In this document: positions 1 to 64,000 of the stretch, piece after piece | Numbering within the stretch: position 1 is the stretch's first letter | Layout: the number at the start of each line of letters is the position of its first letter | IMG/VR virus record: IMGVR_UViG_3300036715_002961 | Coordinates: 24,801 to 88,800 of that record | DNA length: 64,000 nucleotides | DNA from: a virus | Strand: one strand, 5' to 3' | Position numbers and translations under genes: made by a program | The notes under the pieces: generated by a model | Databases searched by the model: none | What the model was told of the DNA's origin: nothing | What the model saw: the letters and a program-made list of their open reading frames with translations, nothing else

Positions 1-463
1 AATGCCGCTGGATCGGCGTCGAGAACGACGACATGCGACCGACGCGGACGATCCGCATGTCTTCCGGGCGGGGGGACGACGAGCCCGCGCGAATCGTCGA
101 GCCAGTGACTTCGAAAATCACGCGTAGGAGGCTACCGCGTTTGAGGACTCCCTCGAACACCTCGCGCACGCGATAGGGCGTCACAATGGCAGTCTCAGCG
201 CCCGTAGCACCGTCGAGGACGACGACGGGGGAGCGGTTGAGCAGCGTCGAATGCCACGAGCCGGAAAACTGGGACGGCATCACGCGAGCGCCGAGCGCCT
301 GTTGGACCGCGTCGACACCGTTTCCGGGGAGCCATTTCGTGACGACCTTTTGAGCGGTCGTCCACGTTGCACCTGTGATCAGCGGCAGCGCCGAACCTTG
401 CAACCGGATGCGCAGGCCGCCCGGATTCAGCTCTTCGATGGTCATGGCGGCCGCGTAGGTCAT
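1..463 (-). CDS. Partial tail/baseplate protein
   Basis: The gene runs off the left edge; 154 codons are visible. ATG at 463 is used; a second in-frame ATG at 445 is possible. The visible part is a compact beta-rich sequence with G-S-W-H-S-T-L-L near residue 70 and V-V-V-L-D-G near residue 80. That is the kind of pattern seen in small baseplate or hub proteins encoded after the tape measure in contractile-tail phages. The call rests mostly on position after the tape measure. The family is not identified with certainty. Confidence 0.55.
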   Translation of the reverse strand, partial: MTYAAAMTIEELNPGGLRIRLQGSALPLITGATWTTAQKVVTKWLPGNGVDAVQQALGARVMPSQFSGSWHSTLLNRSPVVVLDGATGAETAIVTPYRVREVFEGVLKRGSLLRVIFEVTGSTIRAGSSSPRPEDMRIVRVGRMSSFSTPIQRH

Positions 464-477
464 GGCGAGACCGTACC

Positions 478-508
478 AAAAAAGCCGCCCTGGTTTCCCG
501 GGGCGGCT
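478..508 (-). terminator. Rho-independent terminator
   Basis: On the minus strand the stem GCCGCCC/GGGCGGC closes a small loop and is followed directly by six T. It lies after the 54-residue gene at 516-680 and before the baseplate gene, so it would limit read-through from the tape-measure transcript. Confidence 0.7.
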
Positions 509-515
509 GGCGGAG

Positions 516-680
516 TCACTTGGCCTTCTTTTTCATCCAGGCCATGAGCGGGTTTGGCTTCGACCCGGCTTTCTTGGGGGCGGGCTCGTCGGACTCACTC
601 GGCGGGGACGAAGCCGAGGCGTCGTCGTCGGGCTCGTCGGATTCGCTCGGGGGAAACGGGGGCTTTTTTGCGCTTGCCAT
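516..680 (-). CDS. Small charged protein after tape measure
   Basis: 54 residues from ATG at 680, preceded by a good GGAG ribosome site eight bases upstream. The sequence is an acidic linker with two copies of an S-E-S-D-E-P motif between a short basic start and a basic K-K-K-A-K end. No family is recognised. It sits between the tape measure and the baseplate gene, where small tail accessory proteins are common. The short length and low complexity prevent any functional call. Confidence 0.65.
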   Translation of the reverse strand: MASAKKPPFPPSESDEPDDDASASSPPSESDEPAPKKAGSKPNPLMAWMKKKAK

Positions 681-722
681 GATGATGTTCTCCAGAGGGG
701 AAATGCGGGATGCCCCCTTGTA

Positions 723-2573
723 TCAGAAACCGAACGGAAGCACGCCGCGGGCTTGCACCCGACGTGCGGCGTGCTGCGCAATGTCTTGGCGGAACAGGAC
801 GGCGACGCGGTCGGGTTCCTGGTCCTTGAAATCTTGTTTGATGTTGAACGTATTGCCATTGAAATTGACGACCGGCTGCTTCCCCTCGACGCCGAGGTTG
901 GGTGCGGCCGATTTCGCGATCTGCTGGGCTTTCTTGGGGTCAGTCGACGACAGCGCCTTGATGAACTCGCCGAACCCTTTGTCCAGAATTTCGGGACCTT
1001 GCTTTGCGATCGCGTCAGCCATTTGCTTGGTCGTCGTGATGTACTTGGCAATGTTCTGCATCGCCGCTTCGTCGTGGAGGCGCGAGGCCTCGTTGAAGAT
1101 CTGGAGAGCTTTTTTCGTGTTCCCCGACATGGCGGCCTGCTGGGCATCGCCGACGGACATGGTCGTGTCCGCGCGCGTGCCGAGCGCGTTCACGAAATTC
1201 TGACTAGTCTGGCTTCCGGCGCCGAGCTGGTGGCCGGCCAATGCCTCATATTTGTAGTATTCCGCTTGCAGTTTTTCGGTGTCGCCGCCGCCGGTGGAAC
1301 GAACCTTCGCGAGGACTGCGTCAGCGCGGGACTGGGCGACGTCCTTGGATACAGCGGCGAGCGAATCCATCATAAAATCCACGCCTTTCAGCATGAATTT
1401 GATCGCGTCCATGATGCCGTCGCCGATGGCGCGGCCGGCCGATTCCCAGTTTTCAAAACTGTCGTCACCACGACCGAACGCTTGTTCCCAGAGGGCGACG
1501 ACCTCGGCGCTGCTCTTGTCGAAGGCGTCGATCGCGCCGGTCGTGAACTGGATCGCATGGCCGAGGGATTTTGACAGGCTCTCGCCGAGCGCTTCGCCAC
1601 CGTCGAGCAGGTGTTGACCGAGTTCCGTTGCTGTGCCGTCCGCTTCGAGGAACTTGTCTTTGATCGCGTTCATGCCGACGCCGAGCGCTTCGTAGAGAGG
1701 CTTGCCCATGCCTTCCATGAAGTTGCCTTTGAAAACGTCCATGGATGTCTTGGCTTGCTCGAACGTGAGCGGCACTTTCTCCATTTTCTCGGCCATGCGC
1801 CCGATTGCCTTCTCGGCCAGCTCCATTTGCTTTTCGGGCGTCATTTTCATCATTTCCGAGGCAACGGACTTCGCGTTGCCTCGGAGAAGACCAGACGCCG
1901 AGATCAGCCCGACAATCGGGTTCTTCGCGCGGATGACGCCCATTTGCATCTGCTCAAACGCAGAAGAGAGCGCGGTCGCGCCGCCGGGGATGGCCTTGCC
2001 CGCTTGCGCCATCGCGGCGGTCAGCTCGACGGCCTGGTCGACAGATTTGCCGCCGCGGCTGATGACGTCGTCGAAAACCTGCACGAGCGCGTCGTCGGTC
2101 GTTCCGGCCGCCATCGCGATCTCTTCGAGGCCGTCCTTGATGTCGCCCGCGTAGTCTTTGAGACCCTCGTACGAGTTCGCGTTCTTGTCGATCATCGTGA
2201 GGACGCCGGCAAGCGAACGCACCTGAGCTTCGCTTTCGGCCCACGCCTCGACCGCCGCTTCGGGCATTTCTTTGATCGCCTCAACCGCCTCGTGGACCTT
2301 CTCGGTGGCGAAATCGACGATCTTGCTGCCGATGCGTTCCTGGAACCCGCGGGCGAAGTCGGATGCGAAACCTTTGAGGCCCTCTTCGGCTTTCTCGCTG
2401 GCGTCCTTGGGGGCAGACGCCTGGATGGTTTGCCAGGACCGCAGAACCTCAACCCATGAGTTTTCGGACTGTTTGAAGCCGCTCGCAATGTCCTGAGAAA
2501 TCTTGGCGGCGTCGGCTTGCGTGGCCGAGCCATCGAGAACAATTTTGACGCGGACCTGCGGTTGATCGGACAT
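723..2573 (-). CDS. Tail tape measure protein
   Basis: 616 residues from ATG 2573; an in-frame TTG nine bases earlier is the alternative. It is a long helical protein with a hydrophobic, glycine-rich middle. The central block reads like a tape-measure domain: a T-T-D-D-A-L-V-Q-V-F-D-D segment, then P-G-G-A-T-A-L-S-S-A-F-E-Q-M. The chaperone and its frameshifted extension lie directly upstream, the classical order tube, chaperones, tape measure. The family rule of about 0.15 nm per residue predicts a tail near 90 nm, short for a myovirus. It sets tail length and later sits in the tail lumen. Confidence 0.88.
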   Translation of the reverse strand: MSDQPQVRVKIVLDGSATQADAAKISQDIASGFKQSENSWVEVLRSWQTIQASAPKDASEKAEEGLKGFASDFARGFQERIGSKIVDFATEKVHEAVEAIKEMPEAAVEAWAESEAQVRSLAGVLTMIDKNANSYEGLKDYAGDIKDGLEEIAMAAGTTDDALVQVFDDVISRGGKSVDQAVELTAAMAQAGKAIPGGATALSSAFEQMQMGVIRAKNPIVGLISASGLLRGNAKSVASEMMKMTPEKQMELAEKAIGRMAEKMEKVPLTFEQAKTSMDVFKGNFMEGMGKPLYEALGVGMNAIKDKFLEADGTATELGQHLLDGGEALGESLSKSLGHAIQFTTGAIDAFDKSSAEVVALWEQAFGRGDDSFENWESAGRAIGDGIMDAIKFMLKGVDFMMDSLAAVSKDVAQSRADAVLAKVRSTGGGDTEKLQAEYYKYEALAGHQLGAGSQTSQNFVNALGTRADTTMSVGDAQQAAMSGNTKKALQIFNEASRLHDEAAMQNIAKYITTTKQMADAIAKQGPEILDKGFGEFIKALSSTDPKKAQQIAKSAAPNLGVEGKQPVVNFNGNTFNIKQDFKDQEPDRVAVLFRQDIAQHAARRVQARGVLPFGF

Positions 2574-2588
2574 GCCCGCCAATATAAA

Positions 2589-2606
2589 GCGCCCCGCGCG
2601 GGGCGG
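2589..2606 (-). terminator. GC-rich hairpin with T-rich tail
   Basis: The palindrome GCCCCGCGCGGGGC (2591-2604) is followed on the minus strand by GCTTTATATT. It lies between the chaperone frameshift product and the tape measure, so it would attenuate rather than abolish tape-measure transcription. Confidence 0.5.
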
Positions 2607-2626
2607 GTTCCCGTGGGGGCGCTTCT

Positions 2627-3429
2627 TTATTCCGTAAGGTTGCTGAGAGGAGCCTCAGCGCTCATGATCTCGCCGAGAAGTTCCATTGCCATGTTGAGTT
2701 CGCGGGCCGGTCGGTCGTCCCAATAGCGAATGTCGATTCGGCCGTAGCGAGACAGTTTGAGCTTTTGAGCGAAACGCCTGCGACGGTATTCTTCGCCCGT
2801 AAACTCACAGATTTTAAACGTCCACATGGGGTCGCGCCCACACATGAGACCGTCGAAAACCTCTTCGATTTCTTCTTCGTCCCGTTCTCGACCGTCAGCC
2901 GTTACCCATGCAAGGCCGTTCCGACAACGAGACAATTGGAGAAAAAATCATTCAGTTCCGGTTCCGTGAACTTGTGCGCGCGCACGTACAAGTTAGTGAT
3001 CAACTCGCGGCATTTCGGACCAATGTCGTTCCAGAACTTGCGAACGTCACTGCGCTTGCCGCTCGCCGACCAGTCGGATTTGCTGCCGTCAATCGCGCGG
3101 ATCATGACCTTCGCGCACTCCCGGTAGAGGCGATAGGCGCCCGTCGCGCCGGCACGTTCGGCTGCGCGGTTTTCCTCGGCATCGGTCAGCGCCCACAGAA
3201 CGACGATGCGATCGCCGGCGCTCGGCCGGTGCGTCCATTCGGATTTGAGGCGAAGGATCCACACGGTAGCGCCTTCGGGGGCACGGTCGCGGATCTCGTC
3301 AGGAATTGCCTTCTGAGCCCATTCGGGAAGGGGCTTGGAGCCGTCGGCAAGGTTGGGATCGTCTTCTTCGGGGCCGGGGCCCGCGTCGACGTCGGTTTCT
3401 TCGAGAATTTCTTCGCTGACTTCAGTCAT
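2627..3429 (-). CDS. Tail assembly chaperone, -1 frameshift fusion product
   Basis: The 175-residue chaperone frame and the next open frame (stop at 2627) overlap. The slippery heptamer T-TTT-TTC sits in zero-frame register at 2947-2941 on the minus strand. A -1 slip there joins 163 residues of the first frame to 104 residues of the second, giving a 267-residue product. This matches the lambda G/GT arrangement, in which the longer form recruits the tape measure to the tube. The downstream frame has no ATG and only a TTG near its beginning, which supports expression by frameshift. Both products are needed for tail assembly in known systems and are not in the virion. Confidence 0.8.
2902..3429 (-). 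CDS. Tail assembly chaperone, unshifted form
   Basis: 175 residues from ATG 3429. GAAGG eight bases upstream makes this start better than an in-frame TTG at 3444. The N-terminus is acidic (E/D-rich, about 40 residues), followed by a compact domain. Position between the tail tube and tape measure identifies it as the G-type chaperone. Its ribosome site is embedded in an unusual interleaved inverted repeat (3430-3511), suggesting translational control. About 93 percent of the frame is shared with the frameshifted product. Confidence 0.8.
   Translation of the reverse strand: MTEVSEEILEETDVDAGPGPEEDDPNLADGSKPLPEWAQKAIPDEIRDRAPEGATVWILRLKSEWTHRPSAGDRIVVLWALTDAEENRAAERAGATGAYRLYRECAKVMIRAIDGSKSDWSASGKRSDVRKFWNDIGPKCRELITNLYVRAHKFTEPELNDFFSNCLVVGTALHG
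2941..2947 (-). promoter_or_regulatory. -1 ribosomal frameshift slippery site
   Basis: The heptamer TTTTTTC in the form X-XXY-YYZ, read as GAT-TTT-TTC in the chaperone frame, just before the two frames part. Slippery sites at this exact point are typical of tail chaperone pairs. Confidence 0.8.
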
Positions 3430-3511
3430 GGTTTGCGCCTTCAAAAGGGAGGGCGGCGATGCAGGCTAGGAAGGCGCAACCCATCCGATGAACCATCCTG
3501 CATCGCCGCCC
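3430..3511 (-). promoter_or_regulatory. Interleaved inverted repeats over chaperone ribosome site
   Basis: Arm pair A, 3451-3465 with 3497-3511, is a perfect 15-base inverted repeat. Arm pair B, 3430-3442 with 3470-3482, matches 12 of 13 bases. One B arm lies in the loop of A. The other is the stretch from the GAAGG ribosome site up to the ATG of the chaperone gene. The order of arms is B', A', B, A, so the two pairings form an H-type pseudoknot or exclude each other. Either way the ribosome site would be hidden when B pairs. A translational switch is inference; the complementarity is directly visible. Confidence 0.6.
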
Positions 3512-3548
3512 AAAAAACAGGGGGTAGCCCTGGCGCCTTAGAATCCGA

Positions 3549-3989
3549 TCAAGAGAGTCGGGCGTCGCCGCCGGAGCACTCGAAGTTGATCGTGCACTTC
3601 ACATACTGCACACGATCGGCGATTTCCAGCGGGAACCCGCCAAACGCACAACCGCGGTAGTTGATCGTCGGCGTGTCGCCGTTGGCGAAGCTGAGGACGA
3701 TGGAAATCGTGAACTCAAGATCCGGCTTGATCCGCTGGGCTTTTTCACGGACCAGGTTGCGGAAACCCAAGAGCTTCTGGGAGGAAATGTCGAGGTCAAT
3801 CGACCCCTTGGTCCCTTTGAAGATCATGTCTTTCTCTTCCGAGAGCTGACCAAGGTAACCCTTGGAAATGATCTCGTAGACGTCCTCTTCGCTGAACTTC
3901 GTGATCTCGGAAATCTCTTCCCGGATCTCGCCGTCGACGGAGACGATGATCGTTACTTCTTGACCTTTGATGCGATTCTTCGGTGCCAT
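3549..3989 (-). CDS. Tail tube protein
   Basis: 146 residues from ATG 3989, with AGGAG eight bases upstream. Beta-rich with the length and composition usual for myovirus tube proteins. Located directly after the sheath and before the chaperones, which is the conserved order. It polymerises into the inner tube through which DNA passes. Confidence 0.8.
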   Translation of the reverse strand: MAPKNRIKGQEVTIIVSVDGEIREEISEITKFSEEDVYEIISKGYLGQLSEEKDMIFKGTKGSIDLDISSQKLLGFRNLVREKAQRIKPDLEFTISIVLSFANGDTPTINYRGCAFGGFPLEIADRVQYVKCTINFECSGGDARLS

Positions 3990-4001
3990 GGGCGTCTCCT
4001 A

Positions 4002-6515
4002 TCAGGCGGCGAGCAGCTCTTGAACTTCGACGCTCTCGCCCGCCGTCACGGCAAACACGATCGCGTTGAGACCTGGGATGATTCGGACCTTCACGATGAT
4101 CCGGTAGAGGCCGCGGGCGAGAAGGTCCGCGGTGTTGCCGCTCTTCGAGTCGCGCGTGTAGCCCTCGATGCGCTGGCTCGCCGGGTTTTCCTTGGAGAGC
4201 AGCGCCGCGAGGAACGCGTCGACGTTCTCGTCGAGGTTTTTCCGCCGAGAGAGCGTTGACGCCTTTTTTGAGGGCGGACCGCCGATCAGGGCCAGCGTGT
4301 CTTGGACGTAGTCGGCCATGTTGCGCCGATTGATGGAGACGAGCGAGGGATAGGCCGCCGGGTCGACGGACGTCACGCCGCTCTGGAAACCGGCGATCGA
4401 ACTGTCGAACGACGCCGAACAGACGCCAGCGCGCTTGAGGATCTTGTAGTCGTTGATCTCGAAATTCTGGACGTTTGCGCCCGACTCGAAACCAACGATG
4501 TTTCCGAGCAGCTGCGTTTGCTGCGCCGGATTTTCCTCAGGTAGGAGCTGCGTCATGATGGAAACGAGGCAAGCGTCGGCGCCCACGTCGATCTGCCCAG
4601 ACGTCGAAAACCCGGCGCCGCCGCTTGCGCCGTTCGCGGCAATGTCAGGCAGAACCAGCGAGAAGTTGGGGTAGCAGTAGTAGACGCGGTCGCTCGCCGT
4701 CGCGCCGACGCCCGGTTCAGCCACGCGCGAAGCGGCGACGTCGCGGGCGGTGTTCATCGGGGCCCGGGCGACGAACTTGCGACCGAGGCATCCGTTGGCC
4801 GTCGCGTCGATCGCGTTCGCCCGGCCCATGCGGCGAACGGCGTTGGACTGGCGCGCGGACCAGATGAAATTGGCGTCGCGGGCGACCGAACGACGACTCT
4901 TGGTCTTGTCAAAGGCGGCCTGGTAGCGGACGTCGATCTGTGGCTCGGTCAGCGCCGCCGTGATAGCGAGCGGGTTGACGAAATCGAAGGCGCCGATGTC
5001 GACGACGCGACCGATGCGGTTGAGGCCGCCGATGGCGACCGACGTTCCGGTGCCGTCGTCGAGGGCATGACGGACCTTGGCCGAGTAGCCGCTGGGCGAG
5101 GCCGTGACGGCGACGCTCTGCATGGTCACGAAAGCCTGCGAGCCGGCGTCGAGCAGAACGGTACCAGCGGGAAGCGATCCGGTCGCTACACCGGCTGCCT
5201 GCGCGACGCCGACAACGAGGCCGAGCTTCGTGAGGACGGTTCCGGCCGAGGCGCCGACCACGCGGACCGAGCCGCCGTTTGCCTGCCCCGTGAAAAGGAT
5301 ACGGGTCGCGTCGTAAGCGCTCGCGAGAGCGTACCCGGCGGCTGCGTTGATTCGCGCGATGACCTGCGCCTGCGTCTGGTCGCCGACAAGGAACCCGACC
5401 GCGAAGGTTCCGCGGCCGTCAACCGCGAGCTGGAGGGACTCGCCGCCGACGAACCCGGTGGAGTAGGTCCCGGCGGTCGAGAGCAGGCGGGCGCGACCGT
5501 CGGCCGAGTTCATGGCGCCAGCCATGAACCCAAGCGCCGAGGCGGTGCCGCCGGCGACCCTCAAAAAGTCGGCGTCGCTCGCGTAGGCGTAGGAGACGCG
5601 GATTGCGCCGCTGGAAACCTTCTCAACGGTCGAGCCGCTGACGGCCGCTTCAACGATCGATTTGACCTCGGAAAACGAGACGGCGTCGACGTCGCCGATG
5701 TTGCCCGTTCCGAGGGTCGTAGCGACCGCGAAACCGAGCTTCGCGAGGACGCCCGACGAGGCCGCCACGACTCGAACGGATCCGCGAGAGCCTCGCCGGC
5801 GACCGGTCAGGCGGATGGCCGTCGCCGTCGCCGGATCGGCAAACGAGAACCCGGCGGCGGCGTTGATTCGAGCGATGACCTGCGCCTGCGTTTGGTCGCC
5901 CGCAAGAAACACAACGGTGAAGTCGCTCGCGTCGTCGTAGCCGAGCGTCAACGACTCGCCGCCGACGAACCCGGTGGCGTAGGTCCCGGCGCCCGACGTG
6001 ACGTTCGCAGCGGCCGCCGTAAACGTCGCGGCGAGCGAGACGCCGTCGCCCTTGTCAAACGAAATGGTGTCGCCCGGTTCGAGGTTGTACGAGAACGACG
6101 CGGCGCCGAGCAGGCTTGCGCGACGGTTGAACGACACCGCGCCAACGCTTGTGTCGACGCGACACAAGATCAGTCGCGAGAAGATGCGGCCGTAGATCTG
6201 CGCGTAGCCGTTGCCGTTCCAGTACTCGGGGACCAACGCGTCGTCCGCGCGACGCACGCGCGCACAAGGGTTCTGCGCGCCGATACCGTCGTAGGTGTAA
6301 CCGAACCCGCCGAAAACGCGAAGGTAGTCTTCGGCTCCAGCGATCTCGGTGGGGGATTCAAATGGACCATCTTCGAACTCACCGACGCAAACGGCTGTGC
6401 CGGTTCCAGCGCCGACGACGGGGGCCGGCGGCGTCAGGTCGAGAATGTTGACGGCCTCGATTTCGAGAAGAACATCGGGCCCGGGATCGGTGGTGAAACG
6501 GCGAACGAACGGCAT
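4002..6515 (-). CDS. Contractile tail sheath protein with duplicated insert
   Basis: 837 residues from ATG 6515, with GGAGG seven bases upstream. The C-terminal part, with G-L-Y-R-I-I-V-K-V and V-F-A-V-T-A-G-E-S-V-E-V, matches the sheath C-terminal domain that links neighbouring subunits. The protein is far longer than most sheaths (roughly 350-500 residues). The excess is explained in part by two copies of an approximately 90-residue beta-rich unit at about residues 177-265 and 350-438. Both carry a conserved T-G-F-V-G-G-E-S-L and D-Q-T-Q-A-Q-V-I-A-R-I-N-A-A-A-G. These inserts probably decorate the outer surface of the tail. Confidence 0.85.
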   Translation of the reverse strand: MPFVRRFTTDPGPDVLLEIEAVNILDLTPPAPVVGAGTGTAVCVGEFEDGPFESPTEIAGAEDYLRVFGGFGYTYDGIGAQNPCARVRRADDALVPEYWNGNGYAQIYGRIFSRLILCRVDTSVGAVSFNRRASLLGAASFSYNLEPGDTISFDKGDGVSLAATFTAAAANVTSGAGTYATGFVGGESLTLGYDDASDFTVVFLAGDQTQAQVIARINAAAGFSFADPATATAIRLTGRRRGSRGSVRVVAASSGVLAKLGFAVATTLGTGNIGDVDAVSFSEVKSIVEAAVSGSTVEKVSSGAIRVSYAYASDADFLRVAGGTASALGFMAGAMNSADGRARLLSTAGTYSTGFVGGESLQLAVDGRGTFAVGFLVGDQTQAQVIARINAAAGYALASAYDATRILFTGQANGGSVRVVGASAGTVLTKLGLVVGVAQAAGVATGSLPAGTVLLDAGSQAFVTMQSVAVTASPSGYSAKVRHALDDGTGTSVAIGGLNRIGRVVDIGAFDFVNPLAITAALTEPQIDVRYQAAFDKTKSRRSVARDANFIWSARQSNAVRRMGRANAIDATANGCLGRKFVARAPMNTARDVAASRVAEPGVGATASDRVYYCYPNFSLVLPDIAANGASGGAGFSTSGQIDVGADACLVSIMTQLLPEENPAQQTQLLGNIVGFESGANVQNFEINDYKILKRAGVCSASFDSSIAGFQSGVTSVDPAAYPSLVSINRRNMADYVQDTLALIGGPPSKKASTLSRRKNLDENVDAFLAALLSKENPASQRIEGYTRDSKSGNTADLLARGLYRIIVKVRIIPGLNAIVFAVTAGESVEVQELLAA

Positions 6516-6562
6516 CTGGCGACCTCCAAGGGGGTTTGTGGTCGGCAGTACATCACACGCCA

Positions 6563-6580
6563 CGGGAACCCGGGTTCCCG
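6563..6580. repeat. Dispersed palindrome copy 1
   Basis: An 18-base perfect palindrome around GGAACCCGGGTTCC, between the sheath gene start and the neck gene stop. Confidence 0.85.
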
Positions 6581-6588
6581 CGGGGCGG

Positions 6589-7356
6589 TTATCTGAGCGG
6601 GACGTTGCGCAGGTTTCGAGGCGAACCGTCGAGGACGAGGATGCCATCGGCGACCTCGGTCGCGCTTGGCGGGTCGTCGACGCCGACGACGATCTGGGCT
6701 TCGAATGGGACGTAAGGGATCAAAACGACAAGAGTTTGGCTCATCGTGACCTCGACAGACGCTTCGCGGCGGTTACGAATCGCCGATTCTTCGTCACGTT
6801 GACGGTCGCTTTCTTGCCAAAATTCGACGACTTGCTCGTAGTAGTCGGGCAAGAGGAACCGCACGCCGCGGTTTTCCTGCGTCGGATTGAGCGCGTAGGC
6901 AATGCACGAAATAATCGAGCGAGATTCAGCCTTTGAAGATGCGTGGATCTCGATGGCGAATCGCTCGGTGCGGTAGCCGACCCGCTGAAGAACCGTTCCG
7001 AAACCGAACTGGTCGCAGGTCTCTTCCATGACCTGCGGGCCCATGCCAGGGGGCTCGGTTTCCGGGTTCTGGAGCGTCATAAAAACAAGCGACGGGCGGC
7101 GAAGCTCGACCTCGCCGTCGGGCCATCCGATGTGAATGTCCGCCGGCGGGATCTTGAAAAGGATCGGTTCGCCAAGTTCGCCAGTGACCGGGTCTTTGTC
7201 GCCGGGGCGGTAGAAGTTGAGAAGGGACATGTAGCGTTTGAGGACGCGAAGGCCACGCGTGCGGACGTCGACCGAAACGGCAGCCGGGGCTGGCCGAGGG
7301 GGAAACGACGCGTAGGGCGTGCCGACGACCAATTTGGAAAGGGGGAGATCAGCCAT
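6589..7356 (-). CDS. Putative tail terminator or neck protein
   Basis: 255 residues from ATG 7356, overlapping the end of the next upstream gene by eight bases. Mixed alpha/beta with a proline-rich start; no family is recognised from sequence. It lies between a gp10-like connector and the sheath, where tail terminator or sheath-completion proteins are usually encoded. Function is inferred from order only. Confidence 0.55.
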   Translation of the reverse strand: MADLPLSKLVVGTPYASFPPRPAPAAVSVDVRTRGLRVLKRYMSLLNFYRPGDKDPVTGELGEPILFKIPPADIHIGWPDGEVELRRPSLVFMTLQNPETEPPGMGPQVMEETCDQFGFGTVLQRVGYRTERFAIEIHASSKAESRSIISCIAYALNPTQENRGVRFLLPDYYEQVVEFWQESDRQRDEESAIRNRREASVEVTMSQTLVVLIPYVPFEAQIVVGVDDPPSATEVADGILVLDGSPRNLRNVPLR

Positions 7357-7849
7357 TGAATGCCTCTTCGATTGCGTCTGCGATCTCTTCGACCAGGAAC
7401 TCGCCGCTGAGTTTCATCGCGCGTTCCAGGATTCGAAGGCCCTTGCCCTCGTTGAAGATGCCGCGCTTTTGCATGGATTTGGCGATAGCGAACGCGATTG
7501 AGGGCGCTTCGTCCTGCGTTCCGATGCCTTTGCGGACAACCCAACGCGCGAGGTCTTCGAGCATTTGACGGCCGATCTTCACGTTTTGAGACCGAACGCC
7601 GTACTCGATGAACGGGGCATGGGGAGCGACGTTGTAGATCTCGACGCCGTCGGGGGTCGGTTCGGACCGCCAGCCGGCGCGGTAGGCGCCTCGGTCGACG
7701 GGAACACGGGGCTCAGAGGGGATCAGCTCGTTGACGATATGAGCGACGACGCGAGCGCCCGCCGAAACGATGCCCGCGCGAGCCGCCTTCTCGACGCTGG
7801 TCCCAATGTATTGCCGGAGCGCCGGATCCTTGAGGTCGAAAATGGGCAT
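7349..7849 (-). CDS. HK97 gp10-like head-tail connector/tail completion protein
   Basis: 166 residues from ATG 7849, with GAGG upstream. It contains Y-R-A-G-W-R-S followed by A-P-H-A-P-F-I-E-Y-G, the diagnostic pattern of the HK97 gp10 family of neck/tail completion proteins. A helical C-terminus follows. Flanked by other neck genes and overlapping its downstream neighbour, which suggests co-translation. Confidence 0.75.
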   Translation of the reverse strand: MPIFDLKDPALRQYIGTSVEKAARAGIVSAGARVVAHIVNELIPSEPRVPVDRGAYRAGWRSEPTPDGVEIYNVAPHAPFIEYGVRSQNVKIGRQMLEDLARWVVRKGIGTQDEAPSIAFAIAKSMQKRGIFNEGKGLRILERAMKLSGEFLVEEIADAIEEAFNG

Positions 7850-7850
7850 G

Positions 7851-8618
7851 TCAGTCCTCGTTGACGCCGGCTTGGTTGCGTCCCGCGCGCGAGCGATCCT
7901 CATCGGCACGCTCCAGCACGAGAGACCAGTCGGCGCGGTTGCGGCGCTTCGTGGGGAGGCTCGCGGCGCGGAAGCGCATGCGCTCTGCGTCTTTAACGCC
8001 GACCTCGACGACCTCCCAAAAAAACGAAACGCGATCAGGGATCCGACGAGACGACCCGGGATCCATCGCGCCCGCGAGGACTAGTGCCGCTTCGTCGGCG
8101 CGAAGGCCCATGAGCGACGCGGGGACGCCCGGTGGGGGCTCGCAGACCGACTGCGTGCACGCGCCAAGGCTCGCGAAAAATTCGGGGTTGGGAAGCGTCC
8201 GGCCGAGCAAGTTGTCGGCGGTCAGCAAGAGCGAAATTCCGTCGACGCGGATCGAACCCACGGGAACCACACCACCGGAAAATCCCTGGAGCGCGACGCT
8301 GCTCAGATCGGAGACGACCGGGCGGGGGAGAAGCTTGACGCTCGCGAGCAGGCGGGCGCGACCCTCGCCGCGCTCGGCGCCGCTCCATTGCTCCCAAATC
8401 AGGTAGACGTCCCAGGGCGTGAGGCCGAGACGGTCGCGCGTCTTCGAGCGGATCCGGGCGACCATCGGGGCCATGCGCTGGAGGATGGTCGGACCAGGGC
8501 CGCAAGCGGGCTCTTCCGCGAGGGTCTCCATGGCGATGCCGCCGGCGGGCCACGCCGAGACGAGCGGTTGCGGGCACGCGCTGCAATCGGTCTCACACTG
8601 CCCGCAACCGCAGTACAT
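7851..8618 (-). CDS. Putative neck/head completion protein
   Basis: 255 residues from ATG 8618, which overlaps the stop of the preceding gene (TGATG). The first 20 residues are Cys-rich (C-G-C-G-Q-C-E-T-D-C-S-A-C). The middle resembles an adaptor fold with W-D-V-Y-L-I-W-E-Q-W. No family is identified. Its place between capsid genes and the gp10-like protein suggests a head completion role. Confidence 0.55.
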   Translation of the reverse strand: MYCGCGQCETDCSACPQPLVSAWPAGGIAMETLAEEPACGPGPTILQRMAPMVARIRSKTRDRLGLTPWDVYLIWEQWSGAERGEGRARLLASVKLLPRPVVSDLSSVALQGFSGGVVPVGSIRVDGISLLLTADNLLGRTLPNPEFFASLGACTQSVCEPPPGVPASLMGLRADEAALVLAGAMDPGSSRRIPDRVSFFWEVVEVGVKDAERMRFRAASLPTKRRNRADWSLVLERADEDRSRAGRNQAGVNED

Positions 8619-8923
8619 CAGCGCCCCCCGTCCTGGGCCGCGCCCGCGTCGCGCGAGGCACCCTCACGCCCGCGTTGGGCCGCCTTGGTCAGCTCGCGAA
8701 CGACCGGTTCGAGGTCGGCGGTGACGCCGCAAATCGTGCGCAGCGCGGGCATGTCAGCATCAGGGTGTTCGGCGACGCAAACGGCGAGCGTCAGGTCGAC
8801 CGCGCCGCGGATGACAGCCTTGTTGGCGGCCGGCGAACAGGCGGGCGGAACGACCGCGATCAGCGCGGCGCCGAGAACGGAGAGAAGAGCGAAACGGAAC
8901 GGAATGGCCGGGCGATTGCACAT
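8618..8923 (-). CDS. Small exported or lipoprotein-like protein
   Basis: 101 residues from ATG 8923, with AAGGA upstream. Residues 6-25 form a signal-like hydrophobic stretch ending V-V-P-P-A-C, close to but not a textbook lipobox. The remainder is a helical, slightly acidic domain with two Cys residues. Unusual inside a head-neck gene cluster; it might be an inserted membrane accessory gene. No function is assigned. Confidence 0.6.
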   Translation of the reverse strand: MCNRPAIPFRFALLSVLGAALIAVVPPACSPAANKAVIRGAVDLTLAVCVAEHPDADMPALRTICGVTADLEPVVRELTKAAQRGREGASRDAGAAQDGGR

Positions 8924-8934
8924 GGAGAATCCTT

Positions 8935-9387
8935 TCAGAGAACGGGGACGTTGATGCCACCGGAACAGCCCTTGAGCCACTCGCGCATGTCGTAGGGATT
9001 GACCGGGCATCCCAAGAGATTCGCGAGGCCTTGCTGGGCGATTTTGTAGGTAGAGGCGAGCTTTCGAAGTCGCTTTTCGTCGACGGTAATCTCGCCAATA
9101 GACGAGATTTCGTTGAGATCGGAGTTGCAGAAAACCTGGTTCATAATGTCGTCGAGACGAGCCAGGAACTTCATGAGACGCGGCACGGAATGAATATTGA
9201 GCTGCGTCATCGAATTTTCGATCGCGAACAGCGGATGCACGAGAATCGGGACGCCGAGACCGTAGGTCGTCGCCGATGAAACGTCGAGATACCCCATGTG
9301 CTCGCGCACGCGGGATTTGGTCTCTTCGGACAGGACTGCGACTTTCGGGGGTAGTCTCGTGATGCCGCTCATGGCGCCAAAATACAC
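8935..9387 (-). CDS. Hypothetical protein in head gene cluster
   Basis: 150 residues if translation starts at GTG 9387, which has AGAGGG eight bases upstream; ATG 9372 is the alternative but lacks a ribosome site. The GTG ribosome site forms one arm of a hairpin (9391-9413). The sequence is alpha-helical with no recognised family. Position among head and neck genes suggests a structural or assembly role. Confidence 0.55.
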   Translation of the reverse strand: MYFGAMSGITRLPPKVAVLSEETKSRVREHMGYLDVSSATTYGLGVPILVHPLFAIENSMTQLNIHSVPRLMKFLARLDDIMNQVFCNSDLNEISSIGEITVDEKRLRKLASTYKIAQQGLANLLGCPVNPYDMREWLKGCSGGINVPVL

Positions 9388-9390
9388 GAA

Positions 9391-9413
9391 ACCCTCTGTC
9401 GCCTGGACAGAGG
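9391..9413 (-). terminator. Hairpin after decoration-like gene
   Basis: CCCTCTGTC/GACAGAGGG with a five-base loop, followed on the minus strand by TTTCGTGTATTTT. It may act as a terminator for 9442-9762. It also contains the ribosome site of the following gene, so it could control that gene's translation. Confidence 0.5.
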
Positions 9414-9441
9414 GTTCGGTTTTCGGAAATGCAAGAGTCGG

Positions 9442-9762
9442 TCAGGGCGCCACGGGGGAGAGCTGCACGCCTTGGGAGCGCAGCGAGTCGAGGTCGTAGG
9501 AGGCCGCGTTGACGATCTTCCCGGCGGGAAGGGTGTAAATGCAGCCATCGGCCGCGATCCGGGCGGCCGCGACGACGACGAAATCGCCGCTTTTGGGGGT
9601 GTGGTTGGGGACGAACTCGCGAACCGGAAAATCGGGCAACGCGAGATTGGGTGCGTCCTCGACGGCCGGTTGAACGTCGCTCGGAGCGACCAGCGGCGAG
9701 GCCGCTTCGTTGTCAGAGGCTGCAAGTTCTTCGACGGACATTTGAGCGCGTGCACGGGCCAT
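9442..9762 (-). CDS. Small protein after major capsid protein
   Basis: 106 residues from ATG 9762, with GAGAGG upstream. The N-terminal 40 residues are Ala/Val/Pro-rich and probably disordered. A short beta domain follows with D-F-V-V-V-A-A-A-R-I. The place directly after the major capsid gene and the size fit a capsid decoration or accessory protein, but no family is recognised. Confidence 0.5.
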   Translation of the reverse strand: MARARAQMSVEELAASDNEAASPLVAPSDVQPAVEDAPNLALPDFPVREFVPNHTPKSGDFVVVAAARIAADGCIYTLPAGKIVNAASYDLDSLRSQGVQLSPVAP

Positions 9763-9784
9763 GGGGAGAACCTCTCAGAGAAAA

Positions 9785-9818
9785 AAGGGGGCGACCGAAA
9801 CTTGGCCTCCCCCTTCAT
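9785..9818 (-). terminator. Terminator after major capsid gene
   Basis: GGGGG-A-GGCC stem pairs with GGTC-G-CCCCC and is followed by TTTTTT on the minus strand. It lies in the short gap after the major capsid gene, as expected for a very highly expressed unit. Confidence 0.6.
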
Positions 9819-9844
9819 AGCATTTGAATACCAACAGAACGAAA

Positions 9845-11245
9845 TCAGTACCCAGCGTGCTGGAGAACGATCGCGCGTTTGAAGCGCTCGGGGCCGCTCG
9901 GGGCGAGAATGTCCGACGGCGGCGTGAAGCTCGTCGTGATCGACCAGGTATGCGAGACCTTCTGCTGCATACGGTCGACCGGCGCGCGCATGATCAGGCG
10001 GATCCGGTCGGTCATGATCGCGACGCCGTTGTTGACGATGTCGAACATGCCGGTCTTGCCCGTGATGCCCGCTTCGGTCGTGAAAAGCCCCTCGTCGAGG
10101 TACTTTTCAACGAGCGCGCCCTTGCCCGTCAGGATCGTGTGCCCGATGGGAACACCGTTCGCGTTGACGATTTCGTTGCCGAGATCCGGAGCGTAGAACG
10201 ACGAGGTTCCGGTGGAGACGAGCGAGCCGGTATTGGTCGTTTCCGGCGCGTCGGTGTTGAGGAAGAACATGATCCCCGACGTCTGGCCGATGAAACCTTC
10301 GCGGTACGCGGCACCATCGGGAAGGCTCTGGTTGAGCCGCTGGTAGACGGGATCGGAGAAGATCTGTGCGTTGGTCAGCGGCGAAATGTGCGCGTGGTAG
10401 AACCCGTCGTCGTGCGGGGTGACGTTGTGGCGTCGGAGGTACGCGACCGCGTTGATCACCTGCTGGAGAAGGAACGTGTCAGTCGCCGCAATCGAGTCAA
10501 CCGACGTTCCGCCAGAGGGGCGAACGATGCGGCTCGCGTAGACGGAAACGATCGGGGAGCGAGCAACGAAGGCGGCGCCCACTGCGGCGGAGAGCAGGAG
10601 CTGACCGGGGCCGTAAACGTCGGCGGGGTCGTTGGGCGTAAACCCGATGACATAGCAGCGCTTCTTGGCTACGCCGGTCCCGACGTCGATCGGGAGCGCG
10701 TAGGTGGCAGAGACCGGCTGCGGGCGGGCGCTGACGTTCGGGAGAAGAACGTCGATGAACCCGTTGAGGGACGCGACGGCGATGGTCGTATCGGTAGCGC
10801 CGATGGCGGCGGTCGCGACCGTGTTGCCGGCGAGGTACGCCCGGAACAGATTGTTGCGCGCAATTCGGTTGACCGACATGCCGGCTTGCAGGCCCTGCTG
10901 GCGAATGTTGGTCAGGAACAGGTTCGCAGCGGCGACTGTCGAGGTCGGCATGTGCGTGTCCATCGTCGCGCCGAACTGCTGGATCCGAGCAACCCACTGC
11001 TCGTAGATCATCGGCGTCGGCAGCGGGTCTTCGCCCGGCGTCAGCGGCTTGGTCACGGCCGGGAGAAGGCCCGGACGCGACATGATGATCTCTTCACCCG
11101 CACCCGACGGGAACTCTTCCGAAACCGCTTCTGCGCGGAACTGGATCGTCGGGAAAAGGGAGTCGTGAAACGCGCGTTCGAGAGCGCCGGTCTGAATGAG
11201 ATCGGCGATCTGGGCGGGCATGATTGACGCGAGCTGATTGGCCAT
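9845..11245 (-). CDS. Major capsid protein (N4 gp56-like)
   Basis: 466 residues from ATG 11245, with GAGG seven bases upstream. The order scaffold, capsid, and the segments K-P-L-T-P-G-E-D-P followed by Q-F-G-A-T-M-D-T-H and N-R-I-A-R-N-N-L-F-R-A-Y resemble the N4 gp56/P22-type coat family with the HK97 fold. Length is typical. Terminators on both sides (11366-11396 and 9785-9818) imply its own strong expression unit. Confidence 0.82.
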   Translation of the reverse strand: MANQLASIMPAQIADLIQTGALERAFHDSLFPTIQFRAEAVSEEFPSGAGEEIIMSRPGLLPAVTKPLTPGEDPLPTPMIYEQWVARIQQFGATMDTHMPTSTVAAANLFLTNIRQQGLQAGMSVNRIARNNLFRAYLAGNTVATAAIGATDTTIAVASLNGFIDVLLPNVSARPQPVSATYALPIDVGTGVAKKRCYVIGFTPNDPADVYGPGQLLLSAAVGAAFVARSPIVSVYASRIVRPSGGTSVDSIAATDTFLLQQVINAVAYLRRHNVTPHDDGFYHAHISPLTNAQIFSDPVYQRLNQSLPDGAAYREGFIGQTSGIMFFLNTDAPETTNTGSLVSTGTSSFYAPDLGNEIVNANGVPIGHTILTGKGALVEKYLDEGLFTTEAGITGKTGMFDIVNNGVAIMTDRIRLIMRAPVDRMQQKVSHTWSITTSFTPPSDILAPSGPERFKRAIVLQHAGY

Positions 11246-11365
11246 GGGGAAACCTCGATTGATGGAAAGTTGCGTTCCCCGGAATCCACCTGTTACCGCC
11301 GGCGTCGCGTGTTGGGGTTCGCCACAGTCGCACTTTCAAAAAGATCGTGTCAAACCAGGGGCACA

Positions 11366-11396
11366 AAAAAAGAACCGCCCCGGCGAAGGGGCGGTT
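11366..11396 (-). terminator. Strong rho-independent terminator
   Basis: AACCGCCCC/GGGGCGGTT stem with a short TTCGCC loop, followed by CTTTTTTT on the minus strand. It separates the scaffold gene from the major capsid gene. Confidence 0.85.
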
Positions 11397-11402
11397 TGGA
11401 GA

Positions 11403-11416
11403 GGAACCCGGGTTCT
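11403..11416. repeat. Dispersed palindrome copy 2
   Basis: GGAACCCGGGTTCT, in the gap after the scaffold gene. Confidence 0.85.
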
Positions 11417-11423
11417 CGTCCGG

Positions 11424-12248
11424 TTAGACGGTGTAACCCTTTTGCCGCATAGCTGCGCGGAACTCCTCTTTCGAGAGTTTCCGCATGTCCACAACGCCGT
11501 TGCCACCCGCTGCGTCGACGCGGGGTTCCGCTTCGGGACCCGGGTCTTTGGGGCCGGTTTGAAGCGGGGTCTTGGGGACCTGAGGAGGGGTGTACCCCTT
11601 GGCGCGGGCGGGATGCTTGGCAATGTAGTCCTTGATGAAGGAATTTACCGCTTTGCGTCCAGATCCGGCCTGGTAGGCATCAGGGTTCCGCTTGATGTCG
11701 CGAGCGAGCTTGTCGGCGACGACGTCGTGGTACTCAGGGTCGACGACCGCTTCGAGGGCCGATTTGACCAGGAACGCGCCCGCGCGTTCAGCCGCTCGGA
11801 TCTCGACGCGCTCGACGCGGGCTTCGGCCTGCTCGCGAAGCTTGCGCTCGCTTGCCAGCTCTTCGCGCCTCCGCTCGTCTTCGGAGAGCTTGGCTTTGCG
11901 GTTTTCTTCTTCGCGAGCGCGAAGGGTTTTGAGTTCCTCTTGGCTCGCTTTGATGGCTTCGACGTCGTCGGTGCCGAACAGCTCGCGGAGCTGCGCCTTG
12001 GACGCGCGCGCGAGGCGAGCCGCGAATTTCTTTTTCGAGAGCTGAATGACTTGATCGCCTTCGAGATCATCGTCGTCATCGTCGCTCTCGCCGCTCGTCG
12101 TGCCCGCGGGAGCGGTCGAGGGGGAAGCCGCCGGCGGCGCAGCGGGCGCGGGTGGGGAGGGGGAGGGGGGCGAACCAGCCGCCGGGGGCGTCGCGGGGGC
12201 CGCGGGCTCGGTCGGCTGATTCGGGTCGGTCGGGGAGAGTTGCGCCAT
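11424..12248 (-). CDS. Capsid scaffold protein
   Basis: 274 residues from ATG 12248. A Pro/Ala-rich disordered N-terminus and an acidic D-D-D-D-D-L-E-G-D segment lead into a long charged coiled coil around residues 80-165. A basic C-terminal helix follows. This architecture, directly upstream of the major capsid gene, is that of a phage scaffolding protein that nucleates procapsids and is then removed. No protease domain is visible in it. Confidence 0.78.
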   Translation of the reverse strand: MAQLSPTDPNQPTEPAAPATPPAAGSPPSPSPPAPAAPPAASPSTAPAGTTSGESDDDDDDLEGDQVIQLSKKKFAARLARASKAQLRELFGTDDVEAIKASQEELKTLRAREEENRKAKLSEDERRREELASERKLREQAEARVERVEIRAAERAGAFLVKSALEAVVDPEYHDVVADKLARDIKRNPDAYQAGSGRKAVNSFIKDYIAKHPARAKGYTPPQVPKTPLQTGPKDPGPEAEPRVDAAGGNGVVDMRKLSKEEFRAAMRQKGYTV

Positions 12249-12263
12249 TTTTGAGGTCCTAGG

Positions 12264-12941
12264 TCAGATGATCGGGGAGACGGCCGCGAGCTGCGTCGGA
12301 AGCGACGTCGCCCGGTCGACCGCGAGCTTGACCGTCGCCTTTGTCACGGCGTCGGCGCCCGCGAAGGTAATCGTCGTCTTAGCCAAATTCAAGCGAGCTT
12401 GACCGGCGGCCGGCACCCCAGCACCGGGGGCGAGGACGATCTTTCGACCGGCCGCAGTCCCGACGTCTGCGTTGACTTCCTCGGCGAGGATCGTCGAACC
12501 CGCGTAGGCCGCGGGGAGCGTCAGAACATTGGCCACAACGGGGCCGGTGTATTCGACCACGTCGTGCTGTTCGGGGACGTAGAGAACGTCGACGTTGGTC
12601 TGGGCGTCGGCGGCGAGAAACGCAATATCGCCCGACGGCGTGATGGCCGCCTGCCCGGTCGCCGGGGTCGTTCCGAACCCCACGATCGTCATTTCGCCGG
12701 GGACTCCGCCCGCGAGAACCGTCACGCGGAGAAGCGACGCGGCCTTCGCGTCGTCGGGGAGTTTGATCGTTTGAAGCGTCGTGAGGCTCGACGGATCGGC
12801 CGCCGGGGTCGCACCGCGAATGACAGTCGGAAGGGACAAGAGAAGCGAGCCGAACTGAATGAACTTGAGGAGGTCGGCGACCTGCCCCGCGGTGATTCGG
12901 TTGGCGACACTCTTGAGGCTGTTTGCGAGAAGATTGATCAT
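12264..12941 (-). CDS. Putative capsid-associated structural protein
   Basis: 225 residues from ATG 12941. After an approximately 45-residue helical start, the sequence is beta-rich with many Ala/Thr/Val repeats and T-L-Q-T-I-K-L-P-D-D. This composition is typical of decoration or minor head proteins. Located upstream of the scaffold. Family not recognised. Confidence 0.55.
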   Translation of the reverse strand: MINLLANSLKSVANRITAGQVADLLKFIQFGSLLLSLPTVIRGATPAADPSSLTTLQTIKLPDDAKAASLLRVTVLAGGVPGEMTIVGFGTTPATGQAAITPSGDIAFLAADAQTNVDVLYVPEQHDVVEYTGPVVANVLTLPAAYAGSTILAEEVNADVGTAAGRKIVLAPGAGVPAAGQARLNLAKTTITFAGADAVTKATVKLAVDRATSLPTQLAAVSPII

Positions 12942-12956
12942 GATCCGAGGGTCCTT

Positions 12957-13340
12957 TCAGAGATTGCCGCTGGCGCAGAACTCGGCGCTAGCGACGCCCA
13001 TGACTTCGGCGAGAACCACTCGGTTGGACGAGGGGAACGTCGCGAAAAAGAGGGTATCGACGGCGAACGTCGCGGTCGAATTGTCCTTGTACGTCAAACG
13101 CAGCACCAGAGGGCTCGAGCATTTGAGGTAAAAGAAATCGGCTTCTTTGACGCTCAGCGGGCCGACCACGGGGAGGGGCACGAACGCCACGGCCGATGAA
13201 ACAGAAGCGGCGCCAGTCTGCCGAGAGCCAGACGGTTGCACCAGCTCGAAGGGAAGGTTCGCGATGGAGGCTGTCGGGCTGCACGAGTCAACCGCGCCGC
13301 CGCCGATGACGACGGCCCCGCGCATGACGACCGATTCCAT
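12957..13340 (-). CDS. Putative virion protein, beta-rich
   Basis: 127 residues from ATG 13340, whose ATGA overlaps the stop of the preceding gene; ATG 13325 is an alternative. Short beta strands and Ser/Val-rich composition suggest a small structural subunit, such as a head fibre or decoration protein. No family recognised. Confidence 0.55.
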   Translation of the reverse strand: MESVVMRGAVVIGGGAVDSCSPTASIANLPFELVQPSGSRQTGAASVSSAVAFVPLPVVGPLSVKEADFFYLKCSSPLVLRLTYKDNSTATFAVDTLFFATFPSSNRVVLAEVMGVASAEFCASGNL

Positions 13341-13537
13341 CAGCCGCCGCCGTTGAGTTTGAACGGCGTGTTGGTCGCGCCGCGCGGGGTCGGCGGGTTG
13401 ATGATCAGGCGGATGCCGCCCGGCGGGATCGTCTCAGGGTTCGGACCTTGCGGCGACGAAACGGGACACGAGTTGCGCGTGGGAGCGGGGGCGGGGGTCG
13501 ACGAGGACGGGGAACCGCCGAAGGGGAGATTGCTCAT
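13340..13537 (-). CDS. Proline-rich small protein
   Basis: 65 residues from ATG 13537, with a strong GAGGTG ribosome site. Almost entirely Pro/Ser/Gly with no predicted fold, ending F-K-L-N-G-G-G. It overlaps the next gene by four bases and is translated with it. Probably a flexible linker or capsid accessory; function unknown. Confidence 0.55.
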   Translation of the reverse strand: MSNLPFGGSPSSSTPAPAPTRNSCPVSSPQGPNPETIPPGGIRLIINPPTPRGATNTPFKLNGGG

Positions 13538-13541
13538 GATT

Positions 13542-13730
13542 TCACCTCAATACGAAGGATTTGGGGGGAGTTGCGATGGGAAGGCGTGGGAGCGTGGGAG
13601 GATGATTTGGCGTCGTGTCGACGCGTTCGCCCGCGACTCTCGGGTCGATTTTGGAGACCGGGGCGGTCGGCATTTTAGGAGCGCCCGCGGGGACGGGCGG
13701 CGAAGTGATTTTGAACGGGGGTTTCGCCAC
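13542..13730 (-). CDS. Possible proline-rich ORF
   Basis: 62 codons from a GTG at 13730 fill the 200-base gap between the MuF gene and the next gene. The composition, Pro/Val/Thr-rich, resembles the neighbour at 13340-13537. There is no convincing ribosome site and the frame stays open upstream into the MuF gene, so it may be chance. Reported at low confidence so that the gap is not left blank. Confidence 0.3.
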   Translation of the reverse strand: MAKPPFKITSPPVPAGAPKMPTAPVSKIDPRVAGERVDTTPNHPPTLPRLPIATPPKSFVLR

Positions 13731-13743
13731 GCGGCGACGATAC

Positions 13744-13759
13744 GGGAACCCGGGTTCTA
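13744..13759. repeat. Dispersed palindrome copy 3
   Basis: GGGAACCCGGGTTCTA, overlapping the MuF stop codon. Confidence 0.85.
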
Positions 13760-14785
13760 TCGGCGCCGCCCCGCTCCAATTTCGGATCGGGGGACGGTCG
13801 AGAGCAGGGGTCGCGGGGGAGGCGAGCCCTTGCGACCTTCGCTTCGCCAGCGCGCGAGAACCTCGGCGTCGGTTCGAGGGGTCAGGTACTTGGGTAACGG
13901 CCAAGTAATTTTGTGCAGAACGACGATCTCGCGGTCGTTCGGTCGCGCGGGTGGATTTTCGATTTTCCCTTGCCACGTGTCGAACGACTCGCCGATGCGG
14001 CGGATTTGTCCATGCACTGCGTAGGAGTCGGCCGAGGTTCGATCGTCAAACGTAGCACTGAGGATCCGAAGCAGTTTCCCGCCGCCGACTTGCCGACCGA
14101 CCTCTTCGTGAGTCTCGGCCGCGGCGCGGTTATAGGCACCCATGGTCTCGGTGCGAACAATCCGCTCGGCCCAATAGCGCGGCGACTCTTGCAAAAATGG
14201 CGACTCGGCCGTGATGTCGCGTTCCATGTCGGACCAGCTTTTGCGCTGGATCACTCCCTGCTGGAGACGCGCTTCAAACTGGCCGATGACGCCGGTCCCA
14301 TATCGCTCCAAAATGCCGGCTTTCGCGCGGTGGGTTTCGTCGAGGCCGTTGCGCGCCCCTTCGCCCGACGTTCCGAGGCGCTGTAGGATGGAGGCTCGCG
14401 CGCCCTCGCTTGCTACGTCGAGGGCTTTTGCCTCGTTGAACGCCAGCGGCTGGACGATCCCGGCGAAGCTCGTCTCGGCGACGTTTAGGTAGGTTTGCGT
14501 GTGGTCGACGGCGGCGGCCGCGGCTTGCTCGCCATTTTCGAGGACGACGGCCGCAATGGCTGGTTGGAGATCGCGAAGAACCGCACGCACCTGGACGAGC
14601 GCGGTGTTCATTTGCTCCAGGGTGAAGGTACCAGCGCCGCGACCGCCGCGCGTGTAGCGCGCGATGCGCACTTCGAGTTCGGCCTGCGAATCCCGCAAGA
14701 TCCCCAGCAAACGCTGACGCCCGACTGTCTCAGACAGTCGGGCCGCTTGCATCTGGTTCAATCGCATAACCTCGAAGGGCGTCAA
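13757..14785 (-). CDS. MuF-type head morphogenesis protein
   Basis: 342 residues from TTG 14785, chosen because TTGA overlaps the portal stop by four bases and GAGG lies upstream; ATG 14766 is the alternative. The C-terminal half carries R-I-V-R-T-E-T-M-G-A-Y-N-R-A and a later H-G-Q-I-R-R-I-G-E-S-F-D, the hallmark of SPP1 gp7/Mu F minor head proteins. These proteins ride in the capsid and assist head assembly or DNA ejection. The TAG stop lies in one of the dispersed GGAACCCGGGTTC repeats. Confidence 0.85.
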   Translation of the reverse strand: MTPFEVMRLNQMQAARLSETVGRQRLLGILRDSQAELEVRIARYTRGGRGAGTFTLEQMNTALVQVRAVLRDLQPAIAAVVLENGEQAAAAAVDHTQTYLNVAETSFAGIVQPLAFNEAKALDVASEGARASILQRLGTSGEGARNGLDETHRAKAGILERYGTGVIGQFEARLQQGVIQRKSWSDMERDITAESPFLQESPRYWAERIVRTETMGAYNRAAAETHEEVGRQVGGGKLLRILSATFDDRTSADSYAVHGQIRRIGESFDTWQGKIENPPARPNDREIVVLHKITWPLPKYLTPRTDAEVLARWRSEGRKGSPPPRPLLSTVPRSEIGAGRRR

Positions 14786-16503
14786 ATTTCGTCGTCCTCT
14801 TCGTCGTCCTCTTCATCGCCGGCCGCGGGCGGAGCATGCGCGCCTGGCTTGGGCGTTTCAAACGGGGGGAACATGCCCGCCGCCTCTTCGGCCGCAGCCG
14901 CCTTTTCCTTGGCAGCTTGCGCGTTGATGCGCTCCCATTCTTTGACGGGGTCGAGGCCGAGCTGGCGGGCCATGACCTCGGATGCGCCTTGCTTCGAAAC
15001 GAATGCCTTGCCGCCGGTGCTCGTCTGCAACGTCATGGCCGTCGCGCTTTGGTCCGCGGGGGTCGGCGGGAAGTAGTCGGGCCAAATGAGGTCGAGTTCT
15101 TCAGATTTCCCAGGGTTGCGCTCGACGTATTGAACCTGCTTTTGAACGGTCCCATCGGGAAGCGCGATGTCGGTTTCAACCACGCGCGGGGGCATCATCG
15201 TCGAGAGGCGCGCTTCGACCTGCATACCGTCGCGTTGAACGAGGATAGTTTTTCCGGCGTTCGCCCGGGCGACTTTCAGCATGTTCTGGACGATGTTTTT
15301 GATCGATCGCCCGTATTGCGTGCGAAGAATGTCGCATTGAGCCAGCATCGGCGCATAGATCGCGCGGATGGCGACAGACGACATGCCTTGAGCGGCGAGC
15401 TGCTCGGCGTCTGGGATAACGCAGGCGGTGCATTCGAGAATTTGAGAGCGAATCGTCGCGACCTGCTTCGCGCCCGCTTCGATGGAAGTTCCTGAAAGTT
15501 CCAGGTATTCCGCCGACCCGCTTTCGCCGACAATCAACGCGTTGTCTGAGCCTTTCTTGATGCCTCCACGGGAGACTTCTTCGGGGTCCATGCCGAGGAC
15601 AAGAGTAGGATCCGAGTTCTTCGTCGCGCCGTAGGTCGTGGTCGAGTTCAGCGCGTCGAGCGAGTCAAACTGCGACCACATGTTCTCGTAGTCCGATTGA
15701 CCGTCGACGCCTTTCGCGGGAATGTTCTGGATCCATTCCATGTGCGTAATGCCGTCTTTGTGCTCGACGGTTCGCTCGACGTCGACAACCCATTCGGGCA
15801 TTTTGCCCGCTTCGGCCGGAACGGTCTTGAAGATAATGTCGGCGTCGGGAGTCCAGTCGCGGCGGTACCAGTAGGGGATCTCGGCAAACTCGCGTCCGTT
15901 CCAGCCAGTCTTGTGAATGACGTAGACCTCGGAAACGTGCCGCAACATCAGCTTGTTTCGATCACGCCACGAATGGACGAACAGGTTCTTCGCTTGATGG
16001 GTTTCAAAGCGAGGAACTCCGTTGTCGTAGCACCAGGAAATCGCCGCGGTGCCGGAGTTTCCACCGTACATGCGACATTGAATCATCGCGTGAGCCAGCT
16101 CACCGAACTTGGCGATGGCGCTGGCGAAATCCGTTGCTTCCGCATCGCCCGGGGCCAATAACGACGGGAACCGGCCGTCGGAAAAGAGCAAGGCCGTGAA
16201 TGCGTCGACGATCTTTTTGGGCAGGCGGTAGGGAGCTGAGGGTCGGCGGTCGAGGATCGGGACCGTAAACGGCGCGGGGGCCGACGCGGACAACGGCGAA
16301 GAACGGTCGGTGACGGCGCACCCTTCGATGTTGTAGGCCTTGTGGTCGTGTTGCTTACCCTCGTAGAAACTCTCTTTGAAGGCAAGGTTCGTGTAGCGCT
16401 GACCAGAGAGGATCACGCTCGGGTTGAACGACGATTCGCTGTTTGAACCGGTCGTCGAGAAGTTGATCGGGTTTTGGGGGGAGTCGACCGGAAAATTGCT
16501 CAT
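14782..16503 (-). CDS. Portal protein
   Basis: 573 residues from ATG 16503, overlapping the previous gene by four bases. Features: a long N-terminal arm, an alpha/beta core with W-C-Y-D-N-G-V-P-R-F and V-H-K-T-G-W-N-G, and an alpha-helical stem around residues 340-420. The C-terminus is very acidic. Length and arrangement match dodecameric portals of the SPP1-like class, with MuF protein directly downstream. It is the DNA entry ring and the docking site for terminase. Confidence 0.8.
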   Translation of the reverse strand: MSNFPVDSPQNPINFSTTGSNSESSFNPSVILSGQRYTNLAFKESFYEGKQHDHKAYNIEGCAVTDRSSPLSASAPAPFTVPILDRRPSAPYRLPKKIVDAFTALLFSDGRFPSLLAPGDAEATDFASAIAKFGELAHAMIQCRMYGGNSGTAAISWCYDNGVPRFETHQAKNLFVHSWRDRNKLMLRHVSEVYVIHKTGWNGREFAEIPYWYRRDWTPDADIIFKTVPAEAGKMPEWVVDVERTVEHKDGITHMEWIQNIPAKGVDGQSDYENMWSQFDSLDALNSTTTYGATKNSDPTLVLGMDPEEVSRGGIKKGSDNALIVGESGSAEYLELSGTSIEAGAKQVATIRSQILECTACVIPDAEQLAAQGMSSVAIRAIYAPMLAQCDILRTQYGRSIKNIVQNMLKVARANAGKTILVQRDGMQVEARLSTMMPPRVVETDIALPDGTVQKQVQYVERNPGKSEELDLIWPDYFPPTPADQSATAMTLQTSTGGKAFVSKQGASEVMARQLGLDPVKEWERINAQAAKEKAAAAEEAAGMFPPFETPKPGAHAPPAAGDEEDDEEDDEI

Positions 16504-16763
16504 CGGATACCTCGCGCCGCGAGACTACCGTCGAGAGGACCGTCGTGGGAGGGGGGCGGCCCATTATCAGCCGAGGGCCGCTTGACGAGCATCGCCGCCG
16601 CTTCGGGCGTGACGACTTGCGACGACGAGCACCAGGCCGGATCGTCGTCTTCGTCCTCAGGGGAACCTGGGTTCCCCTCATGGGCCTCAAATTGAGAAAC
16701 GCGCTCGACGACCGCCTTAGCGATCATGAGCGCGAATCGGCGAATCGTAAGTCGGATTTGCAT
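16500..16763 (-). CDS. Small protein upstream of portal
   Basis: 87 residues from ATG 16763. Helical N-terminus, then an acidic, probably disordered tail that includes a variant copy of the dispersed palindrome (16660-16677, encoding N-P-G-S). Its start codon lies in a perfect 12-base hairpin. An internal ATG at 16727 is an alternative start. ATGA overlap with the portal supports expression. No family recognised. Confidence 0.5.
   Translation of the reverse strand: MQIRLTIRRFALMIAKAVVERVSQFEAHEGNPGSPEDEDDDPAWCSSSQVVTPEAAAMLVKRPSADNGPPPSHDGPLDGSLAARGIR
16660..16677. repeat. Dispersed palindrome variant copy 4
   Basis: GGGGAACCTGGGTTCCCC, one base off the exact motif, inside the gene at 16500-16763. 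Confidence 0.75.
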
Positions 16764-16773
16764 CCGACTTACG
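16746..16773 (-). promoter_or_regulatory. Hairpin enclosing start codon
   Basis: CGTAAGTCGGAT and its exact complement flank a four-base loop, and the ATG of 16500-16763 falls at the loop edge. Such a structure would hinder initiation. It has no T-tract, so it is not a usual terminator. Confidence 0.5.
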
Positions 16774-16775
16774 TA

Positions 16776-18011
16776 TCAGAGAGCGTGCGAGAACTGAACC
16801 GACCAGCGGCCGGCCGCGTCGCGAACGCAGCCTCGGCGGATGGTTCCAGCGCCGTCACCGAACAGCGTGTAGCTCACCACGTCGGGAGCGGTCGCGCCCG
16901 AATAGGCGATCTGCACGTTGTTGATGCCCCACGTTACGCCGGTGATCGGGATCTCGGCCGCGCCCGCGCGAAGCTCGAACCCTTCGCCGAGGCGCCAGCC
17001 GGCGTGCTCGACGGTATGCGTTGAGCCATACAGCGACGCATCGCGGACGATGGGGCGGTTGTAGGCGACCTCGACGAAACCGGCTCCGAGAGCCGTTGCA
17101 GTGGGGTAGAGCGGGACGAAGTCGGCACGCCGGCGGATGTAGTCGCCGACCGCCTCGCCGTACATGAAGCCGAGATCGCGGGTTCCGGCGGCGTCCAAAT
17201 GGAAATCGCCGACCCAATAGGACAGGTGGGTTTTGGCGCCCACGAGGACGAATTTGTCGGGATGCGCGAGGTAGGTCGCGAGCATCACGTCGGGAATGTT
17301 TGACGCCTCGCCCGCGGGGATCGGCCACCCGGCGGACGGTTGCGTGAGGAACAGTTTGACGTCGCGCGTCTGGCCCGTGAGCGCCTTCAAGTCGGCGTTG
17401 TAGTCGGCCCACATTTGGAGCAGGTCTGCGCCGTAAGTCGCCGAGCCGTAGTCGGTCTCGCCGTGCGTCAGAACGACGGCGGAGATCTCGAACGCCTCGC
17501 CGGCGGTCGCGTACAGGTCTCGGAATTTCGTCATTTCTTGGATGGAACCCGTGTAGGACGGGACTGAACCCCCCTTCTTGATTCCGTCCATGCCTTGACC
17601 ATTTTGCCCGACGACCGCGTGGGCGGTTTTGGCGCGGACGCGCGAGTAGATCCGGTCGGCCATCGGGGTTGTGGGGCTCTGCCAGCCGACGTTGCTCGGC
17701 CATTCGGACGTGGATCCACCGCGCATCGGTTCGGATAGCGGCGCCAGCGACCAGCCAGACGACGGGCCGGTGAGGCCGACAAGCATTTCGCCGCGCGCCG
17801 ACGGGCCGGCGTAGACCGGGGGGTAGACAATATCGCCCGCGCGCCCGCCTACCGACAGAGACTGCCCGGTGCTGACGACGCCGAACGTTTTGCTGGGACC
17901 GGAGACGGGGCGGGGACGATGGAAGATCACGGGGTCGCTTTCGGGAGACGGTTCGAGCACGCACGCGCACGCGAGGACTGAGAAAATAGCGAGGAATTTT
18001 GCAGGGTTCAT
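16776..18011 (-). CDS. SGNH/sialate O-acetylesterase-like esterase with lipoprotein signal
   Basis: 411 residues from ATG 18011 (ATGA overlap with the fibre gene). Residues 1-17 form a signal with V-L-A-C, a good lipobox. The G-Q-S-L-S-V-G-G block (Ser 51), T-H-G-E-T-D-Y-G-S near 182-190 and G-D-F-H near 268-271 fit an SGNH hydrolase of the carbohydrate-esterase type. Such enzymes remove acetyl groups from capsule or O-antigen. A beta domain (residues 300-411) may bind carbohydrate. A lipidation signal on a receptor-processing enzyme is unusual; surface modification of the host is an alternative role. Confidence 0.7.
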   Translation of the reverse strand: MNPAKFLAIFSVLACACVLEPSPESDPVIFHRPRPVSGPSKTFGVVSTGQSLSVGGRAGDIVYPPVYAGPSARGEMLVGLTGPSSGWSLAPLSEPMRGGSTSEWPSNVGWQSPTTPMADRIYSRVRAKTAHAVVGQNGQGMDGIKKGGSVPSYTGSIQEMTKFRDLYATAGEAFEISAVVLTHGETDYGSATYGADLLQMWADYNADLKALTGQTRDVKLFLTQPSAGWPIPAGEASNIPDVMLATYLAHPDKFVLVGAKTHLSYWVGDFHLDAAGTRDLGFMYGEAVGDYIRRRADFVPLYPTATALGAGFVEVAYNRPIVRDASLYGSTHTVEHAGWRLGEGFELRAGAAEIPITGVTWGINNVQIAYSGATAPDVVSYTLFGDGAGTIRRGCVRDAAGRWSVQFSHAL

Positions 18012-19582
18012 GGGATGTTGTAGGTCGAGCGGAGCGCCGACACGGCGCTCGTCACCTCCCCATCAGATAACCCACGATCCATGATCGACAAACGCTTCAG
18101 GTACGCGGGGGCGCGCGCGGTCGACGATTCGTTGTTTGCGTAGTTGGTCCGGTCGGCGATCGAACCGACGCCAGCGAGCGTGGACCACGCTCCGTCGTTG
18201 ATTTTCATCTGAAGATTTCCACCGGCAAATCGCCAGGTTAAGACGTGGTAGCCAGCGGGGACGGGGGTAGTTACGTGCTTGAACCCGCCGTCGAACAGGC
18301 CGCCCATGTAGATAGGGGTCCCGGCGTTGTCGTAGACGCCGAGGCCCCAGTAGGCACCGCCGCCGCCCGTGCCGATCAGCCGCGGAACATCGTGGAACTC
18401 GGTGCCGCCGACGATAACGGACGGAATGTTGAGGACCGCCATGAGCGTGAACGCGTCGGGAGCAAGGAAATCGTCGACGATGCTAGCGGGGACCGTCCAC
18501 AGTTGGTCGGCCGAGTTGCTGTAGGGGTCGTGCGTCGGGTCGGCGACGTCGACGGGACCCTTCGACGCAGCGCCCGCAACGGCGACAAAATCGATGGTCG
18601 TCCCGCTGCCGACGTAATGGGGAACGCGAGTCGCGTTGGTCCCGTCTCCGTCGAGGTCGAACTGCCAGCCAAGTGTGTCGTAGGAAAACGGCGGAACAAC
18701 CTCGGCGCTCGTCGGGAGACGCGTCAGAACGATGCTCGCGCACCATTCAACGATGTCGCCGGCCGATCCAGCGACGACGACCTTGGGCCGGTTCGTGCCC
18801 GCGTCCCAATCAAGGTAGGCCGTCCACAAGGCAGCTTTCGCGCCGTCGGAGACCATGCGGTCGAGGCTCGGTGACGCAAGGGGGTAGGTCACTACGCCCG
18901 CGCGGACAACAAAAGACGCGGAAATGTCGAATGTCGCAAAGTCTCCGCCGCCCTTGTATTTCGCGAGGACCTCGGCCGAAGCCTTGATGACGCCGTTCGT
19001 CGGAACGACGTTGCCCAGGCCCCAAGGGAACGTGATGGAGATCTCGGTGGCATCGTTGGTCGAAACGACGGCGGCGCTGGCGTCCTGCGCGAGCAATCCA
19101 GCGCCCGGCGGCGACCAGAGTTGCGAGGCCGTCGTGACCACGCCGCCGCCACTACCCGCGCCGGAATCGACGGCTTTGAGATACTCTTCGAGGTAGGGCG
19201 ACCAGCCGCGAGTTTGCCCACCGACGTTGAGGCTCGACGGATCGCCGAGGAAAGGGGGGATGATGCGCCCACTGGCTTCGGGGATCAAAACAGCCTTGCG
19301 CGTCGTCGAGCGGAACCCGTCGCGGTCGATGACTTCCAGCTCGATGAGGTAGCCGCCGGCGACGTCGGGCGTAAACGCGGTCTCGGGGACGTCGACTGCG
19401 AGGACACCAGCGACGAGGGCCGAGGCGGTCGGAGCGCTGAGCAAGGTCCAACGCAAGCGGGCGATCGAACCCGACGAGACGCTACGAGCTACGACCGGAA
19501 CAGCGACAGCTACCTCGGCGGCTGCGTCGGCGGGAAACGTGGTCGTCGATTGGGAAAATTGAAGTTTCGCGAGGACGCTCAT
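18008..19582 (-). CDS. Tail fibre with LamG-like lectin domain
   Basis: 524 residues from ATG 19582. The N-terminal 110 residues look like an Ig/PKD-type beta sandwich (Y-L-I-E-L-E-V-I-D-R-D-G). A linker follows, then residues about 300-524 resemble a concanavalin A-like lectin domain (L-M-A-V-L-N-I-P, L-T-W-R-F-A-G-G, K-I-N-D-G-A-W). Expected to bind surface glycans. Co-transcribed with the esterase downstream. Confidence 0.65.
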   Translation of the reverse strand: MSVLAKLQFSQSTTTFPADAAAEVAVAVPVVARSVSSGSIARLRWTLLSAPTASALVAGVLAVDVPETAFTPDVAGGYLIELEVIDRDGFRSTTRKAVLIPEASGRIIPPFLGDPSSLNVGGQTRGWSPYLEEYLKAVDSGAGSGGGVVTTASQLWSPPGAGLLAQDASAAVVSTNDATEISITFPWGLGNVVPTNGVIKASAEVLAKYKGGGDFATFDISASFVVRAGVVTYPLASPSLDRMVSDGAKAALWTAYLDWDAGTNRPKVVVAGSAGDIVEWCASIVLTRLPTSAEVVPPFSYDTLGWQFDLDGDGTNATRVPHYVGSGTTIDFVAVAGAASKGPVDVADPTHDPYSNSADQLWTVPASIVDDFLAPDAFTLMAVLNIPSVIVGGTEFHDVPRLIGTGGGGAYWGLGVYDNAGTPIYMGGLFDGGFKHVTTPVPAGYHVLTWRFAGGNLQMKINDGAWSTLAGVGSIADRTNYANNESSTARAPAYLKRLSIMDRGLSDGEVTSAVSALRSTYNIP

Positions 19583-19641
19583 GGGCCAGAAATAGCAAAC
19601 GCCGAGCGGCGCTGTAGGCCGACTCGGCGAATGTCGTCGAA

Positions 19642-19663
19642 GAGGGGAACCCGGGTTCCCCTC
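19642..19663. repeat. Dispersed palindrome copy 5
   Basis: A 22-base perfect palindrome between the fibre gene and the gene at 19679. Confidence 0.9.
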
Positions 19664-19678
19664 GCGCGCGGGGGCGCG

Positions 19679-20227
19679 TCAGGTGTCGAGGGTAGCGGCC
19701 GCCCAAATCAACCGAGATCCCGCGGTCATGCCGTAGAGGCGTAGCTCGAAATAGCCCTCGGCGGCGACGTGAAGATCAGCCGATCCGATGAGACGGCGGA
19801 GACGGTCGCGTTTGACGTCACCGGGGCGCTCGGCTTCCTCGAATGGGGGGAGCGATTCGAATGTAGGTTGCGGGGGTTGGACGCGAATGTTCGCCGGGAC
19901 GCCGCCGAGGCCCGTCGCGACGAGCGGTTTGAGCCACGCACTGAAATTCCGCTCGTCGAGAACCTCGACCTCGGCGGCGAAGTGCAGGCGGCGATGCATC
20001 GGCGTCGCGTAGAGCGTCAACGATCCGAGGTTTCCAGCCTGGGGCGACGAGGCTCCAAAAAAGTTGCGGCTCTGATGGCAAGCGACGCCTGATCCGAAAA
20101 GGCGCGAGCCGTCGACGGGAAGGCAAATCGCGCCTTGACGCAGCTCGATGATCGACTTGAGTTCTTGGCTCTCGATGAGCGAGCCGTCACGGGTACGAGT
20201 CGCTCGAAATGCTAGAAATTGATTCAT
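19679..20227 (-). CDS. Hypothetical virion protein
   Basis: 182 residues from ATG 20227, with GAGGGG upstream. Beta-rich with L-R-L-Y-G-M-T-A near the end. It lies between a muramidase-like gene and a fibre gene, so a tail or fibre-attachment role is plausible. No family recognised. Confidence 0.55.
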   Translation of the reverse strand: MNQFLAFRATRTRDGSLIESQELKSIIELRQGAICLPVDGSRLFGSGVACHQSRNFFGASSPQAGNLGSLTLYATPMHRRLHFAAEVEVLDERNFSAWLKPLVATGLGGVPANIRVQPPQPTFESLPPFEEAERPGDVKRDRLRRLIGSADLHVAAEGYFELRLYGMTAGSRLIWAAATLDT

Positions 20228-20805
20228 TCTTGGGTCCCCTCTTCTGCGGTCGTGTCGTCGAGTTTCCAGGCGGAGAACGCGTTGTTGGCCCGCCACGCGC
20301 GGACGCTAGCGCGCTTCTCGTCGCGCTGACAATGCCCGCTCGTGTAACCGCTCAGGTCGTTGCAACGGCGGTAAGAGGTGCGGACCATATGAAGCGCGAT
20401 CCGCGCGCACAAACGCGGATCGGACGAGATCGCCGCGCCGTCGTAGCCGCGGGGGTCGGAGGTTGGGACGTAGGAGAACTCCCGCTCTTGGAGCAGAATT
20501 TTGACGCCCTTCGGCACGCGGATCTGGAGCGCGCAAACGGACTCGCCGTGGTCGCCCTTGACGCGACCGTCGAGGACGTCAGCGCGAAAGCTGGACTCGT
20601 AGGAGGCGATAGAGGCGAGAAGAGCGGCGGTGCGGACGCGACCAGCCGGGCCGGCGAAGATCGCAGGCTCGGCGGGGTCGAACGCGACTTCGACCATGTG
20701 CGCGAGGGCCGCTTCGTAGCGGCCGCGCTCGGCGTCCCGCTGTTTGGCGGGAAGGGTCCATGCGAGAGCGGCGGTCGTGAGGAGGGCGAGAAGTTTGGTT
20801 TGCAT
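20224..20805 (-). CDS. Exported lysozyme-like muramidase
   Basis: 193 residues from ATG 20805; the open frame extends farther upstream, but this start gives a clean signal peptide (residues 1-20). S-Y-E-S-S-F (Glu 70) and H-G-E-S-V-C-A-L-Q-I fit the catalytic region of a transglycosylase or lysozyme-like fold. Four Cys in the mature part suggest disulphides and periplasmic action. Likely cleaves peptidoglycan, in addition to the GH25 enzyme next door. Confidence 0.6.
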   Translation of the reverse strand: MQTKLLALLTTAALAWTLPAKQRDAERGRYEAALAHMVEVAFDPAEPAIFAGPAGRVRTAALLASIASYESSFRADVLDGRVKGDHGESVCALQIRVPKGVKILLQEREFSYVPTSDPRGYDGAAISSDPRLCARIALHMVRTSYRRCNDLSGYTSGHCQRDEKRASVRAWRANNAFSAWKLDDTTAEEGTQE

Positions 20806-20893
20806 AACGGCGTCGCTCTTAGCGATCAATCGCCATCGGGCAAAGGAAAACCGAAGTTCACTCCGAAATCGAAAGCAAATTCCGGCAACTCGC

Positions 20894-21607
20894 TCAGTCA
20901 ACGAACCCGCAAAATCGACGAAGCGCCGCCTCGTCGCCGTTGAAAACGTTGAGGTCGCACCAGCCCTCGACACCGGGGCATTTGGGAACGTTCCCCCATT
21001 TGACCGTGACGGGGTCGCCGGCGAACTGGAAAAATGCCCAATCCTCTTCGCTCCACGGTTCGACGACAGGGGGCTTGTCTACGTCGCGATTCACCGGGCG
21101 CCCGGGGTACTGCGGGATCCACAGACGGAACCCGGTCAGTTCGCTAGCGCGGCGGACGAAGGCGGGCTTGAATCGAGCGACGAACGCCTTGCCCGTGTAG
21201 AGCAGGCCGGTGCGACCGGTTTCGATTTTCACCTGGTCGAGAAAGTTGGTCGCGAAGTCGACGACCTCGTCGGGCGTAGCCGAATGACCTTCGAGATCTT
21301 CGAGGTCGAGGCAGGGGGGAAGTTCGTTGGCCGCGTACGGCGCCCGGTAGACCTCACAGAGGCGTTTGGCTTCCTCGCGCGCGTCAAACGCCACCGTCTC
21401 GCCGGGGGCGCGTTCGAGCTGCGCGTAGTGGTAGGAGCCGCCGAGACGACCCGTGCGCGAGACCGCGGCGAGCTGCTCGAATCGAAGGCGGTTCGCCGAG
21501 CTGCGGCCGTCGGTGGATTTGACGTAAACGAAACGGACCGACGCGGGAACCTGGTCCCAGTCGATCCGTTTTTGCCATCCTGAAATGTCGATTCCAAATG
21601 CTCGCAT
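20894..21607 (-). CDS. GH25 family lysozyme (endolysin)
   Basis: 237 residues from ATG 21607. The GH25 fold is clear: G-I-D-I-S-G-W-Q (Asp 7), V-Y-V-K-S-T-D-G, and L-D-L-E-D (Asp 101, Glu 103), the catalytic motif. There is no signal peptide, so release from the cytoplasm would need a holin, which I cannot identify with confidence. It hydrolyses the beta-1,4 bond between MurNAc and GlcNAc. Confidence 0.85.
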   Translation of the reverse strand: MRAFGIDISGWQKRIDWDQVPASVRFVYVKSTDGRSSANRLRFEQLAAVSRTGRLGGSYHYAQLERAPGETVAFDAREEAKRLCEVYRAPYAANELPPCLDLEDLEGHSATPDEVVDFATNFLDQVKIETGRTGLLYTGKAFVARFKPAFVRRASELTGFRLWIPQYPGRPVNRDVDKPPVVEPWSEEDWAFFQFAGDPVTVKWGNVPKCPGVEGWCDLNVFNGDEAALRRFCGFVD

Positions 21608-21624
21608 GAGGTGAGCTTAGCGCA

Positions 21625-22053
21625 CTAGACGGCCGCCAAATCGAGCGCGATGCAGAACGTATGCGTTGCGGACACGAGGCCAGCCGTGGTGGCGGCGATG
21701 AGCGCCACTTCGACGCCACCGCCGCCGATGTTCTGGAGGCGGGTCGGGTCGATTGCACCCTCGGCGGGGACGATGAGCGGGAGCGAGATCCGCTGGTTCT
21801 GCAACGCGTTCACCGCGGCGCCCGTCCAGAACCAGCGGTTTGAGTAGTGGTCGAACATCGCGAGGCGAAGCGGAACTACCGTCGCCCCTTCGTCGGCCGA
21901 GGGGAGCCAAACGGCGCTGACACGCTGAAGGGGGGATCCAACATTGTTTGAGCCGCGATGCGAAACACAGTTGTCCTTGCTCGGGGTTTGATTGGCGAGA
22001 GTATCGGTACCAATGGACGCGAGCGCCCGGTCGAAGTTCTTGTGAAATTTCAT
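21625..22053 (-). CDS. Hypothetical structural protein
   Basis: 142 residues from ATG 22053. The C-terminal half (G-G-G-G-V-E-V-A-L-I-A-A-T-T-A-G-L) is beta-rich with a hydrophobic end. It lies between the lysozyme and a large virion protein. The family is not recognised; a virion role is inferred from context. Confidence 0.5.
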   Translation of the reverse strand: MKFHKNFDRALASIGTDTLANQTPSKDNCVSHRGSNNVGSPLQRVSAVWLPSADEGATVVPLRLAMFDHYSNRWFWTGAAVNALQNQRISLPLIVPAEGAIDPTRLQNIGGGGVEVALIAATTAGLVSATHTFCIALDLAAV

Positions 22054-22056
22054 GAT

Positions 22057-23493
22057 TCATTCCCAGAAAGAGTTAACCGTCGCGGTACCGCGAATGACCT
22101 GCCCGGCGTTGACCGCACCCGACACGATGCGGAAAAAAATGTGAAGATAGGTACCAGGCTCGACGATGAGGGGGGCGTCGAAGTTGCGGTCGATGTTCTC
22201 CATTTTTTGACCGATCGGAGCAGCGGCCGCGAGCGTTTGGAAGCCGAGCGCTTCGCGACGGGGAGCGCGACCGGCGGCCGCTTCGGCCGTCGCGAGCGAG
22301 ACGCCAGTCGAGCCGACCGCGATACCCCATTGAAGGATCACCGGGGTCGCGGAGTTCGCGAGGCCCGTGTTGACGGTGTCGATCCACATCCCGCGAATAA
22401 TCAGCTTTTTGCCGGGAACCGTCGCAGAAGGCGTGGGAACCTGAAATGCAAAAAGAGCGAAGTCGATGTCGAGAGTCGCCAGAAGTGCGAATGCGAACTG
22501 CCCGCCCTTGGTCGTGTAGCCGGCCGTCGCATTCGCCAGCGTCGCCGCAACGGGGGCCGTCGAGTTGACGTAGTTAGCCGTTTGCCCCTGTGTATGTCCC
22601 GATGCCCCCTGGATACCAGAAAGGCCCATACCGACCTGCTGCGTAGCCCATAGACGGCCAGTTTGGAGATCACCAATGGAGACCGTGTAGCTACCGAGAC
22701 GGAAGCTACAGCCGCTGGACGCAGCGGCGACGATCGCATGTCGAACCGCAAATGGAAGGCTGGCGGATTGGACCGTCGCGGGGAGGTTCGGCGAGCGCGC
22801 GATACGGAGAACTTCCAGATTGTCGATCCAGAACTTGATCTGACCACGCGCGAGGGTGATGGTGAACCGGTACGTTTGCCCCGGGGTCATTGTGAATCCG
22901 GGCACTGGTGCCACGGTTTCGACGGAGTTGTAGTTGACGACACCAAAGACACCGGCCGACGAAATGCGGAAAAAAACACCGTCAGTCGGGGCAAACGGAG
23001 TAGCGCCACCGTCGGAGAAAAGCCCTGCGTCGATGGTCGTGTTCGTTCCGACAACCGCCGAAATGCTTCCCTGGAACTCGACATAGAGGCTCGACGCACC
23101 CATGATGGGAAACGTGCTGTAGGTTTGGAAGCGGACACCCGAGTTAGCCGTGGTTGCCACGGCGCCGTTAAAGATCAGATATTGACCGCCGTAGACGAGC
23201 GTCAGTGTGGTCGCAACAACTCGGTGTTTCGAAGTATTTTGGGCGGTGTAGGCGAAAACCTCTTCGTCCCAAATGGAATCGATGCCCACGCGAAGACGGT
23301 AGTCGTCGCTGGTTTCGGGGGAGACGAGATCGGGGGTTCCGATAATTGAACCGTCGTCATTTTCGCTGACGATTCGGACTGCGCCGACCTGGGTAGGGGT
23401 CGAGATATTCGCGAGATTCACCTTGGCACGAGCGTCGGTATCGACGCCCATCGTGATCCCAGTGGTTCCGTCTGCAATCGGCATTCCTGACAT
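22057..23493 (-). CDS. Large virion/fibre protein
   Basis: 478 residues from ATG 23493, with GAGG upstream; the start overlaps the spike gene stop. The central part resembles a lectin-like sandwich (Y-R-F-T-I-T-L-A-R-G-Q-I-K-F-W-I-D-N). The C-terminal 150 residues are a beta domain with E-P-G-T-Y-L-H-I-F-F-R. Located within the fibre cluster. Likely a tail fibre or whisker component. Confidence 0.6.
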   Translation of the reverse strand: MSGMPIADGTTGITMGVDTDARAKVNLANISTPTQVGAVRIVSENDDGSIIGTPDLVSPETSDDYRLRVGIDSIWDEEVFAYTAQNTSKHRVVATTLTLVYGGQYLIFNGAVATTANSGVRFQTYSTFPIMGASSLYVEFQGSISAVVGTNTTIDAGLFSDGGATPFAPTDGVFFRISSAGVFGVVNYNSVETVAPVPGFTMTPGQTYRFTITLARGQIKFWIDNLEVLRIARSPNLPATVQSASLPFAVRHAIVAAASSGCSFRLGSYTVSIGDLQTGRLWATQQVGMGLSGIQGASGHTQGQTANYVNSTAPVAATLANATAGYTTKGGQFAFALLATLDIDFALFAFQVPTPSATVPGKKLIIRGMWIDTVNTGLANSATPVILQWGIAVGSTGVSLATAEAAAGRAPRREALGFQTLAAAAPIGQKMENIDRNFDAPLIVEPGTYLHIFFRIVSGAVNAGQVIRGTATVNSFWE

Positions 23494-23494
23494 T

Positions 23495-25114
23495 TTATCC
23501 TCGCAAATATCCTACTTCGACCGAGCCAAATACCTTCCAGTCCGAACGGACTCGAACGGTGTAACCAACTCCCGGGTTGACCTCGAAACGGGCCGTCGCG
23601 GGGAGAATCGAATGCACGAACGCACCGTTGTCTGCGGTAGAACCTTGAAGGTTGGCGACAAAGACAGTCGACGCGGACACGGATGGATCGACGACGACCG
23701 TTTCGGCGAGCTGACCGCCGGAAACGCCGAAGTCGACGGTGACAAATCCGGAGATCCCTCCAGAGGAACCCGGGTTCGAGACCAGCGTGTACGGCGCCGT
23801 TAGGGGGACGGACGCCCACGCCTTCGCGGATGTGTCGGCATTGTCTGTAAACTTGAAGTTAGCAGCGGCGCCCGCAATCGTCGGTCGCTGGGTGAACGCA
23901 AACTGTGCGCCGCCGCCAATGAGCACGCCAGACCCCGCACTCGTTCCGTACGTTGCCCCGGCCGACTCAAGGTTTGAAAACGGCGTGAGAACAATGCCGT
24001 TTAAGACGCCATCAAAAAACCCGCAGTTCTGAATGACAGCCGACGACCCCGTCATGAGTTTGAGGGACTCATTGTAGCGAGTCCCGCCCGCTGTTGCAGC
24101 AAATGTGCAGTCCGCGAAGGTGACGCCATTGCCAGCAAAAACTTCACAGCGGCGAATGGTGCACCAAGTGTAGAAACCATTGAGCGCAGTGGCTTGCGGA
24201 TTCAGCGAATCGAAGTAGCACTTGATGATATTCGCGGAAGATCCGCCAATCATTCCGCTGGAAAATGACCGGACCCTGCACCGCGTCATGACCGCAAAGC
24301 CAAGCGACGGGGCCGTGGGCTCGAAGACGTCAAGGGCGCCATCGGTCCCGATATCCAGAGCGTCAATCAGCAAATATGCTTGTCCGCTCCGGTACTGGGT
24401 GACGCGCAACAATCCCGGATAGACGCGAGGCAAACGCCACTCATCGTAGCTGTCGGTCGGCGGCAACGTCACATCGGGGTAGACAAATGCCGGTGGCACG
24501 AGGTCGACGTCGCAGCCCGCGTCGAGGCCCGCGACGAGCCCAGTCGCCTTGTGGACCCAGTGAAATGCGCCGTTGCTGCCGCGGATCAGCTGCCCCGGAG
24601 CGAGAGGGAAACCGACGGGGGCCGTGACCGAGGCACGCGTGTTGGCGGGCGCGCTGAGCGCCGTTGCCGCGGACCCAGCGCGGGCCGTGGCGACGATACC
24701 GTTGGCGCCAGTGATCGCGAAATACCCGCCGCCGCCGTCGATGCAAATATCGAGGTAGATTGGATCGGTATCGGGAGTGTCCGACATCACGTGCACGATC
24801 GTTTGCTGCGGGATGCGCTTACCATTAAGGCGCGCACCAAGCTCCGCCCACGTGGCGATTGCGGTCCCGCTCGTGAGCCCGTTGTTGGCGTCGTTTCCAG
24901 TCGCGGGATCGATGTACCAGGCGGCTTGCGTACTCACTGCTTGGGGAAGCGGCGTGGAGCCGCCCGACGAAGCGCCGTTGTCTACCCAGGCCGCCCCGTT
25001 GTAGGTCCACAAATGACCATCGCCAGACAACACCACCGTGTCGCCCTTCGCGGGCGACACGGGAAGGGCGGCGACGACGGCCGGCCGAAGGGCGCTGAGC
25101 AGCTCGATGGCCAT
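23495..25114 (-). CDS. Tail spike with right-handed beta-helix
   Basis: 539 residues from ATG 25114. W-Y-I-D-P-A-T-G-N-D-A-N-N-G-L at about residue 67 is a common entry into pectin-lyase-like beta-helix spikes. The following 300 residues show regular short beta repeats (C-Y-F-D-S-L, C-T-I-R-R-C-E-V, C-T-F-A, C-G-F-F). Expected to bind or degrade surface polysaccharide. It contains one dispersed palindrome (23764), encoding N-P-G-S in a surface loop. Confidence 0.72.
   Translation of the reverse strand: MAIELLSALRPAVVAALPVSPAKGDTVVLSGDGHLWTYNGAAWVDNGASSGGSTPLPQAVSTQAAWYIDPATGNDANNGLTSGTAIATWAELGARLNGKRIPQQTIVHVMSDTPDTDPIYLDICIDGGGGYFAITGANGIVATARAGSAATALSAPANTRASVTAPVGFPLAPGQLIRGSNGAFHWVHKATGLVAGLDAGCDVDLVPPAFVYPDVTLPPTDSYDEWRLPRVYPGLLRVTQYRSGQAYLLIDALDIGTDGALDVFEPTAPSLGFAVMTRCRVRSFSSGMIGGSSANIIKCYFDSLNPQATALNGFYTWCTIRRCEVFAGNGVTFADCTFAATAGGTRYNESLKLMTGSSAVIQNCGFFDGVLNGIVLTPFSNLESAGATYGTSAGSGVLIGGGAQFAFTQRPTIAGAAANFKFTDNADTSAKAWASVPLTAPYTLVSNPGSSGGISGFVTVDFGVSGGQLAETVVVDPSVSASTVFVANLQGSTADNGAFVHSILPATARFEVNPGVGYTVRVRSDWKVFGSVEVGYLRG
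23764..23777. repeat. Dispersed palindrome copy 6
   Basis: GGAACCCGGGTTCG inside the tail spike, N-P-G-S frame. Confidence 0.85.
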
Positions 25115-25917
25115 TACGCGATCACCACTACGGTGTATTGATTGAGAGAAGGGGCAGTCGCGAACTTGAGGCGGGTCGTGGTCGTCGAGAGGTTGATCGT
25201 TTCGACGACCACGCGGGCGCCGTCGCTAACGCGATAGACCTCAGCGATGACGTTGGTCGTTCCGAAGGCGTGATTGACGTCGAACTGCGTAGCGGCTCCA
25301 TCGCCGATCGTCGCGCTCGCGCGCTTCGCGAGGCCGGGATAGCCGGCGAGGGTCGACGGGGTGACCGCGCGGACCGCGTCGACACCAGCGTTGACCTCGA
25401 TCGAGGTCGCCAGCTCGACGATGCCGGCGACGGTCGTGGAGGCCGCGGGGACGGCCGCGGTGAGGTTCGTGAACGCGAGGGCCGAGACGTCGACGACTGG
25501 GTTCTGAGTCGACAAAAACCAGCGCGTACCCGCGTTAGTCGAACCTTCTTCGACCGGGACGACTGAGCCTTCAATCTCGGCGGTCGCGTCGAAATCGGTC
25601 GCTCGCGGCATCGCAGCGGCCGCGCCGTTCCAAATGCGAATGCCGTTTTCGGAGGGGGTCGTCTGGTTCGCGAGCAGGACGCGATCGCCAACCGAGAGCG
25701 CGACTCCGTCGAGGCTAGCGCCCGGGGAGGCGATGTTGACGTTTCCCGGCGGTAGGACGCGCACTGCGTCTTTCCAGGCGAGCAGGTTGACCGCTGCGGC
25801 AATGGCCGTGTCGACGTACGATTTGCTGGTCGCGTCGCCCGCGCTCACGGGCGTAGGCAGGTTTGTGATCTTCGCCGAGTTGTTCAGGTCGAAGTCGGAA
25901 AGTACTGAAATCGGCAT
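25114..25917 (-). CDS. Tail fibre protein, shaft type
   Basis: 267 residues from ATG 25917. G-D-A-T-S-K-S-Y-V-D-T near residue 32 is the typical fibre segment repeated in many phages, and the shaft repeats are Ala/Val/Thr-rich. A C-terminal beta segment (F-D-V-N-H-A-F-G-T) resembles fibre tip domains. Start and stop overlap its neighbours, so it is one cotranscribed cassette. Confidence 0.72.
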   Translation of the reverse strand: MPISVLSDFDLNNSAKITNLPTPVSAGDATSKSYVDTAIAAAVNLLAWKDAVRVLPPGNVNIASPGASLDGVALSVGDRVLLANQTTPSENGIRIWNGAAAAMPRATDFDATAEIEGSVVPVEEGSTNAGTRWFLSTQNPVVDVSALAFTNLTAAVPAASTTVAGIVELATSIEVNAGVDAVRAVTPSTLAGYPGLAKRASATIGDGAATQFDVNHAFGTTNVIAEVYRVSDGARVVVETINLSTTTTRLKFATAPSLNQYTVVVIA

Positions 25918-25922
25918 AGGAT

Positions 25923-25980
25923 CCTCAACTGAGATGGGCGGTACCGGCGAACCTCAACTGAGATGGGCGGTACCGGCGAA
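25923..25980. repeat. 29-base perfect tandem duplication
   Basis: Two identical 29-base units, 25923-25951 and 25952-25980, cover the last codons and stop of the fibre gene at 25954. The second copy, after the stop, is not translated. A recent slippage or recombination event is likely. Confidence 0.9.
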
Positions 25981-26676
25981 CGGCTGGTTGAACCGAACTT
26001 CGAGAACGTTGTTTGAGAGATGGAATATTTCGGTGCTCACAGACAGGCCGCCGACGGACACGACGCCGACGGAGGGGCGAAATCCGAAATTGTGGGCGAT
26101 GGTCCACACCGCGAGAGGATCCGCAGCCACAAAGTCGAGGGTTTTTCCCGACGGGCCGGGCGGCCCTTGGGGTCCGGGGACGCCGCGAAGGGCGTTGGAC
26201 GGAACGACGACCGGCGGGCAATCCGGGGCTGAAATCACTACAACGGGCTCGTCGGGATTCGGATGCGAGTACGTGGGCCCGTTCGCCGCGCACTCGCAAA
26301 TGTGCCCCCCGTCGACGTCGTCGTCGGCGAGAACCACAAACGTCTGAACACTGGTTCGCGCGGGCCCGGTCGGCGTGAATACTTCCAGCCACAAACGCCA
26401 AACGCCGATTTCGTCAAGGTCGCCGTCTTGCAGCTCGCGCGAAAAAACCGCTTGCTGCGAGGTCGCCTCGACCAGGTCGACCGACCAGATTTTTTGCGTA
26501 CCAGACGGTTTCGTGACGTAGGCCGCACCGCCAGTAATCGCCGCCGGGTCGAGCGGCGGGAAGGGCGCGCGCGGGTTCGGCGGCGGGCGCGGAACAACGA
26601 TCGGGATGCGGTAGCCCACGCCCATCGATGGGCGGTAGGCAGCGCCCGGTTTGAGTTTGCAGCCACATGATCGCAT
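25954..26676 (-). CDS. Tail fibre with collagen-like segment
   Basis: 240 residues from ATG 26676; the frame is open further upstream but ATG is the only reasonable start. An N-terminal Cys and proline-rich part is followed by a BppU-like sandwich (residues 50-130). Then come a short collagen-like G-P-Q-G-P-P-G-P-S-G and a C-terminal domain with W-T-I-A-H-N-F-G-F-R-P-S. This order is common in tail fibres. The stop sits in the 29-base duplication. Confidence 0.65.
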   Translation of the reverse strand: MRSCGCKLKPGAAYRPSMGVGYRIPIVVPRPPPNPRAPFPPLDPAAITGGAAYVTKPSGTQKIWSVDLVEATSQQAVFSRELQDGDLDEIGVWRLWLEVFTPTGPARTSVQTFVVLADDDVDGGHICECAANGPTYSHPNPDEPVVVISAPDCPPVVVPSNALRGVPGPQGPPGPSGKTLDFVAADPLAVWTIAHNFGFRPSVGVVSVGGLSVSTEIFHLSNNVLEVRFNQPFAGTAHLS

Positions 26677-26689
26677 GGGCTGGATGATA

Positions 26690-26717
26690 CTCGACGGGAA
26701 CCCGGGTTCCCGTCGAG
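26690..26717. repeat. Dispersed palindrome copy 7
   Basis: A 28-base perfect palindrome, the longest, between the lipoprotein gene and the fibre gene start. No T-tract on either strand. Confidence 0.9.
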
Positions 26718-26728
26718 CGGGGGCGATT

Positions 26729-27031
26729 TCAGTCGACGCAGCGGACCGTGCCGCAGCTCCGAACCGCGGCGCGAGTAGGCGCAGCGGCGAGGCATTCGGG
26801 CTTGAGGTCGATATGCGTGTTCGCACGGGCGCGAGCGCATACCTGGTAGCAGGTCAAACCCGCGTCGACTGGCGCTAATTCGGGGCAACCGAGGGCGCGC
26901 AGGTTGTCGCAGGCTCGCGCGCAGATAGCGCTAGGGCGCGCGTCTACCTCGTCGGGGGGCGAGGATGGCGAGCCGGCGCACGCGACGAGCAGAAAGGCGA
27001 CCAGGGGGATCGAATCGAAGAGGCGCTTCAT
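26729..27031 (-). CDS. Cys-rich lipoprotein
   Basis: 100 residues from ATG 27031, overlapping the protease gene by four bases. The signal peptide ends F-L-L-V-A-C-A-G-S, a canonical lipobox. The mature part has at least seven Cys arranged as C-x3-C pairs. The pattern recalls Cys-rich lipoproteins of myxobacteria, so host origin is possible. It may be a spanin-like or superinfection factor near the lysis genes; no function can be proved. Confidence 0.68.
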   Translation of the reverse strand: MKRLFDSIPLVAFLLVACAGSPSSPPDEVDARPSAICARACDNLRALGCPELAPVDAGLTCYQVCARARANTHIDLKPECLAAAPTRAAVRSCGTVRCVD

Positions 27032-27807
27032 GGGGCGACCTGTACCACGTAGAGATCGCAAGTTCCGGGGTCGAGGATCCGGGCCTCGTCGAACCATACG
27101 AACCCGCCGTCGGCCCACTGGTCACCCCACGAATTGAGGATCCGGAAACGCGTGCCGTTGGCGTCGGTTTCGTAGCCAACGCACGCGAGCATGTGCCGGC
27201 CGAGTTCTTCACCGTCGAAGGCTCCGATGGGCTTTTTGCCGGTCGCGTCCTCGAATGCCTGGTCGACGCGGATCGCGAAAATGACCGGGTAGCCACGCGA
27301 GAGGGCGTGGCGCATTTCATCGACGCGAGTGCGGCCGACCGAATCGATCCGGTACCAGGCGGGGAGACTCGCGGCGCCGCCGGCTTGTAGGACGTCCATG
27401 GGCAGCGGTTCGAGGACGCGCTCGGCGTAGTCGGCGTCGAACGGCCAAACTCGCTCAGGCGGGACGCCGAAGTCGCGAACGGCGCGAAACAGCGTCCGCG
27501 CGGCGGTCCCCTCGTCGACCAGCGGTTCGGAGGCGGGCTTGTCGTAGAGGCGGGCGAGGGCGTAGAGCGCGAGGGCGGATGCCTCGGATCGGAATGCGCC
27601 AAGGCGGCGAAGGCGGACGTCGATCGCCGCAGCGGTGGCCTGGCCGACGCACGACGACGAGCCGAGCTGGTCGCGAACGCGCGCGACGTAGGGGGTCAAA
27701 TCGGCGCGCGCGGGGAGGAACACGAACGCGCCGAAATGAGCGCGGGTTGAGGGGGAATCGTCGGGGGAGTCGTCGATGATGTGGCCGTAGCCGCGTTTGA
27801 TGTTCAC
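27028..27807 (-). CDS. Papain-like (C1) cysteine peptidase
   Basis: 259 residues from ATG 27807. All catalytic elements of the C1 family are visible: oxyanion Gln 47 and Cys 53 in Q-L-G-S-S-S-C-V-G-Q-A, His 205 in G-R-H-M-L-A-C-V-G-Y, and Asn 225 in I-L-N-S-W-G-D-Q-W. There is no signal peptide. C1 peptidases are rare in phages. Maturation of virion proteins, degradation of a host surface protein or cell-wall peptide hydrolysis are possible. It lies between the hypermodification genes and the fibres, overlapping the lipoprotein. Confidence 0.8.
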   Translation of the reverse strand: MNIKRGYGHIIDDSPDDSPSTRAHFGAFVFLPARADLTPYVARVRDQLGSSSCVGQATAAAIDVRLRRLGAFRSEASALALYALARLYDKPASEPLVDEGTAARTLFRAVRDFGVPPERVWPFDADYAERVLEPLPMDVLQAGGAASLPAWYRIDSVGRTRVDEMRHALSRGYPVIFAIRVDQAFEDATGKKPIGAFDGEELGRHMLACVGYETDANGTRFRILNSWGDQWADGGFVWFDEARILDPGTCDLYVVQVAP

Positions 27808-27827
27808 GCGGCTACGGTATCAAATCG

Positions 27828-28598
27828 CTACGTCGCGAACCGATTTAGGCGGACTTCGGCGTGCCCCCCCTTTCGGGGTTTCATGTGGGAAACGAGGTCG
27901 GGGAAGCGAGCGACCAGATCGTCTGCCGCCGCCCTTGAGGTCTCGTGAGAGCGACCGAATGCCATGCAGCCGCCAGCCTCGACGCGGGCGCGGTTTTTTG
28001 GAGCCAGGTCGTTGAAGCGAACCACGGCGCGATCGTCGAGCCAGTAGAAGATGGTGCGCTCAATGTCGTCTTTGACGGGGACGGTCAAGCGATGCCGGCG
28101 GTCGTTGACGATTCCGTGCAAGGTTCCGATGATCGAGCGAAGGTCGAACGTCACGCCGCCGCCCATGAAATAGGGATTGAATAGCGGATACAGGCCCCAG
28201 ATCCGCGCGCGGGCGGCCGCACATACTTCGAACCCGGCATTGAAGACGCCGACCAGGTCGTTGACCTTCGAGAACGCGTTCGAGTTCTTTTCCGGGGATG
28301 CATAGACGGAATCGACGTCGTCGTCGCTTTGAACGATGAGGGCGCCATCTGGGAAGTAGTCGGTGATGAAGTTCCTTTGAGCCGTGAGCCCTTTCACGCC
28401 GACGACGAGTAGCCCATAGGAGTCCCGCGGGACGGCACACGCGTAGGCCGCGCGCTCCGCTTCGTCAGCGACAAAGATGTAAATGCGCTCGCGCTCGACA
28501 CCGCCCGCGCGAAGGGTTTGGAGGGCGCGACAGTCGATCAGGCTCGCGCGTTGGTAGCTCGGAATCGCCACTACCCAGTCAGTCGGATCGGAAATCAT
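27828..28598 (-). CDS. GT-A glycosyltransferase, TET-associated type
   Basis: 256 residues from ATG 28598, overlapping the PIG-L stop by four bases. A-I-P-S-Y-Q-R-A (11-18) is the nucleotide-sugar-binding start. G-L-T-A-Q-R-N-F-I-T-D-Y (70-81) is followed by Q-S-D-D-D-V-D-S (90-97), a DXD metal site. These match the glycosyltransferase type found next to phage TET enzymes that glycosylate 5-hydroxymethylcytosine in DNA. Expected product: a sugar on the oxidised base. The TET-associated subfamily is assigned from the combined motif and neighbourhood. Confidence 0.78.
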   Translation of the reverse strand: MISDPTDWVVAIPSYQRASLIDCRALQTLRAGGVERERIYIFVADEAERAAYACAVPRDSYGLLVVGVKGLTAQRNFITDYFPDGALIVQSDDDVDSVYASPEKNSNAFSKVNDLVGVFNAGFEVCAAARARIWGLYPLFNPYFMGGGVTFDLRSIIGTLHGIVNDRRHRLTVPVKDDIERTIFYWLDDRAVVRFNDLAPKNRARVEAGGCMAFGRSHETSRAAADDLVARFPDLVSHMKPRKGGHAEVRLNRFAT

Positions 28599-29269
28599 TG
28601 GAGGATCCCTCGTACAAGCCAGAATGCTTCCGCGGCCGCTTCCCCGACCTCTTCGCCTCGCGTTTCCGCCCATCGACGTACGCGGTCGACCGTGAGCCAG
28701 GTTCCCGGTCGGGCGAACTGGCTCTCGTAAGCAGCGCACGCGGCGAGCTTCGCGGATAGGTCGGCCGGCGAGAGCGGGAACAGGAACTTGCCGCCGGGAA
28801 GCTCGGGGGCGGGCCATACCGCCGCGTACGGGTATTCGTAGAGGGCGAGCATGACGCCGATGGTCGCCTCGCGCGGGCGTAGGGCCGCGAGAGTCGCGCG
28901 ATAGACGGCCTGGTGGTCTTGGTGGTGAGAGGCGTAGGCGACGAAAATTGACGTCGGGCGGAACTCGTCGATCCGGGCGTCAATCGACCCGACTAGATCG
29001 CGCTGGGCGACCATGTCGAGGCGCGATTGACGGTCGAGGCCCGCGGGGACGATGGCCCAGTCCTCTTCGGCTAGACCGAGGGCGCGCATGGAGGCGCGGA
29101 CCTCGTCGAGCGTTTGAACGGCACGACGCACGGGAGTCTCCCCGAAACTCAGGAAATCGACGCAACATTGCTTCCCTGCGCGCGTTTTGGCGGCGAGAAG
29201 GCCGCCGCAACCGAGCGCTTCGTCGTCGGCGTGGGGGGCGAGAACCAAGATCCGATCATCCCATCTCAT
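28595..29269 (-). CDS. PIG-L (LmbE) family deacetylase
   Basis: 224 residues from ATG 29269, overlapping TET by four bases. A-P-H-A-D-D-E (11-17) and H-H-Q-D-H (115-119) supply the zinc ligands and catalytic Asp of the PIG-L family. Members deacetylate N-acetylglucosamine-like sugars. Between a TET enzyme and a glycosyltransferase it most likely deacetylates the sugar placed on the modified cytosine, leaving a free amine. An alternative is precursor sugar processing. Confidence 0.85.
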   Translation of the reverse strand: MRWDDRILVLAPHADDEALGCGGLLAAKTRAGKQCCVDFLSFGETPVRRAVQTLDEVRASMRALGLAEEDWAIVPAGLDRQSRLDMVAQRDLVGSIDARIDEFRPTSIFVAYASHHQDHQAVYRATLAALRPREATIGVMLALYEYPYAAVWPAPELPGGKFLFPLSPADLSAKLAACAAYESQFARPGTWLTVDRVRRWAETRGEEVGEAAAEAFWLVRGILQ

Positions 29270-30171
29270 TCGCCGATCTCCAGTGATTGACCGTCGCGTA
29301 GTTCCTTGAGCCGTTCGTTCGGATCGACGCAATCGAGCATCTTTTCGCGCATGTAATAGACGACGGAAATCCGTTCTGCGTCCTCGGATTCCGAGACCAT
29401 GTCGGTGACACCGTGCCACTCGTGCGAGTTGAAAAACAGCACGTCTCCATCTTGGAGATCGACCGCGACACCGTATTCAGGGAATCCGAGAAGCGCGCCC
29501 GTGTACTTGCCCCGGCGGACCATGGAGATCACGCCGAATCCGTCTTTGAAGTCGCCTTTGTCCGTGTGGGTTCCGCTCGGCGCCGTGTTGTTGTTGACGG
29601 TCAGTGTCGTGAAGGGCGTCCCGGAAATGACGAACTCGGAGCGACAACGATCGCAGGCGGTGAGCTGGGCCTTGTAGCGGCTCGGCGAGGTCCGCTTGAA
29701 GAGGTCCGCGACGTGCGTGATCATCGGCATGATCGTCTGCCACTTTTCAGGCTCTTGCGCATTGAACGAGGTCTCGCGGCAGAACGGGAATCGGCCGCCT
29801 TGGCGATCGAAGTATCCGATGATTGCGGACGCAACAGCCACGAGGTGTCCGTTGGCATCACGCGTCTCTGTGTTTTTGCCAACGGTTCCATCCGCGAATA
29901 CTTTACGGGGACGTTTGGCACCCGCATATGCACCGCGATTCGTCGATTTCCGCTTACGTAGATCGTGGAGGGCGGGGTAAGCGCCATCGGTCAGCTCGAC
30001 GGGGATGGCCCTACGACGGAGCATCAGCAATGGCGCTCCGTCGGGCTTATAAACGTCCGCATCGCCGGTGAGCAGAACGGGGAGGTCGGAGGCCGAAAGC
30101 AGCTTACCGGCGAATACAGACGCACCGCCGGCGACGCGAGAGCGGAGTTGAAGCACGGGGACGGCGGTCAT
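29266..30171 (-). CDS. TET/JBP-like 2-oxoglutarate/Fe(II) dioxygenase
   Basis: 301 residues from ATG 30171. The double-stranded beta-helix core has V-N-N-N-T-A-P-S-G-T-H-T-D-K-G-D: iron ligands H202 and D204. W-H-G-V-T holds distal H253, and A-E-R-I-S-V-V-Y-Y holds R267 for 2-oxoglutarate. N-N-N-T before the HxD and the size match the phage TET/JBP family that oxidises 5-methylcytosine to 5-hydroxymethylcytosine in DNA. It overlaps the ParB-like gene upstream and the PIG-L gene downstream by four bases each, so it is cotranslated. The methylcytosine source is not in the window. Confidence 0.85.
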   Translation of the reverse strand: MTAVPVLQLRSRVAGGASVFAGKLLSASDLPVLLTGDADVYKPDGAPLLMLRRRAIPVELTDGAYPALHDLRKRKSTNRGAYAGAKRPRKVFADGTVGKNTETRDANGHLVAVASAIIGYFDRQGGRFPFCRETSFNAQEPEKWQTIMPMITHVADLFKRTSPSRYKAQLTACDRCRSEFVISGTPFTTLTVNNNTAPSGTHTDKGDFKDGFGVISMVRRGKYTGALLGFPEYGVAVDLQDGDVLFFNSHEWHGVTDMVSESEDAERISVVYYMREKMLDCVDPNERLKELRDGQSLEIGE

Positions 30172-30791
30172 TGGATCGCCTTTCGAAGCGCCGCAAGGAC
30201 GGTTTGAGAGAGGTCGGTCGTTTGGAGCTTCGCCGCGGCGCGCTTCGCGAGGGCGATGAACTCGGTGTGTTCCGGTTTTTGGAACAGAACCGAAACCAGG
30301 TTGACCGTGGTCTTGGCGGGGTCGAGTGAGACAGCTGGGAACCCGGGTTCCCTCGCGGGCGCGGGGACGTCGACGGGAATTTCGGGGATCCCCAGCTCAA
30401 GAAAAAATTCGTCGCCGTCGATGGGGACCTCCATGCCGTCGAGCATCGCGCGCAACAGAGCCGGATCGAACGCGCCGCGCTTCGCGTTGAGTTTGATCGT
30501 CAACGCTTTCGCCTGCACTTCGGTCAGGTCGTGCAGCTCGACGACTGGGCCGACGAGGAAACCGAGTTCCCGGGCGGCGCGCCATCGGTGCTCGCCGTCG
30601 ATGATGAGATCGCGGCGCTCGCCGGTCTCGTCGGTAGCCCAAACGAGCAGGGCCTGGGAGGCGATCCATCCGTCGTTGCGGAGGCCGTGAACAAGCGCGG
30701 CGCGCTCGCGCGCGCTCATGCGGTTGGGGTTCCATGGGTTCGGATTGAGCGAGAGAAGCGGCAGATTTTTGGCGGGTTGCATCGGTTTCAC
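30168..30791 (-). CDS. ParB/Srx-like domain protein 1
   Basis: 207 residues from GTG 30791 (GTGA overlap with the paralogue). N-P-N-P-W-N-P-N near residue 17 and I-I-D-G-E-H-R-W (63-70) are the ParB/sulfiredoxin nucleotide-binding motifs. The C-terminal part is unrelated to partition ParB, with no evident HTH. About half of its length is close to protein 2 downstream of the promoter side. A ParB-fold CTPase or phosphotransfer role in base modification is suggested by context. One dispersed palindrome lies in the linker (30337, E-P-G-F-P). Confidence 0.8.
   Translation of the reverse strand: MKPMQPAKNLPLLSLNPNPWNPNRMSARERAALVHGLRNDGWIASQALLVWATDETGERRDLIIDGEHRWRAARELGFLVGPVVELHDLTEVQAKALTIKLNAKRGAFDPALLRAMLDGMEVPIDGDEFFLELGIPEIPVDVPAPAREPGFPAVSLDPAKTTVNLVSVLFQKPEHTEFIALAKRAAAKLQTTDLSQTVLAALRKAIQ
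30337..30352. repeat. Dispersed palindrome copy 8
   Basis: GGGAACCCGGGTTCCC inside ParB-like gene 1, E-P-G-F-P frame. Confidence 0.9.
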
Positions 30792-31450
30792 GTGTCACCT
30801 ACGACGAGCTTGAGGGCCGAGAGGATGGTTTCGGGGACGGGGCGGCCGGCGATCAACGCGCGGAACTCGGCGTGCTCGGGGACGTCGAAAAACAGCTGCA
30901 CGTTGACGACGGCGGGCCGGGTCGACTGATGATCTTCGCCGACGGCGAACACAGGCGCGGCGGCGCCAATGGAGCTTTCCTCAGCCTGGATTTCCAGGGG
31001 CGCGACGGCGAGCATTTGCATGAGGCTCTCGCGCTCGATGCCAAGGTCGAGGCCGAGATCTTCGGATCCGAGGGCGAACTGAATCTCGCGAACAAGCGCT
31101 TCGAGACTCTCGCGTTTGAAGGTCCCGCGCTTCGAGTTGAGCTTGATCGTGAGCTTCTTTGCGTCGTTTTCGGAGAGGCCTTCGAGGCGGACGATCGGCC
31201 CTTCAACGATGCCGAGGCCGGTCGCCGCGCGCCATCGGTGCTCGCCGTCGATGATGAGATCGCGGCGCTCGCCGGTGGCGTCCGTGCTCCAAACGAGCAG
31301 GGCCTGGGAGGCGATCCAACCGTCGTTGCGAAGGCCAGCTTCGAGGCTCTCGCGCTCGAACTCGGTCATGCGGTTAGGGTTCCACGGGTTCGGCCGGAAC
31401 TGGTCGAGCAGTTCGTTCTGGCAGTTGCCGATGATTTTCTGGGTCGTCAT
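30788..31450 (-). CDS. ParB/Srx-like domain protein 2
   Basis: 220 residues from ATG 31450, with GAAGG upstream. It is a tandem paralogue of the next gene: R-P-N-P-W-N-P-N-R-M, G-L-R-N-D-G-W-I-A-S-Q-A-L-L-V-W and D-L-I-I-D-G-E-H-R-W-R are shared. The C-terminal 100 residues differ more but end in a similar beta-alpha unit. The DNA of the two motif regions is nearly identical, so the duplication or gene conversion is recent. Confidence 0.8.
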   Translation of the reverse strand: MTTQKIIGNCQNELLDQFRPNPWNPNRMTEFERESLEAGLRNDGWIASQALLVWSTDATGERRDLIIDGEHRWRAATGLGIVEGPIVRLEGLSENDAKKLTIKLNSKRGTFKRESLEALVREIQFALGSEDLGLDLGIERESLMQMLAVAPLEIQAEESSIGAAAPVFAVGEDHQSTRPAVVNVQLFFDVPEHAEFRALIAGRPVPETILSALKLVVGDT

Positions 31451-31483
31451 AGGTTGCGCCTTCGGGTTGATTGCATTTGCGGG

Positions 31484-31612
31484 TTAGTTCACGAAAAAAG
31501 CCGAAATCCGTTGAAAATCGGCTCGGTCGAGTTGTACGAATCGGGCGAGAGCTTCGACGGCGGGCCGATTCGTTCGCCAGACGCGCTGGATCCATTCAAG
31601 TTTGATTTGCAT
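31484..31612 (-). CDS. Short ORF between ParB-like genes
   Basis: 42 residues from ATG 31612, overlapping the end of the ParB-like gene 3 by 17 bases. Sequence M-Q-I-K-L-E-W-I-Q-R-V-W-R followed by an amphipathic helix. No ribosome site better than translational coupling. It fills the gap before ParB-like gene 2; function unknown. Confidence 0.45.
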   Translation of the reverse strand: MQIKLEWIQRVWRTNRPAVEALARFVQLDRADFQRISAFFVN

Positions 31613-32054
31613 CGGGGGGCGCGTCGAGGTCGATGAGGCGGGCCGAGACAAAATCGCCGCCGGCGAGCCACGCGGCGGTGGTCCGATGATGGCCGTCGTG
31701 GAGGTAGTTTTTGCCGCCGGCGCGCACCACGATCGGGACGTCGACGAGGGCGCCATGGCCGACGGCGCGGCGGCCGGGGACGATCTCGACGTCGCCGCGC
31801 TCGTACTGCATGAGGCGCGAGTCGCTGACGGTTCGTTGAATCGCCATGAGCGAGGCGATCTCGACCTCGACGACGGGGGCCGTCAGCGTGCGAGCGGCGA
31901 TGGCCGCGTCGGCGATGAGCGCCTTGTAGGCATCGCGGTCGGCGACGGGGAACGGGACCAACAACCGACCGCCGTCGGCCTCGTTGAGGTAGCGGGCGGG
32001 GTCGGGTAGGACGCCCCGTTGAGCCCATAAAACGAATGCAGAACGCGGTTTCAC
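31596..32054 (-). CDS. ParB-like protein 3, short form
   Basis: 152 residues from GTG 32054, with AGGG upstream. V-E-V-E-I-A-S-L, then D-V-P-I-V-V-R-A-G-G-K-N-Y-L-H-D-G-H-H-R-T-T-A-A-W (catalytic-type D-G-H-H-R at 120-124), is a ParB/Srx fold with His-His in place of Glu-His. It starts the operon that leads to TET. Divergence from proteins 1 and 2 suggests a different substrate. Confidence 0.68.
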   Translation of the reverse strand: MKPRSAFVLWAQRGVLPDPARYLNEADGGRLLVPFPVADRDAYKALIADAAIAARTLTAPVVEVEIASLMAIQRTVSDSRLMQYERGDVEIVPGRRAVGHGALVDVPIVVRAGGKNYLHDGHHRTTAAWLAGGDFVSARLIDLDAPPDANQT

Positions 32055-32063
32055 GCCGCGACC

Positions 32064-32351
32064 CTAGCGAGGAGTCGCAACGCTTGTAAACCAGTCTCCA
32101 AACGCCTCCCCGTGGCGCCACGCGCGGACGATGACAAATGCGGCCGAGTCGAGTCGAGCGCCCGTCGGTTCATCGCCGACCAGCTGCCCCGCGAAAACCA
32201 TAGTCGACGCGAACAGGTGCGGCGACGGGCGGGTTCCTCGACCGATGCGCGCCTCCATGAGCAGAACCCATGCGCAGGCGAAGTTCGCGAGGGCCGGGTC
32301 GTTCTGCGAAACGTCTTGGTACCAAAGGATAAGGGCTTGAAAATCGGTCAA
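32064..32351 (-). CDS. Hypothetical protein
   Basis: 95 residues from TTG 32351, where TTGA overlaps the upstream stop; a longer form from TTG 32399 is possible. An alpha-helical protein with W-Y-Q-D-V-S-Q-N-D and V-W-V-L-L-type hydrophobic helices. No family recognised. It lies between the packaging region and the ParB/TET operon. Confidence 0.5.
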   Translation of the reverse strand: MTDFQALILWYQDVSQNDPALANFACAWVLLMEARIGRGTRPSPHLFASTMVFAGQLVGDEPTGARLDSAAFVIVRAWRHGEAFGDWFTSVATPR

Positions 32352-32749
32352 TTTTTCGTCCCGCGGGTGGGAGGGGAAAACCAGCCGCCACCGGTCCAAT
32401 GACCGGCGAGCAGCGCGGCGGCGAGGCCGTCGACCTCGGCGTCGGAAATGGTGTCGTCGAGCGGCTCGGGAAACGACGCTAGCAGCTCGTTGAGCGCGTT
32501 CACGAGACTGGCGACCGCGGATCCCTCGTCGCGTGCGCGGATGTTGAAAAGCTCGTGGTCGAGGGCGCGGCGACCGGTGCGGCGATGGACCTCGGAAACG
32601 ATGAGTGCGAGCAGCACGGCGTCACCACTGCCCGTGATGCGAACGTCGGTCTCGACGCGGTAGGCGGCGTGGTTCCGCGGGCGCGTAGACGCCATGCGGC
32701 GGGCGTGGATGCGCCGCAATCGTCGCAGAACGTCCGCCAGCTCGGTCAC
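32348..32749 (-). CDS. Hypothetical protein
   Basis: 133 residues from GTG 32749 (GTGA overlap with the membrane protein upstream). Mostly helical, with R-R-L-R-R-I-H-A-R-R-M at the start and a C-terminal D-D-T-I-S-D-A-E-V-D-G-L-A. No family recognised. Confidence 0.5.
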   Translation of the reverse strand: MTELADVLRRLRRIHARRMASTRPRNHAAYRVETDVRITGSGDAVLLALIVSEVHRRTGRRALDHELFNIRARDEGSAVASLVNALNELLASFPEPLDDTISDAEVDGLAAALLAGHWTGGGWFSPPTRGTKN

Positions 32750-33072
32750 ACGCGCCACACGACTGCGACGCAAACGATGGACGCGATGACCGAGCAAAGG
32801 ACCGCAACGACGAAAACGATCGTCGCGACGCCGACCAGCGATCGAACATCGGGCGGCGGGGGCGGGGTATGCGACGAGAGGCGCGCCCCTAGCTCGCGGA
32901 TCAGGTCCTTGAGGCTCAGGACGTCGCGCCGAAAAAGCTCGCTCTGGTCGAGAGCCGTCTGCGAAATCCGATGGGCTTCCTCGCTGCGGCGGAGCGCTTC
33001 GGAGGCCGTTTTGAGAGCCGTTTGGGAGACCTGGTGGACCGAATCGAGGTCGACCTTTGCGGGCGCTTGCAT
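32746..33072 (-). CDS. Coiled-coil protein with C-terminal membrane anchor
   Basis: 108 residues from ATG 33072. Residues 10-65 are a coiled coil, then a run of five prolines, then a transmembrane helix near residues 80-105 (V-G-V-A-T-I-V-F-V-V-A-V). A tail-anchored topology, as in some holins or lysis regulators, but also in other membrane proteins. It sits just after the terminase gene. Confidence 0.6.
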   Translation of the reverse strand: MQAPAKVDLDSVHQVSQTALKTASEALRRSEEAHRISQTALDQSELFRRDVLSLKDLIRELGARLSSHTPPPPPDVRSLVGVATIVFVVAVLCSVIASIVCVAVVWRV

Positions 33073-33088
33073 GCGTAGACCTTACTCG

Positions 33089-34783
33089 CTAGCGCCCGCG
33101 AATGGCAGGGCGAACCTTGATGCCGCCGGCGCGGTTCGGATCATTGACACCCGCGCCCGGGGTCTTCGAGGGGAGAGCACCGAATTTCCGCGCCTGCTCG
33201 CGAGCGAACCAACATGCCATGAGGACGTCGCCCGTATGGCGTTCGGGGCGGTAGTAGAGGCATTCGTCGATCCATCGCTGCACCTTCGGATCGCAGCGGC
33301 CGAGTTTGTCGTTCGGGATGATCCAAGCGCCGTTGTAAAGCTCGACGAAAATCGAGAGAACGCCGTGCTCGGGGTGGGCCTTGTTTCGGCCCGTCGTGTG
33401 GGGACGAATCGGGATAGAAACGTCGGCCTCACGCGTGAATTGCAACAAAAGATCCTGCGCGGCGTTGTTCTCGACGCGAACGATCAGGCCGTACTTTTTG
33501 GCGTAGGCGGCAAGCTTGCGGACGATCGTGGGGCCGTCATACTTGCCGTAATCGATGTCGACGATCAGGCGGTGGCCGGTCGAAAGGACCTCGAAAATGA
33601 AGAACGCGACGTCGTCGCTGCCCTCGTTGCGAGAGACCGCAATGTCGAGACCGCCGTAGGTACCCTTGGGGTTGCCAGTCCAACGGCCAAGTTGGTGATA
33701 GCCGAGCATGCGCGCGTTGCGCTTGCAGTTCTCAACCCATTCGGCTTTGCAGTAGGCGGATCCGTCGTCGCGACAGACGCTGTAGAAGAGGCGGAGCCGC
33801 TCAATGTCGATCGGATGGTCGCGGCGCAACTGCGCTTCCCAGTCGCCGTTGAAGCGCTCAGGCCATAGCGCCGACGTCTCGGTGTGGGCGCCGCCGGCGA
33901 CGGCCGGGTTGATGCGCAAACGCTCGCCAAACGTGGGATCTGCGCCAGCGCCGGGGGCCGGGCGGACCATGGGATGATCCCAATATTGGCGATTGAAGGC
34001 GTACTCGTCGCCGGCCTTGTCGTTGACGTAAATGTGACCGTCGACCTGCATCCGCATAGTGGGCCATCCAGCTTTTTCCATGGAATGAAGGAGGTCGTCG
34101 GGATGCCAGGCCGAGTTGGTCAGGACGACCGAGCCGCGGGGATTGACCGATTCAGGCTCGACGCGCGAGTTGATGACCTGGGTAAATGTCTTGATGAGAG
34201 CCTCGCGCTGGTCCTTCGTTTGAGTGTTGCTCTCGTTCAGGAGGTCGTCGCCGAAAAGATGGTCGTAGCGACCGCCAGCGATGCCTTTTGAGTCGATGCC
34301 GAACGCGGTGAGCGTGTCGTCTTTGGAGCGCTTCGAATGCTTGACACGAAGCTTGGTCGAGGTCCATGTAGAGCCGGGGCGGACCTTCCCGTAGGAGAGG
34401 AATTTGAACGCCTCGCTACCCTCGATGTAGGACTTGACTAGACCGACGATTTTCGCCGCTTGGGCCTCGGTGGCCGAGAAGACGGCGACGCGGACGGTCG
34501 GATCGCGAGCGATCAGCCATAGAATGTACGCGACAATCGAGAAGGTTTTCGTGTGGTTAATCGGCAGGATGAAGACGCTCTTCCGATGATGGTTCATGAA
34601 ATCCATCATCAGAACCTGATGCACGACGGGGCTGACGAACGCGCCGCTTAGCTCGTCTGTCATGACCAGGCCGGCGAACGTGGGCAGGTCGTTCTGCGCG
34701 ACCTCTCGAAGCTCGTACAGCGCACGCAACGCGTCTTCTACGTCGGCCTGGGAGACAACGGTCGGCGACCTCGAAACGTCCAT
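33089..34783 (-). CDS. terL: Terminase large subunit
   Basis: 564 residues from ATG 34783. The ATPase half has an atypical P-loop I-L-P-I-N-H-T-K-T (72-80; K79, T80 kept, the usual Gly replaced) and a Walker B-like H-L-F-G-D-D-L (175-181). The nuclease half has G-G-L-D-I-A-V-S and V-D-I-D-Y-G acidic positions. This is the packaging motor that cuts and translocates DNA through the portal. A terminator lies on its 5' side, so it may have its own promoter. Confidence 0.85.
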   Translation of the reverse strand: MDVSRSPTVVSQADVEDALRALYELREVAQNDLPTFAGLVMTDELSGAFVSPVVHQVLMMDFMNHHRKSVFILPINHTKTFSIVAYILWLIARDPTVRVAVFSATEAQAAKIVGLVKSYIEGSEAFKFLSYGKVRPGSTWTSTKLRVKHSKRSKDDTLTAFGIDSKGIAGGRYDHLFGDDLLNESNTQTKDQREALIKTFTQVINSRVEPESVNPRGSVVLTNSAWHPDDLLHSMEKAGWPTMRMQVDGHIYVNDKAGDEYAFNRQYWDHPMVRPAPGAGADPTFGERLRINPAVAGGAHTETSALWPERFNGDWEAQLRRDHPIDIERLRLFYSVCRDDGSAYCKAEWVENCKRNARMLGYHQLGRWTGNPKGTYGGLDIAVSRNEGSDDVAFFIFEVLSTGHRLIVDIDYGKYDGPTIVRKLAAYAKKYGLIVRVENNAAQDLLLQFTREADVSIPIRPHTTGRNKAHPEHGVLSIFVELYNGAWIIPNDKLGRCDPKVQRWIDECLYYRPERHTGDVLMACWFAREQARKFGALPSKTPGAGVNDPNRAGGIKVRPAIRGR

Positions 34784-34798
34784 TCAGCGACGGATACC

Positions 34799-34828
34799 AA
34801 AAAACCCGCCTGGATGCACCAGGCGGGT
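34799..34828 (-). terminator. Rho-independent terminator
   Basis: ACCCGCCTGG/CCAGGCGGGT stem with a five-base loop and TTTTTT following on the minus strand, between the coiled-coil gene at 34851 and terL. Confidence 0.85.
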
Positions 34829-34850
34829 CGGAAGGCGAAAGGCGCGACTG

Positions 34851-35792
34851 TCAGGGCTCGAACTGAACTGGCACAACGGCCTTGGAGGCAAGGTCGCAAA
34901 TATCAACGCGAATAAGACGGCTATCGTGTCGGAAGTGCTCCCGCAACTTTTTGAGTTTTGCGAGGGCCGCTTGCATCGTCGGATAGGTAGTGGCGACCGA
35001 GCCGACTTCGTCGCCCTCGGCGAACTCGTCGCCGAAACGACACGCGCCATACGCGTCACTCACGACCACGATAAACCCTTCAGATTGACGGATGAACGTA
35101 CGGCTCAGATACGAGTTGATCGCAGTCGTGCGAGCAGCATCTTCGTGAGCCGCGCGAAACGCGCGCGAATACTCGCCTGGGAGGGGGGCGCTAATGATCT
35201 TCGAGACGTCGACCGAATCACTCTTGGGTTCGGGCTCTTTGGGGAGCTGCACCTTCAAACGCGCGATGTGGCTTAGGTTTGCCTCGCGCTCGCGACGAAG
35301 ATTGCAAGCGGCTTCGTGCTCCTTCAAACGCGCGATCTCGATCTCGTCGAGGCGGTTGATCGCCAACTTGGTCTGCACGACCAGCGCGGCGTTTGCATCG
35401 TGCAGCTCTTTGCGGGCAGCGGCCGCCTCGGCGCTAGCTGCTTCGCCGACACTGGCCAGGGGTCGAAGATCGGCGAGTTGCTTGGTCAGGTCGTTGATCT
35501 TCGCTTCGTAGTCGGCGCGCTGGCGGGCGGCGCTGTCGAACAGGCTGGCGATTTCGTCCGCCTGGTTCCGGTTGTCCTCATCCAGGCCGGCAACCGTCTT
35601 TTCGAGCTGCTCGATGCGAGCGTTCTGGGCCACGACGCGCTTTTCGTCCTCGGCCACGAGAGCCGATTCGACGCGAGCCTTGAGCGCCTGGATTCGTTCG
35701 TTGAGGTCGGCGACCGCCTTGTCGAGGGGGTCGCGGGCGAGGGTTTCTTGGCAGAGGATAGAGGCGACGATGGTGGTCAAAAATCGGAGCAT
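34851..35792 (-). CDS. Coiled-coil protein with N-terminal signal-like segment
   Basis: 313 residues from ATG 35792 (TAATG overlap with the gene upstream). The first 18 residues look like a signal or membrane anchor. Residues 25-190 are a long charged coiled coil, and a globular C-terminal 110 residues follow. Position just before terL is odd for an exported protein. No family recognised. Confidence 0.6.
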   Translation of the reverse strand: MLRFLTTIVASILCQETLARDPLDKAVADLNERIQALKARVESALVAEDEKRVVAQNARIEQLEKTVAGLDEDNRNQADEIASLFDSAARQRADYEAKINDLTKQLADLRPLASVGEAASAEAAAARKELHDANAALVVQTKLAINRLDEIEIARLKEHEAACNLRREREANLSHIARLKVQLPKEPEPKSDSVDVSKIISAPLPGEYSRAFRAAHEDAARTTAINSYLSRTFIRQSEGFIVVVSDAYGACRFGDEFAEGDEVGSVATTYPTMQAALAKLKKLREHFRHDSRLIRVDICDLASKAVVPVQFEP

Positions 35793-36460
35793 TAGCGGGC
35801 TTTCGTGGGCGACGATGGCTGCGGGGAATCGACGATCGCCGGTTGGTCTTTGGAGTGTCCAGGGGGGAGAAAATGACGGGAGCCGGTGCGCCCGGCGCGG
35901 TAAGCGGCGGCAAGGTCGAGGACACGGGAACCACCGAACAGGCCGAGGACTGCCGCGGCAATTTCACTGTCTTCCTTGACGGAGACGTCGACGTTGATCG
36001 GGGCGTAGGCGCCGATCAACTTGTGCAGCTGGTCGCGCGCCTGGCTCTCGGCGAGGAACGACGGGCGCTGGACGACGACCGTGGAGCCGTCCTCGGCCTT
36101 GCGCGTGACACCGTTTTTCGCGCGGCGGATCTGGTCCTGGACGCCGCGAAGGGCGACTGCGCGGTGTTTGACGATCCGCGTCTCCATTTCCTGAACCCAA
36201 GTCGCTTCGATCCGGTCGATCAGTACCAACGCCCGCGCGCGAGAGATGAAGGGGAGTTTGCCGCTTTGGGCGAGGCCTTGGACCTGTCGGGCGACCTGCT
36301 CCCGCGAAAGGGCGTTGGTCAACAGCTCTTCGATCGTCGCGACGTGGATCTTCGTGTCGGCGATCGTGTATTTCTGGGTTACGAGGCCGCGGTTCTCGGC
36401 GCTCATGCGCTGGCTAGGCGTGAGACCGGCGGGCGAGCGGGCGGTTTTGGGGCGGGGCAT
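35792..36460 (-). CDS. Candidate terminase small subunit
   Basis: 222 residues from ATG 36460; ATG 36481 is an alternative and neither has a strong ribosome site. An N-terminal basic arm is followed by a helical domain. The segment H-K-L-I-G-A-Y-A-P-I-N-V-D-V-S resembles the oligomerisation part of some terminase small subunits. The place two genes before terL supports this. Not proven. Confidence 0.5.
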   Translation of the reverse strand: MPRPKTARSPAGLTPSQRMSAENRGLVTQKYTIADTKIHVATIEELLTNALSREQVARQVQGLAQSGKLPFISRARALVLIDRIEATWVQEMETRIVKHRAVALRGVQDQIRRAKNGVTRKAEDGSTVVVQRPSFLAESQARDQLHKLIGAYAPINVDVSVKEDSEIAAAVLGLFGGSRVLDLAAAYRAGRTGSRHFLPPGHSKDQPAIVDSPQPSSPTKAR

Positions 36461-36470
36461 CAAAACGACG

Positions 36471-36782
36471 TTAAACTGCATGCCAGGGGGCCGCAAGCAT
36501 GGACGGGAACCCAGGTTCTCGTCCGCGGGACGCCTGGAGAAAGGCGCCGAGGCGCCGAGCGGCGGCGCGGATCGCCTCACGACGCCCCGCAAACGCGTCG
36601 ATCGCCCGGTTGAGGCGCAGCGAATCGGGAACCGGGCGCGCGCCCGCGAGCGCCGCGCGACGCTCCCATTCTTGAAGATGCTCGCAAAATGCTAGCTCGG
36701 CCCAACGGTCGACGATGCCGCGAGGGCGGCGAGCGTCGCCGACACGGGCGATCCACCGCCAACGCTGCACTGAGCGCTTCAC
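36471..36782 (-). CDS. Hypothetical basic protein
   Basis: 103 residues from GTG 36782 (GTGA overlap with the next upstream gene). Basic, helical, with R-R-P-R-G-I-V-D-R-W-A and many Arg/Ala. A variant of the dispersed palindrome (36503-36518) lies near its 3' end. Overlaps the possible longer start of the small terminase gene. No family recognised. Confidence 0.5.
   Translation of the reverse strand: MKRSVQRWRWIARVGDARRPRGIVDRWAELAFCEHLQEWERRAALAGARPVPDSLRLNRAIDAFAGRREAIRAAARRLGAFLQASRGREPGFPSMLAAPWHAV
36503..36518. repeat. Dispersed palindrome variant copy 9
   Basis: GGGAACCCAGGTTCTC, one base off the core, in the basic-protein gene at 36471-36782. Confidence 0.7.
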
Positions 36783-36919
36783 GACGCGGCCTCGCCTTCT
36801 TTTTCCAGCGCGAAGCGCCGCTGCACCACGATCTTGGCCGACGCCTTCGACAGGCATACGAACTGCGTGAAAATGATGCTTTCGTGCATGTCGCGCACGA
36901 TGAAGTAGCGGACGGTCAC
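36779..36919 (-). CDS. Hypothetical short protein
   Basis: 46 residues from GTG 36919; GTGA overlaps both neighbours. V-R-Y-F-I-V-R-D-M-H-E-S-I-I-F at the start suggests a small beta-alpha unit. Below the usual gene-calling size, but codon choice and double coupling support it. Confidence 0.5.
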   Translation of the reverse strand: MTVRYFIVRDMHESIIFTQFVCLSKASAKIVVQRRFALEKEGEAAS

Positions 36920-37194
36920 GACGTGACCTTGGGGGCAGGGGCGACCGAGTTCGGGAAGCGGCGGCGGACAAATGCGACCGCCTTTGTTTCCGCGTCGGGG
37001 CCATTCGCCCGGATCTCGTCAGCGATCGCGCGTGGCATCGATAGCCAGACGCCGGAACCGCCGTAGACGAAGATCGCGGCCTTCTCTACGTCGAATTTGG
37101 CGGAGAATTTACCGCCTTGGTAGTTCGATTCCACGAAAAAGTGGGTGATCGTCACAGTTTCGCCGTCGCGGATGCGGAAAAATTCAGTGTTCAT
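36916..37194 (-). CDS. Hypothetical protein
   Basis: 92 residues from ATG 37194, with AAAGG upstream. Beta-rich with G-G-K-F-S-A-K-F-D-V-E-K and W-L-S-M-P-R-A-I. No family recognised. It is the first gene after the terminator at 37235-37262 and lies in the run of early genes. Confidence 0.55.
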   Translation of the reverse strand: MNTEFFRIRDGETVTITHFFVESNYQGGKFSAKFDVEKAAIFVYGGSGVWLSMPRAIADEIRANGPDAETKAVAFVRRRFPNSVAPAPKVTS

Positions 37195-37234
37195 GGGGAT
37201 CGACCTTTCAGGGGGAGGGAAGGGAATGGAAGCG

Positions 37235-37262
37235 GGGCGGCTCCTAACCGCCCCGCTTTGGC
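37235..37262 (-). terminator. Hairpin after early gene
   Basis: GCGGGGCGG/CCGCCCCGC with a seven-base loop and a short TT-CC-ATT end. It follows the 88-residue early gene and probably terminates the promoter a transcript. Confidence 0.6.
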
Positions 37263-37529
37263 TCAGATTTGGGTGAAGCCGAGGTTTAGGAGCGCCAGTA
37301 GCGTCTCCGCTTCGCGAAGGTTCAGAACCGCCTTCGCGACCCGATCCACGGGGACGCCCCATCGGCGACCCTCGTGGGGGTAGGAGTCGACCTCGACGAT
37401 GACCAGGCGACCGTGTTCGTCGATGGTCGCTACAGCCGCTTCGCCGTCGACCGTCAGCTCGGCGAAGAGCCAAGTCGAGAGAATGTCGGCGTAGCCGTCG
37501 TTGCGTTTGGGGTAGTCAAACTTGAGCAT
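37263..37529 (-). CDS. Early protein a
   Basis: 88 residues from ATG 37529, with AGAAGG eight bases upstream. Beta-rich start (W-L-F-A-E-L-T-V-D-G-E-A-A-V) and a helical end. It is preceded by the repeated early promoter (37580-37608). No family recognised; small early proteins often act on host enzymes. Confidence 0.65.
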   Translation of the reverse strand: MLKFDYPKRNDGYADILSTWLFAELTVDGEAAVATIDEHGRLVIVEVDSYPHEGRRWGVPVDRVAKAVLNLREAETLLALLNLGFTQI

Positions 37530-37579
37530 TTGGAGCCTTCTTTCGGTTCATCGTCGGGTTCTTCCCCGCGACAAGGATC

Positions 37580-37608
37580 AACATAAACCGGAGAGCAGAG
37601 ACGCGCAA
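37580..37608 (-). promoter_or_regulatory. Early promoter, copy a
   Basis: TTGCGC, 17 bases, TATGTT. An A-rich tract precedes the -35. The leader has a CGGG-GAAGAA-CCCG hairpin before the AGAAGG site. Confidence 0.75.
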
Positions 37609-37638
37609 TGGTTTTTAGGCCCCTGCGCGCCGATTTTT

Positions 37639-38046
37639 TCACTTCGCCAGAACCGACTGGCTGCGGAAGCGAGCCGTGACGTAGCGGATGTCCACAAGGA
37701 TCTTGACGGTGGCGGCGAACGCATAGGCCTCTTCGGCCGTTGCGAACCGCTCGCCGTACATGTTGGGGGAGCGACCCGACTTGCGGAAGTTCACGACGAA
37801 GTGGGGGACGAACGAAGCGGCGGCCTTCGCCTCACGGGCGAGCGTCGCCGCGAGCTTCTTCTTACCGTAGACTTCGTCCGTTGCGCAGCGTTCGCAAAGG
37901 GCGACGTAGCCGTGGGCGAGGGCGTAGTCGGCGCTCATGTATTCGACGCCAGCGGGCTTGTTGCAGAGTTCGCAGGGGCACCCGGCGTAGCGGCCGTCGG
38001 CGGTACGGTTTTCGTTCGTCGAGGCGGTCTTGTAGGTCGTCGTCAT
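37639..38046 (-). CDS. Early zinc-finger-like protein
   Basis: 135 residues from ATG 38046. C-P-C-E-L-C and C-E-R-C are two Cys pairs that would bind zinc, as in small phage DNA-binding proteins. A C-terminal basic domain follows. Preceded by promoter copy b. Function unknown. Confidence 0.65.
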   Translation of the reverse strand: MTTTYKTASTNENRTADGRYAGCPCELCNKPAGVEYMSADYALAHGYVALCERCATDEVYGKKKLAATLAREAKAAASFVPHFVVNFRKSGRSPNMYGERFATAEEAYAFAATVKILVDIRYVTARFRSQSVLAK

Positions 38047-38099
38047 TTGGAGCCCCTTCTTTCGGTTCGTCGAGCCGGTTCTCCCCGGCGACAAGGATC

Positions 38100-38128
38100 A
38101 AGCTAAACCAGAGAGCGACTACGCGCAA
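38100..38128 (-). promoter_or_regulatory. Early promoter, copy b
   Basis: TTGCGC, 17 bases, TAGCTT. The TAG stop of the upstream gene at 38137 lies just before the -35. Leader hairpin GCCGG-GGAGAA-CCGGC. Confidence 0.75.
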
Positions 38129-38136
38129 GGGTTTTT

Positions 38137-38622
38137 CTATGCAGTGGGCGCTTTTTCTTGCAGGTAGGCGGCGAAGAGGCGTTTCGCTGCGTCGAGATAC
38201 GGCCGCAAGAGTTTAAAATCGTAATTGAATTTACCCCACTGGACGCCCGTTACGTCGGCGAGCGACTCGACTAGCTCGCGCTCGGCGGTCATCTGCGCCG
38301 ACTCCGCGACGAGCAGCGGGCAAAAACCCACGGTCGAGACGGGGAGATCCCCACGGGCGACGCGGGCCGCCTCGCACGAGGAGTCGAAGATCGCGGCGTC
38401 GGCCTTCGAGAGCAGCCACGTGTCCTTGTGCTCTCGGATGAGGGTCACGTCTTCGGCTAGGTCGGCGAGTTCCGCGGCGGGGCGGAACGAATGGCGGGCG
38501 AGGATCTCGGCCTGGTAGCCGCGGACGATCGGACGCACGCGGGCGACCTCGGCTTCGGCGGCGAGCAGGGCGCGGAAGGCGATGAGTTGGCGGTCGGTGG
38601 CGACGAAGGGCTGGGAGAACAT
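38137..38622 (-). CDS. Hypothetical helical protein
   Basis: 161 residues from ATG 38622, preceded by AAAGGAT. Helical with F-R-A-L-L-A-A-E-A-E-V-A-R-V and a small Cys pair. The frame is open further upstream, but this ATG has the ribosome site. No family recognised. It lies downstream of the gene driven by promoter c. Confidence 0.6.
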   Translation of the reverse strand: MFSQPFVATDRQLIAFRALLAAEAEVARVRPIVRGYQAEILARHSFRPAAELADLAEDVTLIREHKDTWLLSKADAAIFDSSCEAARVARGDLPVSTVGFCPLLVAESAQMTAERELVESLADVTGVQWGKFNYDFKLLRPYLDAAKRLFAAYLQEKAPTA

Positions 38623-38684
38623 GGGATCGGATCCTTTCTGAGGGGGTAGGGGCCGGGCGGCTTCTCGACGCCCAGGGGAGTGAC

Positions 38685-38918
38685 TCACGCGCCGACGACG
38701 GACTTGACACGGGCGATCTCGCGAGCTGCTTCGTTGCGGGACTTGAAGGCGGTCTCGAAGACGATGCCGTAGCCGTCTGTGAACTCGCCGCCGAGGCGGT
38801 CCGCGAGGGCGGCGAGGGCGCCGGCGACGCGCTTGTTGCCGACGCGGGAGGAGGTAACGACCGCCGTGAAGCCGCCGAGGGTCGGGACAATCGAGAAGAG
38901 GAGGTCGGAAGCGTTCAT
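38685..38918 (-). CDS. Early protein, M-N-A-S-D family c
   Basis: 77 residues from ATG 38918. The N-terminus M-N-A-S-D-L and its DNA are shared with two other early genes (40182-40496 and 40723-40968). The rest is a small alpha/beta protein with F-T-A-V-V-T-S-S-R-V. It lies right after promoter c. Function unknown. Confidence 0.6.
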   Translation of the reverse strand: MNASDLLFSIVPTLGGFTAVVTSSRVGNKRVAGALAALADRLGGEFTDGYGIVFETAFKSRNEAAREIARVKSVVGA

Positions 38919-38968
38919 CGGGGGGCCTTCTTTCGGTTCGGCACCGGTTCTTCCCGGCGACAAGGATC

Positions 38969-38997
38969 AACATAAACCCAAGAGTGCGGGCGCGCAA
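38969..38997 (-). promoter_or_regulatory. Early promoter, copy c
   Basis: TTGCGC, 17 bases, TATGTT. The leader CCGG-GAAGAA-CCGG hairpin precedes AGAAGG. The surrounding 130 bases hold no gene. Confidence 0.75.
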
Positions 38998-39047
38998 CGG
39001 TATTTTCTACGTATGGGCTACGATTTCTTGCAAAGGCCGCAAATCGC

Positions 39048-39251
39048 CTAGCGCGAGGCCTCCCATTCTTCGTGAAGAACCCGCTCGCGAGCATCGCGGG
39101 CCTCGGCCGCGCGGGCCCATTTCGCGTTTGCACTGGTCACGCGGGCGCGAGACGAGCCAGGGGGGAGCTGGGATCGGCGGTAGGAGGCGCGGGCGGCGGC
39201 GGCTTGCAAACGGCACCACTCGCGGTCAGAAGCGGGATCGAAGGGGGGCAT
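39048..39251 (-). CDS. Small basic hypothetical protein
   Basis: 67 residues from ATG 39251. Helical, Arg/Ala-rich, with D-R-E-W-C-R-L-Q and A-R-A-S-Y-R-R-S-Q. No family recognised. Just downstream of the Cys-containing 97-residue protein. Confidence 0.5.
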   Translation of the reverse strand: MPPFDPASDREWCRLQAAAARASYRRSQLPPGSSRARVTSANAKWARAAEARDARERVLHEEWEASR

Positions 39252-39274
39252 GGCGAAGGGGGCGGGAAAACGCG

Positions 39275-39568
39275 TTAAAGGGGCCACGGGGCGAGCGGGG
39301 GAGCGTCTCGCAACGCCCGGTATTTCGCCCGGATCCGGTTGGAGGGCGTGTCTTTCCAGCAATTTTCGAACGTCAGGCCGACGCACGCGCGGGCGCTCGT
39401 GTCACCGCCGGATCCGGTGATGTGGGCCATTTCTGCCTGACCCCGGGTTAGCTCGCGGTAGGCGTACTGCGGACACACGAACGGGAGAGAGCCGCGGCGT
39501 TTGGCATTGCAGCGGTGGGGAGGCGGCGCGAGGCACGTTTGAGGGCGGGCGACGGTGGGCTTCCTCAT
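39275..39568 (-). CDS. Hypothetical Cys-containing protein
   Basis: 97 residues from ATG 39568, four-base overlap with the membrane protein upstream. Cys are spread (C-L-A, R-C-N, F-V-C-P, F-E-N-C-W), and F-V-C-P-Q-Y-A-Y-R-E suggests a small metal-bound fold, possibly HNH-like, but no full motif. Function not assigned. Confidence 0.5.
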   Translation of the reverse strand: MRKPTVARPQTCLAPPPHRCNAKRRGSLPFVCPQYAYRELTRGQAEMAHITGSGGDTSARACVGLTFENCWKDTPSNRIRAKYRALRDAPPLAPWPL

Positions 39569-39729
39569 GGGATGTCTCTGCCGGTCATTTTTGCCACGAT
39601 CTTGGTCAGCGCGATGTGAGCTTCCCGCTGCTCGGCGAGCAGGCGAGAGGTTCGGTAGCCGACGACAAAGCTCCGAATCAGCAAGAAAGTGGTGAGGGTG
39701 TTCATGAACTGCTGCCACGTCATGGTCAT
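39565..39729 (-). CDS. Small membrane protein
   Basis: 54 residues from ATG 39729; a second ATG at 39723 is possible. One hydrophobic segment (N-T-L-T-T-F-L-L-I-R-S-F-V-V-G-Y), then a basic/acidic helix. Below usual gene-calling size; the ATGA overlap with its neighbour supports it. Could be a small holin-like or signalling peptide. Confidence 0.5.
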   Translation of the reverse strand: MTMTWQQFMNTLTTFLLIRSFVVGYRTSRLLAEQREAHIALTKIVAKMTGRDIP

Positions 39730-39779
39730 CGTATGGTTCCAGGTAGGGGGTTAGAAGGCAATGGGGTAGCGCTTGAGGC

Positions 39780-40136
39780 TCACGCGAACAGCTCCACCGC
39801 CGTCACGGCGTGCAGGGCGGCCTCGGCGCCGACACGGTCGACGAATGCAGCGGCGAGGCCGAACGCGCTGCGGTCGGGGCGCTCGGCGGGCTGGAGACAT
39901 TCACGCCACGTCTCGACGGCGGAATCCGTGAGATCTTGGGGCGGCTCGTTGGGGGCCGTGAACGCCAAAATGCGCGCGAAGGGGGCGTTGGGGTCGCCGA
40001 GACGGCCGACCGAGACGACCTCGCCGCCGAGGCCGAGGTAAGCAATCGGACTCGCGCCGCCGAGCAGGGCGATGGCGACGCGGGCAATGGCGACGGTGCG
40101 GGGGGAAGCGGAATCGGGGAAAAAATCGAGATTCAT
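39780..40136 (-). CDS. Hypothetical protein
   Basis: 118 residues from ATG 40136, with GAGG upstream. N-terminal helix with A-I-A-L-L-G-G-A and a C-terminal helical unit. No family recognised. Between the early genes c and d. Confidence 0.55.
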   Translation of the reverse strand: MNLDFFPDSASPRTVAIARVAIALLGGASPIAYLGLGGEVVSVGRLGDPNAPFARILAFTAPNEPPQDLTDSAVETWRECLQPAERPDRSAFGLAAAFVDRVGAEAALHAVTAVELFA

Positions 40137-40161
40137 GGGAGGATCCTCAGGTAGCGGGAAG

Positions 40162-40183
40162 GAAGGGAACCCGGGTTCCCTTC
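40162..40183. repeat. Dispersed palindrome copy 10
   Basis: A 22-base perfect palindrome at the end of early gene d. Confidence 0.9.
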
Positions 40184-40496
40184 ACGAAATACCAGCGCAG
40201 CTGATGCGACCAGCATAAGATTTGGGGTCGTTCAGATAGGCGCGGACGCCCTTTGCCGGGCCTTTCCAGCTCGCCGACTTGAAGATCTCGTTGGTCGCGA
40301 GGTCGATGAATCCCCAGCACGAACGGTGGTGGGCACCGCCGTAGGAGACGATGACCCGGGTGTACTTGCGCCCCTTCTCGAACGATACCGTGAAGGCCCC
40401 GCCCATGAGCATGGCCACGCGCTCGGCGGGGGCGTGGACGGCGATGGCCGCGGTAAGGGTCGCAAGGTCGGCGGCGGTACGGTCGGAAGCGTTCAT
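40182..40496 (-). CDS. Early protein, M-N-A-S-D family d
   Basis: 104 residues from ATG 40496. The shared M-N-A-S-D start is followed by a helical and then beta-rich C-terminal part (Y-T-R-V-I-V-S-Y-G-G-A-H). Driven by promoter d. The stop lies in a 22-base palindrome (40162-40183) that may serve as its terminator. Function unknown. Confidence 0.6.
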   Translation of the reverse strand: MNASDRTAADLATLTAAIAVHAPAERVAMLMGGAFTVSFEKGRKYTRVIVSYGGAHHRSCWGFIDLATNEIFKSASWKGPAKGVRAYLNDPKSYAGRISCAGIS

Positions 40497-40547
40497 TTTT
40501 GGGCCTTCTTTCGGTGGTCGGCGGGTTCTTCCCCGTCGACAAGGATC

Positions 40548-40576
40548 AAGCTAAACCAGAGAGCCCCGACGCGCAA
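40548..40576 (-). promoter_or_regulatory. Early promoter, copy d
   Basis: TTGCGC, 17 bases, TAGCTT. Leader hairpin CGGG-GAAGAA-CCCG. The 226-base gap between the genes of promoters d and e holds only this promoter and its flanks. Confidence 0.75.
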
Positions 40577-40722
40577 TGGTTTTTAGACCCCTGCGCACCG
40601 ATTGTGGGGCGTCACCCCCTCGACCCCGCGCGGCCTCCATGAGAGAACCGCACGAGCGGTCGCGAATGGGCGCGCCCTCAGCGGAGACGCGCAGGGGGGT
40701 TTCTCCTCGGCGCGCCGATTTC

Positions 40723-40968
40723 TCAGAACTGAACAGCCGAGCGACCAGCGACACGGTCGGCGTAACCCGCAGCGAACACGGGGCAATCGCAACCGGGAAG
40801 GCCTACGTGGGCCATTCCGTGCAGCTCTTCGAAGTGCGCCGCCTGGTAGCCGTTGTTGTATTGGGCGCTCGCCACGAAGGACGCCTCGCCGGCATACAGC
40901 CGCCGCGCGCGCTTGGTGTAGGACGACTTCGAAGAGACGATGGCGGAAACGAGGTCGGAAGCGTTCAT
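40723..40968 (-). CDS. Early protein, M-N-A-S-D family e
   Basis: 81 residues from ATG 40968. Shares the M-N-A-S-D start; the remaining part has V-G-L-P-G-C-D-C-P-V-F, a Cys pair, and no recognised family. Driven by promoter e. Confidence 0.6.
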   Translation of the reverse strand: MNASDLVSAIVSSKSSYTKRARRLYAGEASFVASAQYNNGYQAAHFEELHGMAHVGLPGCDCPVFAAGYADRVAGRSAVQF

Positions 40969-41017
40969 TTGGAGCCTTCTTTCGGTTCGGCGCCGGTTCT
41001 TCCCGGCGACAAGGATC

Positions 41018-41046
41018 AACATAAACCCGAGAGCGCTGGCGCGCAA
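41018..41046 (-). promoter_or_regulatory. Early promoter, copy e
   Basis: TTGCGC, 17 bases, TATGTT. Leader hairpin GCCGG-GAAGAA-CCGGC and AGAAGG site before the gene. Confidence 0.75.
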
Positions 41047-41080
41047 CGGTTTATTTCTCCCCGCGCGCCGATTTGTCGAT

Positions 41081-41260
41081 TCAGTAGCTTCCGGGTGTCA
41101 AATCTCCGTAAATCGTGTCGAGCGGCGAGCATTTGGGGCAGTAGCCGCGAGAGAGCAGGGCGTCCGACTCGCGACAGATCCGACAACGGGGTGACCGAGG
41201 GGGGCGGGGATGGGCCAGGAACGCACGAATTTGGGCCTCTAAGCGCTTGCGGCTAGACAT
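41081..41260 (-). CDS. Small zinc-ribbon-like protein
   Basis: 59 residues from ATG 41260, with GGAG upstream. C-R-I-C and C-P-K-C separated by 15 residues form a likely zinc ribbon, after a basic helix. Possibly binds DNA or a protein partner. Function unknown. Confidence 0.55.
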   Translation of the reverse strand: MSSRKRLEAQIRAFLAHPRPPRSPRCRICRESDALLSRGYCPKCSPLDTIYGDLTPGSY

Positions 41261-41390
41261 CGCGGTTTCTCCGCTTCTCGCGGTCGACGAGCTTCCTACG
41301 GTCATTCTCGGCCGCCCGGCGACGACGATTGCGCTCGGCGATCTCGGTCGATTCGTCGACCGGGTCGAACAGGGTTCCGGGGTCGTTCAT
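41253..41390 (-). CDS. Small highly charged protein
   Basis: 45 residues from ATG 41390, with GGAG upstream. Acidic start (D-P-V-D-E-S-T-E-I-A) and a strongly basic helix (R-N-R-R-R-R-A-A-E-N-D-R-R-K). Overlaps the next gene by eight bases. Function unknown. Confidence 0.5.
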   Translation of the reverse strand: MNDPGTLFDPVDESTEIAERNRRRRAAENDRRKLVDREKRRNRDV

Positions 41391-41424
41391 GGGCGAGTCT
41401 CCGTTGCAAGGGGTTCGCGGTAGG

Positions 41425-41679
41425 TCATGGGGCACCTGCGGAGGGGGCCAGTTTGGCACGTAAATCGGTGTAGAGCGCGTCGACTGCGGTGTCCCTGGCA
41501 CCAGGGCCTAGGACCGCGTCGAAGGCCGCGTCGAGGGCCGCGCCGTCGGCTACGCGCGCGAGGATGCGGGCGCTGAGGAGGGCGTTGCGGTGCTCGTCGC
41601 TCGTCGCCGACGACAGGGGGAGACGGGAAACCGCCCGGATCTCGTCGATCCGGGCGAAAACGCGGGCCGAAGCGGTCAT
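41425..41679 (-). CDS. Hypothetical helical protein
   Basis: 84 residues from ATG 41679 (ATGA overlap). All-helical with repeated A-R-I-L-A-R-V and A-F-D-A-V-L. No family recognised. Confidence 0.5.
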   Translation of the reverse strand: MTASARVFARIDEIRAVSRLPLSSATSDEHRNALLSARILARVADGAALDAAFDAVLGPGARDTAVDALYTDLRAKLAPSAGAP

Positions 41680-41987
41680 TTTGAGGCCTTCGGGGCGAAG
41701 TCGAGGTTGCAGAGGATTTCGCAGGGGAAAAACCGCGAGTTTCCGACGTAATCGGCGACCTGAACGACGGGGCGGATGGCCGACGATTGGACGGCGAACC
41801 CGCGCGGAACGGAGCGGCGAAGGGCTGCGAGGGTCGTCGAGACGTCGGCGTTGCTCTCGATGCGGACGCCCCAGCCGTCGCCGAGGGCGGCGCGCGAAGC
41901 GGCGCGCTTGAGCCCGGCTATGGTGCGGGGCTTGGAAATGACGCGGACGGGTTCGCCGTTGAAGAGGGCTTGGACGGTGATGATCAT
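41676..41987 (-). CDS. Hypothetical protein
   Basis: 103 residues from ATG 41987. A beta-alpha N-terminus (I-I-T-V-Q-A-L-F-N-G-E-P) and an alpha/beta end. No family recognised. One of several short co-translated genes after promoter f. Confidence 0.5.
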   Translation of the reverse strand: MIITVQALFNGEPVRVISKPRTIAGLKRAASRAALGDGWGVRIESNADVSTTLAALRRSVPRGFAVQSSAIRPVVQVADYVGNSRFFPCEILCNLDFAPKASK

Positions 41988-42011
41988 GGGTAGTTCCTTG
42001 GGGTTAGGGGT

Positions 42012-42308
42012 TCAGTAGACGCGACAACGGCCGGCGAGGGCGCGTTGATCCTCGTCGATGCCGAAGATGGTGGAGGGGAATGCGCGAACGAGACCGATCT
42101 TGGCGCCACACTTGATGCAGACGGCGTCGCATTCGTAGGCGTTGAGGGCGAGGTTGGCACGCTTCCCGCGACCAGCGACGCGCACGGGCGAGGGCTGCTT
42201 CGAGGGCTTGCAGGCGGGGCAAGCGCACGGGAAGGGCGCCGAGGTCGGCGAGGGTTCCTCGACCGCCTCGACCTCGGTTCCGTCGTCGAGAACGAGAACG
42301 ATCCTCAT
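42012..42308 (-). CDS. Zinc-ribbon-like protein
   Basis: 98 residues from ATG 42308 (ATGA overlap). C-A-C-P-A-C at residue 29 and C-I-K-C at 64 are two Cys pairs; the C-terminus is alpha/beta. Likely zinc-bound. Function unknown. Confidence 0.55.
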   Translation of the reverse strand: MRIVLVLDDGTEVEAVEEPSPTSAPFPCACPACKPSKQPSPVRVAGRGKRANLALNAYECDAVCIKCGAKIGLVRAFPSTIFGIDEDQRALAGRCRVY

Positions 42309-42436
42309 TTGACGACCTCCTGCACAGCTTTGCGAACTGCATCGCGCTGTTCGTCGGCGATGATCTGCATGACGACGGGGATCATGGAGTGCGGGTAGAG
42401 GCCGCGGCGGAGTTCCTCTTGAAGCTTCTGAATCAT
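42305..42436 (-). CDS. Short early helical protein
   Basis: 43 residues from ATG 42436, with AAAGG upstream; below the usual gene-calling size. Amphipathic helix with Q-K-L-Q-E-E-L-R-R. Preceded by promoter f, overlaps its neighbour by four bases. Function unknown. Confidence 0.6.
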   Translation of the reverse strand: MIQKLQEELRRGLYPHSMIPVVMQIIADEQRDAVRKAVQEVVK

Positions 42437-42485
42437 GGTCGGGGGCCTTTCTTAGGGCCGGCGGTTCTCCCCGCCGACAGAAAGA

Positions 42486-42514
42486 ACCCTAAACCACGGA
42501 GCGTGGACGCGCAA
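42486..42514 (-). promoter_or_regulatory. Early promoter, copy f
   Basis: TTGCGC, 17 bases, TAGGGT. Leader hairpin GGCGG-GGAGAA-CCGCC. Subtype with GACAGAAAGAACC between the hairpin and the -10 on the plus strand. Confidence 0.7.
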
Positions 42515-42523
42515 CGGTATTTT

Positions 42524-43051
42524 TCACCGACTGGGACGATTCACGCCAAACGACCGCAGTCGCGAAAGAACCCGTCGGGGCGAAAGACTCCCGTCGCAGC
42601 ACGCGTCGGAGCGGCGACAGGCTCCCCACGGACGCGAGGCGCGGACGGTGGGGGCGAGCGAGTAGGAGCCGAGGCGGGCGGTCTCGTTGCCTTCGTCGTC
42701 GAGGCGGATAGCGAATGCGCGGCGGTCGCGACCAAATCCAAACAAAACACGAGACCGGCTGCGGCTGGCCACAAAAACCACGGAAACGTGGTCTGCGGAG
42801 GCCGGCGAGCGCCCTTCGTAGGCGACGCCGACTTGAAATCGATGGGGCGGGAACCGGGTCGCTCGGCGCTGGACAAGGGCGCCATCGCAGGCAATGCGAG
42901 AGATCGTTCGCCACGGGCGCCCGCGGGTACCATCCTCGCAAGGGAACCCGGGTTCTCGTAGATCGTCGCAAACAGGGCGGCCGAGGCCGGGGTAGCCGCG
43001 CGCGGGCGAGCATGTCTCGCGAATAGGAAGCGAAGGGGGCGGGGCGCTCAT
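42524..43051 (-). CDS. Hypothetical protein
   Basis: 175 residues from ATG 43051 (ATGA overlap). Has C-D-D-L-R-E-P-G-F-P (from a dispersed palindrome), a V-G-V-A-Y-E-G-R and D-H-V-S-V-V-F-V-A-S beta core. The frame is open far upstream, but the overlapping gene fixes the start. Cys-rich C-terminal end. No family recognised. Confidence 0.45.
   Translation of the reverse strand: MSAPPPSLPIRETCSPARGYPGLGRPVCDDLREPGFPCEDGTRGRPWRTISRIACDGALVQRRATRFPPHRFQVGVAYEGRSPASADHVSVVFVASRSRSRVLFGFGRDRRAFAIRLDDEGNETARLGSYSLAPTVRASRPWGACRRSDACCDGSLSPRRVLSRLRSFGVNRPSR
42942..42956. repeat. Dispersed palindrome copy 11
   Basis: GGGAACCCGGGTTCT inside the gene at 42524-43051. Confidence 0.85.
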
Positions 43052-43359
43052 GGGGCAGCTCGTTCGGTCAGGTGCAGGGCGACCATGTCGCGGTCGCGAG
43101 GGCGGAAAAGGGCACGGTCGGCGTAGCCTCGGAATCGGAGGGGATTGCCCGCCGAGTCGACGACAATGAGGCCGGCGAGTTGGTCGACGTCGGCCGGGCG
43201 CTCGACGAGCGCAACGATGCGAGTTTCGAATTTGGCCGATCGGGTGTCGGCGAGCAGGCGGTCGGCAGCGGCGCGCATCGTCGCCGGGAACAGGGCGACG
43301 CCGGAAACGGAGGTGAAGGGGCGGTTGGTGCGGTCGAGGACGGCGTAGCCAAAAATCAT
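43048..43359 (-). CDS. Hypothetical protein
   Basis: 103 residues from ATG 43359, with GAGG upstream. Alpha/beta with I-F-G-Y-A-V-L-D-R-T-N-R-P-F and E-T-R-I-V-A-L-V-E-R-P-A-D-V. No family recognised. Confidence 0.55.
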   Translation of the reverse strand: MIFGYAVLDRTNRPFTSVSGVALFPATMRAAADRLLADTRSAKFETRIVALVERPADVDQLAGLIVVDSAGNPLRFRGYADRALFRPRDRDMVALHLTERAAP

Positions 43360-43494
43360 GGGATGCCTCAGAAGGGGGCGCGTGCGAGGATGAGGGCGCA
43401 GCGGACACGGGGGCATAGCCGCGCGTCCAGCCGTCGCCGTGGCAGGTAGGATCGAGAGAGGGGGGCGGTCCTGGCGCACGGGGACGGCGGCGCT

Positions 43495-43791
43495 TCACAG
43501 ACGGCAGCCGCGATCGTCGGACGGGTAGGAGTCGGAGGACGTCGCCGCCGTGCTGCTCGGTCCAATGGACAGCGGCCTGACGGAGACCCTCGTGGCTGGC
43601 GAACGCGAGCATGTAGGCGATGCCTACGCCGTTTCCCGTGAAACATTGCTCACCCGCGAGGCGAAGGTAGGAACCGTCGCGGTTGCGGGCGGAGAAGATC
43701 AGTTTGAGGACGCCGCTGGGCGTGGTCGTCTCGACGACTGCGTAGATGGTCTCGGCGGGGCGAACAGGGGCGCGGCGGAGTCTCGAATCAT
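43495..43791 (-). pseudogene. Early gene g, likely frameshifted
   Basis: The ribosome site and ATG (43791) after promoter g open a frame that stops after 30 codons. A coherent protein (A-E-T-I-Y-A-V-V-E-T-T-T-P-S-G-V-L-K and A-A-V-H-W-T-E-Q-H-G-G) continues in the -1 frame without its own start. Adding one C in a run of C near codon 12 would join them. A second shift near 43530 may be needed to reach the stop at 43495. This may be a real lesion or an assembly error in a homopolymer. Confidence 0.45.
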
Positions 43792-43843
43792 GGGGGGCCT
43801 TCTTTCGGGTGCGTCGAGCCGGTTCTTCCCGGCGACAGAAAGA

Positions 43844-43872
43844 ACCATAAACCGAGACGCGGAAGCGCGCAA
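43844..43872 (-). promoter_or_regulatory. Early promoter, copy g
   Basis: TTGCGC, 17 bases, TATGGT. Leader hairpin GCCGG-GAAGAA-CCGGC. Same GACAGAAAGAACC subtype as copy f. Confidence 0.75.
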
Positions 43873-43904
43873 CGGTTTTTAGACCGCGCGCGCTTTTTTG
43901 GACA

Positions 43905-43918
43905 GGAACCCGGGTTCT
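43905..43918. repeat. Dispersed palindrome copy 12
   Basis: GGAACCCGGGTTCT, just before the stop of the gene at 43917, between it and promoter g. Confidence 0.85.
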
Positions 43919-44210
43919 ACAAGTGAAACCGCCGGCGAAGGGCCGGGCGGGACGCCAGAATGGGGGCAAGGGGGCCGAGCATGGAGACGATCCCAGTAGG
44001 GCCGAACTCGGCGAGGCGGCGGCGATCATTCGCCACAAGCTCGCGAACCGCATGGCGGCGGGCGTCGATCGTGTAGTGCTTTCGCGAACGCCGATTTTGA
44101 CAGCGACCGACGCGACGGAATAGCCGCCAAGGGCCACCGAGGACGGTATGCACGAGGGCCGCTTGGGCCCGGTAGATGGCGAGCAGGGGGTCGAGGGCGG
44201 ACCGTCTCAT
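43917..44210 (-). CDS. Hypothetical basic protein
   Basis: 97 residues from ATG 44210 (ATGA overlap). Arg-rich, helical, with L-A-I-Y-R-A-Q-A-A-L-V and R-R-V-G-R-C-Q-N-R-R. Could bind nucleic acid. No family recognised. Confidence 0.5.
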   Translation of the reverse strand: MRRSALDPLLAIYRAQAALVHTVLGGPWRLFRRVGRCQNRRSRKHYTIDARRHAVRELVANDRRRLAEFGPTGIVSMLGPLAPILASRPALRRRFHL

Positions 44211-44398
44211 GGGCGAGCCGCGAGGGTCGAGCGGCGCATGTGCTGGGCTTTGCAGCGGCGAGAGCCGATTACATAGGCCTTGCGCTGCTTTCGCGTGTCG
44301 AAGGCGGCCGGGTAATGGGACCGCTCGGCGCAGGGCCAGCCACGGCGAGCGGCGCGACGGGCGGCGGCGAAGCGGGGGCATAGGTCGTTGGTTCTCAC
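44207..44398 (-). CDS. Small basic Cys-containing protein
   Basis: 63 residues from GTG 44398 (GTGA overlap). C-P-R-F-A-A-A-R-R-A-A and C-K-A-Q-H; basic throughout. Possible small metal-binding DNA-associated protein. No family recognised. Confidence 0.5.
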   Translation of the reverse strand: MRTNDLCPRFAAARRAARRGWPCAERSHYPAAFDTRKQRKAYVIGSRRCKAQHMRRSTLAARP

Positions 44399-44955
44399 AA
44401 GTCCCCCACAAGGTGAATCCACCGACCGGCGAGGTCGCGATAGCGCGCCGCGTGCAGGCGGCGGCATTGGATCAGGCAGGACTTGAGGTAGCGACGAGAG
44501 GCCGGAACGGAGCCGTCGCGCGTGGCGCGGAAACGGTCGGGGCGACGACAGACGGCGGTGATAGCAGGGTAGTGATCGCGAGCCGCTCGGCGCGCTTTTG
44601 CGTAGGTCGGGTCGAGGTTCGAGGCGCGGCCGGCACGCCGACAGGGGACGATCGTGATCGTACCCGCGAAGGCGGGCCCCTTACCGGGGAGCGCGGCGGC
44701 GCTGTCGGAGAGGGGGACCGGGGCGTAGGGGTCGAAATAGGCCACAAATGGGACCTCGACACCTTCGATGAGGACCGTGCAGCGGCGCGCCTCGATGGTC
44801 CGAAGGGGCGTTGCCGCGGCCTTGATACGCTCGACCGCGGCGGTTACGTCGGCAAGCGTCAAGGGGTCGCCCGCGGACACGGAAAGGGCCGCGTCGACGG
44901 ACGTGAAAACGGAGGGAATGGAACCCGGGTTCCCTTCGTCACGGTCGGCGCTCAC
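44395..44955 (-). CDS. Hypothetical protein
   Basis: 186 residues from GTG 44955 (GTGA overlap). An N-terminal helical part, then a beta-rich middle (R-C-T-V-L-I-E-G-V-E-V-P-F-V-A-Y-F-D) and an Arg-rich helix. It contains a dispersed palindrome encoding N-P-G-S near the start. Function unknown. Confidence 0.5.
   Translation of the reverse strand: MSADRDEGNPGSIPSVFTSVDAALSVSAGDPLTLADVTAAVERIKAAATPLRTIEARRCTVLIEGVEVPFVAYFDPYAPVPLSDSAAALPGKGPAFAGTITIVPCRRAGRASNLDPTYAKARRAARDHYPAITAVCRRPDRFRATRDGSVPASRRYLKSCLIQCRRLHAARYRDLAGRWIHLVGDL
44920..44935. repeat. Dispersed palindrome copy 13
   Basis: GGAACCCGGGTTCCC inside the gene at 44395-44955, N-P-G-S frame. Confidence 0.85.
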
Positions 44956-46070
44956 GGATTCACCGGATCGTTGATCGTCGCGACGACCACCGGCGGTACC
45001 AGCCAGTCTAGGCCGACGAGGCGCGATGCGAGCTGCGGCGAAGTACCACCGCGATAGATGGTCCGCACACGCGCCGGTTCGTCGGGGAGCGTCAAAAATG
45101 CCAGCTCGACGCGAGCGGCGGGTTCCTGTGGCGGGTCGTAGGTTTCAAACGCGGGGCCGACGAGGTAGGCGGCGTGGTCGTAGGCGCGGATGCGGGCTAC
45201 GTTCGGGGCGTCCGTCGCCACGACGGGGGCGAGATCTTGGGCGATGAGAGAGACGGGGAGATGCGCATCGATGACCAGAGAATCGGTCGCGCCGGGGAGG
45301 CCGACCAGCTTGACGCGACGCGCGCGGCGGGCCTCAAAGAACGGGAAATCGCTGGGAAATGCGTCGTAACGGAGCCACGGCGCGCGCTCGTCGATGCGAT
45401 GCCCTTGGAGCCAAAAAATGGGGGTATTTCCGGCCGACGGCATCACGTCGGGATCGGGGAGTCCGTGGTCGGCTTCGTCGCGTGCTCCGAGGGCGTCAGC
45501 GCCGCGGGCGAGCAGGGCTTCGTAGGAGGTAAACCACCGTTCGGCGCGGGCGTTCATGGGGAGCCATTCGCGCGGATTGGAGAGGTCGAGGGGGAGGAGG
45601 AGCGAGCCTTTGGCGAGGGACTTGAGGAGGCCGACGAAGTGGGGGGAGATCTTGCTGGTGTTCGGATCGCAGGCGAGACCGTAGGTGTGGAGGAGGCGGT
45701 CGGCCACGTCGGCAGGGGTGTTGGAGAAGGCAGCGTAGTGGGCGACTTCGTCGCGAATACGCTGGAATTCATCAGGGTCCAGCCGCAAACAGGGCGTGGG
45801 TACGGGGAGGCGATCGGCGGGGTCGCCGAGGACGGATTCGAGGATCTTGGCGATGTAGGGGACGTCGCCGTCGACGAGGGCGTGGGCGATGGAGTTGAGG
45901 GCGCGCGCGAAGCGGCGAGCGTCGCCTTGGGGGTTGGGGGCGTCGGATTGGAAGGCGTTGAGGTAGTGCGCGTGGGCCTTGCTGTCGCGGTGGGGCTCGA
46001 AGCGACTGTCGTCGTCGAGATGGGGGCAGAAGGGGATAAAGCGGTTGCGGATCTCGGCGGGGACGTCCAT
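44952..46070 (-). CDS. Large hypothetical early protein
   Basis: 372 residues from ATG 46070; the frame is open for at least 100 more codons upstream and E-V-G-E-R-A-F-A-K-V-A looks like a natural protein, so the true start may lie in the 46071-46219 gap. No motif of a known enzyme. A central helical region and a beta-rich C-terminal third. It is the largest protein of the early region with unknown role. Confidence 0.5.
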   Translation of the reverse strand: MDVPAEIRNRFIPFCPHLDDDSRFEPHRDSKAHAHYLNAFQSDAPNPQGDARRFARALNSIAHALVDGDVPYIAKILESVLGDPADRLPVPTPCLRLDPDEFQRIRDEVAHYAAFSNTPADVADRLLHTYGLACDPNTSKISPHFVGLLKSLAKGSLLLPLDLSNPREWLPMNARAERWFTSYEALLARGADALGARDEADHGLPDPDVMPSAGNTPIFWLQGHRIDERAPWLRYDAFPSDFPFFEARRARRVKLVGLPGATDSLVIDAHLPVSLIAQDLAPVVATDAPNVARIRAYDHAAYLVGPAFETYDPPQEPAARVELAFLTLPDEPARVRTIYRGGTSPQLASRLVGLDWLVPPVVVATINDPVNP

Positions 46071-46219
46071 GGGCGGGGGGCTTTCGGGAAATAAGGTGTT
46101 GGAATCGGCGGATTGCGTGCAGGTTACAGGCGGTGGATCGGCCGGTGAAGGCAACTCGACAAGGGCGGCCAGCTCGGCGACCTTCGCGAAGGCTCTCTCG
46201 CCGACCTCGACGGCGGCGC

Positions 46220-46693
46220 TCAGGGCGGCGAGAGGGTCGCTTTGTCGCCCGGCTCGGCGAAGGGGGCGTGAGCGGCAACGGCAGCGGCGGGGAACAGGTC
46301 GAGGGATGGCGATCGGCAGCTGGGCGGCTCGCCCGAAAGTGACGTCGTGACGAACAGATGCATGGAGGCCGGTTCGTGGCCCGCGCCAGCTTGGCATTGC
46401 AGGCCCTGCGCGTCGCGGAACGAGCATTGCGGTTGCTCTGCCAAGGGCGGCGCTTCAAGCTCCGCGATACGCGCTTCGGCCGCCGCGAGGGCTTCGATGA
46501 GCTTGGGGACCGCGTTGACGCAGTCGACGAGCAGTTTCTCGACGGGGGCTTCCGCGTCGAGTTCGGCGACGCTTTCGCCGCGGGCGGCAAAAACGCTGTG
46601 TGGGATGCTGCCCAGGAACTGCCAGGGGAGAGGAATTCGAGCGGTAACGCGCGCGATGGCGAGTGCAAGCGATTCGCGTTCAAATTTGTTCAT
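46220..46693 (-). CDS. Hypothetical protein
   Basis: 157 residues from ATG 46693 (ATGA overlap). A helical N-terminus (K-L-I-E-A-L-A-A-A-E-A-R-I-A-E-L) and an acidic/Pro C-terminal part with several Cys/His (C-S-F-R-D-A-Q-G-L-Q-C, H-E-P-A-S-M-H). That Cys/His pattern resembles a small zinc-bound unit seen in several phage proteins, but I cannot name it. Confidence 0.55.
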   Translation of the reverse strand: MNKFERESLALAIARVTARIPLPWQFLGSIPHSVFAARGESVAELDAEAPVEKLLVDCVNAVPKLIEALAAAEARIAELEAPPLAEQPQCSFRDAQGLQCQAGAGHEPASMHLFVTTSLSGEPPSCRSPSLDLFPAAAVAAHAPFAEPGDKATLSPP

Positions 46694-47247
46694 CGTCTGA
46701 AAGCTCCATGGTCGTAGAAAACTTCACCGCGAGGGCGGCCGAGCAACAGGCGACGCCCGTTGGCCTCGTAACTTTCGTCGGGATGGCGGACGAATGGCAC
46801 AACGCAAATCCCGCGTGCGCGGGGGGTTTGGTACCAGGCCATTTCACGCAGAAGGCCGCAAACTGCACGGTCGAAATCACGACAAATTTCGCGTACATCG
46901 CGAGGATGCACGAACACATACACGGGGGTTACGGGGTGGTAGAGTAGTTGGGCGAGAACCAGCAAAATCATGGTCGACGTCTTGCCGCGGGGGCGAAGGC
47001 GGACTGCGAGCTGCTGGCGAAGGTCACGTTGATGAGCCTTGCGACGACTGCGTGTAGCGCGAAGGTTCTTCGCGCTAGCGCCCGCGCCGCGGACGATCTC
47101 GCGGGCAATGTCACGAGCAAGGCCCCGACCCTCGTCGTAGGGGGGCGAATGGCGCCGAGGGCGCTCGGGAAACATGAGCACGTAGGTCTCGCCGGGCAAC
47201 AGCGGCGGAAGGTCGCGGGGCGGCGCCGCGTCTTCGAGGTAGGGCAT
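46690..47247 (-). CDS. Hypothetical protein
   Basis: 185 residues from ATG 47247. The start codon lies only 8-10 bases after the -10 of promoter h, so the mRNA would be leaderless or nearly so. Arg-rich N-terminus; a hydrophobic segment at M-I-L-L-V-L-A-Q-L-L-Y-H is a possible membrane helix, followed by an alpha/beta part (V-Y-V-F-V-H-P-R-D-V-R). No family recognised. Confidence 0.5.
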   Translation of the reverse strand: MPYLEDAAPPRDLPPLLPGETYVLMFPERPRRHSPPYDEGRGLARDIAREIVRGAGASAKNLRATRSRRKAHQRDLRQQLAVRLRPRGKTSTMILLVLAQLLYHPVTPVYVFVHPRDVREICRDFDRAVCGLLREMAWYQTPRARGICVVPFVRHPDESYEANGRRLLLGRPRGEVFYDHGAFRR

Positions 47248-47254
47248 CGACAAC

Positions 47255-47283
47255 GGGTTAAACCGAGAAGCGCTTACGCGCAA
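47255..47283 (-). promoter_or_regulatory. Early promoter, copy h, leaderless
   Basis: TTGCGC, 17 bases, TAACCC. Predicted start of transcription coincides with the ATG at 47247. The TAA stop of the preceding gene overlaps the -10. Confidence 0.6.
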
Positions 47284-47539
47284 GGGTTTTCTTTGGTCCG
47301 TGCGTCGCGACGGCGTGCCTGGCGCAGAGGAGGGCGAATGCGAGTTTGTCGCGAATGCCTGGTCTGTCGCCGATGCCTCGGATCCACACGCGAAGGGCGA
47401 GGGTGTAGAGCGAGGCGAGGCGCCTATATGCGCGCAGCAAGGCCGCTCTAGCCCCTTTTGGGCGGATGGTCTGGACGATGGCCCATTCGCGTCGGCGGAG
47501 ACGCGCTACGAGGCGCCGGGCGCGGTCCTCGCGGGTCAT
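47258..47539 (-). CDS. Hypothetical basic protein
   Basis: 93 residues from ATG 47539. Very Arg-rich with W-A-I-V-Q-T-I-R-P-K and C-terminal helices with I-R-D-K-L-A-F-A-L-L-C. Its stop codon overlaps the -10 of promoter h. No family recognised. Confidence 0.5.
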   Translation of the reverse strand: MTREDRARRLVARLRRREWAIVQTIRPKGARAALLRAYRRLASLYTLALRVWIRGIGDRPGIRDKLAFALLCARHAVATHGPKKTLARKRFSV

Positions 47540-47928
47540 TGCGATGCCATGAGGTAGGTCACCACGTGGAGGCGGCATTCGGCGAGGCCGTGGCCGTCGA
47601 CCAGGGCGATAAAGCGAAGCGCGGATTCGACAAAGTCGCCGGTGCCGCGAGTCGTCGTCGGGATCTTGATCAGCGCGCGAAGATCGCGGCGGAATCGACG
47701 GACCACGGGGCCGGCTCGACGACCCTCAAGCGCGGTGGTCCACAGCCAGCCGAAACCCGCGACGCGGGCGGCGCTTTGGGACGCGGCGGTGAACAGGACG
47801 CTGGGGTCCGTCGGCGCGCCGGGGACGACGACGGATACACGCATGTCGCCCGGTATGGCAGACGGGTTGTAACCGTCGCCGAAGGTTTGAATGGAAGGGA
47901 TCTCGACAATGGGGCGGGGCTTACTCAC
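47536..47928 (-). CDS. Hypothetical protein
   Basis: 130 residues from GTG 47928 (GTGA overlap). Contains M-R-V-S-V-V-V-P-G-A and L-R-A-L-I-K-I-P-T; a mixed alpha/beta fold. No family recognised. Confidence 0.5.
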   Translation of the reverse strand: MSKPRPIVEIPSIQTFGDGYNPSAIPGDMRVSVVVPGAPTDPSVLFTAASQSAARVAGFGWLWTTALEGRRAGPVVRRFRRDLRALIKIPTTTRGTGDFVESALRFIALVDGHGLAECRLHVVTYLMASQ

Positions 47929-48830
47929 CGGGTCAACCTCCTGAACTCATGCAAACTTTCGGTCAACGCAGCGGCGTACTGTTTCGCCCGCTGCTCCATG
48001 GCGGTCATGGCCGTCAGTAGCTTGTCAAAATCGATCTTCATTCGATCGTGTTTGATCACGAGGTCGGCCGTCTCGCGCTCTGCTTTGACGACCGCTTTCG
48101 TGAGGACGTCGATCTGGTCGCCGTCGGGGCCGGGTTTGAGGCGAGCTTCGAGGGCGGTCACGCGCGCCATGGCGGCGTTGGCAGCTTCGTTGTACAAGCC
48201 AGGGCCGCGTTTGACGTAGTCGGGAAGGCCGGGGGCGCCGGCTACGATGACCGCGGTTCCAGGCACGGACGCAGCGGCCCATTTGAGCGCCGCGTTGGCC
48301 GCGTCTGAAGACTGAAAATAGACAGCGCAACTCGGGTCGAGCGTCAAAAACGCGTTAGAGATCACCGGGTCTTCGGCGAGGTAGAACCGCGGGTTCGAGT
48401 CGGGAAGTTGCGAGATAGCCGGTTCGGCGCCGTTGGGGATCGCGGCGAAACCGACCGACGGGACCTCGACGACCCAGCCGGTTTCGTAGGCGTGGCAGAG
48501 GAAGTCGGGTGGATTGCGCAAGATCTCGTTGGAGTACATGCGCGCGAGGGTCGAGATCCGTTCGCAGGCGGCCGCGTGGCGATGATGGATAGCGTCGAGT
48601 TCCTGTCGGAGAGCAGGGGAACCCGGGTTCTCTTCGAGCACTTCAAGGCGTCGAAACAAAACGGGGACGTAGGTGCGTGCCCATTCAGCAAGGCGGAAAC
48701 GTCCGCGGTCGGGGAAGCTCTCGCCGGCGCTCTCTTGAACGATCGCGTCAAACTCGGTCTTGGCAACCTTGGCAACAGATGCGTGGAAGGTCTCGGATTC
48801 GGCCGCGCGGGTCAGCTCGTTTTCTGACAT
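47925..48830 (-). CDS. Hypothetical coiled-coil protein
   Basis: 301 residues from ATG 48830. Acidic helical N-terminus, middle beta segment (W-V-V-E-V-P-S-V-G-F-A-A-I-P), long C-terminal coiled coil (R-V-T-A-L-E-A-R-L and R-E-T-A-D-L-V-I). Contains one dispersed palindrome (N-P-G-S). No family recognised. Confidence 0.55.
   Translation of the reverse strand: MSENELTRAAESETFHASVAKVAKTEFDAIVQESAGESFPDRGRFRLAEWARTYVPVLFRRLEVLEENPGSPALRQELDAIHHRHAAACERISTLARMYSNEILRNPPDFLCHAYETGWVVEVPSVGFAAIPNGAEPAISQLPDSNPRFYLAEDPVISNAFLTLDPSCAVYFQSSDAANAALKWAAASVPGTAVIVAGAPGLPDYVKRGPGLYNEAANAAMARVTALEARLKPGPDGDQIDVLTKAVVKAERETADLVIKHDRMKIDFDKLLTAMTAMEQRAKQYAAALTESLHEFRRLTR
48617..48633. repeat. Dispersed palindrome copy 14
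   Basis: GGGGAACCCGGGTTCTC inside the coiled-coil gene, N-P-G-S frame. Confidence 0.85.
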
Positions 48831-48832
48831 GT

Positions 48833-48979
48833 TCAACGGCCCTTTCGATCCCGTTGGCAAACACACATCTTCTCACCGCTAACGACCTCAATGCGCTGGT
48901 AGCCGCGAACATGAACGCCAGTTTTACGCGGGATTCGGAACAGCTTGAGGGTCGTAACCAACTTGGTATTTGCGAGCAT
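48833..48979 (-). CDS. Small basic protein
   Basis: 48 residues from ATG 48979, with a perfect GGAGG ribosome site. Basic N-terminus, K-T-G-V-H-V-R-G-Y-Q-R beta hairpin and a C-V-C near the end. Below the usual gene-calling size. Function unknown. Confidence 0.6.
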   Translation of the reverse strand: MLANTKLVTTLKLFRIPRKTGVHVRGYQRIEVVSGEKMCVCQRDRKGR

Positions 48980-49284
48980 TAATCCTCCGATTCAGGGTCG
49001 TTCGGGTCGTCCCATTGTCGGCAGATGCGCTGAAGCAATACAGCGAGGACGCCGATGAGGGACGAATGGACGGTTGTCATGCCGCGGCGGGGCGCGACGA
49101 CGTGACAAACCGTGTTGTCTGCGTCGCGCCCGACGGCGACCAGCTCGATGATCTCGCCTCGTTTGGCTTTTTCGTAGAGTTCGCGAGTCGCACGAATCGC
49201 GACGGGGTTGGGGAGACGTTCCGGCTTGAGGCGACGCGCAAGGAGATCGGCGACCTCCTTGGCAAAGTTGGGTCGCCGGCCCAT
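48979..49284 (-). CDS. Hypothetical protein
   Basis: 101 residues from ATG 49284 (TGATG overlap). Alpha/beta with E-I-I-E-L-V-A-V-G-R-D and a later hydrophobic helix. No family recognised. Confidence 0.5.
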   Translation of the reverse strand: MGRRPNFAKEVADLLARRLKPERLPNPVAIRATRELYEKAKRGEIIELVAVGRDADNTVCHVVAPRRGMTTVHSSLIGVLAVLLQRICRQWDDPNDPESED

Positions 49285-49424
49285 CAGGTCAGCTTGTTGA
49301 TCTCGACGGTGGGCGACCATCCGAACGCGCACGTGCCATCGTCGAAAACGACGCCTTGAGCGACGATTCCCGTACCGGAAATGCCGGTCGCGTCATCGAT
49401 GCGGTATAGCTCGAATGTCTTCAT
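49284..49424 (-). CDS. Small beta-rich protein
   Basis: 46 residues from ATG 49424, with AAAGG upstream. F-E-L-Y-R-I-D-D-A-T-G and G-V-V-F-D-D-G-T-C-A-F suggest a single beta sheet. Below the usual gene-calling size. Function unknown. Confidence 0.55.
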   Translation of the reverse strand: MKTFELYRIDDATGISGTGIVAQGVVFDDGTCAFGWSPTVEINKLT

Positions 49425-49428
49425 TTTC

Positions 49429-49857
49429 TCAACCTTTCTTGGGCATTTCGCCCGATGCAAAAATCACGTCGACCGATTGAAGAAACCGGCTGTAGTGGGC
49501 GTCGACTGCACCATGCGCGAACGGACTGCAGGCGGGAAAGTTGGTGAGCCACGCGTGGCAGTGAACAACGAACTCGGCGAACGCCATCGCGATCGCGAGG
49601 CCGACTTCGGGGCGAAGCTCGGCCATGCATTCGACCTCGCCGGCGGCGGTGGGGCGCCCCATCGGGACCAGGGCGCCGACCTCGATGTCGTCGAGTAGGT
49701 CGGGGTCTGCTTCGTGGGCGGCTTCGTTCGCGGCCGAGAGCGCTTCTTCGAAGGAATAATGGAGGAGGATTCCGACGCAGCTCTCGTAACTTGGGTCGTG
49801 GCGCGTGCTGTAAAACCCACTGTTTTCGCCGCTGATCAATAGGGGATTCGGTCTCAT
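49429..49857 (-). CDS. Hypothetical protein
   Basis: 142 residues from ATG 49857 (ATGA overlap with the adenine methylase). Helical N-terminus with Y-S-F-E-E-A-L-S-A-A, C-terminal part with H-C-H-A-W-L-T. No family recognised. Confidence 0.5.
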   Translation of the reverse strand: MRPNPLLISGENSGFYSTRHDPSYESCVGILLHYSFEEALSAANEAAHEADPDLLDDIEVGALVPMGRPTAAGEVECMAELRPEVGLAIAMAFAEFVVHCHAWLTNFPACSPFAHGAVDAHYSRFLQSVDVIFASGEMPKKG

Positions 49858-50591
49858 GTTCGTTCCTCGCCGAGAACGCAAATCAGCTCGGCGCTGTGGG
49901 TGTGGTTTCCGGCCTTTCGGCGGCTCGTGACGGTTCGGCGGAAATCGACGAAGGGGAGCCAGTTGGGCGCGAGGCCCGTCTTCGGATCGCGGGCCTCACA
50001 CACGATGACCTCGCCGGGGAGCGACGCGAGCTGCGCGCCGAGGGTCGAGTAGGCGAGGGGGGCTGTCTTGTAGCGGTAGTTGAACTGGTAGGGCGGGTCG
50101 ACGAACCAGGTCGCGGGGGCGGCTGGGGACGCGAACAGGTCCTCGGCCGAGTCGGTCAGGATCCACGAACGGACCGCAGAAAACTCGGCAGCGACGCGGG
50201 CGCGGGTCGAGGCGGTCCACTGGCCGGGTTTTGATCCCCAGACGGACGTGGTCCAGCAATTTCCCACGTTGTTCGTGCGCTGCCACGTTTTGAGCAGCGT
50301 CGATTGGCCGATGTTCAGGCCGAGCGTCCGAATGTCGACGCCTTCGGGGATGTCGAGCGGGATTTCGAGGATCTGGACGGCGGTCGCCTCGGAAATCAGC
50401 CAGCGCCAGAGGAGGCGAAGATGGGGGTCGCGCTCGGCGATGATGACGCGACGACCAGCGCCGAATCGAAGCGCGTAGCCGGCGGATCCGGCGTACGGCT
50501 CGACGACGCGGTCGAACCGGGGCGCGGGATAGTGCTTGCTGGCCGACCACTTCGAGCCGAACCATTTGAACAGGGGGCCGGTGACGCTCAC
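49854..50591 (-). CDS. dam: D12-class DNA adenine N6-methylase
   Basis: 245 residues from GTG 50591 (GTGA overlap); ATG 50612 is an alternative. F-K-W-F-G-S-K-W is the SAM-binding start, V-V-E-P-Y-A-G-S-A-G the second motif and V-D-P-P-Y (164-168) the catalytic motif of Dam-like enzymes. It methylates adenine, not cytosine, so it does not supply the TET substrate. It may protect the genome or replace host Dam signals. Confidence 0.82.
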   Translation of the reverse strand: MSVTGPLFKWFGSKWSASKHYPAPRFDRVVEPYAGSAGYALRFGAGRRVIIAERDPHLRLLWRWLISEATAVQILEIPLDIPEGVDIRTLGLNIGQSTLLKTWQRTNNVGNCWTTSVWGSKPGQWTASTRARVAAEFSAVRSWILTDSAEDLFASPAAPATWFVDPPYQFNYRYKTAPLAYSTLGAQLASLPGEVIVCEARDPKTGLAPNWLPFVDFRRTVTSRRKAGNHTHSAELICVLGEERT

Positions 50592-51292
50592 GGCTCGCAC
50601 CGTTCGCGCCATTCGTCGAGCAGCAACTCGACGATCTCTGCGTCGGCTACCGTGTCAATGGGGCGAGTCGTCGCGACGGTTGAGTTGTCGAGGTTGAGGA
50701 ATCGCCCGATTTCACAGTTGGTAAACTCCCGATCGCGAAGAACTCCGACAACGATGCGGCGGGCGCGAACTACGCTTTTGAACCGGGCGCTGGTGAGCAG
50801 GTCGTCGGCGAAAACGTCGCAGCAATTGGCGGCAGTCTTGACCAGGCGAGCGATGCGCGGGGGAAGATCGACAAGAGTTCGCCGCTTGGGCCTCGGCTTG
50901 AGCTTCTTTGGTGGCTTAGACTGCACCGCCGGGGCGCTTGTGGGCGGAAGCGCGGGGGTGGGCGGAAGCGCGGGGGTGGGCGGAAGCGGCGGAAGCGGGC
51001 GCGGAACTGGCGGAAGCGGGCGCGGAACTGGCGGGATGATGACCGGGTCGAACGACGAATCAGAATGGGGGGCGTGAGCGGGGGCGACAGGAACCCGGGT
51101 TCCCTTGAGCTTGTTCAGCGGATGCTGGCAGACAGGGGGAGCGGCGATCGTTCCGATCAGCCGCTTGTCGACCGACGACGTTTTCTCGTTGCCGCATTTT
51201 TTGCAGCGCCAGAGGGTCGTGACGAGCCAGCTGTAGTCGGCGCGAGGCGTCGACGAAACCAGATCCCAGTTGGAGAGGGGGGTGCCTTTCAT
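50588..51292 (-). CDS. DnaA domain IV-like DNA-binding protein with Pro-rich linker
   Basis: 234 residues from ATG 51292. N-terminal zinc ribbon (C30-x2-C33, C55-x-H57), a Pro-rich linker of tandem P-P-V-P-R-P-L-P-type units (residues 85-120), and a C-terminal HTH. R-A-R-R-I-V-V-G-V-L-R, F-T-N-C-E-I-G-R-F-L and D-N-S-T-V are close to DnaA domain IV, which reads DnaA boxes. It lacks the DnaA ATPase, so it could act as an origin-binding factor or repressor. The linker repeats are directly visible as DNA repeats at 50936-51045. Confidence 0.68.
   Translation of the reverse strand: MKGTPLSNWDLVSSTPRADYSWLVTTLWRCKKCGNEKTSSVDKRLIGTIAAPPVCQHPLNKLKGTRVPVAPAHAPHSDSSFDPVIIPPVPRPLPPVPRPLPPLPPTPALPPTPALPPTSAPAVQSKPPKKLKPRPKRRTLVDLPPRIARLVKTAANCCDVFADDLLTSARFKSVVRARRIVVGVLRDREFTNCEIGRFLNLDNSTVATTRPIDTVADAEIVELLLDEWRERCEP
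50936..51045. repeat. Tandem repeats coding proline-rich linker
   Basis: About two copies each of two 18-21 base units, forming the P-x-P repeat of the DnaA-like protein. Likely variable in copy number. Confidence 0.6.
51089..51104. repeat. Dispersed palindrome copy 15
   Basis: GGAACCCGGGTTCCC in the DnaA-like gene, T-R-V-P frame. Confidence 0.85.
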
Positions 51293-51606
51293 CGCAGGAC
51301 CTTTTGAACGTGAACTTCGGGACGAACTGCGATGCGCTCTTCGCGACTCGCCACGCGGCGGTTGATGGATCGGGACGCCTGGATCGCAAGGCCGTGGCCG
51401 ACGCCATGGAGGGCCATCAGCGCGAGCTTGAATGGAGGAAGGGCGCTGCGGTAGGTCACACGGATCGGCGGAATGACGGGGATCGTGATGATCCAAAACC
51501 CGGCGGCATCGCGCAGAAGGCGAACCGCGGGCGGGGTCTTCGAAGAGCTAATCGCGTCGCGAAAAACATATTCAGACTCGCGGTCTTTGAACCAAGTGTA
51601 TCGCAT
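51289..51606 (-). CDS. Hypothetical protein
   Basis: 105 residues from ATG 51606 (TGATG overlap). Has Y-T-W-F-K-D-R-E-S-E and a middle beta segment (F-W-I-I-T-I-P-V-I-P). No family recognised. Confidence 0.5.
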   Translation of the reverse strand: MRYTWFKDRESEYVFRDAISSSKTPPAVRLLRDAAGFWIITIPVIPPIRVTYRSALPPFKLALMALHGVGHGLAIQASRSINRRVASREERIAVRPEVHVQKVLR

Positions 51607-52526
51607 CAGTAGAACCTGAATCCGATCTCGGCCATCTTCTCGTATGGCGTCCATTTGTAGGGGTTTACAATCTCGGGAACACACTCGGGGGAAACCAGAC
51701 TGAGCGGCAGCTCAATGACAGCTTCGTGCTCCATAGACGCGATCCAGGACGGCACGGGCAAATCGCCGAAACGAGGGTGGGAGGGGGCGGCCGAGGGGCG
51801 AAGAACCCGCGCGAAACCGTTTTGACATTCGTACGCGTCGGGGTCGTGGAGAACCCTCAACCAGTCGCGACTAGTCAAACGCCGAAGTTCGACGACCGGG
51901 TCGAACTTCCAGAACCAAGGGCGACGGGCTCCGACGCGAACGCCTTCAGGTGCATCAACTACCGTTCCGGGGTAAACGACCTTGCACGCTTCGACCGCAC
52001 TTTCGAGAATGTACGTTTGACCTTCTTCAGTCAGGCCGGTGAGTTCGGTCCACGCGTCGGGGGGCGTTTCGTATGGGTCGGATCCGATGTAGCGTTCGAT
52101 AAACTCGGACGTAAACGTGGTGTTCCAAGCCCTGAATGCTTCGTTCCATTCACCAGAAAGGCCGCGAGCGGCTACAGTCTGCACGAAGGCCCATTCGATG
52201 CCTAGGATCGCATCTTCGTTTGACGTAGTTGGGCACGCGCCAACGAACACATGCATGACCTCGTGCAACAGAGCCATGAGGGTGTGTTTGTTCCGGTTGT
52301 TCCGCGCCGACAGATTCGGCATGAGAACAGAGCCCGAATAGGAGATCGCGCCTTTGACCGGCCCGCGGAATGCCACGCGCGGGTCGGTCACCGCGTTGTC
52401 TTCTACGCCCTCGCAAATGTGAATGTTATGGAATGCGGCGAACTCGAACACGGCCGCGAACAGGACGTCGATCACTTCGACTGCGATAGATCGGCGAGCA
52501 GATAGCGATGGAGGCGGTAGAATCAT
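51606..52526 (-). CDS. HEVMH metallopeptidase-like protein
   Basis: 306 residues from ATG 52526. L-L-H-E-V-M-H-V-F (H88, E89, H92) is the zinc-binding HExxH of a metallopeptidase; a third ligand may be an Asp or Glu beyond residue 100 (S-N-E-D-A-I-L-G). The rest is alpha/beta, no signal. Candidate host-protein or virion protease; the family is not identified. A non-enzymatic role cannot be excluded. Confidence 0.6.
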   Translation of the reverse strand: MILPPPSLSARRSIAVEVIDVLFAAVFEFAAFHNIHICEGVEDNAVTDPRVAFRGPVKGAISYSGSVLMPNLSARNNRNKHTLMALLHEVMHVFVGACPTTSNEDAILGIEWAFVQTVAARGLSGEWNEAFRAWNTTFTSEFIERYIGSDPYETPPDAWTELTGLTEEGQTYILESAVEACKVVYPGTVVDAPEGVRVGARRPWFWKFDPVVELRRLTSRDWLRVLHDPDAYECQNGFARVLRPSAAPSHPRFGDLPVPSWIASMEHEAVIELPLSLVSPECVPEIVNPYKWTPYEKMAEIGFRFY

Positions 52527-52614
52527 GGAACCACGCGCTGAGGGTTTGGTCGGGATCGGCGGATTCGAGCGCTGCGATGGTGGCCCACGACCAGCGCAAA
52601 GCGGCTTGATTCAT
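52426..52614 (-). CDS. Overlapping small ORF
   Basis: 62 residues from ATG 52614 (ATGA overlap with the MazG-like gene). Its last 100 bases overlap the start of the metallopeptidase gene in a different frame. Codon use is better in the first two thirds. It may be real but the overlap makes this uncertain. Confidence 0.35.
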   Translation of the reverse strand: MNQAALRWSWATIAALESADPDQTLSAWFHDSTASIAICSPIYRSRSDRRPVRGRVRVRRIP

Positions 52615-52997
52615 CGGCGATTGATGAGGAGCGATTCGAGCTTAGAAATCTTCTCGCCGCGCGCCTTCCGGATCTCCTGGACGAGGGTTGGCGGCGCGTT
52701 GGCGTAGCGAAACGACTCGATCATGAGCTGGACGTCGACCAGCTCGCGGGCGAACTCGGCGATGGCGTCGGGGCGGGCGCGGCGCCAATGCGCAGCGGCG
52801 ACGATCAGCTCGGCAGCTTCTTCTTGGAGATGGAGAAGGCGGGGGCCGATCCCATCGCGGGCGGCTTGCGTCAAAATCGACCGGGCGCGCGCGTCGGGAA
52901 CGAATGCGTAGGGGTCGTCGGGCGCCACAGGGGCGACATGCGCGACATGCGCGACATGCGCGGCCTGCGCAGCTACGACAGCTCGGCGACGGGCCAC
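52611..52997 (-). CDS. MazG-like nucleotide pyrophosphohydrolase
   Basis: 128 residues from GTG 52997. L-Q-E-E-A-A-E-L (57-64) and E-L-V-D-V-Q-L-M (85-92) form the EExxE...ExxD metal site of MazG family enzymes, after an A-H-V-A-H-V-A-H-V repeat. They hydrolyse nucleoside triphosphates; phage versions may lower ppGpp-like alarmones or clear non-canonical dNTPs. The small size fits a single MazG domain. Confidence 0.65.
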   Translation of the reverse strand: MARRRAVVAAQAAHVAHVAHVAPVAPDDPYAFVPDARARSILTQAARDGIGPRLLHLQEEAAELIVAAAHWRRARPDAIAEFARELVDVQLMIESFRYANAPPTLVQEIRKARGEKISKLESLLINRR

Positions 52998-53182
52998 GTC
53001 GGTGCGCCAAGGGGTCGAGGGGCGCGGGAGTTTGAGAGCTTCTCGACGAGCCGCGAGAGGGCGAGGTTGGTCGCCTTGAGCTGCTCGGTTTCCTCGACGA
53101 GGCTGTCGATCCGTTCCTGCTTTTCGTCGCGGAACGGATCCGCTTCGGGGGAGGGTTCGGGCGAGCGGTAGGGATCATTCAC
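52973..53182 (-). CDS. Coiled-coil small protein
   Basis: 69 residues from GTG 53182, which overlaps the methylase gene. Acidic/Pro start, then a leucine-rich coiled coil (L-V-E-E-T-E-Q-L-K-A-T-N). Overlaps the MazG-like gene by 25 bases. Function unknown. Confidence 0.5.
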   Translation of the reverse strand: MNDPYRSPEPSPEADPFRDEKQERIDSLVEETEQLKATNLALSRLVEKLSNSRAPRPLGAPTWPVAELS

Positions 53183-53747
53183 TGATTTCGTTTCCGATCT
53201 GGGTCCAGCCGGGCCGAGTGCGGCGAGCGAAAAACTCGACCTTTCGGAGACCGGGCGTTACGAGTTGGTCTAGAAGTTGGTAGAACTCCTCTGGTTTTTC
53301 GCTGTGCGTGCGACGGTCGGCGAAGAACACGGACCGAATCGACCGGCTTTCAATGAGCGAAGTTCCGCGCCCGCGGGCGGCGATGATGCAGGTTTCATGG
53401 GCGGCGCGGACATAGCGCCCCATGCCGAACGCGAGGCCGTTGGTGGTCGTTTTGACCCAAACCAGTTCGGTTTTTGGCTCGAATCCCCAGGCCCGCGCCG
53501 TCGCGATCGCTTCGGTCGGCTGGCTGGAGACACGCCAGAGAAAAAGCAGGGCGTCGGGAGTCAATTGCAGCTCGACGTCCGACGCGAACGATTCGATTGC
53601 CGCCTGGTCGAGCAGGTCGTAGTTGGCACCCGCGCCACGGGCGCCGAGGGCGTCGGAAAATGACCACGGGGGGTCGGCGACGACGACAGAGAACGGACCG
53701 AGGCCACGTAGCAACGGTGGCTGTTTGCGCGCGTTGGGCGTCCTCAT
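53175..53747 (-). CDS. MT-A70-type adenine methylase
   Basis: 190 residues from ATG 53747 (ATGA overlap). V-V-A-D-P-P-W-S-F (D25-W28) is the catalytic DPPW motif of MT-A70/IME4-type N6-adenine methyltransferases, and the end has the typical S-E-K-P-E-E-F-Y-Q-L. A second adenine methylase in addition to the D12-type one. Acts on DNA or RNA; protection from restriction is likely. Confidence 0.8.
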   Translation of the reverse strand: MRTPNARKQPPLLRGLGPFSVVVADPPWSFSDALGARGAGANYDLLDQAAIESFASDVELQLTPDALLFLWRVSSQPTEAIATARAWGFEPKTELVWVKTTTNGLAFGMGRYVRAAHETCIIAARGRGTSLIESRSIRSVFFADRRTHSEKPEEFYQLLDQLVTPGLRKVEFFARRTRPGWTQIGNEISE

Positions 53748-53830
53748 CGAACAGCCTCATCGAGCAATAGGTAGACGACCACGAAACCCATGCCGACCAT
53801 GACGGCGACCGTAAATGCGACGGGTGCCAT
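53744..53830 (-). CDS. Tiny membrane protein
   Basis: 28 residues from ATG 53830 in an ATGA-linked operon, below the usual gene-calling size. One hydrophobic segment (V-A-V-M-V-G-M-G-F-V-V-V-Y-L-L-L). Overlaps both neighbours. Real expression is inferred from coupling. Confidence 0.4.
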   Translation of the reverse strand: MAPVAFTVAVMVGMGFVVVYLLLDEAVR

Positions 53831-54126
53831 CAGTTGGAAACCGCGAGCGGGTTCGGGTGGGTGCAGTTCATCCCGTAGAAAGCCCCGCGCATGAGGGGGC
53901 CGCGCATGTGCGGATCGATGAAGATCCGAGGGCCAAACAGAATCGGCAGGCCGAAGGGGAAGGCAAGGCTCGCGGTCGGGAACAGCTCGCGAAGCTCGGC
54001 GAGAACGACACCGGCTGCGGCGGGGGAGACGACGACCGCGATCCCCGTGCTACCGCCAGCGCCGTTCAGGTTCGCGAGAATTTGAATGACGGCGGCGGCG
54101 TTGGGCTGCGGAATTTGTGGGTTCAT
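53830..54126 (-). CDS. Hypothetical protein
   Basis: 98 residues from ATG 54126 (ATGA overlap with the sigma-like gene). Hydrophobic, with G-I-A-V-V-V-S-P-A-A-A-G-V-V-L and a C-terminal F-I-D-P-H-M-R-G-P-L-M-R. No family recognised. Confidence 0.5.
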   Translation of the reverse strand: MNPQIPQPNAAAVIQILANLNGAGGSTGIAVVVSPAAAGVVLAELRELFPTASLAFPFGLPILFGPRIFIDPHMRGPLMRGAFYGMNCTHPNPLAVSN

Positions 54127-54533
54127 TCTGGTCCGGTTCGGTGCGTGAAAGCACCGATCAAGGTGTCAATATCTTTGGATTTCAGAAGGTCCGCGACCTT
54201 CTGCATGGCGTCCTCTTCGAGTTGCCTGACACGCTCGCGCGTCAGGCCGAGAACCGATCCGACCTCGCCGAGGCTCATGCCCCCACGGTCCGCGTAATCG
54301 AGCGCGCATTCGCCAGCGGCGAGGATGTAGCGACAGGACGCGTAGGTGCAGGGGCGGGGTGTTAGCTCGCATTCGAGCCGCGTTAGAGGCAACCGCCGGC
54401 GTCGGCGGTTGTAGAGGAGCGGCGAGAGGCTACGACAATGACGCCAGCGAATCGCCCGGGGCAACAGCCCGCATGTACGTGCCCACGGGGGCGACCCTTG
54501 ACACTTCCCCTTTCCCTCTTCGCAAATGGCCAT
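54123..54533 (-). CDS. Sigma-70 region 4-like transcription regulator
   Basis: 136 residues from ATG 54533; the first 50 residues look non-coding and the true start may be near 54390. The core has C-T-Y-A-S-C-R-Y-I-L (a Cys pair) and S-L-G-E-V-G-S-V-L-G-L-T-R-E-R-V-R-Q-L-E, a clear region 4 helix-turn-helix that reads -35 elements. A candidate regulator for the nine promoters with an identical TTGCGC -35, but this is inference. Confidence 0.7.
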   Translation of the reverse strand: MAICEEGKGKCQGSPPWARTCGLLPRAIRWRHCRSLSPLLYNRRRRRLPLTRLECELTPRPCTYASCRYILAAGECALDYADRGGMSLGEVGSVLGLTRERVRQLEEDAMQKVADLLKSKDIDTLIGAFTHRTGPE

Positions 54534-54581
54534 GCCTTGCGATAGCCGAGGTCAGCGGAAGTTGCGAGCGCGCTAGCACGA

Positions 54582-55055
54582 TCAGATAGTAATACCGCGA
54601 ACGGCCTGCAATAAAGTGTATGCGCGAATGAGCTTCGCGTTCTCGACTTCCATGGCCTTGGTGATTTTCGGAAGGCGGCCGTTGATCACACTTTCGAATT
54701 TCACGATGAGTTTCGAGATGATCTCGTCGATACCCATCGGGTAAACACCCGGCTCGTAGCCGTACAGCCAGAGAGCACTAGCCCGATCGCCGTCGTCCGA
54801 TTCGGTGTAGGCGTAGCGAAGCGTCGGCGTGACCTCGATGCAACAGTAGAGATTCAGCGACACGACGCGGGGGCCGCTTTTGTCCCACGGACGACGGGGC
54901 GCGGCGATGTAGGAAAGGGCCTCACCGACCGTCGTGAGGATCTCTTCTGCGAGAACCGATTCGGAGCGCATGACCTTTTCCTTTTTGGAGAAGTGGGTGC
55001 GTTCCAACGTCACGAGGTCGGCAGAGGACTTGTGCAAATCTTCGATATTCTTCAT
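54582..55055 (-). CDS. Early protein i
   Basis: 157 residues from ATG 55055, with GGGAG upstream. Alpha/beta with V-V-S-L-N-L-Y-C-C-I-E-V-T and a helical end. Preceded by promoter i, so expressed early. No family recognised. Confidence 0.6.
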   Translation of the reverse strand: MKNIEDLHKSSADLVTLERTHFSKKEKVMRSESVLAEEILTTVGEALSYIAAPRRPWDKSGPRVVSLNLYCCIEVTPTLRYAYTESDDGDRASALWLYGYEPGVYPMGIDEIISKLIVKFESVINGRLPKITKAMEVENAKLIRAYTLLQAVRGITI

Positions 55056-55095
55056 TAGGTTCTCCCGGTGGTCGCTTTCTGCGGCGACACGAAGA

Positions 55096-55124
55096 ACCAT
55101 AAACCGCGGCGCACCGACGCGCAA
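55096..55124 (-). promoter_or_regulatory. Early promoter, copy i
   Basis: TTGCGC, 17 bases, TATGGT. The leader differs: GTCGC/GCGAC with a larger loop, and GGGAGAACC acts as the ribosome site. Confidence 0.7.
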
Positions 55125-55130
55125 GGGTTT

Positions 55131-55661
55131 TTATGCGAAACGTCCGCCCATCGCCACAACCGACGGCAACGGGTCGGGCTGGTCGGGACTCACGGCGTGA
55201 CGGCGGAGCGCCTGGATGTGCTCGTCTGCGAACACCTGGTCGACCGTTTTTGCGTACTTCATTTCGCTGAGGACCGACCAAACTACGTGACGCAAATGGT
55301 CGTATTTGTGGCCCAAATCGCGAACGTTGATATCTTGGGCGGGGGGCGCCGGTTCGGATTCGGTAACCGCTACCGGGGGGTGCTTCCCCGACATAATCAA
55401 GCCGATGATCCCATATCCGGCGATGTCGCCCCACGGGGATTCGCCGAACGCGTCGGCATCCTTTGCCAGCCGCGAAAGCTTGTCGAGGACGCGCACCATG
55501 AGCAGCGTTTGCGTGAACATTTTCGGGGGGATCGGCTCGCCGTCGAAAAGGATCTCAAGAATCTGGCCGGATTTAGCAAACGACGATCCATAGGCCTGAT
55601 TTTTCTTGAAGAGCAGCTCACCGAGGTTGCGGCAAGCTTCGAGAATCACTTCGCGTTTCAT
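55131..55661 (-). CDS. DUF1599/nucleotide-modification-like protein
   Basis: 176 residues from ATG 55661; the frame is open farther upstream. The first 120 residues (F-K-K-N-Q-A-Y-G-S-S-F ... V-R-V-L-D-K-L-S-R-L ... I-A-G-Y-G-I-I-G-L-I) match the helical pattern of a phage nucleotide-modification-associated family. The C-terminus is a separate unit. It may handle modified or non-canonical nucleotides. Family assignment is from pattern only. Confidence 0.5.
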   Translation of the reverse strand: MKREVILEACRNLGELLFKKNQAYGSSFAKSGQILEILFDGEPIPPKMFTQTLLMVRVLDKLSRLAKDADAFGESPWGDIAGYGIIGLIMSGKHPPVAVTESEPAPPAQDINVRDLGHKYDHLRHVVWSVLSEMKYAKTVDQVFADEHIQALRRHAVSPDQPDPLPSVVAMGGRFA

Positions 55662-55849
55662 GGTTGCACCTTGCACTTGGAATGTAGGACGGAATAGAGG
55701 GCGACGCGACGACGGGGGGCGACGCAGCGCCACCGGGTTACGTCGCCGCAGCGGCTGCACGTCAGGCGGACGTCTGCTGCATCGCCCTGGTCGTCCCATT
55801 CCCCGCTTGTGTGGGGCGACCAGGGCGGTGACCAGCTAGCGACGGTCAT
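55658..55849 (-). CDS. Small zinc-bound protein
   Basis: 63 residues from ATG 55849. C-S-R-C-G-D-V-T-R-W-R-C is a short zinc knuckle. Basic end. Overlaps the DUF1599-like gene start by four bases. Function unknown. Confidence 0.5.
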   Translation of the reverse strand: MTVASWSPPWSPHTSGEWDDQGDAADVRLTCSRCGDVTRWRCVAPRRRVALYSVLHSKCKVQP

Positions 55850-56099
55850 ACGCACGGCGCGCGCGGCCAAGGGCCCGCCGGTAGCGCGCGAGCTGGCGGC
55901 CTTGGCGCGAGGACGTGGCTACGAGGCCGTTGTAGCGGTCGAGCAGACTCTGGCAGGCTTGCTGCGTCGCCGCGTGCGCGGCTTGCTCAGCCTGGAGGCG
56001 TTCAGAGAGCATTTGGACTGCGTCTCGGGAGAGAGCGGACGCACTGGAGAGGACGTCGAGCGCGTCGGCGACGAGGTTGCGTTGGGGGTCGGATTTCAT
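55836..56099 (-). CDS. Coiled-coil protein
   Basis: 87 residues from ATG 56099 (ATGA overlap). Helical throughout, with Q-M-L-S-E-R-L-Q-A-E-Q-A-A-H-A and an Arg-rich end. No family recognised. Confidence 0.5.
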   Translation of the reverse strand: MKSDPQRNLVADALDVLSSASALSRDAVQMLSERLQAEQAAHAATQQACQSLLDRYNGLVATSSRQGRQLARYRRALGRARRAYDRR

Positions 56100-56506
56100 C
56101 GACCCAAGAGGCGTTTGCGCTCGGCGAGCTGGTTCATGATGCGTTCCTCTTCGCTGCCGACGGGGATGATCGGCGACGGGGGGTAATGGGGCCCCTCGCC
56201 GAGCAGCGACACGGGGGGCGAGTTGTCACGCCAGCCGGGCTGCTCACGGTCGGCGACGGCATCGGGGTCGGGGAGCGCGAGTTGGCGAGCGTCGTACTCA
56301 AAACCGCGCGCGAAACCGGTCTGGTAGGAGGTCCGAATGAGGCGGATCGCAAACGCGCGCCAGTCGGCCGGGGACGCGGACGGATAGAGAGCCTCGAAAT
56401 CGGCGACCATGCTGTTGAGGCGGCGCGGGGGCTCGACGCCCTCGTACCAAATGCCGATGAGTTTTTCGATCCATCGGCGGAGCCAGGGGAGGCGGGCGAG
56501 GTTCAT
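56096..56506 (-). CDS. Hypothetical protein
   Basis: 136 residues from ATG 56506 (ATGA overlap with the ParB-like gene). W-L-R-R-W-I-E-K-L-I-G-I-W-Y at the start, a helical middle, and a proline-rich end. Possible DNA-associated protein. No family recognised. Confidence 0.5.
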   Translation of the reverse strand: MNLARLPWLRRWIEKLIGIWYEGVEPPRRLNSMVADFEALYPSASPADWRAFAIRLIRTSYQTGFARGFEYDARQLALPDPDAVADREQPGWRDNSPPVSLLGEGPHYPPSPIIPVGSEEERIMNQLAERKRLLGR

Positions 56507-57081
56507 TTGACCTTGTAATCAGCGCCGACGATGGACCGCCACGGGGCGTCGGCTGGCTTGAGGGTCGACTCGACGAACGCGTCGAGGGCGGCCTTGGTCG
56601 GGAACGACAGCTCGACGACATGCTTCGCGACCGGCTCGGGGGGCAGATCCACGGGGACGATCGGATCGTTGATCCGAACGAACGACTCGACCTCGGAAAC
56701 TGCGAAGCCGGTGAGCGATAGGTCGAAATTCTGCTTCGACAGGTCGATGAGGACGGCGGAGAGTTTCTGCTCATCCCATTCAGCGGCTTCGTTGAGGCGG
56801 TTGTCGGCGAGCGTAAACGCGGCGGCCTGCTCGTCGGTCAACTCGATGAAATGGACCGGAATTTCCCTCAAACCGAGCTTGAGAGCGGCTTTGACGCGGG
56901 TATGACCGGCGAGGATCCGAAGGTCGGAGGTACGAACGACAACGGGCGACGCAAATCCGAAGGTCTCGATGCTGCGGGCAACCTTCGCGACGACGTCGTC
57001 GTTACGACGAGGGTTTTGATCCCAGGGGACCAGGCGGCGGGGGTCGATGACGAGGCTATTCGTGATCTTTTTTGAGGCCAT
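56503..57081 (-). CDS. ParB-like protein 4
   Basis: 192 residues from ATG 57081; an upstream open frame exists but lacks a start with a ribosome site. I-D-P-R-R-L-V-P-W-D-Q-N-P-R-R and I-L-A-G-H-T-R-V-K-A-A-L are ParB/Srx motifs with Gly-His-Thr-Arg in place of Gly-Glu-His-Arg. This form is common next to phage modification methylases. Sits next to the nuclease and the SbcCD genes. Confidence 0.78.
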   Translation of the reverse strand: MASKKITNSLVIDPRRLVPWDQNPRRNDDVVAKVARSIETFGFASPVVVRTSDLRILAGHTRVKAALKLGLREIPVHFIELTDEQAAAFTLADNRLNEAAEWDEQKLSAVLIDLSKQNFDLSLTGFAVSEVESFVRINDPIVPVDLPPEPVAKHVVELSFPTKAALDAFVESTLKPADAPWRSIVGADYKVK

Positions 57082-57622
57082 GAGCGACGATCCTTTGAAG
57101 AGCGCTGTGCGTGAGCAACGCGTCGAGGTAGGAGGCCGCAACCGAGCATTTTTCGGGGGCGGCATCGGGGAGGGGCGCGGGGTCCCGTAGCAGCAAAATC
57201 GGCGAGAGGACGCCGATTAGACCGGTACGGCGGACGTAGGCAGAGGGGAGGAAAATTCGCCAGGGCTGACCGTTGCGACGAAAGATCAAGAGCGGCTCGC
57301 CGGCCTGCTCGTCGGCTGCTTTCCAGGACTGCCGCCACCACGACCAGGCGGGATGTCGGGCGGCGGCGCCGCGGGCGGTTTGGAGCCGAGAGCCGGCCTC
57401 GCGCCGTTTCACTTCGATGACGAAGGGAAAGTCGACCGAGGTCGTCATGAGGTCGCCCGACGCCTTGAACCCAGCGCGAAGATCTTTCGTGCCCCAGCCG
57501 CCCGACGCGGGCGTTCGCGCGAAGCGAGCGGCGGGGTCGTGGGCCTGCCACCAGGGGGCGACCAGGCGAGCGATTTCCAGCTCGGCCGAGGCGCCCTTGA
57601 CGCGGCTGCTCCTACCGCCCAC
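57056..57622 (-). CDS. PD-(D/E)XK nuclease/resolvase-like
   Basis: 188 residues from ATG 57622; it overlaps ParB-like protein 4 by 26 bases. E14, D57 in G-D-L, and F-V-I-E-V-K-R (E70, K72) form the PD-(D/E)XK site; the early S-A-E-L-E-I helix is typical of the family. Could resolve recombination intermediates or process DNA ends with RecA and SbcCD nearby. Confidence 0.72.
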   Translation of the reverse strand: MGGRSSRVKGASAELEIARLVAPWWQAHDPAARFARTPASGGWGTKDLRAGFKASGDLMTTSVDFPFVIEVKRREAGSRLQTARGAAARHPAWSWWRQSWKAADEQAGEPLLIFRRNGQPWRIFLPSAYVRRTGLIGVLSPILLLRDPAPLPDAAPEKCSVAASYLDALLTHSALQRIVAHGLKKDHE

Positions 57623-57845
57623 GGCGACGGGCGCTCAGGGCGGCGCGACGGGCGGCGCGGTTGGGAAGGGCGGCGATCTGCTCTCGATGACGCTTCTGGG
57701 CGTTTTCCAGGATCGCAGCCAGCTCGACGCGCCCTTCGGGGGTCTTGGTCAGCTCGTTGTAGCGTTCGAGCATCGCGCGCTGCGTCTTGGTCAAATTCGG
57801 GAAGGAATCGATGTCGAGGGGCTTGGAGAGGTCGACCGGGTTCAT
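57612..57845 (-). CDS. Small helical basic protein
   Basis: 77 residues from ATG 57845 (ATGA overlap with the SbcC-like gene). Helical, with T-K-T-Q-R-A-M-L-E-R-Y and an Arg-rich end. No family recognised. May assist SbcCD or the nuclease. Confidence 0.5.
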   Translation of the reverse strand: MNPVDLSKPLDIDSFPNLTKTQRAMLERYNELTKTPEGRVELAAILENAQKRHREQIAALPNRAARRAALSARRRGR

Positions 57846-59818
57846 TGGATCCTTGGGACGGCCGAGCCGTCGTTGTTTTCGATGGAGATGCGAGAGGGGA
57901 GTGCGTCGAGCGCGTCGGGGGAATGGGCGATGACGAAGGCCTGCTGGATACCGGCGGCCGCGAGCATTTTAGGGATCGCGGCCGAGAGGGCGCGGCGGTT
58001 TGCCTTGTCGAGTTGGCCGAACGGCTCGTCGAGGATCGCGAGCGAGAGCTTGCCACCGCGTTGCGCGCGGAGCCACGCGGAAGCGGCAAGTTGGAATGTC
58101 AGGCCCGCCAGATCTTCGGCCGCGCCCGACTGGTCCGAGAGCAGAATTTCGAGCTTGTCGGAGGTCTGGAGGCCGCGGGCGGCGCCGCACGCACCGCACA
58201 CTTTGATCTTGGCCGAGGCCGGGAACGCAGCGCCGCAAACATCGCAAGCCTTTGCAGGCTCCTTGCCTTCGCGCTGCCACGAAACGCTGAGCGAGAGGTT
58301 GATTCCGGCAGCCGAAAGCATGTCGTTTGCGAGCACTTGGATCGCGCCGAGGCTCTGCTCTGCGACCATCCGTTGCGCACCCGTGCGACCAAACACGACC
58401 CCGGCGGCGCGTAACAGGTCAACCTCGGTTTGCGTCTTACGAATCGCCTCTTCGTGCTCGGCTTTCGAGGCATGGAGCTTGTCGATGTAGGCGAGATCGC
58501 GGTCGGCCGCTTCGAGCAGGGCCGACGCTTCGCGAACGTCACGCGTGGCGGATGAAAACTCGTCGTCGGCGCTACGGTACTCGGCCGTGACTGCGTCGGC
58601 GTCCGACTGGGCGAGCAGCGCTTTGGCCTCTTTGTACCGAGGGATCAAAAACTGCACGTCGTTGCGCAGCGAATGGATGCGGCCTTCGAGGCGCGCGAGG
58701 CGCGCGCGGATCTGCGTCGCGCGCTCTTCGGTCGCACGCGCATCGCGGGCGGAGCGGTCGAGACCGGTCAGCTCGGCGGCGATTGCTGCCGATTTCTTTT
58801 CGGCGTTGCTCCGCTGCATGTCGATTTCGAACCGGGCTGGGCACTCGAAATCGACGACGGGGCAACGGCCGTCGAACTTCCCGCCGGCGACCAGGTCGAG
58901 AGACCGGCGGGTCGACGCCAGCTCGTTGCATCGCACCTCAAGAGCCGATGTTTTTGCACGCAAAGCGGATGCTTCGCCGCCTTCGGGGAGAGCGGCAATA
59001 TCCGACCGAAGGCTGGCGATCTCTTCGCCGACGGTCTGCCCGTCAGCGACAAGGGCGTTGCGGCGCGCGACGACCTCGCGAGCGGCGGCGATGCGGTTGA
59101 CCGCTTCGACGTTCCCGACAACACGGTCTTTCGCCGCGCTGAGTCGTTTCGCCGCCGTAGACGACTCGTCGAGGGCGTAAACGCGACGGTCGAGGACGTC
59201 TTCGCGGTCGCGGGTCGCGAGCTGCGCGGTGGTCTCGTCGAGGCGCGCACGGGACGCGGCGAGCTGCGCAAGGGCGACGCTGAGCCGACCGCGAACCAGC
59301 GTGTCGGCCGCCTGGAGCGGTTCCAAGCGGAGCCACGCGGAGACGATCTCCATGCGCGTTTCCGGGCGCGCGAGGATCAGGCGAGCGATCTGGCGCTGCT
59401 GAATGCAGGTCGAGGCAAAGAAATCGGCCTCGTCGACACCCGTCAGCTCGACGATGCGGCGCTGCGCTTCGTCCTGGGTCGATTCGGCGGTGGCACCGTC
59501 GAGAACGTGGCGACACGTCAGAACCGTTTTCTTGCCTCGGTGACGCTCGCGGCGAACGATCGTGCCGTCGTCGAACTCCAACTGCACAGCACCGAACGAC
59601 TCGTTGTTGTTGATCCATTCGTCGGCGGTGCGCTTGCGATGGACGCCATAGAGCGCAAACCCGATCGATTCGATGAGCGAGGTTTTGCCGAGCCAGTTGG
59701 AGCGCTCTTCGTTGTCGGTCGAGCGGGCGACGATCGCGTAGGCTGTGTCGTCGATGTCGAGGTCGAAGGCGCCGCGGTAGCAAAGCCAGTTTGCGAGGAT
59801 AATTTTGGAAATTCTCAC
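57842..59818 (-). CDS. SbcC/Rad50-like ATPase
   Basis: 658 residues from ATG 59818 (ATGA overlap). N-terminal N-W-L-G-K-T-S-L-I-E (41-50) is the Walker A site. C-I-Q-Q-R-Q-I is the Q-loop. Two coiled-coil arms meet at C-P-V-V-D-F-E-C-P, the hook region. L-A-I-L-D-E-P-F-G-Q-L-D is Walker B/D-loop near the C-terminus. An extra C-x2-C ... C-x2-C zinc ribbon (C-D-V-C, C-G-A-C) precedes the signature. With the SbcD-like protein it processes DNA ends. Confidence 0.85.
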   Translation of the reverse strand: MRISKIILANWLCYRGAFDLDIDDTAYAIVARSTDNEERSNWLGKTSLIESIGFALYGVHRKRTADEWINNNESFGAVQLEFDDGTIVRRERHRGKKTVLTCRHVLDGATAESTQDEAQRRIVELTGVDEADFFASTCIQQRQIARLILARPETRMEIVSAWLRLEPLQAADTLVRGRLSVALAQLAASRARLDETTAQLATRDREDVLDRRVYALDESSTAAKRLSAAKDRVVGNVEAVNRIAAAREVVARRNALVADGQTVGEEIASLRSDIAALPEGGEASALRAKTSALEVRCNELASTRRSLDLVAGGKFDGRCPVVDFECPARFEIDMQRSNAEKKSAAIAAELTGLDRSARDARATEERATQIRARLARLEGRIHSLRNDVQFLIPRYKEAKALLAQSDADAVTAEYRSADDEFSSATRDVREASALLEAADRDLAYIDKLHASKAEHEEAIRKTQTEVDLLRAAGVVFGRTGAQRMVAEQSLGAIQVLANDMLSAAGINLSLSVSWQREGKEPAKACDVCGAAFPASAKIKVCGACGAARGLQTSDKLEILLSDQSGAAEDLAGLTFQLAASAWLRAQRGGKLSLAILDEPFGQLDKANRRALSAAIPKMLAAAGIQQAFVIAHSPDALDALPSRISIENNDGSAVPRIQ

Positions 59819-60309
59819 AGGCGAACCTCGGCGGCGATGCTTTGAATGAGGGCGTTGAACGCAGGGCGATGTTGTTCGGGGAGAACAACGGCGGCGGCGG
59901 CCTGCTCGACGGCCTCGCGAAGGGACGGAACCGCGACGACCGCGAGTTTTGAGACGTCGGGGATGACCGCGCCTTTGGGGCGGGGAAACACGATGACGGA
60001 GGCGGCGACGTCTGCGAGAGCCGCTTTCGAGAGCCGAATGTCTTCGTCGGTCGCGTCCACGCCGGGGCGAAGGCGGACGATCTTGTCGGCGTAGCGCGAG
60101 GGGACGAGGATCGGGAGATCTGTGACCGTCACCAGGTCACGAAGAACGTCGATCCGCTCGCTCTCGACCACGAGGGGAACCCGGGTTCCCGTCTCAACAG
60201 CGGGCGGCGGGGCGAAGTACTCAGCCGCGCTCGGGGGCGGTTTCTTAGTCTTCGGAGGCTTGTCAACGGGCGGGTCGGTCGGTTGTTTTGAGGACGATTT
60301 GCGAGCCAT
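59815..60309 (-). CDS. Hypothetical protein between SbcC and SbcD
   Basis: 164 residues from ATG 60309, overlapping neighbours. A basic, Pro/Lys-rich N-terminal 45 residues and a C-terminal alpha/beta domain (V-T-V-T-D-L-P-I-L-V-P). It contains a dispersed palindrome in the linker (60173, T-R-V-P). It may link SbcC and SbcD products. Confidence 0.5.
   Translation of the reverse strand: MARKSSSKQPTDPPVDKPPKTKKPPPSAAEYFAPPPAVETGTRVPLVVESERIDVLRDLVTVTDLPILVPSRYADKIVRLRPGVDATDEDIRLSKAALADVAASVIVFPRPKGAVIPDVSKLAVVAVPSLREAVEQAAAAVVLPEQHRPAFNALIQSIAAEVRL
60173..60190. repeat. Dispersed palindrome copy 16
   Basis: GGGGAACCCGGGTTCCC inside the gene at 59815-60309, T-R-V-P frame. Confidence 0.85.
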
Positions 60310-61028
60310 TATTCGCCTTTCACGATGAGAAACGCGCGATCGTTCAGCTCTTCGCAGAACGTCAGCTTTGCGAGCGAGCCGGGGATCTCAATCGGGTTCG
60401 ATGAGCCACGGGGGTAGAACGATTGGCGGGCGTGATAATGCCCGTTGAACCGGTGCATCTGCTCGGTCTCTTCGACCGGAAACAGAACGTCGCGACCGCG
60501 GCGCATGTCCGTAGTTTCTTCGCCGGGATGCATGCCGGGAATCGTGAGATGCCCGAACACAAGGTCGCCGGCGCGGGCGTTCGCGCGAACGTACTCGGCG
60601 GGCGAGTACGTGTGTGACGAGGCCGTAAACGGGAGGAACGCGAGGTTGCGGTCGGAGCCGGTGAGACGGGCAACCGACGGGCGCTCAATGACGTGAACCA
60701 AACGCAACGAACCACGCTCAAGGCCGTAAAGGGGGCAAAGACTCGTGAGACCGCTGCCGTCTTCGATGACGTCGTGATTCCCGGCCATGTAGTACTGAAT
60801 CACGCCGCGCTCGCGCAGCTCGGCGGCGAACGCAATCAGCTCTTGAAGAGCGGCGAATGCGTTGGCGCCGGTGTCGGGGTCGCAGAAATCGCCCATGAAA
60901 ATGAAGGTATCGCCGGGGTCGAGAGCGGACGCGACTTGCTGCATGCCGGCGATGAGTTCGGGGAGCCGACGAACGCCGTGCGTTACCCAGTTGAGATGCC
61001 AGTCGGAGGAAATCACGATTTTCGGCAT
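60309..61028 (-). CDS. SbcD/Mre11-like nuclease
   Basis: 239 residues from ATG 61028. S-S-D-W-H-L (D9, H11), M-G-D-F-C-D, A-G-N-H-D and G-H-Y-H-A are the calcineurin-like metallophosphoesterase motifs. Shorter than bacterial SbcD (about 400 residues); compact phage versions exist. Works with the SbcC-like ATPase on DNA ends and recombination. Confidence 0.82.
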   Translation of the reverse strand: MPKIVISSDWHLNWVTHGVRRLPELIAGMQQVASALDPGDTFIFMGDFCDPDTGANAFAALQELIAFAAELRERGVIQYYMAGNHDVIEDGSGLTSLCPLYGLERGSLRLVHVIERPSVARLTGSDRNLAFLPFTASSHTYSPAEYVRANARAGDLVFGHLTIPGMHPGEETTDMRRGRDVLFPVEETEQMHRFNGHYHARQSFYPRGSSNPIEIPGSLAKLTFCEELNDRAFLIVKGE

Positions 61029-61303
61029 AGTGTTTTCTCGGTTAACGACGACGAACGGACGCCTGATTGCGCCTCGTATTCGCGTTCTGCTTCTTGCCAT
61101 TCAGCGGTGATCAGGGCCGCGGTGCGCTTGTCCTTGCATTCAAAAAAGACCAGAAACCGTGTTTTCTCTTCGACGGTCGAAATGACGATCGAAATGACCG
61201 AGGCCGAGTAGTATTTTGAAACATGGCTACACGCACGGACGGCGCCGTTGGGTCCCGGGGCGATTAGGTAGTTGTACCCAAGCGGCGGATCATTGGTCTC
61301 CAT
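61013..61303 (-). CDS. Hypothetical protein
   Basis: 96 residues from ATG 61303. Beta-rich, with S-V-I-S-I-V-I-S-T-V-E-E-K-T-R-F-L-V-F-F. It overlaps the SbcD-like gene start by 16 bases and RecA by 14. No family recognised; may be a single-strand or RecA modulator. Confidence 0.5.
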   Translation of the reverse strand: METNDPPLGYNYLIAPGPNGAVRACSHVSKYYSASVISIVISTVEEKTRFLVFFECKDKRTAALITAEWQEAEREYEAQSGVRSSSLTEKTLCRKS

Positions 61304-62447
61304 CGATCACACCATCCGGGTTTGACGAGTGCTCTGCTTCGAGCCAAGCGGCGACACGAGCAATGAACGCGTCGCGGTGGGGGGACTCACGTAGGATGGC
61401 CAAAAACGCGTATTCGCCTTGGGCCTGGCCGATCTCAGGATCGGAAAGCCACGACGACGACTTTTTGATCAATCCGGCTTTGAGAGCCACGTCGAACGCG
61501 TCGCGGCACGGGTCGAGGCCGGCGGCCGACACGAGACCGTTGGCCGTGCAGAAATAAAACTTTGAGTTTTTGCCGTCCTTGCCGCCGAGCTTCGTTTTTC
61601 GGATCGTTCCGACGTGGCGCTCGCCGTAGACGACCTGCGCCTCGCCCTCTTTCTTGGGACCGATCCAGCCGGCGCGCTCGATGCGGACGACGAGCGATGA
61701 ATCGAAAAAGACGGCCTTGCCGCCGGTGACTTTGTAGTCGTTGCCGTACTTCTTATCGTTCGCGTCGGCGTCGGGATCTTCGCTCTCGCGGACGATCATG
61801 ATGATCGATGCGTTGTGCGCGTCGAGCAGCGGGACCAGCTCGTCGAGCCAGGCGGCGGTGTAGGCGGCACGAACCTGGCCAGCGCGACCGCCGACGCCGT
61901 CGACACCGTTTTTGGTCACGCCAGCCGCGACCTTCGAGGCGAGGCCGGCGGGCGTGAGCTTGCGCAAACTGTCGACGATCATCAGGGCGCCGCCGTCGGC
62001 CGGCAACTGCCCCTTGGCCCGGGCGGCCGAAACGGCCTGGAGCCATTTGCGGGCGTTGTCCATGGCCTCTTCGTAGGTCGCCGGCTTCGAGCCGAAAAAC
62101 AAGTCGCTACGAGCCGTCTCGGGGCCCATGATCAGGGCGGGGAATTTGTCGTCGAGCGTGCGCTCGGCATCGTTGTACATGACCGGGCTGCCGGCATCGA
62201 TGAAGCTCGCGGCGACGGTTAGGACGAATGTCGTCTTGCCTTCGTTGGACGGGCCATGAACCATCACGACGCGCTGAAGCGGAAAACCGTTGACGCGGGT
62301 CGCAGCGTTGAACGAAATGAGGCGTGTTTTGACCGACCGGATCGGCTGAAAAACATCACGCGCCGGGGTGAAGCCGTCGATTGAGAATGCCGTCTTTTGG
62401 AGCGCTACCGCGAGCGCTTTCGACGGCATGGTCGGATTCCTTGCCAT
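61290..62447 (-). CDS. recA: RecA/UvsX-type recombinase
   Basis: 385 residues from ATG 62447. Walker A G-P-S-N-E-G-K-T-T (65-73), Walker B L-M-I-V-D-S-L near 155-161, and a Glu near 95 in N-D-A-E-R-T-L-D (RecA-type). The C-terminal part is shorter than in host RecA. It drives strand exchange in phage recombination-dependent replication, near SSB and SbcCD. Confidence 0.85.
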   Translation of the reverse strand: MARNPTMPSKALAVALQKTAFSIDGFTPARDVFQPIRSVKTRLISFNAATRVNGFPLQRVVMVHGPSNEGKTTFVLTVAASFIDAGSPVMYNDAERTLDDKFPALIMGPETARSDLFFGSKPATYEEAMDNARKWLQAVSAARAKGQLPADGGALMIVDSLRKLTPAGLASKVAAGVTKNGVDGVGGRAGQVRAAYTAAWLDELVPLLDAHNASIIMIVRESEDPDADANDKKYGNDYKVTGGKAVFFDSSLVVRIERAGWIGPKKEGEAQVVYGERHVGTIRKTKLGGKDGKNSKFYFCTANGLVSAAGLDPCRDAFDVALKAGLIKKSSSWLSDPEIGQAQGEYAFLAILRESPHRDAFIARVAAWLEAEHSSNPDGVIDGDQ

Positions 62448-62480
62448 GTATGTCTCCTACAGGCGCACCGTGGCGCCGGG

Positions 62481-62572
62481 GCTCTTCGCGAGAATCGAAC
62501 CCGCGCACACGGTAGGGGAGCCGAGATAGGTGCAAACTATCTCGGCTGCTCGCCCGCATGTTCCAAAAGAGC
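62481..62572 (-). tRNA. tRNA-like sequence, candidate Ala (UGC)
   Basis: Seven-base acceptor arms GCTCTTT/GAAGAGC (one G-U), a T arm GCGGG-TTCGATT-CTCGC, and a loop TTTGCAC with T33 and anticodon UGC. The anticodon stem extends to 11 pairs, and the D arm is poor, so this is atypical. The 3' end is not CCA. It may be a degenerate or unusual tRNA. Confidence 0.45.
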
Positions 62573-62576
62573 CGTC

Positions 62577-62611
62577 ACTCGCGGATTGGCAGTTTGCAGG
62601 TTGCCGCGAGT
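62577..62611 (-). other. Hairpin beside tRNA-like sequence
   Basis: An eight-base perfect stem ACTCGCGG/CCGCGAGT with a 19-base loop just upstream of the tRNA-like sequence. No T-tract, so not a clear terminator. The rest of the 62448-62681 gap holds no gene that I can support. Confidence 0.4.
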
Positions 62612-62681
62612 CAACCGGGAAGGGAACACCCATCAGCACGCGCGGTAGTCCACAAAACCCGCGCGCGCTGAACTGCCATTA

Positions 62682-63728
62682 TCAGAAAGGGATCTCGTCG
62701 TCGGGATCCGGGGAACCGTCCTCGCCAACCGATTCAACGGCGGCGGGGGCGGGCGGCGCAGCCTGCTTCGGCTTAGCAGCGGGAGCGGGAGCGGGAGCGG
62801 GAGCGGGAGCGGGAGCGGCAGCGGCAGCGGCAGCGGCAGCGGCAGCGGCAGCGGGGGCGACGCCGTCAACAAGCGCGTAGCGCTGGCCGCAATGGGGGCA
62901 AACTTCCGCGGTGACCGAGATCTGCTTTTGGCACTTGTAGCAGGGCTCCGTTTCCTCGACCGGGGGGGCCGTGTCTACGGGACGGCGCCCGCCTCCAAAC
63001 GCGACGGGGGGCGATGCAGGGGCCGACGTGGCAGGGGCCGGCTCGGATGCCTCAGAATCGGCCGCGAGGCGCTTGCGTTCGAGCGCTCGGTCGCGAGCGG
63101 CGCGGCGTTCTTCTTCGTAGGCAGCGTCGGCCGCGTCCTGTTCCTCGAACGTCTCGCCCGGGCGCGCATTCGCGAAGATTTGGTCGAAGGGAATCCCGAT
63201 GCGCGGGTTCGCGTAGGTCTCCATGGTCTCGCGAAGCGTGAACGCGTCGAAGGGTCGGCATTCAGCGTGAACCGCGGGCGGGACCGGGCCGTCGATCATT
63301 CGAAGAATCGCCGCGTTGGGCGTCTTCGAGAGACGGGTCGACGCATCGTATTTGTCTTGGAAATTCGGCTTCTTGTTATCGAATTCCCATTCGATTGCGT
63401 AGGGGTTCAGCCAAGGCAAACCGTCCTCGCGACCGCGGTCTTTCTGCGCCTTCTGGATCGCGGTGCGCATTTTCTGGATCAGAATGCCCGGCTCGGTCGA
63501 GACGATCAAGCCGGTGTCCGGGTTCGCCTCGTCGACGTAGCAAACGACGTAGTTTTCCTTGGGGGACGCGTTTTCCTTCCACGCCTCGGTGAGAGCAATG
63601 CCCGCTTGGCGAAGTGACGTTCGCTCGCCATCCGTGAGGTCCCGACGACCGAACAGATTGAGATAGCCGCCGACGTGGATCACGACGTTGTCCTTGGGGT
63701 AGGTCGCGTCGTTGAAATCGAACAGCAC
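62682..63728 (-). CDS. SSB-like single-strand DNA-binding protein
   Basis: 348 residues from GTG 63728. The end D-D-E-I-P-F matches the acidic tip by which SSB recruits repair enzymes. C-Y-K-C and C-P-H-C make a zinc ribbon near residues 265-285, then an Ala/Pro microsatellite linker. The N-terminal 200 residues are alpha/beta and not a usual OB fold by eye. The same frame is open from a TAG at 63873 without a start, so the N-terminus may be longer. Likely protects replication intermediates used by RecA. Confidence 0.68.
   Translation of the reverse strand: MLFDFNDATYPKDNVVIHVGGYLNLFGRRDLTDGERTSLRQAGIALTEAWKENASPKENYVVCYVDEANPDTGLIVSTEPGILIQKMRTAIQKAQKDRGREDGLPWLNPYAIEWEFDNKKPNFQDKYDASTRLSKTPNAAILRMIDGPVPPAVHAECRPFDAFTLRETMETYANPRIGIPFDQIFANARPGETFEEQDAADAAYEEERRAARDRALERKRLAADSEASEPAPATSAPASPPVAFGGGRRPVDTAPPVEETEPCYKCQKQISVTAEVCPHCGQRYALVDGVAPAAAAAAAAAAAAAPAPAPAPAPAPAAKPKQAAPPAPAAVESVGEDGSPDPDDEIPF
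62778..62852. repeat. Six-base microsatellite
   Basis: Tandem GGGAGC-type and GGCAGC-type units in the SSB-like gene encode the Ala/Pro linker. Length variation between isolates is likely. Confidence 0.7.
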
Positions 63729-63872
63729 GTCGGTCCAAGAAATCTGGCGCGTTTCAAGGGCGGCGAGCAGCCAGTCGGAGAGCAGATCGAACGGACACGA
63801 TTCAGCGGCGACCTTGAACCGGTTGGAACCGCGTTCGTACCCTTCGAGGCGACGCCGCGCAAGGTGCGCAGT

Positions 63873-64000
63873 CTACTCGTGGCAGACGTGCGGGACGCCA
63901 AAAAACTTGACGATCTTCTCTTTGTCTTCCGGCTTTTCCTTCATTTCGATCCGCTTGGGGAACGTGTGAAGGTTGACGCGAATCGGGATGACGCGCTTGT
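63873..64000 (-). CDS. Partial gene at right edge
   Basis: The last 42 codons of a gene that enters from beyond 64000. Ends with H-V-C-H-E and TAG. It is in the same frame as the SSB-like gene, with the amber stop between them. Too short to classify. Confidence 0.6.
   Translation of the reverse strand, partial: KRVIPIRVNLHTFPKRIEMKEKPEDKEKIVKFFGVPHVCHE

Follow-up and report, generated by a model that had tools for sequence, protein, structure and literature searches.

The recognition helix of RpoD-type sigma factors favours TTGAC-like sites, as expected from the contacts of sigma region 4 with DNA. The WhiB/Wbl proteins are four-cysteine Fe-S proteins that act as partners of sigma region 4. 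T4-type phages reportedly carry promoter-terminator cassettes, the PeSLs, which Comeau and colleagues are said to have described in 2014. According to passages of a 2010 review, the small T4 phage factors MotA and AsiA work at the -35 region of those phage promoters whose -10 element is still that of sigma-70, with 12 +/- 1 bp between this element and the MotA box (PMC2988021). The same passages state that no example of sigma appropriation outside the T4-type phages had been discovered, and note an AsiA-like protein in Chlamydia (PMC2988021).

The DNA analysed here, referred to as the window, is a stretch of 64,000 nucleotides from a virus record of 88.8 kb, of which it covers bases 24801-88800. 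Terminase, portal and capsid genes give this record a phage gene set, and a rough gene call from GC position placed most genes on the minus strand. We infer that the host of the phage is likely a myxobacterium. Elsewhere in the window, a minus-strand gene at 29266-30171 matched phrog_6059, a phage queuine tRNA-ribosyltransferase family (E 2.8e-13), and had a better match in phrog_24024, a family of unknown function; it adjoins two similar-looking genes at 30168-31450.

A family joining four cysteines to a region 4.2 helix-turn-helix

An earlier note, made from the letters of the window, had described a region 4-like peptide with a Cys pair before it and had concluded that the protein is not a full sigma factor. 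The quoted peptide was found in a minus-strand ORF of 136 aa, which we designated Cys4-sigma4 (Table 1), and the Pfam model Sigma70_r4 (PF04545) matched its residues 84-113 with an E of 1.8e-8 and a score of 34.2 bits (cut-off 24.1). The match spanned profile positions 19-48 of 50 and left the first part of the domain unmatched; the recognition helix has T, R, E, R, R and Q as in RpoD. No Sigma70_r2 match was obtained in the whole 88.8-kb record by a search that was positive in 10 of 14 control genomes. Among the features of the sigma-70 family, the region 4 helix-turn-helix (HTH) is present in the protein and no region 2 was found in the record, in line with the note's view that this is not a full sigma factor. 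The cysteines before the HTH are real, but they number four rather than two (C55, C62, C67 and C76). The ATG start of the ORF is uncertain: codons 1-51 are weakly periodic (GC1/2/3 0.61/0.65/0.69), and from an in-frame TTG at codon 48 the protein would begin at the conserved domain.

Single-sequence searches for relatives returned nothing in IMG/VR or among GenBank phages. A 64-aa core query, run at E up to 10 against phages and 1 against plasmids, gave weak matches, of which the annotated ones were mostly sigma factors and the others were unannotated. The pattern C-A-L-D-x-A-[DE]-x-G...L-x-[DE] retrieved 46 viral loci from IMG/VR, most of which conform to TRxDC...RPCPxVSCRYHLYLDV...GSIKLNFPDLEPWEL...CALDVADRGGxTLEEVG...NLTRERVRQIE. 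The window protein and 42 viral relatives were aligned (43 rows), with four of the 46 loci set aside (L006 and L045, at DNA ends; L034, a copy of L011; and L038, shortened); a second alignment left out L029 and L040 as well. All four cysteines are invariant in the 43 rows, and because C76-A-L-D was part of the search pattern, the independent evidence is that from C55, C62 and C67. P49, R52, P61 and L71, none of which is in the pattern, are likewise invariant.

The family signature, C-x(4-11)-C-x4-C-x(n)-CALD followed by the region 4.2 HTH, occurs in the window protein with spacings of 6, 4 and 8. Between the third and fourth cysteines there are 30 residues in all 79 bacterial loci that carry the four-Cys signature (see below), 19-39 in the 43 viral loci fitting the expression, about 67 in L038 (by eye), 10 in L224 and 8 in the window protein, the shortest seen, from which the usual segment of about 30 residues is absent. 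Most of this segment has been lost yet the four cysteines were kept, as would be expected for a shared metal site, and the module is probably metal-binding. At the level of sequence, these data establish the window protein as a viral representative, with a shortened segment, of an unnamed family that joins four cysteines to a region 4.2 HTH. A literature search found no title or abstract opening on this family.

AlphaFold modelled the window protein with a mean pLDDT of 73.6 (80-94 in the blocks covering residues 51-120) and the viral member L024 with a pLDDT of 85.0. Foldseek matches of the window protein to solved structures were weak and mostly to sigma4, and none was at E<=0.001 for either protein. 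Taq sigma4 (1rio_H), among the geometrically closest, superposed over 29 columns at 0.6 A rmsd with 48% identity and a Foldseek E of 1.7, and VIA-align of L024 gave no match at Z 2 or more. In the profile libraries, Pfam called Sigma70_r4 in 40 of 41 members and PHROGs a sigma-factor family in 34 of 41, with single members matching three other PHROGs families, one of unknown function; PADLOC reported only MzaA (36 of 41), and NCBIfam gave sigma-factor models, all far under their cut-offs in the one member shown. These matches fell on the HTH half in L024 and the window protein, the two for which coordinates were shown; in a PDB profile search, the sequences shown (60 of 71) matched profile positions 71-111 only. 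Overall, the library and PDB searches gave little besides sigma or HTH models, and none of Pfam, NCBIfam and PHROGs reported a model for the Cys half.

The family is present in more than 40 viral contigs and in bacteria. A scan of bacterial genomes confirmed 439 stretches, and the best 80 of these, ranked by likeness to L024, came from Myxococcales, Myxococcota, Deltaproteobacteria, Kofleriaceae, Plesiocystis and the like, some being labelled only Proteobacteria or bacterium; 79 of the 80 have the four-Cys signature. At E<=1e-22, the family was found in 65 of 112 genomes of the Plesiocystis phylum, a sample that includes two genomes chosen beforehand as carriers, with one copy in 58 and two copies in 7. 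Around 72 bacterial loci, an uncharacterised gene recurs on the same strand (a cluster of 31 loci, 29 of the members directly upstream), as does a purH-type gene (a cluster of 24 loci, 17 of the members directly downstream). Pfam, run on one example of each, confirmed purH and gave nothing above cut-off for the upstream gene, so that a MerR label given to the latter by eye was unsupported. A 63-row tree gathered its 20 bacterial rows, together with 7 viral rows, in one group of 27, and the window protein stood on a long branch among viral rows, without firm support. Where viral contigs nest among bacterial rows, they may represent recent borrowings or may include host DNA.

Table 1 Positions of the gene, protein motifs, promoter copies and a leader hairpin in the window
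Feature	Position	Strand	Details
Gene for Cys4-sigma4-like protein	54123..54533	-	136 aa from ATG; possible TTG start at 54390-54392 would give 89 aa
Four-Cys motif C55-x6-C62-x4-C67-x8-C76	54306..54371	-	four Cys invariant in aligned members (C76 by search design)
Sigma-70 region 4.2 HTH, residues 84-113	54195..54284	-	TRERVRQLE recognition helix; PF04545 match; Taq sigma4 superposition
157-aa gene	54582..55055	-	lies after the 55124 promoter and before the Cys4-sigma4 gene; Pfam gave nothing at E 0.01
Promoter copy TTGCGC-17-TATGGT	55096..55124	-	precedes the 157-aa gene and then the Cys4-sigma4 gene
Promoter copy TTGCGC-17-TAACCC	47255..47283	-	ATG 7 nt past the -10 element
Promoter copy TTGCGC-17-TATGGT	43844..43872	-	leader hairpin in minimum-energy fold
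Promoter copy TTGCGC-17-TAGGGT	42486..42514	-	leader hairpin in minimum-energy fold
Promoter copy TTGCGC-17-TATGTT	41018..41046	-	leader hairpin in minimum-energy fold
Promoter copy TTGCGC-17-TAGCTT	40548..40576	-	leader hairpin in minimum-energy fold
Promoter copy TTGCGC-17-TATGTT	38969..38997	-	leader hairpin in minimum-energy fold
Promoter copy TTGCGC-17-TAGCTT	38100..38128	-	hairpin readable by eye; minimum-energy fold differs
Promoter copy TTGCGC-17-TATGTT	37580..37608	-	leader hairpin in minimum-energy fold
Leader hairpin (example) CGCCGG-GAAGAA-CCGGCG	40991..41008	-	sequence and fold

The TTGCGCG promoter family and its leaders

A search of the record with TTGCGCN{13,16}GGTTTA gave 10 exact matches, nine of them in the window. 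All were on the minus strand and all read TTGCGCG-N12-GGTTTA; there was none on the plus strand and none in a reversed-pattern control of the whole record. Within the window, TTGCGC-N14-GTTTA occurred 9 times on the minus strand versus 0 on the plus strand, and 60 first-order Markov simulations never gave more than 1 (mean 0.017). The bare hexamer TTGCGC was not enriched (60 found versus 73.9 expected), and the looser pattern TTGCGCN{12,20}TTTA gave 10 matches in this record versus 6 in the reversed control. Since the first pattern had imposed both boxes, the sites were searched for again by 13 flanking columns that hold no -35 letters. The same ten sites were recovered at 12 or 13 of 13, and every one of them read TTGCGCG, which bears out the earlier note's promoter family with a single -35 box. 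All other minus-strand sites scored 11 of 13 or below, and the reversed sequence had none at 11 or more.

The ten sites have 17 bases from TTGCGC to the TA of the -10 element, in which A2 is kept in 10/10 and T6 in 8/10. Columns -6, -4, -3 and -2 (A, A, C, C) and C13 are identical in all ten, and spacer positions 8-10 have diverged. Just upstream of the TTGCGC box is an A-rich stretch, which we take to fit a proximal UP element. The AAACC and GGTTT flanks form an inverted repeat of about 25 bp from centre to centre, and 8 of the 10 sites also matched on the other strand in the flank scan. Read from the sequence, this repeat may be a dimer operator or a coincidence of the A-rich UP element with the -10 flank.

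Seven of the ten promoters (window 37518-43841, minus strand) are followed by a readable leader hairpin with the loop GAAGAA or GGAGAA and stems that vary in sequence. Minimum-energy folds drew it in six of the seven, the 38128 leader folding otherwise, and the 55124 leader gave a folded hairpin with another loop. In six of the seven hairpin leaders, GAAAGAAGG and then ATG follow, and three leaders even have ATGAACGCTTCCGAC in common at the gene start. The promoter-leader units look like shuffled cassettes. A decayed cassette was also seen near 40693 (window about 40650-40740, minus strand), with CTGCGCG in place of TTGCGCG and without GGTTTA. The Cys4-sigma4 gene had been placed next to the promoter family by the earlier note, and it does sit close, as the second gene behind the 55124 copy: the promoter is followed by the 157-aa gene, 48 bases and the Cys4-sigma4 ORF.

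Relation of the protein to the promoters

Co-occurrence of the two was assessed in several sets of records, many of which are fragments, and gave no support for a link. In a sample of 47 (44 with viral family members and 3 with terminase relatives), TTGCGCN{12,20}TTTA gave 10 matches in 8 records, at most 2 in each, versus 16 in the reversed control. Relatives of the window phage were three distant contigs by terminase and 14 by capsid; no close relative was found through the UvsX-like protein. These seventeen related records, of which 3 are also among the 47, had no match to the family, and the same model recovered 5 of 5 carriers as a positive control, four of which were in its alignment. 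The looser promoter pattern gave 8 matches versus 5 in the control in these seventeen, again at most 2 in each, and none in the record of L224, the other short-segment member. A scan of all viral contigs for the promoter core found 10 loci of one match each, judged to be chance by a rough expectation, and the family signature was in none of them.

By a gapped-word scan, which imposed TTG and in which promoter sets were judged by score, 3 of 8 family carriers and 0 of 5 capsid relatives had a repeated TTG-type set of high score. This difference is suggestive and is not significant (about 0.2 by Fisher's test). Scores for real versus reversed sequence were 50.4 versus 20.2 in the window's record and 47.5 versus 31.9 in G022, where the count of TTGACA-N15-CTTAA was 6, of which 4 are distinct when 40 bases are compared; in G014, TTGCTT-N17-CGTAG had 8 copies.

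Several repeats were seen on reading these and other records. The 138-kb family carrier G014 (pieces L169-L175) has its own promoter-like element, TTGCTTA...CGTAG, two copies of which directly follow apparent tRNA 3' ends (by eye). In G022 (piece L195), TTGACAACTGTTGAC...CTTAAC recurs a few bases before ATG, which suggests near-leaderless genes. In G010 (pieces L184-L188), another phage record that carries the family, the perfect 20-bp palindrome ACGTAAACCGCGGTTTACGT is scattered in 12 copies, and the capsid relative G049 (pieces L202-L206) has 13 dispersed copies of TTCGAA-N8-TTCGAA, a possible operator.

The earlier note had proposed that the protein may activate, switch or repress the promoters it listed as a-i. 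From the sequence evidence, action of the protein on these promoters is a plausible idea, about as likely as their being read by host sigma-70 unaided. Our preferred explanation, which we place just short of probable, is that the window gene encodes a family member in which the Cys4 module and the HTH together make a -35-directed regulator that competes with or recruits host polymerase. The RpoD-like recognition helix would bind TTG-type -35 boxes, and the Cys4 module would replace the part of region 4.1 that would otherwise dock on the beta flap of RNA polymerase. In the simplest case, there would be a feedback loop in which the protein and host sigma region 4 compete for phage promoters, and perhaps for those of the host; alternatively, the protein may help the polymerase at the non-consensus TTGCGC boxes. 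Because its gene is second behind the 55124 promoter, a protein acting at this promoter family would also regulate itself, provided that transcription reads through.

A serious contender, possible rather than probable in our view, is that the host primary sigma-70 holoenzyme reads the TTGCGC sites as ordinary strong promoters and that the targets of Cys4-sigma4 are unrelated. The sites have the sigma-70 geometry for it (the upstream A-rich stretch, TTG, exactly 17 bases and TA(3)T), and the gene and the promoter family did not travel together in the records searched. Bases 4-7 of the -35 box (CGCG), however, are off the sigma-70 consensus and yet the same in all ten flank-found sites, though the spacer has diverged. 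Such sameness past TTG would be unexpected from host sigma alone, and its recovery from the flanks upholds the argument from the -35 box. Against the preferred explanation, TTGAC rather than TTGCGC would be the expected site for a helix so like that of RpoD, and TTGCGC is only half a match. The shared T, R, E, R, R and Q, together with phage promoters that read TTGCGC rather than TTGACA, would also suit an anti-host factor that sits on the TTGAC -35 boxes of the host and shuts off its promoters while sparing those of the phage, a reading that overlaps with the preferred one. We consider it rather unlikely. The bacterial relatives speak against it: 58 of the 65 carrier genomes have a single copy, which implies a function that normal growth tolerates. 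That the protein acts away from promoters, with the HTH as a generic DNA-binding part serving, for example, nearby replication or methylation genes, seems very unlikely. ParB_N and MT-A70 genes do lie near the gene within the window, and of 44 loci (43 viral and the window), 5 have methyltransferase-like neighbours, as judged by eye, and 4, apparently including the window, have ParB-like ones; a sigma region 4 called in nearly every member argues against a generic part.

Comparison with known systems

What has been found is an uncurated family, defined by four cysteines and a sigma4 HTH, in myxobacterial genomes and viral contigs. Should it work at -35 boxes, it would be a rare case of a sigma4 module standing on its own, for which the ten natural promoters would be a ready-made test set. 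A bolder reading, which we regard as quite unlikely, is that Cys4-sigma4 proteins would be metal- or redox-switched single-domain sigma4 mimics, a widely conserved myxobacterial regulator that phages took up repeatedly so as to steer host RNA polymerase to phage promoters with a -35 box of their own; this would be sigma appropriation outside the T4-type phages.

Region 4 of RpoD/SigA (PF04545) and the window protein are alike in the HTH and in the recognition helix TRER-RQ-E. They differ in that no region 2 was found in the window's record, in the four-Cys module that takes the place of the start of region 4.1 and in the length of 136 aa. Compared with T4 MotA/AsiA, the TTGCGC box of the window is 17 bp from the -10 element rather than 12 +/- 1 bp, and the window protein has a sigma4 HTH, which the passages of the review do not describe for MotA (PMC2988021). 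The likeness of the window protein to sigma appropriation in T4 is drawn as an analogy only.

The T4-type PeSLs and the window cassettes are both repeated units of promoter and stem-loop that head small genes. The PeSLs differ in sequence and phage, and the window hairpin precedes a ribosome site and is hence no obvious terminator. WhiB/Wbl proteins and the window family share four conserved cysteines and a link to sigma region 4; their Cys spacing differs, and WhiB/Wbl proteins bind sigma4, whereas the window family contains it.
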